From the IMG/VR virus record IMGVR_UViG_3300010155_000132, positions 1 through 21,139 of that record: 21,139 nt of DNA, one strand, 5' to 3'. Every line of letters begins with the position of its first letter. Position 1 is the stretch's first letter. Source of the DNA: a virus. Positions 1 to 21,139 of the stretch are shown here, piece by piece. The notes beneath the pieces were generated by a model, which saw only the letters and a program-made list of their open reading frames with translations, was not told the origin of the DNA and ran no database searches. Both the position numbers and the translations under genes were made by a program.

Positions 1-398
1 TAAATAGTTACGCTATTGCTAGATGAGGCCGGTGTAGGCCAGATGTGAACCTCGTCACCGAACACGAAGAACTTAGACGGAATATCCGACGTAGTTGTAG
101 TGAGCTGCAACGTGTCCCACTCCTCACGGCTACTAACCTCATCTGGAGTGTAGACAGTCGAAGAAACCGTGACTGTAAGCCCCAAGATCTTGTCATGGTC
201 ATGGGCCAGCTTGTAGTTACTCTGACTAGCCACCGTCGTGCGAGTAACGCTAGTCTCCAAGAACCACCAGTCCAAGTCACCAAGCAAGTCTTCCGTCCCT
301 TCGTTAATAAGCATGTCTCCCAGTGTGAGGTTAGCTGCTGCTGTATCTTGAGTCAGCTTCCCGTACTGGTTTCGTGCGTCTGTATATGATCTAAACAT
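1..398 (-). CDS. Phage connector/adaptor-like virion protein, partial (C-terminus off the left edge)
   Basis: An open frame of 132 codons starts at ATG 398 and runs off the window without a stop. The protein begins MFRSYTDARNQYGKL and contains DWWFLETSVTRTT, SREEWDTLQL and KFFVFGDEVHIWPTPA. From memory this style resembles virion proteins encoded after the tail-nozzle or head genes of phages, a head-tail adaptor type, but I cannot align it here. It follows the upstream gene with a single-base gap (TAA-T-ATG) and has no Shine-Dalgarno sequence, so translation is probably coupled. The antisense open frames in the same stretch are shadows. Existence is near certain; the role is inference. Confidence 0.8.
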   Translation of the reverse strand, partial: MFRSYTDARNQYGKLTQDTAAANLTLGDMLINEGTEDLLGDLDWWFLETSVTRTTVASQSNYKLAHDHDKILGLTVTVSSTVYTPDEVSSREEWDTLQLTTTTSDIPSKFFVFGDEVHIWPTPASSSNSVTI

Positions 399-399
399 A

Positions 400-1968
400 T
401 TATGCGTTTACCTCTTCAAAATGAAACTCAACCTGAGCGATGACCGGAGCTGTAGTTGCCCCACTGCCAGCTTTCCAAACGAACACTGGCTTAATAGCAT
501 CAAACTCAGGTAATGGATCGCCAGTCTCAGTCCATCGGTCTACCTTGGCGATATTCTTACTATTAATAGTTGTCAGGTTAGTAGAGTTGCCAAAGATGTT
601 GGTTTGGTTGCCTAAACGGTCCTGTACGAGCAATCGAATGGCTCGACCTCCTGATACAGCAGTTCTAAACCGGACTTTCACCTCTTTCAAGCGGCCTTTC
701 TTACCCGTAGAGAACACCGGCTCAGCAAATGACCCTTCTACAAACGATGTAGCAAAGAAGTTCCCATTAAGTGTCTGTAATCCGCCTGAAGTGGTAGTAC
801 CAGTAGAGATAAGCTGCACAGCGGTGGCCGGAGCTAAGAACATCCCCTCACTTGTACCGTCTCCTTCAGCTGTTTGGACCAGAACATCGGGTTTTCCTTC
901 AAATGCTGTCCCCCATTGGAAGAGATTACCGGCACTATTGAACTGAATGATCTCGCCAGTGACCGCTACGCCTCCACGGATAGGAGCGTTACCTGTAAAC
1001 GACGTTAATGTCTCAAATTGACCAGTACCCGGATTATAAAGCTGGATTTTAGACGCATGAGCGTTACTTGTAGGGTTTGTTCGACGTCCCTGGGTAAAGC
1101 AGCCGACTGTCCCACGCCATTCAAAGGCTTCTGAGACAAAGTTATCGTTCAAATCAATCACCAAAGTAGGGTCGTTTGATAAATAGTCCCAGAAAAAGGC
1201 TGTAGCTTCTCCCAAGTTAAAGCTACCGCCAGCAGTTTGACGATATGCAAATACAACAAGGTAAACGTCAGTCTTAGCGAAGGCTGTAATCTCATAATCC
1301 TCTGGGAGAGTGAGCACGGCTGCCGATAGGGTTCCATCTGCACCAGTCTGACCATCAAATGCGTCAACTACATTCCCATTTCCGATGTACAGAATGTCGT
1401 CCTTGCCCACGACCAGTGGATGCGCTACACCAAGAGTAAGAGCAGCCGCTCCCGCAGGAACAGTTGAAAGATAGTCATCATTGAATGTGCCTGCCCCAAT
1501 GTTATAAATACCTACATCTCCGTCTGTGTTGTCATTCCATGAGTAGAACACCTGCTTAGTCAGCGTACTAGAAACATTTGCATCGTAAATAACACAGTCA
1601 TCACCAACAACTGTCGCATGACCACCATGAGCAGCAATTGTGTGCGGGAACGTTCCTGCGTTTGTGATAGCCCCAGTAGCCACGGTGAATTGATGTAGAT
1701 CAGGGCCTTCGGAGATGATGTAACCAGTCGTACCGTTAACGACCCCTTTCCGTAAAATGGAAGTAACCTGTGCTACATCAGTGACATCAGCAGCTAAAAA
1801 GCCTGGCGTTAAATATCCTAGGTTTCTGTAAGGATCAGTCGATCGCATGGACGCAATCTTGTTCTCCTGACGTTGTAAACCACCGGTAGACGTCAAGTAT
1901 TGCTGGTGCAAACCACCAAGCCAATCTTGTTCATCCCACACTAATATATTTCCTTTGATCTTCGGCAT
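400..1968 (-). CDS. Large beta-rich virion protein (possible propeller-like tail/nozzle component)
   Basis: A 522-residue protein rich in Gly, Thr, Val and Asn, with no signal peptide or membrane segment. The N-terminal part (about 1-60) reads like a conserved virion anchor with DWLGGLHQQYLTSTGG. The middle has repeated short beta units each holding a Gly-Asn or Asp-Gly turn, such as DILYIGNGNVVDAFDG and ASKIQLYNPGTGQFETL, a look common to beta-propeller proteins. Propeller-type nozzle proteins are known in podoviruses, and this gene sits next to a connector-like gene, so a tail-tube or nozzle role is possible. No enzyme motif is seen. It begins one base after the stop of the previous gene (TAA-T-ATG). 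Virion membership is likely from context; the exact role is inference. Confidence 0.75.
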   Translation of the reverse strand: MPKIKGNILVWDEQDWLGGLHQQYLTSTGGLQRQENKIASMRSTDPYRNLGYLTPGFLAADVTDVAQVTSILRKGVVNGTTGYIISEGPDLHQFTVATGAITNAGTFPHTIAAHGGHATVVGDDCVIYDANVSSTLTKQVFYSWNDNTDGDVGIYNIGAGTFNDDYLSTVPAGAAALTLGVAHPLVVGKDDILYIGNGNVVDAFDGQTGADGTLSAAVLTLPEDYEITAFAKTDVYLVVFAYRQTAGGSFNLGEATAFFWDYLSNDPTLVIDLNDNFVSEAFEWRGTVGCFTQGRRTNPTSNAHASKIQLYNPGTGQFETLTSFTGNAPIRGGVAVTGEIIQFNSAGNLFQWGTAFEGKPDVLVQTAEGDGTSEGMFLAPATAVQLISTGTTTSGGLQTLNGNFFATSFVEGSFAEPVFSTGKKGRLKEVKVRFRTAVSGGRAIRLLVQDRLGNQTNIFGNSTNLTTINSKNIAKVDRWTETGDPLPEFDAIKPVFVWKAGSGATTAPVIAQVEFHFEEVNA

Positions 1969-1969
1969 A

Positions 1970-2404
1970 TTAACGGTAATCGCCTTGTCCAGCAGTTTTA
2001 TAGTAAATGGTTACACAGACGTCTGTGAGCGCCGTAAGAGTTCCTGTGTCAACTAGAGCCAGTCTGTCTCCCTCTTGAAGGATGCGGCCCAGACCAGATA
2101 CTAAGTTAATTGTCTCCTTATTCACAACGGTATTCGCTGTACTCTTGAGATCAAACGTAGAACCTAGAATAGTTGCCCCTGAACCTGGCGCTGTGGTCCC
2201 GGTCAGCTTCTCAACGTCGAGTGTGACTGCACTTCCATCTGTACCTGCTGTTGAATGTACCTCTGAAACTCGTAGTATCTCAATTGGATGTCGAGCAATA
2301 AAGATAACGCCGTACTGATCTGCATCTTGTGCGAGATCACCATTAGCACGCTTGAGGATATAGTCACCATCCTTGCGTATGACGTCTTTATACTGCTCAG
2401 CCAT
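1970..2404 (-). CDS. Small virion protein, unknown role
   Basis: 144 residues, beginning MAEQYKDVIRKDGDYILKR. The protein is beta-rich, with the stretch GSGATILGSTFDLKST and a C-terminal TDVCVTIYYKTAGQGDYR. Many proteins of this type, with an early 'PIEILRV' strand and a final aromatic strand, occur among phage head or tail decoration proteins, but I recognise no family. It lies between the fibre-like protein and the 522-residue protein with single-base gaps on both sides (TAG-T-ATG upstream), so it belongs to the same translationally coupled structural unit. No Shine-Dalgarno sequence is visible. Confidence 0.75.
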   Translation of the reverse strand: MAEQYKDVIRKDGDYILKRANGDLAQDADQYGVIFIARHPIEILRVSEVHSTAGTDGSAVTLDVEKLTGTTAPGSGATILGSTFDLKSTANTVVNKETINLVSGLGRILQEGDRLALVDTGTLTALTDVCVTIYYKTAGQGDYR

Positions 2405-2405
2405 A

Positions 2406-3530
2406 CTATGCGTCAGTAATGTAAGAGATAAACACGTTCAAGCTCTTAGACGTATCAATGATAGACGTGCTGTCTAGCTGCGTCCCCGCCGAAGCGTCAC
2501 GGAAGCCAATCTGGATGTCGTTAGAGATGACCTGTACATCCGTCGTAATAACTGTCCCTGTATCGTTAAGCCCAATATAGTTACCCAGTACGGCGAGCGT
2601 GTCGCCTGACATAATCGACGCCTCGATTGTCAACTGAGTACCACCAGCATTCAAGGTAAACCCACTCGTAGTGGCACTTTTTGCAACGTTATCAACTACT
2701 GAAATAGTATCCCCATTAAACTGACTACTTGTACTAACTTTTAGAGTGGACGCATTCGTACCGTCACGAATAATTACAGCAAACGTACGTAAGATACGAC
2801 CTGTTGTTCCATCTACAGCAAGAGACAAGTCAGCGTAGTCTTTAACCGCAGCACTTGTAGGCCATGTAGTGTCATTATCATTTGATGCGATGGTATCAGC
2901 CTCAGTTACAAGTGTAGCTGCCGCTATATCAGCTGTATCAATGTTTGTAATGCTGTTACCGGTACCATTAGCATCAATAGTCTTGTTCGTAAGAGTATCT
3001 GTAGTAGCCTTTCCAACTAACGTGTCTGTTGCGGCAGGTAGGGTGAGGGTTGTGGTTCCTGCTACTGCTGTGGCTTGAACAGTAGTATCCCCCGACGTTG
3101 CTCCCAAGAATATACTGGTTACGTGGTAAAGATCCTTCCATGCAATCGAGACACTACCAAGGTCATCTGTTACGTCTGTATCTGAAATGAGGGATGTATT
3201 TATCGCTACTGAGGCTAGGTTATCCAGTGCTGTACTGGCACCACCGCTGATGGTTTGGAATGTAGGTGCTGCACCTGCTCCATTAGAAGTAAGTACCTGG
3301 CCAGATATTCCTACAGAAACAGTTGTCGCTACTCCACTGGAGTCCCATGTAATTAACTCTCCATCCGTACCATCTGCAAGGTTAGAGACAGCCACATCAG
3401 AAAGAGTAGCGGTGCATTTAAGACGCCCTGTAGCAGAGTCAACTTCTAAAGGTGTGATTGTTGCGTTGCCATCATCTGTGACTGCTGTGAGACCTTTGGC
3501 GGAGTTCTCATCAGTAGGTGCATTTCCCAT
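2406..3530 (-). CDS. Modular fibre/appendage-like virion protein
   Basis: 374 residues, very rich in Thr, Ser, Ala, Asp and Gly. The first 45 residues carry a module also present in the 92-residue protein just upstream (DENS, then VDSATGRL). The middle holds DTLTNKTIDANGTGNSI, a phrase common in phage tail fibre and appendage proteins, and later DGTTGRILR, a looser copy of the module. The C-terminal 150 residues look like a beta-sandwich. A fibre or head-appendage role fits composition and position. It starts one base after the previous stop (TAA-T-ATG) with no Shine-Dalgarno sequence. Confidence 0.75.
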   Translation of the reverse strand: MGNAPTDENSAKGLTAVTDDGNATITPLEVDSATGRLKCTATLSDVAVSNLADGTDGELITWDSSGVATTVSVGISGQVLTSNGAGAAPTFQTISGGASTALDNLASVAINTSLISDTDVTDDLGSVSIAWKDLYHVTSIFLGATSGDTTVQATAVAGTTTLTLPAATDTLVGKATTDTLTNKTIDANGTGNSITNIDTADIAAATLVTEADTIASNDNDTTWPTSAAVKDYADLSLAVDGTTGRILRTFAVIIRDGTNASTLKVSTSSQFNGDTISVVDNVAKSATTSGFTLNAGGTQLTIEASIMSGDTLAVLGNYIGLNDTGTVITTDVQVISNDIQIGFRDASAGTQLDSTSIIDTSKSLNVFISYITDA

Positions 3531-3531
3531 A

Positions 3532-3810
3532 TTATTCTATGTTCAAATCTATAAAGAGTAATGGCGAATCTCCGATAGTCCGAGAATCAACTATGAGAGG
3601 AGCTGCGACTGATGGCGCGCTATCCGTTACGACGAAGTCCACTGGATGTGAGTTTTCATCAACCTTCTTCACAACACCAGAGGGTGATGTTGAAGTTGTG
3701 TTTTGCACTGCAATGATGAGGCGGCCTGTAGCTGGGTCAACACGAAGGAGCGTCTGACCACTACTGTTCACCCCGAATGGGACTGGTTGTGAGTTTTCGT
3801 CTCTACTCAT
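3532..3810 (-). CDS. Small virion protein with two DENS modules
   Basis: 92 residues. It holds two copies of a short module: DENSQPVPFGV followed by LRVDPATGRL, then DENSHPVDFVVTD followed by LIVDSRTIGDSPLL. The first copy matches the N-terminus of the next gene's product. The start ATG overlaps the stop of the coiled-coil gene (ATGA at 3807-3810) and has an AAGGA sequence about nine bases upstream, one of the few recognisable ribosome sites in this block. No known family is recognised; it is probably a structural adaptor or decoration protein. Confidence 0.7.
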   Translation of the reverse strand: MSRDENSQPVPFGVNSSGQTLLRVDPATGRLIIAVQNTTSTSPSGVVKKVDENSHPVDFVVTDSAPSVAAPLIVDSRTIGDSPLLFIDLNIE

Positions 3811-4526
3811 ATCTTAATTCCTTTCTTGCGAGCCAACTTGAATGCTGCGTTGAGGCTCTGTGACTGCGATAGAACGTGTTTACGAGTCTTTTCGACCCCA
3901 GCTAGCTCCTTGGCAATCTTTTTCAAATCTGAGGCATTCTGACGTGTCTGTTTATCAACCCCTTTACGCTGTCGCTCTATGTCCGCGAACTGGAAAGCTC
4001 GGTGTGCTTGGAAGTGTATCTTCTTGCCATCGAGACGATCTGAAGCCTCTTTCAGCTCCTTCTGCTCTCTCTTGAGCACCTTCTGATTGCTAGATAGCGT
4101 CTTGCGATCCTCTTTCAAGTTAAGCTCTCTGTTATCCAGCCTTACGAGCTTGTTCTGATACTTCTCTGTCGTAGCATCTGCCTTCTTAGCTCGCTTAGAT
4201 AGATCCTTACTCTGAACCTTTAGGTCTGCTCTGATCTCGTTGTTCTTCACAATAAGAGCATCAACAGGCTCAAGGGCCTTTCTCTTACGTTCTTCTAAGG
4301 TAATCAGCTCATTCTCTATAAGAGCAATCTCACGTGCTAACTCCTCTCGACGGGCGCGAGCATTAGACTCCATTGACCCCAATACCCGCGCCTGTTCGTC
4401 TTTTAGCTTGTTGACTGCTTTAGTGATCTTTGCCAAAGCCTTATCAGCACGGTCTAGGTCTTGTTTTCTCTTACTCTGTTGAGTCTGGACCTTCTTGAGC
4501 GCCTCAGTTTTTGGCATCAGACGCAT
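3807..4526 (-). CDS. Long coiled-coil protein, unknown role in the virion block
   Basis: 239 residues, highly charged (Lys, Arg, Glu, Asp) and nearly free of aromatic residues until about residue 175. Heptad-like patterns run almost end to end, e.g. RREELAREIALIENELITLE and KVLKREQKELKEASDRLDG, so a long coiled-coil rod is likely. The C-terminus is strongly basic (ARKKGIKI). It is too short for a usual tape-measure protein. A scaffold, spacer or internal head role would fit; these are guesses. It starts one base after the preceding stop (TAG-T-ATG). A second ATG at codon 4 is possible. Confidence 0.75.
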   Translation of the reverse strand: MRLMPKTEALKKVQTQQSKRKQDLDRADKALAKITKAVNKLKDEQARVLGSMESNARARREELAREIALIENELITLEERKRKALEPVDALIVKNNEIRADLKVQSKDLSKRAKKADATTEKYQNKLVRLDNRELNLKEDRKTLSSNQKVLKREQKELKEASDRLDGKKIHFQAHRAFQFADIERQRKGVDKQTRQNASDLKKIAKELAGVEKTRKHVLSQSQSLNAAFKLARKKGIKI

Positions 4527-4527
4527 A

Positions 4528-4911
4528 CTATTTCTTCAGTCCTTCAAACTCTACTTCTTTTGTTTTCTTCGCTATCTTCTTCTTTTTTGCGTTCGCCATC
4601 TCAACGCCCAGCTGAATGTCTGACTTAGCTTCAATGATCTCTTCATCTGGGAAACACCGCGCTTCAAACTCAGAACGTGAGAAGTGATCGGTATTAAGCC
4701 ATTGTAGTTGACCGTGGATCTTCACCTGCTCACCATTTTGCATAAGAGGGACCTTTTGGATCTCTCTATTAACTAGGTTCTTGCAAGCGTGCTTAGCTAG
4801 ATAATCTGGAAGGAGCATTGGTTCTCCAGCCTTCACTTCATAGGTATCTCCATCCCATTTGAATGTGAGGTCCTCGTCAGAGAAGTTATGGAACTTGAGT
4901 GCTTGTGGCAT
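4528..4911 (-). CDS. Hypothetical head-region protein
   Basis: 127 residues. The N-terminal half has FSDEDLTFKWDGDTYEVKAG, a short beta domain, then HACKNLVNREIQKV. The C-terminus is a Lys-rich tail (KKKKIAKKTKEVEFEGLKK). I recognise the style from small proteins encoded after phage capsid genes but cannot assign a function. It is preceded by a 105-base non-coding stretch with strong RNA structure and has no Shine-Dalgarno sequence (AAACCTATG). Confidence 0.7.
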   Translation of the reverse strand: MPQALKFHNFSDEDLTFKWDGDTYEVKAGEPMLLPDYLAKHACKNLVNREIQKVPLMQNGEQVKIHGQLQWLNTDHFSRSEFEARCFPDEEIIEAKSDIQLGVEMANAKKKKIAKKTKEVEFEGLKK

Positions 4912-4951
4912 AGGTTTATATTAAGACCCGACTTAATTCCCTTTCCATTCT

Positions 4952-5008
4952 ATCGGGGGCAGGAGGCAGGGTTAAAACCTCTCTTCGGATGCGATCCTAG
5001 CCCCCGAT
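4952..5008 (-). promoter_or_regulatory. Strong three-way-junction RNA structure between capsid-block genes
   Basis: In the minus-strand transcript a perfect 9-bp GC-rich stem (4952-4960 with 5000-5008) encloses two smaller hairpins (GAGG/CCTC at 4963-4966 and 4978-4981; GGAT/ATCC at 4987-4990 and 4994-4997). No U-run follows, so this is not a normal intrinsic terminator. It lies directly after the stop of the 238-residue virion gene, and could protect the abundant capsid mRNA from decay or lower downstream expression. Seen by hand; no folding was computed. Confidence 0.5.
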
Positions 5009-5016
5009 GAACTTAC

Positions 5017-5733
5017 CTAGTCGATCATCAGGTAGACTGCTCGGTATTCCGTGTCAACACCTGCTTGGATAGATACACCCAAGTTCTGCTCACCTGCTGC
5101 GTCAAGCACCTCGAAGGCACCAGCAACGCTAGAACCAATTGTAAGGGCTGTACCGATAGCGAGCGTCTCATCTGCAAGACCTGCACAAACACCTCGTGTC
5201 TGCACCCATCCGTACTCTGCGTTTGTGATAGATACGTTTGGTACACCGATGGCCATATCAGCCTGGTCAGTTACCGAAACGAGGATTGCGCTCCATGGGT
5301 TTGCAATAAGAGAAGCCTGTGAGGACGTTGTAAGAGCAACCTTAACTGGTTCTGCCAACGTGACAACGAGGTTTGCTGTCGTTGCTGCTGCTGGGTGGCC
5401 AGAAATGCGGTATGCAATTCCTTCACCTGCTGCGTCGTTCATTACGAGCTTACCGTCCTTGTACTGGTTAGCTGTAGCTGCTGTTGCTCCAAGGGTAACT
5501 GTTACCTTTGTTGCGCCAACTGCTACTGCTGATGCGACCGACATATTCTCGTGGTTCGCAACAATTGCTGCTGGAACACAGAGCTTGCCTGGGTCAAGAG
5601 TGACGCCACCAGCTAGAGCGTAACGGTACAAGTACCCGTCTGGTGTCATCGCAAGAGTTCCCAATGGGTTCTCCTGTGTGTCACCCGAGGAGTGTGCATC
5701 CGATGATGCCAGCTGAATCATTCCACTAAACAT
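5017..5733 (-). CDS. Capsid decoration-like virion protein
   Basis: 238 residues, rich in Ala, Val and Thr, with many alternating beta strands and no charged coiled coil. Typical stretches are GTLAMTPDGYLYRYALAGG and PGKLCVPAAIVANHENMSV, and near the end EYGWVQTRGVCAGLADE. This pattern is familiar from small proteins encoded just after phage major capsid proteins (head decoration or capsid-accessory proteins). It lies third after the major capsid gene in reading direction. No Shine-Dalgarno sequence precedes the ATG. Alternative: a second capsid-lattice component. Confidence 0.75.
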   Translation of the reverse strand: MFSGMIQLASSDAHSSGDTQENPLGTLAMTPDGYLYRYALAGGVTLDPGKLCVPAAIVANHENMSVASAVAVGATKVTVTLGATAATANQYKDGKLVMNDAAGEGIAYRISGHPAAATTANLVVTLAEPVKVALTTSSQASLIANPWSAILVSVTDQADMAIGVPNVSITNAEYGWVQTRGVCAGLADETLAIGTALTIGSSVAGAFEVLDAAGEQNLGVSIQAGVDTEYRAVYLMID

Positions 5734-5753
5734 AGTCGTTTGATATTAGTTAA

Positions 5754-6443
5754 TTATTGTGAGATCCAATACTCAACGCGGAAGACAATCTTTCCTGCCG
5801 TTAGGTTTTGGCCACCGGCAACAGAGAGAAGAATGTCTCGTGCTCCGGTAGTCTTCACTGTAGTTGGGTCGTTAGAAAACGCACCGCTAACACCAGCCGC
5901 TGAGTAGACGCCGGCATCCCACGGGTTAGAGGCGTCGCTAATAGCGATCGCTGTCGTCAATCCTCCGTCTGTTACAAGCGCGAGTGCAATGGTTGCAGCG
6001 TCACTTGACGATGTACATGTTGTAATCACGTCATAATCCACAGCCGTAACAACAGCGTTATCTGGGATTGTCGACGTATTTGCAAGGGCAATTGATCCAG
6101 CGGTACCACCGTCTACAGCAAAGTCGTATACGGCTATAGCGAACTTCTGAATACCAAGTGCTGCTACTCCGGCGGAATCAGCCACCTTTGCTTCTGTAAT
6201 CGCATCGTTAGCGATTGTTACTACACCGGCGTTTGTCATGGTGACATCGCTACTGAGTGCTACTGATGTAATTGTTGTGCCGTTACCTACAAGGATCTGC
6301 GTCGTTGTTGACGCGTCCAGTTCTACACCGAGACCGCTTGAGTTACCTACAAGGATTGAACCTTGAGTGATAGCCAAGTCGCCTTCGTCTGCAACAGCTC
6401 CGTACTTCAGGTCTGGGTTGTAGTTCTTGTGTGAGATAGCCAT
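5754..6443 (-). CDS. Head-fibre or decoration-like virion protein
   Basis: 229 residues. Residues 1-95 resemble a fibre shaft with short repeats (SILVGNSSGLGVEL, QILVGNGTTITSVAL, then NDAITEAKVADSAG); residues 100-229 look like a compact beta domain ending FRVEYWISQ. The repeat phrase ILVGN appears twice about 19 residues apart. Proteins of this build are common head or tail fibres. It lies directly after the major capsid gene, so a head fibre or decoration trimer is the likeliest role. No Shine-Dalgarno sequence; upstream bases are AAAAGATT. Confidence 0.75.
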   Translation of the reverse strand: MAISHKNYNPDLKYGAVADEGDLAITQGSILVGNSSGLGVELDASTTTQILVGNGTTITSVALSSDVTMTNAGVVTIANDAITEAKVADSAGVAALGIQKFAIAVYDFAVDGGTAGSIALANTSTIPDNAVVTAVDYDVITTCTSSSDAATIALALVTDGGLTTAIAISDASNPWDAGVYSAAGVSGAFSNDPTTVKTTGARDILLSVAGGQNLTAGKIVFRVEYWISQ

Positions 6444-6468
6444 AATCTTTTGATTAAGTTAATTATGA

Positions 6469-7485
6469 CTAAACAGCAGCTACACCTGTGAGCTTTCCGT
6501 GTCGTTTAGGGTTATCAGAGAGCAGTTCACCACCGAGGTAAACGTGACCGATAAGAGCTGCCTGGTTAACCGGCTTGATCCAACCAGACCAACTAAATCC
6601 GAGTCCAACAACTGAAGAGTAGTCGTTACCTTCGATATCCTGTGACTTGAATTGGATAGCTTCTGTGTTTGCTACAGGTAGTGCCTTCCAGTGCATGAAG
6701 TCTTCGTTCACGAAGTAGAAGATTTGTGCAGTTGCATTCTCGTCTGGGAGACATGGGACTCCAATGTAGTGAAGTGCTGTGAATCCAGTTCCACCTACCA
6801 TTCCCTGCTTCATCATTGGGACGTTCTTCATGATGCGTTCCTGTGGCTGAAGGAGCTGCTCGTAAAGAGCGAGTACACCTTCTGTCGTAGGACAAAGTGT
6901 TGGTCGTTGTGAACCAGATGTAATGGCGTTGTAGAGCGTTCGCATTCCTGCCAATGTCAGGGTTGCTAGACCTGTAACTGTTGAGTCAAGCGTACCGAAT
7001 GTTGCACGAGCGAGACTACCGTAAGTAGCTGCGTTCGTACCGTCATCAACGATAGCTTCGAGACCCAGGAAGTCCTTGCCACCGTTTCCTGTTCCATCTG
7101 CATAGAACAATGTTCCGATGTCGTCTGCCATGTCCTGTGCGGCTGACTGAACTTCGATAGCTGCGAGATCGAGAACCTTCGCTTCCGTCTGGTTAGCGCT
7201 AAGCTCGTCGAGTGGGAGAGTAACTGGGATGCTGAAGAACTTAGGATCGAACGAAAGAAGCTGTCGGTTGTTCGTAGCAGTAGTAGACAATGCATCGAAT
7301 CCAGCGAAAGAACTTCCGTTCGTGTTCTTAGATACCTTGATCGGGAACTTCATTGTTGAACCGCTCCAGCGTTCTGCCGCCCCGATCCAACGAGTGAACA
7401 ACGTGTTCGAGTTCAAGATCGTATCTACCAGCTTCGGCATGTACTCATCCTGTGTCGTTGTAATGACTCTATTTCCGAGTGCCAT
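6469..7485 (-). CDS. Major capsid protein, HK97-fold type
   Basis: 338 residues. Position right after the scaffold-like gene and behind portal and terminase is the classic place for the capsid protein. The sequence supports it: N-terminal LVDTILNSNTLFTRWIG, the FPIKVSKNTNGSSFAGFDAL segment, SIPVTLPLDEL, a mid-domain DDIGTLFYADGTGNGGKDFLG, and a C-terminal strand set with HYIGVPCLPDENATAQIFYF, as in the P-domain and A-domain of phage capsid proteins. No protease gene is seen, and the length fits a protein that is not processed. No Shine-Dalgarno sequence; the start is preceded by TAATACT. Confidence 0.88.
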   Translation of the reverse strand: MALGNRVITTTQDEYMPKLVDTILNSNTLFTRWIGAAERWSGSTMKFPIKVSKNTNGSSFAGFDALSTTATNNRQLLSFDPKFFSIPVTLPLDELSANQTEAKVLDLAAIEVQSAAQDMADDIGTLFYADGTGNGGKDFLGLEAIVDDGTNAATYGSLARATFGTLDSTVTGLATLTLAGMRTLYNAITSGSQRPTLCPTTEGVLALYEQLLQPQERIMKNVPMMKQGMVGGTGFTALHYIGVPCLPDENATAQIFYFVNEDFMHWKALPVANTEAIQFKSQDIEGNDYSSVVGLGFSWSGWIKPVNQAALIGHVYLGGELLSDNPKRHGKLTGVAAV

Positions 7486-7508
7486 AGTATTAGTTAGTTA
7501 AGCGTCCT

Positions 7509-8390
7509 TTAGAAGCGGCCACCTGTTGTGTCTGCTCTAATCTGATCCCAACCTCTATTCTTGAAATCATGGGACGTTTTTATTTTAGATTTTCCTACAT
7601 CACCAGACTTACTAGCAGATGTGCTCGACGCAATCTTCTTGCGTTCTTCGATAGTAGCGTCTGCTACTCCGCTAGGCTTCAGGGCCTTCCAAAGCTCATA
7701 CGCCTTTTCGAAGTCAACTGAGCCATCCTCTGCTGTCGGATTGTAGTCACGGGCAACCTTGAGAATCTCATTGCGCTCGTTCTTACCTTCCGATAAATCC
7801 AAACCGTGATTTAGGGAGAGCTGTTCTAACTCGCTGTCAATCCACTCATTAGCCTTAGCTATGTTGTCTTCCTTGGACTTAGATTTGGTCTCAATTTCAT
7901 TTAAGACTTCCTCTTTAGCCTTTCGGATGATGCCAGCCTCATAAGCTATCTGCTCCTCTTGGTACTGGTTCCAGGTGTCCTGGTCCTCACCATAGAGTTG
8001 CTTGAACCAATCTGGGATCGGCTCGTTGGGTTTGGGCGTAAGGCCATCCACCTTCTCAGACAGCTTGCTAACGGTGTCTTGTAGAGATTGATCCCGTTTA
8101 AGGGCTTCAAGCTCTGCACGAGTTTCGTCTAGCTCCTTCACCTTAGACTTGAATCTAGGGTGCTTATGTAGTGGGACGTCTTTATCTTCGTCAGAAGTAT
8201 TAGACTCAGTCTCTTCAGCTTCCACTTCCTCAGAGGGCGACTCTTCGGGAGTTTCGTCTTCAGGCTGAGTATCGCCCTCCTGCGATGGCGACTCGTCCAC
8301 TTCTTCAGCATTTGTTTCAGGCGCTTCTTCCTGTCCTGCTGGGATGACTGGTTCACCCTCGCTAGGAATACCGGCGAATAAATCGTCCAT
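7509..8390 (-). CDS. Scaffold-like protein
   Basis: 293 residues. Residues 1-75 are extremely acidic and disordered (runs of Glu, Asp, Ser, Pro). Residues 80-125 form a likely coiled coil (KSKVKELDETRAELEALK), and residues 150-200 another helical stretch. The C-terminus is basic and Gly/Ser-rich and ends DQIRADTTGGRF. This layout, directly before the major capsid gene, is typical of tailed-phage scaffolding proteins that act inside the procapsid and leave before packaging. No protease domain is visible. No Shine-Dalgarno sequence (AACAATATG). Confidence 0.82.
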   Translation of the reverse strand: MDDLFAGIPSEGEPVIPAGQEEAPETNAEEVDESPSQEGDTQPEDETPEESPSEEVEAEETESNTSDEDKDVPLHKHPRFKSKVKELDETRAELEALKRDQSLQDTVSKLSEKVDGLTPKPNEPIPDWFKQLYGEDQDTWNQYQEEQIAYEAGIIRKAKEEVLNEIETKSKSKEDNIAKANEWIDSELEQLSLNHGLDLSEGKNERNEILKVARDYNPTAEDGSVDFEKAYELWKALKPSGVADATIEERKKIASSTSASKSGDVGKSKIKTSHDFKNRGWDQIRADTTGGRF

Positions 8391-8392
8391 AT

Positions 8393-8430
8393 TGTTTCAG
8401 GCTTCTTTTAGCTGAGCTGGGAAAGAAACA
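8393..8430 (-). promoter_or_regulatory. Possible hairpin before the scaffold gene
   Basis: In the minus-strand transcript a 6-bp stem (8393-8398 with 8425-8430) encloses a 26-nt loop that begins UUUCCC and ends AAGCCU. The two attenuator leaders have loops that begin UUUCC and end AAGGC, so this may be a third, looser relative. No terminator follows. It could also be chance. Confidence 0.25.
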
Positions 8431-8449
8431 GTTAGACCCACCCTAATAA

Positions 8450-8773
8450 TTATTGTAGAACTCCGATCTCTTTAACCGTGACGACATCGTCATCGTCTTC
8501 GGTGTCAATGCGGGATTCTGATCGTGATGCCTCGACTTCTTTCATTGCTTTCGCGAGGTCTTCTATCATTGGGAGCCACTTAACGTCTCCACCAAAGAAC
8601 TGGTTTAGCCCTTCATCCACTAGCATGTGCATGAGGCGGTCAATCTTAGACCGGTCTTTAGCGTTGTCGTCCTTCTTAGCGACTCGCTTGGCTATCTTGC
8701 TTCCTGATCGCTCTGCAACCTTCTCTACCCTTGCGGCTAGAGCTTCCTGCTGAGCTTCGAATAAATCTGACAT
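8450..8773 (-). CDS. Hypothetical protein between portal and scaffold
   Basis: 107 residues, helical and charged: EAQQEALAARVEKVAE, then KKDDNAKDRSKIDRLMHMLV, then an acidic tail with DTEDDDDVV. It starts one base after the portal stop (TAG-T-ATG), so it is translationally tied to the portal gene. A small accessory protein here could be a head-assembly or scaffold-helper protein; I recognise no family. Confidence 0.7.
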   Translation of the reverse strand: MSDLFEAQQEALAARVEKVAERSGSKIAKRVAKKDDNAKDRSKIDRLMHMLVDEGLNQFFGGDVKWLPMIEDLAKAMKEVEASRSESRIDTEDDDDVVTVKEIGVLQ

Positions 8774-8774
8774 A

Positions 8775-10568
8775 CTATTGGATTTGTTGGTTAAGAGCTT
8801 CTTGTATAGGAGGTAGTGGCGGCAATGCTCCCTCTACTGGAACTTCCTGTGGGGCCTGTGCTTCTGCCTGCTGCGCTTCCTGCGGGAATAGGGACGCTGG
8901 GTTGGATTGCCACTGGAATAGCCGCTTAGCCGCGTCGTTAGGATCTGCGTAGCCAATCTTGTCAAACAGTGTCACTGGGTCGATAGCTCCTGCTGCCCAT
9001 AGATCAATAGCCTCGTTACGTTTCGTAAGGTCATCCTTTGGCACAAGAGATCCTGGCTTAACGCTGACCAATAGTTTCTTATTAAAGTCGTCACGGCGTA
9101 GGGAGGTGAACTCCATAGCGCTGTCCTTGCCTACAACAGCCGCATGGTGCTCCTCGTTGTAGTAGACGAACATCATCTGCACCCACCAGTTGTAGATACC
9201 GTCTGCAAACTCTTCAACATACTCACCGATACCGCTTCCAATACGGTCTGCATCTTGGCCTTGAATCTGGATCTTTCCACGTACTGTGCGCTCTCCACGT
9301 ACTCCTTGGGGGCTAGAGCCACTAACACCGAAGATATTCCGTAGCTGTGTTCGGTCATCAATAAGGGCATCAAAGACGAAGCTAGGTAGGGGTGGGACAT
9401 TATTGCGACCAACTGACCGCTCACCACCTGAGACACGAATAGGCAAACCAACGGCCAAAGCTCGTGCTGCCTGTGCTAACTGCTCCTTCGTAACCACATC
9501 AGCGTCAGCAATGATGCTGGTATTCATCTGACTGGCATTGGCGTCAATCTGGCGTCGTCGGAGGTTAATGGAGTCTTGGATGGAGATAACCTGCTCAACA
9601 AGGGAAGTCTGGTCGTAAGGATGCTTGCCTACGTTGAACACTGAAAGGAATACAAATGGCATCTTTCTCTCACTAAAGTGGTTGCGGCCACGTTCTTCTA
9701 CCTCTTCAGTAGTCTCTACACCGAACTCATCTGTAGTTACCTCTTCTCGTGTCGAGTTGTAGTTCCAGTGAGGGTTTCGCTTAATGTCTAGGATGATGTC
9801 GTTCACCTTCCAGAAGAGAACGTCAGTAGTCCACCACTCGGTGTATCGAAGCTCAGTCATCATCTTGTCCTTTACCAGTTTCTTGATCTCTTCTTTCTTC
9901 TTAGGGAAGCGCTTAACAAGCGTCTCAGCCGTGTCTTTACGCACATGACCGATGTACTGACCTGTGTATTCAGCTGACTCAACACTAGCCTCTGGGTCTA
10001 GGATGAGCTGTTGAGGACGGATAACGTCTGTCTTGATCTCATCTGAAGGGAAATCCCAGCTAATCTTAGCCACTCCCACGTAGTACAAGAGCCAGAAACG
10101 CACTGCACGCTTGAGGTCCAGCTTCAATCGGGAGGTATCAGCGATGTATGTGAGCTGCTTTCGCACTGTATCTGCTAGATCTTCGCCTTCTACTGTGTTG
10201 TCTGCTACCACTAATGGCTCTGGGTTAGCACTTGTAGCCAGTGGAATAAAAGTCTCTACAGCCTCAAAGAGAACATTGTCTCTGTTCTCGTGGTGACCAT
10301 GACCGGACCGACCACCTTGATAGTCGCTCTGGATGCCTAGCCAGTAATGTTCGTTCTCTCGTCGAAGGTCAGGTAGGGAATCAATCTTCTTATCCCAGTT
10401 CTTCTTCCATTGGTTGGCCAACTTAATCAACTCATCTTCGTCTAAATCTACTTCAAGCTCTGGAGTGAGTGACGATGCTACTCCTTCTTGTTCTTCCTCA
10501 CCTGTATCGTTCCCGACCTTGTTGATTCGGGCGCGTAGGGAGTAATAGCCGTTTGAAAGTATGCTCAT
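8775..10568 (-). CDS. Portal protein
   Basis: 597 residues. It forms the twelve-fold ring at the packaging vertex through which DNA enters. Supporting sequence: an N-terminal acidic segment, NQWKKNWDKKIDSLPDLRRE, VRFWLLYYVGVAKISWDFPS, PQQLILDPEASVESAEYTGQ, a MPFVFLSVFNVGKHPYDQTS segment and SIQDSINLRRRQIDANASQM, the last being the long helix common in podovirus-like portals. The C-terminus is Pro/Gln-rich. It lies behind the terminase large subunit and begins a transcription unit of its own (promoter at 10634-10662). The start ATG abuts the U-run of an intrinsic terminator and has no Shine-Dalgarno sequence. Confidence 0.9.
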   Translation of the reverse strand: MSILSNGYYSLRARINKVGNDTGEEEQEGVASSLTPELEVDLDEDELIKLANQWKKNWDKKIDSLPDLRRENEHYWLGIQSDYQGGRSGHGHHENRDNVLFEAVETFIPLATSANPEPLVVADNTVEGEDLADTVRKQLTYIADTSRLKLDLKRAVRFWLLYYVGVAKISWDFPSDEIKTDVIRPQQLILDPEASVESAEYTGQYIGHVRKDTAETLVKRFPKKKEEIKKLVKDKMMTELRYTEWWTTDVLFWKVNDIILDIKRNPHWNYNSTREEVTTDEFGVETTEEVEERGRNHFSERKMPFVFLSVFNVGKHPYDQTSLVEQVISIQDSINLRRRQIDANASQMNTSIIADADVVTKEQLAQAARALAVGLPIRVSGGERSVGRNNVPPLPSFVFDALIDDRTQLRNIFGVSGSSPQGVRGERTVRGKIQIQGQDADRIGSGIGEYVEEFADGIYNWWVQMMFVYYNEEHHAAVVGKDSAMEFTSLRRDDFNKKLLVSVKPGSLVPKDDLTKRNEAIDLWAAGAIDPVTLFDKIGYADPNDAAKRLFQWQSNPASLFPQEAQQAEAQAPQEVPVEGALPPLPPIQEALNQQIQ

Positions 10569-10570
10569 AA

Positions 10571-10602
10571 AATAAAAAGGGGAGTCACCAAAATGGCAAC
10601 CC
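10571..10602 (-). terminator. Intrinsic terminator directly before the portal start codon
   Basis: In the minus-strand transcript GGGUUGCC pairs with GGUGAC-U-CC (one bulged U, two wobble pairs) around the loop AUUUU, followed by CCUUUUUAUUUU and then the AUG at 10568. A terminator between a promoter and its first gene implies regulated read-through. Confidence 0.65.
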
Positions 10603-10622
10603 GCCTTCGAATGGAAAGGGTT
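10598..10622 (-). promoter_or_regulatory. Candidate antiterminator stem-loop (leader A)
   Basis: AACCC pairs with GGGUU around the 15-nt loop UUUCCAUUCGAAGGC. The 3' arm GGGUU is the first part of the terminator stem at 10571-10602, so the two structures exclude each other. The same layout, with a different stem sequence and nearly the same loop, occurs at 19040-19065. Confidence 0.6.
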
Positions 10623-10633
10623 TTATTAACTAA

Positions 10634-10662
10634 ATTGTAGCACACCTATTTGCGCCTGTACA
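10634..10662 (-). promoter_or_regulatory. Promoter for the portal/capsid operon
   Basis: On the minus strand: TGTACA (10657-10662), 17 bases, TACAAT (10634-10639), with a TG one base before the -10 (extended -10). The expected start near 10627 places the leader-A hairpin at the very 5' end of the transcript. A similar TGCTACAAT occurs at 13282-13290. Confidence 0.55.
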
Positions 10663-10831
10663 CCCACTTATCAGTCTTTATGCCATCTATCATGCCCTCA
10701 TGGTTAACGTGAAGCGTGATAGATCCGCTCTTGCCTGCGGCGTGCATAATCGTAACCTCAGACACAATCGTGTTAAACACGCTGTAATACTGCTGAAACA
10801 TCTTGAATCGTTCGATATCACGGGGGGACAT
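10646..10831 (-). CDS. Small hypothetical protein after the terminase gene
   Basis: 61 residues from the chosen ATG at 10831, beginning MSPRDIERFKMFQQYYSVFN and ending KTDKWVYRRK. This start lies eight bases after the terminase stop and has AGGA five bases upstream. Longer versions starting at 10858 or 10924 overlap the terminase gene by 20 or 86 bases and have no ribosome site. It has a helical first half and a small beta second half; no family is recognised. Its end lies just before the portal promoter, whose -35 falls inside the gene. Confidence 0.6.
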   Translation of the reverse strand: MSPRDIERFKMFQQYYSVFNTIVSEVTIMHAAGKSGSITLHVNHEGMIDGIKTDKWVYRRK

Positions 10832-10838
10832 CTCGATC

Positions 10839-12506
10839 CTAACCATTTCTCCAATCATGTTTGTTTTTATCAGGTAATAAGATTCCTTTTGTATATTCAC
10901 GTGGGAGACTGCCGTCATAGTCAACCTCTACTCCCTTCTGGAACGAATCAATCGGAACTGTCCCTGCAACCTGTAATCCACCATCTGCAAACTTGTTCAT
11001 ACCCGTGCGCCAATACGATGTAGCGTGAGCGTAGTGATCTGGGCCATTATGCTCCCATCTGCGCTCCATGATCCCTAGTCGCTTGTTCTCTATAGCCATC
11101 CGGTAAAGGTTCTTGTAGTGCTGTGAAAACTCGAACCACTCATCGTATGTTCCATTAAGAGCTATACGCTTGGTGGTGAACTCATCAATCACGAACTGGA
11201 TCATCCTGTTACGGTCAACATGGACAATGCCGTGGTCCTTCTTCTCACCCCATCGGATAAGCTCTCGATGCTTACTGTCTACCGAATAATAGCATAGATA
11301 GATGCGTCCCTGATACTTCTCTTGAAGCTCTCTGATCTTGATGAGATCCCCGTGTGCATCAGCTACGATAATCATCTTAGGGTAGCGTCGTAAAAGAGAT
11401 TCTATCTCATCATAGCTCTCTGCGCTGTTGTGGTAGAAGATGCCATCCTTGTTACCAACGACGTACCAGAGCGTAAGCCCTGTATCTAGTCCCATGACTA
11501 TCCGGCCCTCCTGTGTGTTCACCTCACTAGTCACATTCTGCATGATTGTCTCTTCTGAGACAGAGTTACCACTACCATGATGCTCTAGCCCTAGTACGAA
11601 GTTGTCAAATTGATCTCGTGGCTTGGTCTCATACTTCTCGATGATCTCTGCCGCTGACACCCAGGGAGCCATGAGCAGACTGATCCAATAACCAGAGAAC
11701 TCCTTGTCCTTGTACTTAGCCACCCACCTTCCTAAGCGCCTCTCTTTACGTGTAAGCGCTTTATGGCAAGACTTGCACTGATAGACCTTTCTTTCAAAAC
11801 AAATGGACTCAGGGAAGTCTAGGTACTGCTCTTCCTTGCATCCACCACACTTTATAAACCAATGCTTCTGGTCTGATCTCTCCCAGTATCTATCCACTCC
11901 ATGCCCTGGCACTGATGGGTTGGAGAAATACGACTCCCATTGATACTTGCTGTGCTGTAGACGAGTGGAGTACTGATCCACGATGTTCATGTCTGAGCGG
12001 TCCAGCTCGTCGTAGATGTTCCAGTCTGACGAAATGGATAGAGCCGCACGAGTCGTCATCGTTCCACGGAAGTAGACTACTGAGTTGCCTACACGCTTCT
12101 GTTCAACAGAGTCTCTATCAATGTATTCCTGTAGTACAGGGTTGTTGTCAATGATTCGGTTGATCTTAGCGCCCACTACGTCCTTCACGTCATTACCCGT
12201 TGGGAGAGTGTAGATGACATCCATCTTCTTCTTCTGAGCTATATAGAATAGCTTGAAGATCATCATGGTGGTGAAGGTGATCTGGGCTGCCTTCTTGCAT
12301 ACCATCTTCGGAGAGAAGTCCGAGTAGATGTCATACATGAAGAGGTGGTCGTCAAAGTCAAGAGGAACACCGGTCTCTGTCTTCATCCCGTGCTCTTTGA
12401 TCCAGTGGTGAATTGAGAAGTCACTGAGGTTCATCTGTCGTCTAACCGGAATGGCTCCCGGCTGTGTTACAAGCGGGTACGTGGCGACCTTTGGGAGCAC
12501 AGCCAT
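10839..12506 (-). CDS. terL: Terminase large subunit (gpA-like)
   Basis: 555 residues. The ATPase/nuclease motor that packages DNA into the procapsid. An adenine-binding/Walker A-like segment is CKKAAQITFTT at 70-80 (a deviant form as in lambda gpA relatives), Walker B-like WNIYDELD at 162-169, a zinc knuckle CxxC...CxxC at Cys220/223/244/247, and an RNase H-like nuclease with VMGLDTG (Asp341), IIVADAHGD (Asp383) and PDHYAHA (Asp490). These acidic residues are the expected metal ligands. The start at 12506 lacks a ribosome site; an ATG at codon 25 (12434, MNLSDFSIHHW) is a fair alternative and would free a small Cys-rich frame. It follows the small subunit by 35 bases. Confidence 0.93.
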   Translation of the reverse strand: MAVLPKVATYPLVTQPGAIPVRRQMNLSDFSIHHWIKEHGMKTETGVPLDFDDHLFMYDIYSDFSPKMVCKKAAQITFTTMMIFKLFYIAQKKKMDVIYTLPTGNDVKDVVGAKINRIIDNNPVLQEYIDRDSVEQKRVGNSVVYFRGTMTTRAALSISSDWNIYDELDRSDMNIVDQYSTRLQHSKYQWESYFSNPSVPGHGVDRYWERSDQKHWFIKCGGCKEEQYLDFPESICFERKVYQCKSCHKALTRKERRLGRWVAKYKDKEFSGYWISLLMAPWVSAAEIIEKYETKPRDQFDNFVLGLEHHGSGNSVSEETIMQNVTSEVNTQEGRIVMGLDTGLTLWYVVGNKDGIFYHNSAESYDEIESLLRRYPKMIIVADAHGDLIKIRELQEKYQGRIYLCYYSVDSKHRELIRWGEKKDHGIVHVDRNRMIQFVIDEFTTKRIALNGTYDEWFEFSQHYKNLYRMAIENKRLGIMERRWEHNGPDHYAHATSYWRTGMNKFADGGLQVAGTVPIDSFQKGVEVDYDGSLPREYTKGILLPDKNKHDWRNG

Positions 12507-12525
12507 TCTTGCACTTACAGTTCAT
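12442..12525 (-). CDS. Possible 27-residue Cys-rich peptide overlapping the terminase start
   Basis: ATG at 12525, AAGGGG close upstream, stop at 12442. The product begins MNCKCKNGCAPKGRHVPAC and has four Cys plus two His, a small metal-binding look. It ends seven bases before the alternative terminase start at 12434. If terminase begins there, this would be a tidy separate gene; if terminase begins at 12506 it is a shadow. The ribosome site is very close to the ATG. Undecided. Confidence 0.3.
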   Translation of the reverse strand: MNCKCKNGCAPKGRHVPACNTAGSHSG

Positions 12526-12541
12526 AACCCCTTGTTAAAAC

Positions 12542-12943
12542 TTAACCCTTTTCATGTAGCTTTCTAAGTTCAGCGTCATACTTCTTAGCAATAGCTAGTG
12601 CTTCTGGATCGTTGACTTCAATCTTATTAAGAGACTCCCCATCAGTTGTCACGTCAAGCTGTTGCGGTGCTTTACCCATCGTCTGATCCAGTATGTCCTT
12701 TAGAGCTTTGCCGTCCGGTGCTTTCTTATAAACCTTGGTTACATTGCCGTCCTTGTCTGTCACCTGTAGGAAATGGCCTAGTGCTAAGTCTTTCCATGCC
12801 TCGAAGTAAGCCTCTTTGTCCTTCTCCACCTCCTTAGACAACGCTTCCCTCATCATTTGCGCCCTTAACGTGGCCGTTGACTTAGGTCGTCCGCCCTTCT
12901 TGCCGTTCTCGGCACTATGTTCACCTTGTCCTTTTCCAGCCAT
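12542..12943 (-). CDS. terS: Terminase small subunit
   Basis: 133 residues. DNA-recognition partner of the large subunit. The sequence begins MAGKGQGEHSAENGKKGGRP, then a helical region REALSKEVEKDKEAYFEAWK, a DKDGNVTKVYKK turn and DILDQTMGKAPQ, a pattern common in small terminase subunits of phages with gpA-type motors. It ends 35 bases before the large subunit. The start has AGGAT repeated twice upstream (AGGATAACAGGATATG), a usable ribosome site. Confidence 0.82.
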   Translation of the reverse strand: MAGKGQGEHSAENGKKGGRPKSTATLRAQMMREALSKEVEKDKEAYFEAWKDLALGHFLQVTDKDGNVTKVYKKAPDGKALKDILDQTMGKAPQQLDVTTDGESLNKIEVNDPEALAIAKKYDAELRKLHEKG

Positions 12944-12976
12944 ATCCTGTTATCCTGTTACTAACTTTGCTTTGTT

Positions 12977-13051
12977 TGGAGCGGATAGGTCGGGATTGCA
13001 CCGCCCTCTATGCTATGGGATAGCATCACATCGCTACTATGCTTTATCCGC
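12977..13051 (-). tRNA. Degenerate tRNA-Gly(CCC)-like gene
   Basis: 75 nt on the minus strand. Acceptor stem GCGGATA/TATCCGC is a perfect 7 bp and is followed by T and CCA. The anticodon arm is ATGCT-ATCCCAT-AGCAT (5 bp, 7-nt loop, T33, anticodon CCC, A37). The T arm is a 6-bp stem with one G.A mismatch and the loop TGCAATC. The D arm is GCAT/ATGT with loop AGTAGCG. Glycine identity elements agree: G1-C72, C2-G71, U73, C35, C36. Unusual: A instead of U8, no G18G19 pair, T-loop G55 instead of U, 3-nt variable loop. It may be a decaying tRNA, a tRNA mimic, or a special non-translating tRNA. Found by hand; not scored. Confidence 0.5.
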
Positions 13052-13096
13052 GTATTTTACTTGCTTTTTATAGGTTCAGTGGTACTCTCCAAGTGT

Positions 13097-13270
13097 ATGA
13101 AATACCCCTACTATAAGATTCAACTTTTTAACGATATTAGCCTTGCATGGAAGGATATACAGCGTTCTTATAATGCGCCCCCAAACGAACGTATTGCACG
13201 TTATGAGTTAGACGGTAAAAGGGCTAGGATCATGCAGGTGAATGAACGTGACCGGCATCCGTTGGTCTAA
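13097..13270 (+). CDS. Small protein on the opposite strand, unknown
   Basis: 57 residues from ATG 13097 to the stop at 13268-13270, beginning MKYPYYKIQLFNDISLAWKD and ending VNERDRHPLV. It is the only convincing plus-strand gene. Composition is ordinary for a protein (mixed charged and aromatic residues), and no minus-strand gene covers most of it. A longer open frame reaches back to 13010 but that part is antisense to the tRNA-like gene and less protein-like. No Shine-Dalgarno sequence is visible. Its last 41 bases overlap the 3' end of the Mom-like gene in the opposite direction. It would be antisense to the leader of the terminase operon. Confidence 0.55.
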   Translation: MKYPYYKIQLFNDISLAWKDIQRSYNAPPNERIARYELDGKRARIMQVNERDRHPLV

Positions 13271-13979
13271 CCCCTTTATACATTGTAGCACCTCTAGCCC
13301 CTATCTCGGAGAACGGTATTTTTGGAACGGCCAGTCTGTATGACCGGTCTATTGTTTTTATGTACCGCAGCTGGAAGCCAACGAGGATTTTTCCATCAAC
13401 CTTTTCAACATACTGCTTGAAGTTATACCTTCCACCGGTCAGCTTGTAATAAGATTGCCCCCCAAGCTCCTTTCGTGGAGATGTTGGATTAGATTCAAGC
13501 GTCATCTTGTGCATTACATCGCCAGACGGCAGTAAGCAGGTATTCTGGTTTGTCTTAATGCCGGTCAAAGAAAATCCACTAGCCCTATAAATAGTCCCAT
13601 CGCCGCATTGCGTACCGTCCGCAAACGACAATATCCATCGTATATGCGGGGCGTTCTTCTTCAATAATCGTATTGCTATTGCTATGCACCGACTTTCGCT
13701 ATTCTTTGGAAGGCTGTCATCAAACGCCATGCGGTTCAATTCGAGCATCTCGTTCCATTTACACGGGTTTCCGTCCTGATCCACCGCCAACCCAAGTACC
13801 TTGCGTTTATCCAATGGACTGCCAAAACTCATCACACCATGCAGTCGGCCCTCTAAAAACGCCCCGAAATGTAGCGAGCTATGTCGTACCACCTTGCCAG
13901 AATAGTGATGTTTCTTTACAAACAGGTTCGCCACCTTAGAGGGGATGACCTTAACTTTTATGTGTTTTGCGAGGCCCAT
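13230..13979 (-). CDS. mom: Mom-like DNA adenine modification protein
   Basis: 249 residues, close to phage Mu Mom in size. Mom proteins have a GNAT-like fold and convert adenine in phage DNA to a carbamoylmethyl-type adenine, which blocks many restriction enzymes. Sequence signs: HHYSG at 24-28, LHFGAFLEGRLHGVMSFG, LNRMAF at 81-86, NSESR at 93-97 and the hallmark ADGTQCGDGTIYRASGF at 120-136, followed by a C-terminal HKM and YKLTGGRY region. It overlaps the ParB-like gene by 22 bases and has no ribosome site, so translation likely depends on the upstream gene; in Mu the mom gene is also under translational control (Com protein). Assignment from family pattern memory, fairly sure. Confidence 0.82.
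   Translation of the reverse strand: MGLAKHIKVKVIPSKVANLFVKKHHYSGKVVRHSSLHFGAFLEGRLHGVMSFGSPLDKRKVLGLAVDQDGNPCKWNEMLELNRMAFDDSLPKNSESRCIAIAIRLLKKNAPHIRWILSFADGTQCGDGTIYRASGFSLTGIKTNQNTCLLPSGDVMHKMTLESNPTSPRKELGGQSYYKLTGGRYNFKQYVEKVDGKILVGFQLRYIKTIDRSYRLAVPKIPFSEIGARGATMYKGVRPTDAGHVHSPA
13282..13290 (-). promoter_or_regulatory. Extended -10 promoter candidate ahead of tRNA-like gene and terminase
   Basis: TGCTACAAT on the minus strand, identical to the extended -10 of the portal promoter, but with no good -35. It would start a transcript near 13275 that carries the tRNA-like sequence and then the terminase genes. Weak on its own. Confidence 0.3.
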
Positions 13980-14560
13980 AGTGTTGCTAATGCGAATAGC
14001 GCGTTTCCGTTTCGATTCTCATTCCCGTGATAATCTAGCTGCTTGTATTCCTGTGTGCCACTAACCCTTTTCAATACTTCGACTATCTCCTCGGCCTGTG
14101 CATCGGCCAGTGTAAATGTGATCTGTGTAAACGGTGATCTGTCGCCATCCTTTAGTGAGAAATCATCTGACAGCCCATCCTCGTCTATACATAGTGCCAG
14201 GGCCTCTGCCAGCTCTTTCTCCTCCATGCCCGTCAATGCTCGCTCCTCATCTGTCAGTTCTTGTAATAGCTCTTGTAGCTTCTCCTCGTCCCATTCTCCC
14301 GAGATACGGTTCATTGCAATGTTCAATGCCTTCTCCTTGCCCTTGGGTATGTCGATCTGAATCACTGGCACTTCTTCCATTCCGAGGGCGTGGGCTGCTT
14401 TTAAGCGTTGGTGGCCGGATATGACGGTGTTGTCTTTGTTAATCACTACAGGCTCTACGAAACCAAACTCCTCGATAGACTTTACTAACTTGTTAAGCTG
14501 GCCCGTGCTGATCTTGCGCGGGTTGTAGTCAGCAGGTAGTAAGTCCTTTACTTTCTTCAT
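13958..14560 (-). CDS. ParB N-terminal-domain protein
   Basis: 200 residues from ATG 14560, chosen because AGAGGAT lies just upstream and the conserved domain begins at once; the longer frame to 14617 would use TTG. ParB-like domain: DYNPRKI at 11-17, KLVKSIEEFGFVEPVVI, and VISGHQRLKAA at 47-57 holding the GHQR motif, then a helix rich in Glu and Leu (LQELLQELTDEERAL). Related domains are known as DNA-binding, CTP-binding or nuclease units, and phages often place them next to DNA-modification genes. Here the stop lies inside the Mom-like gene (22-base overlap), so the pair is probably made together. A regulator or partner for DNA modification is inference; chromosome partition is unlikely because no ParA is seen. 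Confidence 0.8.
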   Translation of the reverse strand: MKKVKDLLPADYNPRKISTGQLNKLVKSIEEFGFVEPVVINKDNTVISGHQRLKAAHALGMEEVPVIQIDIPKGKEKALNIAMNRISGEWDEEKLQELLQELTDEERALTGMEEKELAEALALCIDEDGLSDDFSLKDGDRSPFTQITFTLADAQAEEIVEVLKRVSGTQEYKQLDYHGNENRNGNALFALATLWASQNT

Positions 14561-14575
14561 ATATCCTCTGTCCCC

Positions 14576-14587
14576 TACTGGGGTGTA
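14576..14587 (-). promoter_or_regulatory. Short hairpin beside the ParB-like gene's ribosome site
   Basis: CCCC-AGTA-GGGG in the transcript, only a few bases before the AGAGGAT ribosome site of the ParB-like gene. Such a stem could tune translation of the ParB/Mom pair. Small, and may be chance. Confidence 0.3.
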
Positions 14588-14638
14588 TGTATGTAAAAGT
14601 GCTCTATCGTTGAACAATATCGGTGGGGGAGTGGGGGA

Positions 14639-14872
14639 CTAGGCTACTTTCACCTCTTCAGGTTTCTCCTTAGCTTTCTCTTGCATAGCTTTGAACTGCT
14701 CCTCTGTTACCTCTTGGCAGGTGAACGACACTATGTGGGCTACGTTGAGATCAATAGTCCCATCGTCTAGTTGGAGTGTTATGCAATCCTTAGAGAAGTC
14801 AGGTCGTAGGGCTTCATCCTTAGTGAGCTGGAACTGTTGGCCAGTTACCATTGTGGCTTGGATGATGTACAT
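14639..14872 (-). CDS. Small hypothetical protein
   Basis: 77 residues, beginning MYIIQATMVTGQQFQLTKDE, with a beta-rich first half (ITLQLDDGTIDLNVAHIVSF) and a Lys/Glu helix at the C-terminus. It looks like a small beta-barrel or SH3-like fold, but no family is recognised. It follows the 58-residue gene by two bases and precedes the ParB-like gene in the same operon. No ribosome site (AATAAACATG), so coupled translation is likely. Confidence 0.65.
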   Translation of the reverse strand: MYIIQATMVTGQQFQLTKDEALRPDFSKDCITLQLDDGTIDLNVAHIVSFTCQEVTEEQFKAMQEKAKEKPEEVKVA

Positions 14873-14874
14873 GT

Positions 14875-15051
14875 TTATTTTCTTTTAAGTTTGATGTCTT
14901 CAGGCTCTCCGAAGCGCTTGAGGAACTTCGGGTTCTTCTTACCGTTGGTGTCTAATGGTTGTATTATATCATCTTTGAACCATCTCTGCTGGCGTTCTAT
15001 GTCCCGTCTCTTGGAGCGAGACATCTCGAACTTTGATCTTACCCTTGGCAT
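14875..15051 (-). CDS. Small basic protein after GroES
   Basis: 58 residues, beginning MPRVRSKFEMSRSKRRDIER and ending GEPEDIKLKRK. About a third of residues are Lys or Arg, so nucleic-acid or acidic-protein binding is possible. The first 13 bases overlap the end of the GroES gene in another frame, a coupled arrangement. A TGATATAAT extended -10-like sequence lies inside the gene at 14963-14971 and might start transcripts for the genes that follow. Confidence 0.65.
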   Translation of the reverse strand: MPRVRSKFEMSRSKRRDIERQQRWFKDDIIQPLDTNGKKNPKFLKRFGEPEDIKLKRK

Positions 15052-15305
15052 ACAGCCATCACATCCTGCTCTTCGACCAGGTAAACCTCTTCACCCTCAT
15101 GCTTGAATGCGTCGGGGGCGTATTTCTTATAAAGCACTGTGTCTCCTACCTTGACTTCCTTGGCCTCATAGCCCTTACCGATGCTTAGGACTGTGCCTGT
15201 GTCTTTCTCTTCCTTAGCCTCTGTGGCCACCATGATCTCGCCTTCCTTGACCTCTGGCTCTAGTGGTTGGATGAGGAAGTAAACCCCGATTGCTTTTAGT
15301 TTCAT
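15039..15305 (-). CDS. groES: GroES-like co-chaperonin
   Basis: 88 residues, slightly shorter than the usual 95-100. The family signature is clear in the C-terminal half: TGTVLSIGKG, VKVGDTVLYKKYAPDAF, then GEEVYLVEEQDVMAV, matching the GroES pattern of GKG, VGD-VL-KY and EEDILAV. The mobile loop that contacts GroEL would be GEIMVATEAKEEKDTG at about residues 22-37, with the hydrophobic triplet IMV in place of the usual IVL. The ATG overlaps the stop of the 59-residue gene (ATGA). It probably caps the phage GroEL encoded just upstream. Confidence 0.88.
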   Translation of the reverse strand: MKLKAIGVYFLIQPLEPEVKEGEIMVATEAKEEKDTGTVLSIGKGYEAKEVKVGDTVLYKKYAPDAFKHEGEEVYLVEEQDVMAVCQG

Positions 15306-15481
15306 AATTCTTCTGTTGGTATTTCGTCTAAGAGTTCTTGTATGGTTGTTTCTGGTTCGATGACGTCAAACTCAGTCTTCTTTAAGCCTTGTCTGAGGTG
15401 CTCGACCACCGTCTTCTCGGTGTTCTCCTTCAGGTATATCTCCAGGAGAATCAGGAGGATTGCTACTAAGAGCCACTCCAT
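15302..15481 (-). CDS. 59-residue single-helix membrane protein between GroEL and GroES
   Basis: Begins MEWLLVAILLILLEIYLKEN: a hydrophobic helix at about residues 3-17, no signal peptidase site, then a charged cytoplasmic-type tail (KTVVEHLRQGLKKTEFDV) ending DEIPTEEL. It starts one base after the GroEL stop (TAG-T-ATG) and its stop overlaps the GroES start (ATGA), so it is locked into the chaperonin operon. No known family is recognised. Because it is placed exactly between the two chaperonin subunits, a role such as tethering folding to the membrane is conceivable, but this is speculation. Confidence 0.7.
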   Translation of the reverse strand: MEWLLVAILLILLEIYLKENTEKTVVEHLRQGLKKTEFDVIEPETTIQELLDEIPTEEL

Positions 15482-15482
15482 A

Positions 15483-17024
15483 CTACTCGTTCGTAATCAC
15501 TGCCTCGGTCGTAAGCACAAGGTTAGCCGCAGCCGTTGCATTGATGAGAGCATTGATACTTACCTTCACTGGATCAATGATACCTGCGTCCTGTAGGTTC
15601 TCTACGGCCCCTGTGAGCGCGTTAAACCCGTCACCTGTCCCTAGGCACGTCTTTACGATCTTATCGGCTCCACGGCCTTTCTTCCCATTGAACCCTGCGT
15701 TGGCAATAATCTGTCTGATTGGAGACTCAAGAGCCTTAACTACCACATCTGCACCATCTGTTTCGATGTTGATAAATCCAATAGTGTTCAAGTAAGCAAT
15801 GCCACCACCCACAACGTAGCCCAGCTCCATAGCTGCCTTGGTTGCGTTTACGGCGTCTTCGATGCGATCCTTCAACTCTCCGATCTCAGCATCTACCTTC
15901 CCACCGACCTTAATGACCGCCATCTTTCCAGATAGACGTGCTGCTAAGTCTCGTAAGTCTTCTCGCTTGTTGCCTGTGAACTCCTTAGAGCGTGCGACTA
16001 GGTAGTCAGCGCGTTCCTTGATAGCTGCCTGACGTTCCTTGGTCATCGCACATTCCATTGTCGTATCTTCTGCGGTGGACCGTACAGATCGGAGTGTTCC
16101 GAGGTGCTCTGACTTGAAGTCCTCTAAGCTGAGGCCACCATCACCACCAATCACCGTTGCTCCTGTGAATACAGCTAGGTTATCCATCCAATCTTCCTTG
16201 TTAAGAGAAGGGATCTTGACTGCGTTGATCTTTAGGCCATTCTGTACTCGTGCCACTGCCAATGTCTTAACAATAGTACCGTCGAAGTCGTCAGCTACGA
16301 TAAAGATAGACTTACCGGCGGCATGTAGGGGGTTGATGATGTTTACCAACCGTTGTGCGTCTGCGAGGCGGTCTTCATACAAGAGGACTACACAGTCATC
16401 GTACTTAGACTCACCCTTAGACGGGTCGGTCATGAAATGGGGGACAACAAAACCAGCATCTAGCCGAATACCGTTTACAATCTCTGTAAATGTATCAATA
16501 GTGTTTGAGTTTTCAATAGAAACTAGAGCGTCTTTGCCTACCTTGTGGATGGCATCAGCTACGATCTGACCAATCTCAGGGTCATTTGCTGAAACTGAGG
16601 CAATCTTCTCAATATCTCCTTCGTCTACAGCTCGTGCAGCCTTTAGGAGCACAGCCTGTACGACCTCACTGGCCTGTAGTATCTCTCCACGGAGGATCTG
16701 TGCGTCTTTGCCTTTAGAAATCTTCTCATTAGCACCATGTACTAGGGCCTGTGCAAGAACACATGCAGCCGTCGTACCGTCTCCAGCTGAATAGTTCGTC
16801 TTGTTAGCGGCCTGTTGGATCAACTTACACCCCTGCTGTTCAGTAGGGTCTTCTAACTGAATATCTCGGGCTACTGATACACCGTCCTTGGTAACACGGC
16901 CATCGCTGAGGATGACGTTACGGCCTCTTGCGCCCATCGTTACCTTGACCGCGTCGACTAGCTTGTCTACGCCAGCCTGTACTCCACTGCGTGCCTCCTC
17001 TGAAAAAACTACTCGTTTTGCCAT
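15483..17024 (-). CDS. groEL: GroEL-like chaperonin
   Basis: 513 residues versus about 548 for host GroEL. The ATP-dependent folding machine; phage versions are known to fold capsid proteins. ATPase residues are all present: TKDG at 45-48 (Asp47), GDGTT at 81-85 (Asp82), RIEDAVNAT with Asp390, and GGG at 406-408. The apical domain keeps the general layout (AGFVVPHFMTDPSKGES, then KSIFIVADDFDGTIVKTL). The C-terminus stops at TTEAVITNE without the Gly-Gly-Met tail of host GroEL. The start overlaps the upstream gene by 16 bases. It is followed by a small membrane gene and then GroES. That it is a phage gene and not a host insertion is shown by the dense overlaps on both sides. Confidence 0.95.
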   Translation of the reverse strand: MAKRVVFSEEARSGVQAGVDKLVDAVKVTMGARGRNVILSDGRVTKDGVSVARDIQLEDPTEQQGCKLIQQAANKTNYSAGDGTTAACVLAQALVHGANEKISKGKDAQILRGEILQASEVVQAVLLKAARAVDEGDIEKIASVSANDPEIGQIVADAIHKVGKDALVSIENSNTIDTFTEIVNGIRLDAGFVVPHFMTDPSKGESKYDDCVVLLYEDRLADAQRLVNIINPLHAAGKSIFIVADDFDGTIVKTLAVARVQNGLKINAVKIPSLNKEDWMDNLAVFTGATVIGGDGGLSLEDFKSEHLGTLRSVRSTAEDTTMECAMTKERQAAIKERADYLVARSKEFTGNKREDLRDLAARLSGKMAVIKVGGKVDAEIGELKDRIEDAVNATKAAMELGYVVGGGIAYLNTIGFINIETDGADVVVKALESPIRQIIANAGFNGKKGRGADKIVKTCLGTGDGFNALTGAVENLQDAGIIDPVKVSINALINATAAANLVLTTEAVITNE

Positions 17025-17338
17025 AGATCAATAAATGTCTTGTAAAGATTCATGTGATGGATTGTTAGGTTGCCTTCATTCGATCGTTTCTTCAGTTGGC
17101 TACAGATATAGTTGGCCTCGTTAGCTGCAAACTCATACTCCCACGTCTCCTTGCACTCATGGTCCCAATCCATGCCTCCGTTGTCAGCCGTTGTAACCTT
17201 AAAAGTGACCAGATCCTCTGAGGAGAGGCTGATCTTCTTCATGACTGCTTCACGCAGAATAAGCTCGTCATACTTCCCAACAGTTGGGAGAGAATTAGAC
17301 AGAGCAATACGGTCTTTTAAAGTAAACGTAGCTTTCAT
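17009..17338 (-). CDS. Hypothetical protein, first gene of the GroEL operon
   Basis: 109 residues, beginning MKATFTLKDRIALSNSLPTV, with a central TFKVTTADNGGMDWDHECKE and a helical C-terminus. It resembles small phage proteins of unknown function. It is the first gene after the best promoter in the window (17362-17390) and has AGGG close to the ATG. Its 3' end overlaps the GroEL start by 16 bases, so it may also set GroEL translation. Confidence 0.75.
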   Translation of the reverse strand: MKATFTLKDRIALSNSLPTVGKYDELILREAVMKKISLSSEDLVTFKVTTADNGGMDWDHECKETWEYEFAANEANYICSQLKKRSNEGNLTIHHMNLYKTFIDLWQNE

Positions 17339-17361
17339 AACCCTATATCTTGAATGGTCTA

Positions 17362-17390
17362 ATTATATCATCTTGAACACACTCTGACAA
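17362..17390 (-). promoter_or_regulatory. Sigma70-type promoter of the GroEL operon
   Basis: On the minus strand TTGTCA (17385-17390), 17 bases, TATAAT (17362-17367), with an extended TG before the -10. Five of six -35 bases and all -10 bases match the consensus. The start would be near 17355, giving a leader of about 17 bases to the ATG at 17338. The rest of the 156-base gap (17339-17494) holds no convincing gene. Confidence 0.75.
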
Positions 17391-17494
17391 TCCCTCCGTT
17401 GCGAACGGTGAATCATAGGGTTTCTGCACAATAACGTCAGGCGGAACTGTTTCCTGTAGACCAAGTACACCTTTATGGGCCTATGGATGGCATA

Positions 17495-18586
17495 TTAGAT
17501 CACTACTGGTTTGCCACGGAAGACCGTACCGTCGAACCAGAGAAGTAAGAGGTCGTCAGCTGTTGCGCTGAAGTTCCCCGCTGTTTCCAGTAAGATCGAG
17601 GCTTCGGTCCCTGTTGGTGAGCCAGCATTGTGTGTCACGGTAAGCGACGCATCGAACTGGAGCACAGCTGACGAACCTGCTTGCCAGCCTGTCTTATTGA
17701 TGTGATTGATCGTTGTCGTTCCTGTGATGTCAAAGTAGTTAGCGTCACCAAGGGTTATCTCATCAGCGCTGGCAACATCAGATCCCTTGTTGGTCTGTAC
17801 TCGACCACCAAAGATGACTGGCCCTGCGCCTGTCTCAATAGCAACTCCTGGTGATGTCTGGTCTGGGATGAAGAGGCCCCATGAGTTGGTAACGCCTGTA
17901 GCTCCTAGATCCTCTGTACGGAAGCCATAGAGGTTTGTGATGGTGTGGTTAGCGTCTACGTTACGTGGAGCTGCGAAGAGATACCCGGTACCGTCTGTGA
18001 CGGAGCCACCATCGTTCGTGTTGTAACCAATTAAGGCTCTGTTAGCAATGGATTCAGTAACAAGGCCAGTAGTGACTCCTGAACCTCCACCACAGGCCAT
18101 GAAGTTCTGGATACCTACAACGCTTGTAGCAGTCCCTGTTGAGTTCCAAGTAACGTTAGCGTTGAACCCTCGGGCCATCTGTGCTCCTGTTAGGACGGCA
18201 GTGCCTTCGAAGGCAACAATTGAGTCAACTCCACGAACACGGTTGCTCTGAGTCCCAGAGGAGATGCGACCTCGAACCTCAAGGAAACGGATAGCATTAC
18301 CCGTCCCAGGAAAGCCAACGTTTCCATTAACGGTGATGGAAAAAACGTTTGGTGCTACGCTCGCAAGGTCAGGGCGTGTAGTCTCAAAGTTAAAGATCTG
18401 TGCGCTAGCGGCGTCAAGGATCTGAAAGGCTACTTGAGAGTCTGTTGTGGTTTGGAAGATGGCAGTTCCGGTGTCTTGCATGGTTGCGGTACTCCCTTGG
18501 ATCATCAACGTCCCGTCCCCTCTAAGGATCTGGTTGTCTCCCCAGTTACCAGCGCCTAACTGTCCCAGTGTGTCTGGATGAAACAT
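17495..18586 (-). CDS. Tail-fibre/appendage-like virion protein
   Basis: 363 residues rich in Gly, Thr, Ala and Asn. The N-terminus MFHPDTLGQLGAGNWGDNQI is a likely attachment piece; the middle has repeated beta turns (FEVRG-type and GVQNFMACGGG-type segments are seen as VVGIQNFMACGGGSGVTTG). The last 100 residues (ASADEITLGDANYFDITGTT, TTINHINKTGWQAGSS, LLLLWFDGTVFRG) are a beta domain frequent at the ends of phage appendage proteins. It follows the 141-residue virion gene by two bases in a small operon separate from the head block. A receptor-binding or fibre role is likely but not proven. Confidence 0.75.
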   Translation of the reverse strand: MFHPDTLGQLGAGNWGDNQILRGDGTLMIQGSTATMQDTGTAIFQTTTDSQVAFQILDAASAQIFNFETTRPDLASVAPNVFSITVNGNVGFPGTGNAIRFLEVRGRISSGTQSNRVRGVDSIVAFEGTAVLTGAQMARGFNANVTWNSTGTATSVVGIQNFMACGGGSGVTTGLVTESIANRALIGYNTNDGGSVTDGTGYLFAAPRNVDANHTITNLYGFRTEDLGATGVTNSWGLFIPDQTSPGVAIETGAGPVIFGGRVQTNKGSDVASADEITLGDANYFDITGTTTINHINKTGWQAGSSAVLQFDASLTVTHNAGSPTGTEASILLETAGNFSATADDLLLLWFDGTVFRGKPVVI

Positions 18587-18588
18587 AC

Positions 18589-19014
18589 CTAGCTGTTGTG
18601 GGTGTAGGCTCTAACGTCTGCGCTTATTGTTCCAGCTGAGTAAGCACTGACATCAATGTTTATAAAGTCAATACCGTCCACATTCACTAATAGGTTTCGT
18701 GCATTAGCTGAATCAGTACCAGCCATAACAAAGCCTGTGGTTCCTGTTGTGTGAAGTCCTGTGTTGTAGTCCCAGAAGCCTTGAGGGGCCATGCGGTTTG
18801 CAGTGGTAGACAGAGTGGCCCATGTAGGCTCCTGTGGGTTGCTGTCAGACTCCGCAATGGCCGTCCATAGGTCTAGGGTCGCATCTCCGCTAGAAGCGGA
18901 TGAGACATAAATAATGACGTTCTGATACGCCCTTACGTTCATAGCTGATCCAAACCCTGTTGCAGCTTGAGCGTTTAGTATGTTTTGGAATCTACTAGCG
19001 TTTCTATTTGGCAT
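18589..19014 (-). CDS. Small appendage-type virion protein
   Basis: 141 residues from ATG 19014 (MPNRNASRFQNILNAQAATG). A longer frame begins at 19032, but that ATG lies inside the terminator stem. The middle has VRAYQNVIIYVSSASSGDAT and the C-terminus FINIDVSAYSAGTISADVRA, a beta-sandwich style common in phage virion proteins. It is the first gene of the unit driven from 19075-19103 and is followed at two bases by the 363-residue gene. No Shine-Dalgarno sequence: the U-run of the terminator ends two bases before the ATG. Confidence 0.75.
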   Translation of the reverse strand: MPNRNASRFQNILNAQAATGFGSAMNVRAYQNVIIYVSSASSGDATLDLWTAIAESDSNPQEPTWATLSTTANRMAPQGFWDYNTGLHTTGTTGFVMAGTDSANARNLLVNVDGIDFINIDVSAYSAGTISADVRAYTHNS

Positions 19015-19016
19015 AT

Positions 19017-19044
19017 AAAAAAGAGCCAGCAATTAAGCTGACTC
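19017..19044 (-). terminator. Intrinsic terminator directly before the appendage operon start codon
   Basis: GAGUCAGC pairs with GCUGGCUC (8 bp, one wobble) around UUAAUU, followed by UUUUUU and the AUG at 19014. It lies between the promoter and the first gene, as in the portal operon. Confidence 0.75.
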
Positions 19045-19065
19045 GCCTTGGAATGGGAAAGAGTC
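19040..19065 (-). promoter_or_regulatory. Candidate antiterminator stem-loop (leader B)
   Basis: GACUC pairs with GAGUC around the 16-nt loop UUUCCCAUUCCAAGGC. The 3' arm GAGUC is also the first part of the terminator stem at 19017-19044. Compared with leader A the stem bases differ while pairing is kept, and the loop is nearly the same, which is what a conserved RNA element would show. Confidence 0.6.
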
Positions 19066-19074
19066 TATGAGTCC

Positions 19075-19103
19075 ATTATATCAAATATTTTAGAAAAACT
19101 CTA
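19075..19103 (-). promoter_or_regulatory. Promoter for the appendage operon
   Basis: TGATATAAT (perfect -10 at 19075-19080 with extended TG) on the minus strand in an A/T-rich stretch; no good -35 is visible. The leader-B hairpin begins about ten bases after the -10, the same distance as in the portal operon. Confidence 0.5.
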
Positions 19104-19131
19104 CACAGTCCTCAGATATCTAGTTGGACTT

Positions 19132-19260
19132 CTAATACAACTCTCCTCCACATTTCCTAAAAGGCTTATCTATGTCTGCTTTTTCTTTGCCAGCACTTCT
19201 TGCCTCAAAGTAATTCTCGTACCCACATAGGTTACATGTAGCATGTACAAACCCTCCCAT
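19132..19260 (-). CDS. 42-residue Cys-containing small protein
   Basis: Begins MGGFVHATCNLCGYENYFEA and ends PFRKCGGELY. It resembles a zinc-ribbon half-site (CxxC at 9 and 12) with a single Cys at 37 in a KCGGEL turn, where the usual second CxxC has lost one Cys; His6 could supply the fourth ligand. The ribosome site GGAGG eight bases before the ATG is the strongest in the window, which argues that this very short gene is real and well translated. It is the last gene before the appendage promoter. A role as regulator is possible, not shown. Confidence 0.7.
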   Translation of the reverse strand: MGGFVHATCNLCGYENYFEARSAGKEKADIDKPFRKCGGELY

Positions 19261-19299
19261 CCTAAGAACCTCCCATTTATTCTCCAAACATTGGTACAG

Positions 19300-19782
19300 T
19301 TACTCATCGCCATATTTAGCCTTGCGTGACTCTATAAGTTGCTTCATCGAGGATGGCTTCTGTTCGTTGAGATACCTATCAGTAGACTCTCCACCCGTCA
19401 TAAGCTCCATACGCTCTGCGGCTGTCAGCGTAGCATACTCTCGGTCATACTTTCCCACTGATGGGACCTTGTCCATTGCTACTTCGGGGTAGTAATGCGG
19501 ATCAGGCTTTATCTCGTAGTACCCCTTTTCGTCCCTATCTCCTGACTGGCAGAACCACTGACCGAACTGGCGGACAACCGTAGTTCCATCATGGAGCTTA
19601 CCTACCTGATGGTCTCCCTCATCCCGGTCTTCTCTGAAGATTCCCGAAATAGATGAAACGGCTATGGTGTTCCCGTGAATGTGGATGTACTTCTGCCCTG
19701 CGTGGATGAGTCTAGTGATCTCATCTGCCTCCTCATCAGTTAATCCCTCAGTGAAGTTATTAAAAGTTTTGAGTATTCTCAT
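19300..19782 (-). CDS. Hypothetical protein
   Basis: 160 residues, beginning MRILKTFNNFTEGLTDEEAD. Residues 22-75 look like a small beta domain (AGQKYIHIHGNTIAVSSISG, then KLHDGTTVVRQFGQWFC) and residues 115-160 a helical, charged tail (LTAAERMELMTGG). No family is recognised. It follows the replication gene by three bases and so belongs to the replication region. No clear ribosome site. Confidence 0.7.
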   Translation of the reverse strand: MRILKTFNNFTEGLTDEEADEITRLIHAGQKYIHIHGNTIAVSSISGIFREDRDEGDHQVGKLHDGTTVVRQFGQWFCQSGDRDEKGYYEIKPDPHYYPEVAMDKVPSVGKYDREYATLTAAERMELMTGGESTDRYLNEQKPSSMKQLIESRKAKYGDE

Positions 19783-19785
19783 AGG

Positions 19786-20523
19786 CTAGGATATAAATGC
19801 TATGCCTGAAGATTTGTTGCGTGAGTAAAATGCTCTAAGTTTGCCGACCTGTTGCTTGAGTTGATACGGAGTGGTTATCACCGGAGCATAGGCAACTTCC
19901 GTTAGTGATACTGCATACTCTGCCAAACGAACCGTCTCAGTAAGGCCGAACTTCTTGATCATGTCCATCGCTGCCTTTCTGTTGGTCTTATTTCCATAGT
20001 GAATTGTCGGGTTGTTTCCGTTCTGGAATATCTCAAATATACTGATGATTTCCTGCGAGCCTAGCTCGCAAAGAGTATTCTTATCATTCTTTACATTCTT
20101 ATTCTTCTTTGTATGTGTATCGTTTGCTGTCCTTCTGCTGTCCTTCTGCTGTCCTTCTGCTGTATCGCTTGCTGTATCGCTCCCTTGCCACTGATCGTAT
20201 TTCACTACTGTAATTATTGTCGTAATCTCATTTTTTTGCTGTATCACATCTCCATGTTTTTCTAACTCGTCCAAATACCTTCTGACTTTATTTCTCGACC
20301 ACTTCCATCTTTTGGCCAATGATACTTGAGAGTAAGCCAACTGCCCTCTTCTTACATCGACTCGGATGCCTCGAACGCGAAAGAACCCTCTTGAGTGCTG
20401 GGCCAAGCCAAATAAGTCAATCCAAGCCTGCCCTCTAGTAAACGGTTCTGACAGCCAACGATCGGAGTGGAGAAGGTTTCGGTTTACAAAGAAGTAATTA
20501 GCTTCTGGTTTATTCTTCTTCAT
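19786..20523 (-). CDS. Replisome-organizer-like phage replication protein
   Basis: 245 residues from ATG 20523, preferred over the GTG at 20559 because AGGGA lies upstream and the domain starts there. N-terminal winged-helix domain (about 10-112): SDRWLSEPFTRGQAWIDLFG, RRGQLAYSQVSLAKRWKWSR, RRYLDELEKHGDV, as in phage replication initiator proteins that bind the origin and recruit helicase. A Ser/Thr/Gln/Lys linker (114-150, with EGQQKDSRRTA) follows, then a C-terminal helical domain ending TTPYQLKQQVGKLRAFY. The linker DNA has phased repeats, a possible origin. It overlaps the upstream gene by 14 bases. Confidence 0.8.
   Translation of the reverse strand: MKKNKPEANYFFVNRNLLHSDRWLSEPFTRGQAWIDLFGLAQHSRGFFRVRGIRVDVRRGQLAYSQVSLAKRWKWSRNKVRRYLDELEKHGDVIQQKNEITTIITVVKYDQWQGSDTASDTAEGQQKDSRRTANDTHTKKNKNVKNDKNTLCELGSQEIISIFEIFQNGNNPTIHYGNKTNRKAAMDMIKKFGLTETVRLAEYAVSLTEVAYAPVITTPYQLKQQVGKLRAFYSRNKSSGIAFIS
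20126..20175. repeat. Phased direct repeats in the replication gene linker (candidate origin)
   Basis: The box GCTGT begins at 20126, 20137, 20148, 20159 and 20171. The first three copies belong to an 11-bp unit (GCTGTCCTTCT), the last two to a 12-bp unit (GCTGTATCGCTT). Spacing is close to one DNA turn. Another GCTGTATC stands at 20239. A/T-rich DNA flanks it (20082-20120). Iterons within the initiator gene are known in lambda O and similar systems. Confidence 0.5.
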
Positions 20524-20701
20524 AGATATTTTGATCCCTAAAGGTTGGCAGGACGACACAGTGCTCGTACAAGAGTTCTCCTGATTTGGTTGTCAAAAAC
20601 GGTTCTCCAAACTCGCTAATGATAGTCTCAACTTTCTCCTTGAGTTCGGGGTTGTTGTACCAGATGGTCGGATCGTCTGGGTTATACGGCTCACTTTTCA
20701 T
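20510..20701 (-). CDS. Small acidic hypothetical protein
   Basis: 63 residues, beginning MKSEPYNPDDPTIWYNNPEL, acidic throughout (ends NIYEEE). The frame has mixed ordinary composition. It starts 21 bases after the three-way-junction RNA and its end overlaps the replication gene start by 14 bases, so it is the leading gene of the replication operon. No ribosome site; a five-codon ATG frame ends exactly on its start (TTATGA). Function unknown. Confidence 0.65.
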   Translation of the reverse strand: MKSEPYNPDDPTIWYNNPELKEKVETIISEFGEPFLTTKSGELLYEHCVVLPTFRDQNIYEEE

Positions 20702-20722
20702 AAGCTATTTTTCATAACAAAA

Positions 20723-20800
20723 ACTTGCTGGGTCTCAGGACGCTTGCGGCTATTGTGCGAGCCGACGGGATCGTTACCCGTATCCTGAAACCTAGCAAGT
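20723..20800 (-). ncRNA. Three-way-junction RNA candidate upstream of the replication operon
   Basis: 78 nt between genes. In the minus-strand transcript ACUUGCU pairs with AGCAAGU (7 bp), an A/C mismatch follows, then GGUUUCAGGA pairs with UCCUGAGACC (10 bp, one wobble). Inside are two hairpins: ACGGG-UAACGAU-CCCGU and CGGCU-CGCACAAU-AGCCG. UUUUU follows the outer stem on the minus strand, so it may be a leader, a terminator-like element or a free small RNA. It is not a tRNA (no T arm). No known class matches by eye; strand is inferred. Confidence 0.55.
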
Positions 20801-20844
20801 GTTTCTTATTCATGCACAATTTAATTTCAAGCCGGCTCATCATA

Positions 20845-21018
20845 TCACATTGTACCGAACACTACACGTTCTAAGGCTGTGTATAAATCAGCTATTTCTT
20901 CCTGAACTGAGTCATATAATTCATAACCGATTCTAGAGTTATCTTCTATGGCCCACTTCTGAGCTAGCTTATACTCGCAAAGCGCTGCTTCAAACTGGTC
21001 TGATTCTCCTTTAGTCAT
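20845..21018 (-). CDS. 57-residue helical hypothetical protein
   Basis: Begins MTKGESDQFEAALCEYKLAQ and ends ALERVVFGTM, mostly helical and acidic. The start overlaps the stop of the upstream membrane peptide (ATGA at 21015-21018), so translation is coupled. The stretch after it to 20801 is non-coding. No family is recognised. Confidence 0.6.
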   Translation of the reverse strand: MTKGESDQFEAALCEYKLAQKWAIEDNSRIGYELYDSVQEEIADLYTALERVVFGTM

Positions 21019-21104
21019 ATCAATAACATCTTTATTACTCCAATTATTATAACAACAGCGATGACTGCGAGAAGGGCTGCGACTCTCTTTAAGTACCAGG
21101 TCAT
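21015..21104 (-). CDS. 29-residue membrane peptide
   Basis: Begins MTWYLKRVAALLAVIAVVII and ends with IKMLLI: two basic residues followed by a single hydrophobic helix of about 20 residues. Both ends overlap neighbouring genes through ATGA (21015-21018 and 21101-21104), which argues that the frame is real. The length and form fit a small phage membrane peptide; a lysis or membrane-anchoring role is only a guess. Confidence 0.55.
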   Translation of the reverse strand: MTWYLKRVAALLAVIAVVIIIGVIKMLLI

Positions 21105-21139
21105 AGGATCTCTATTTCAATGTGCGGGTCAAATGAGTA
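21101..21139 (-). CDS. C-terminal end of an upstream gene (partial)
   Basis: Thirteen codons including the stop are seen, ending SFDPHIEIEIL and TGA. The stop overlaps the ATG of the membrane peptide. The rest lies beyond the right edge; no function can be given. Confidence 0.45.
   Translation of the reverse strand, partial: YSFDPHIEIEIL

Follow-up and report, generated by a model that had tools for sequence, protein, structure and literature searches.

A candidate antiterminator/terminator switch ahead of portal operons in uncultured phages, linked to a small upstream gene

In the BglG-SacY-LicT systems, the ribonucleic antiterminator (RAT) overlaps a rho-independent terminator (PMC9981650). 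The put RNA of phage HK022, with ~70 nt and two stem-loops, binds RNA polymerase (PMC9378689), while the targets of ANTAR/EutV proteins carry two hexaloops with A1 and G4, the second of which overlaps the terminator (PMC8934654). In lambdoid phages, the late structural genes stand behind a promoter-proximal terminator and Q recognises its site in the promoter DNA (PMC6606751).

Here we analyse two leaders, A and B, of an IMG/VR contig with its late genes on the minus strand; the window is the whole stretch of 21,139 nt. Its relevant features are:

10839-12506, minus strand: terminase gene, heading the order terminase, small gene, leader A, portal gene
10649-10858, minus strand: small gene of 70 aa counted from its ATG, between terminase and leader A, candidate antiterminator (HMM 2.2e-22)
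10634-10662, minus strand: leader A promoter, with -35-like TGTACA, 17-nt spacer and TG-n-TACAAT extended -10 (9/12 matches, TG before the second hexamer)
10644-10634, minus strand: leader A extended -10, TGTGCTACAAT
10598-10622, minus strand: leader A putative antiterminator stem-loop, AACCC-TTTCCATTCGAAGGC-GGGTT
10579-10602, minus strand: leader A intrinsic terminator, GGGTTGCC...GACTCCCC, dG about -14 kcal/mol
8775-10568, minus strand: portal gene, first after leader A, ATG at 10568 (phrog_156, E 2.8e-12; SU10_portal just under the cutoff)
6469-7485, minus strand: major capsid protein gene, downstream of the portal gene
19075-19085, minus strand: leader B extended -10, TTTGATATAAT
19040-19065, minus strand: leader B putative antiterminator stem-loop, GACTC-TTTCCCATTCCAAGGC-GAGTC
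19023-19044, minus strand: leader B intrinsic terminator, GAGTCAGC...GCTGGCTC then TTTTTTAT, the U-run abutting the ATG at 19014
18589-19014, minus strand: first gene after leader B, ATG at 19014, unknown protein of 141 aa
17495-18586, minus strand: unknown protein of 363 aa, after the 141-aa gene
15483-17024, minus strand: phage-encoded GroEL, behind another promoter
15039-15305, minus strand: phage-encoded GroES
13230-13979, minus strand: Mom-like DNA modification gene (Pfam Mom, E 7e-45)

A first-pass annotation had described in each leader an extended -10 followed by a stem-loop whose 3' arm is reused as the 5' arm of a terminator. All of these elements are present in A and B on the minus strand, at the coordinates and with the -10-to-loop distances (16 and 14) that it gave, and both promoters are of the sigma70 extended -10 type. 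The stem-loop of leader A is built from P1 (AACCC/GGGTT), an internal loop (UUU/C), P2 (CC/GG) and the loop AUUCGAA; that of leader B has P1 GACTC/GAGTC with the same internal loop and P2. The P2 helix lies inside what had been called the loop and is plainly visible only in relatives. In leader A, the P1' arm of the antiterminator is the 5' arm of the terminator, whose U-run stops just short of the portal ATG. On the minus strand, no terminator-like site in the scanned window is stronger than those of A and B, whose terminator segments fold better than shuffled sequences (z -2.8 for A and -4.1 for B). The predicted P1 probability of leader A averages 0.83 in the nascent RNA, dropping to 0.000 in the full leader.

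Regarding the genes served, the proposal of two virion operons holds for operon A, which starts with the portal gene, the capsid gene following; a virion role of operon B would be conjectural, as leader B precedes the 141- and 363-aa unknown proteins and then GroEL and GroES. In the TM7 phage L020, a promoter, leader and terminator also precede chaperonin genes (L020:14810). Just 5' of leader B, at ~19120-19270 on the minus strand, we observed a zinc-ribbon-like small ORF (CNLCG..CGG) in a position matching that of the small gene of leader A. A longer box, TTCAA(A)GATGATATAAT..A..ACCATT, is common to two further promoter-like sites at 17372 and 14973 (minus), neither of which has an attenuator; they are perhaps another promoter class of the phage. 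By eye, most minus-strand genes of the window have no Shine-Dalgarno sequence near the start, and many begin right after the preceding stop codon (TAGTATG, TAATATG); no tRNA gene was found. A role of AAGG as Shine-Dalgarno was discarded, given this scarcity and the lack of conservation of AAGG in relatives.

We retrieved relatives by way of the portal and capsid proteins. Dozens of related phages repeat one arrangement ahead of the portal gene, in differing letters: a promoter, then a short leader, then a terminator that runs up to the ATG. In the common layout, the promoter is followed by P1, an asymmetric internal loop, a P2 helix closed by an A-rich loop, P1' (shared with the terminator) and the portal ATG. 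In the parsed structure P1 has 3-5 pairs, P2 has 2-4 pairs and the A-rich loop about 4-9 nt, with P1' within the terminator stem, as in these examples:

L033: GCC-uaa-CCG-aacaa-CGG-c-GGC
L025: GUCC-aa-UCUG-aauca-CAGA-a-GGAC
L029: GGCU-aa-UUC-auaacaaac-GAA-c-GGCC
window leader, a member of the common structure: CCC-uuu-CC-auucgaa-GG-c-GGG

In relatives, the internal loop mostly sets AA or GA against A, or else three bases against C. A two-base 5' side faces A in 13 of 16 leaders and a three-base side faces C in all 18, a regularity that fits what a recognition site would be expected to show. The core common to leaders A and B, UUUCC(C)AUUC(G/C)AAGGC, had been proposed as a shared loop, and it is real; what is conserved among relatives, however, is the structure (P1, asymmetric internal loop and P2) and not the UUUCC..AAGGC sequence. 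An exact motif search of viral contigs confined the window loop sequence to near-identical contigs, so sequence conservation alone says little. Further exact matches in L008, L011 and L014 are located in coding regions and were set aside as chance.

The first-pass annotation had staked its reading on covariation and conservation in relatives, and both were found there: its observation that the stems vary while pairing is kept extends to stems that covary, in an element occurring twice in the phage. MAFFT alone mis-aligned the short hairpins, and loop lengths were padded with N. In the resulting hand-padded alignment of 22 leaders, every one of the 8 pairs shows a change on both sides somewhere in the set, with 52 double-change cells versus 19 in shuffles and a covariation score of 0.76 versus 0.09-0.20 for slid partners, bearing in mind that hand-parsed alignments favour pairing and that kinship of the sequences inflates shuffle-based significance. 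Since the parse was chosen by hand, we added shuffle tests with an automatic parser and an independent set of contigs. When dinucleotide shuffling was limited to the 40 nt preceding the terminator, P1/P2 reached p<0.05 in 15 of 29 non-redundant leaders (Fisher combined p 2e-12); for the window leaders individually, p was 0.36 for A and 0.005 for B. A -10 box scoring 6-7 precedes P1 in 19 of 33 leaders, as against 1.8% of random positions. Scored over 1.28 Mb, a composite descriptor joining promoter, hairpin and terminator returned 22 real matches at a score of at least 21 versus 2 on the reversed sequence, and these sites mostly precede portal genes, leader B being the exception. At the level of sequence comparison, the leader pattern is confirmed as more than chance.

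The pattern is not uniform. No good P1 was seen in L024, L061, L126 or L128 despite promoter and terminator, and some portal loci (L037, L043, L059 and L066, for example) have no leader. Covariance models of 26-29 positions proved too small for megabase searches, in which most leaders failed to pass alone. Additional structure, upstream or in the loop, occurs in L015, L028, L029, L036 and L092. A further long stem lies 5' of P1 in L029 (about 2190-2290, GGUAAGUAGUG with CACUGCUUAUC) and in L036 (about 3960-4070), which suggests a larger sensor domain in a subgroup of leaders. By eye, the gap between leader and portal holds a gene at L099:3516-4295 (HNH homing endonuclease-like) and at L006:9757-10001 (short AP2-like ORF). 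At L103:16298, in a Patescibacteria-binned contig, TGGTATAAT is followed by 15 nt, a terminator hairpin, a T-run and then the ATG of a 388-aa gene; no antiterminator can be seen there.

The element is used twice by the phage of the window. In L019, one copy lies near the contig start, before small genes, a GroES-like gene and the terminase, and another before the portal gene (GUCCUCACCG..CGGAGGGA). A second copy was searched for in eight largely complete relatives and found in none, so it is not universal.

Compared with the described systems, these leaders most resemble the RAT elements: a short stem-loop overlaps the foot of the terminator, formation of one structure excludes the other, a protein would hold the antiterminator, and one element can serve two operons. 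P1' falls within the terminator stem in the 26 parsed leaders (all but one nt in L035), and P1 is lost in the full-length fold. The differences are that the operons are phage portal operons rather than sugar operons, that sequence and loop geometry are distinct, and that no BglG-type domain could be detected in the linked small protein. With put RNA the leaders share a position at the 5' end of a phage operon transcript, two copies per phage and an assumed read-through output; they differ in having one stem-loop of about 20-27 nt, with an arm that is part of the terminator, instead of two stem-loops in about 70 nt, and in preceding late, not early, genes. The earlier analogy to attenuators and put is kept in its first half, as the leaders are promoter-proximal and attenuator-like, while we favour a RAT-like switch over a put-like modification of RNA polymerase because P1' sits within the terminator stem. 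The lambdoid late genes offer the same arrangement behind a promoter-proximal terminator, but Q reads promoter DNA, whereas the conserved feature here is an RNA structure (PMC6606751). As in ANTAR/EutV targets, a protein-stabilised antiterminator hairpin would overlap the terminator stem; here, however, there is a single hairpin, its P2 loop varies in length (about 4-9 nt) and loop G occurs in 13/233 (6%). Rfam covariance models gave no gathering-level match at the window leaders or at 17 other loci, in line with the first-pass remark that no described element with such a loop is known to it. A T-box was also discarded, as the UGG-like string in the leaders is the variable P2' and the Rfam result includes T-box, and no conserved leader peptide appeared among the few leaders read by eye. 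The proposed switch follows RAT-like logic, yet the comparisons made here place it in no known family by that family's own definition.

Wherever the main leader type occurs, a gene of 50-78 aa that matches no known family lies directly 5' of the leader, whereas portal loci that have no leader lack this gene. A comparison of gene content placed it between terminase and leader in 16 of 21 genomes, including all with the main leader type, and a profile of the small protein matches 67-237 nt upstream of the portal gene in essentially all AA-type leader contigs having upstream sequence. An automatic two-by-two table counted 20 loci with both gene and leader, 36 with neither and 11 discordant (Fisher p 1.7e-7). 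All five cases of gene without leader do have leaders by eye, with larger loops or inserts. The six cases of leader without gene include GA/A-type phages, which carry another small protein resembling the first only in its beta-hairpin (SADITIKIRDGVIVWAE), and L046, in which a coding sequence resembling the small gene precedes the leader. In L099, small gene and leader stay together ~780 nt from the portal gene, with the inserted gene between; this site was already among the weak matches of the first covariance model. No small gene of this kind stands beside leader B.

The independent set consisted of previously unused contigs, retrieved only through the small protein, plus L099. In these, a leader follows the small gene, with p<0.05 in 9 of 14 (Fisher p 7e-9) and a covariation score of 0.66 versus at most 0.22 for slid partners; the classifiable downstream genes are portals (L124, L129). 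In L143, small gene and leader occur with a different terminase family. AlphaFold predicts two helices and a beta-hairpin for the small protein (pLDDT 87), for which no PDB or viral fold match was found at E<=0.001 and no match to a known RNA-binding family or fold. Neither it nor 17 aligned relatives matched a BglG-type RNA-binding (CAT) or PRD domain in Pfam. Its linkage to the leader makes this protein a strong candidate for the trans-acting factor, although the linkage could also reflect a conserved cassette without functional interaction.

The promoter, the exclusive structures, the covariation, the position ahead of portal genes and the gene linkage lead to the hypothesis that each leader attenuates transcription by means of an antiterminator/terminator switch. 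This switch would be off unless activated by a factor and would gate the portal operon; we put the probability of this reading at about 0.7. Mechanistically, RNA polymerase would begin at the sigma70-type promoter and make the 5' arm of the antiterminator within about 10 nt. The antiterminator (P1, asymmetric internal loop and P2) and the terminator would be mutually exclusive, as P1' doubles as the 5' arm of the latter. In predicted folds of 26 leaders, the mean P1 probability falls from 0.89 in nascent RNA to 0.004 at full length, and the mean dG is -5.0 kcal/mol for the antiterminator and -15.9 for the terminator. The antiterminator may thus form first yet be ~11 kcal/mol weaker, so that the terminator would win by default and halt transcription of the portal operon before the start codon. 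A factor recognising the internal loop and P2 would hold the antiterminator, allowing polymerase to enter the portal operon (and here also operon B); according to the fold predictions with P1' inside the terminator, read-through would follow from anything that holds P1/P2. The likeliest factor would be the phage protein encoded directly upstream (10649-10858). We infer the termination itself, the default-off state and the binding of the small protein from sequence.

The nature of the factor is where a variant of this attenuator has to be weighed. The antiterminator might instead be the target of a host protein, of a small molecule or of RNA polymerase itself, with the small gene a passenger of the terminase operon. 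The small protein shows no recognisable RNA-binding domain, GA/A-type leaders accompany another small protein, so the factor may differ or be host-encoded, and the extra structure of the five leaders listed above is as in sensor RNAs. We nevertheless consider this variant unlikely, given that the small gene is tightly linked to the main leader type across diverse phages, including one terminase family besides the usual, and is missing where portal loci have no leader.

A constitutive-looking promoter with a promoter-proximal terminator ahead of late genes is the Q arrangement (PMC6606751), in which a phage protein would load on RNA polymerase at promoter DNA and override the terminator, leaving the stem-loop secondary; covarying RNA stems with P1' inside the terminator are foreign to Q systems, and no -35 to -10 sequence common to A and B was seen by eye, which makes it improbable here. 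That the 5' RNA itself binds polymerase and renders it terminator-resistant without a protein is very improbable: the element does lie at the extreme 5' end, like putL (PMC9378689), but putRNA (~70 nt, two stem-loops) acts on distant terminators, whereas a single stem-loop here has its arm within the terminator itself. We give as little credence to terminators that merely close the upstream operon, with fortuitous upstream pairing and portal transcription beginning elsewhere; the gene order (terminase, small gene, terminator, portal) would suit them, but a promoter stands 5' of the terminator in many diverged leaders, and P1/P2 exceed shuffles and covary.

Returning to the factor-activated switch, a wider hypothesis can be drawn, which we hold tentatively and at somewhat less than even odds. 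The 50-78 aa phage protein may represent a new class of RNA-binding antiterminator acting on a miniature RAT-like hairpin. Protein and hairpin would form a cassette gating (late) transcription of the portal operon in a large group of uncultured phages whose hosts are probably Patescibacteria; the cassette would have a second specificity in the GA/A-type leaders and the small protein that accompanies them. Patescibacteria are the likely host. The portal and capsid have relatives in the TM7 phage MG269973, at about 25 and 30% identity, as well as in a contig assigned by binning to Patescibacteria; no prophage-like relative was found in 379 other genomes of the phylum of that Patescibacteria MAG.

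In the open-access literature searched, we found neither this RNA family, nor its placement before phage portal genes, nor the linked protein; the logic of the switch is already known. Late-gene timing in such uncultured phages, probably infecting episymbiotic Patescibacteria, appears undescribed. In metagenomic phage contigs, the element flags where late operons start. An RNA switch this compact, with covarying stems, most often located ahead of the portal gene and linked to a candidate activator, is testable with two short pieces of DNA. If the proposal is true, the phages would use a protein-RNA antitermination pair smaller than the known ones.
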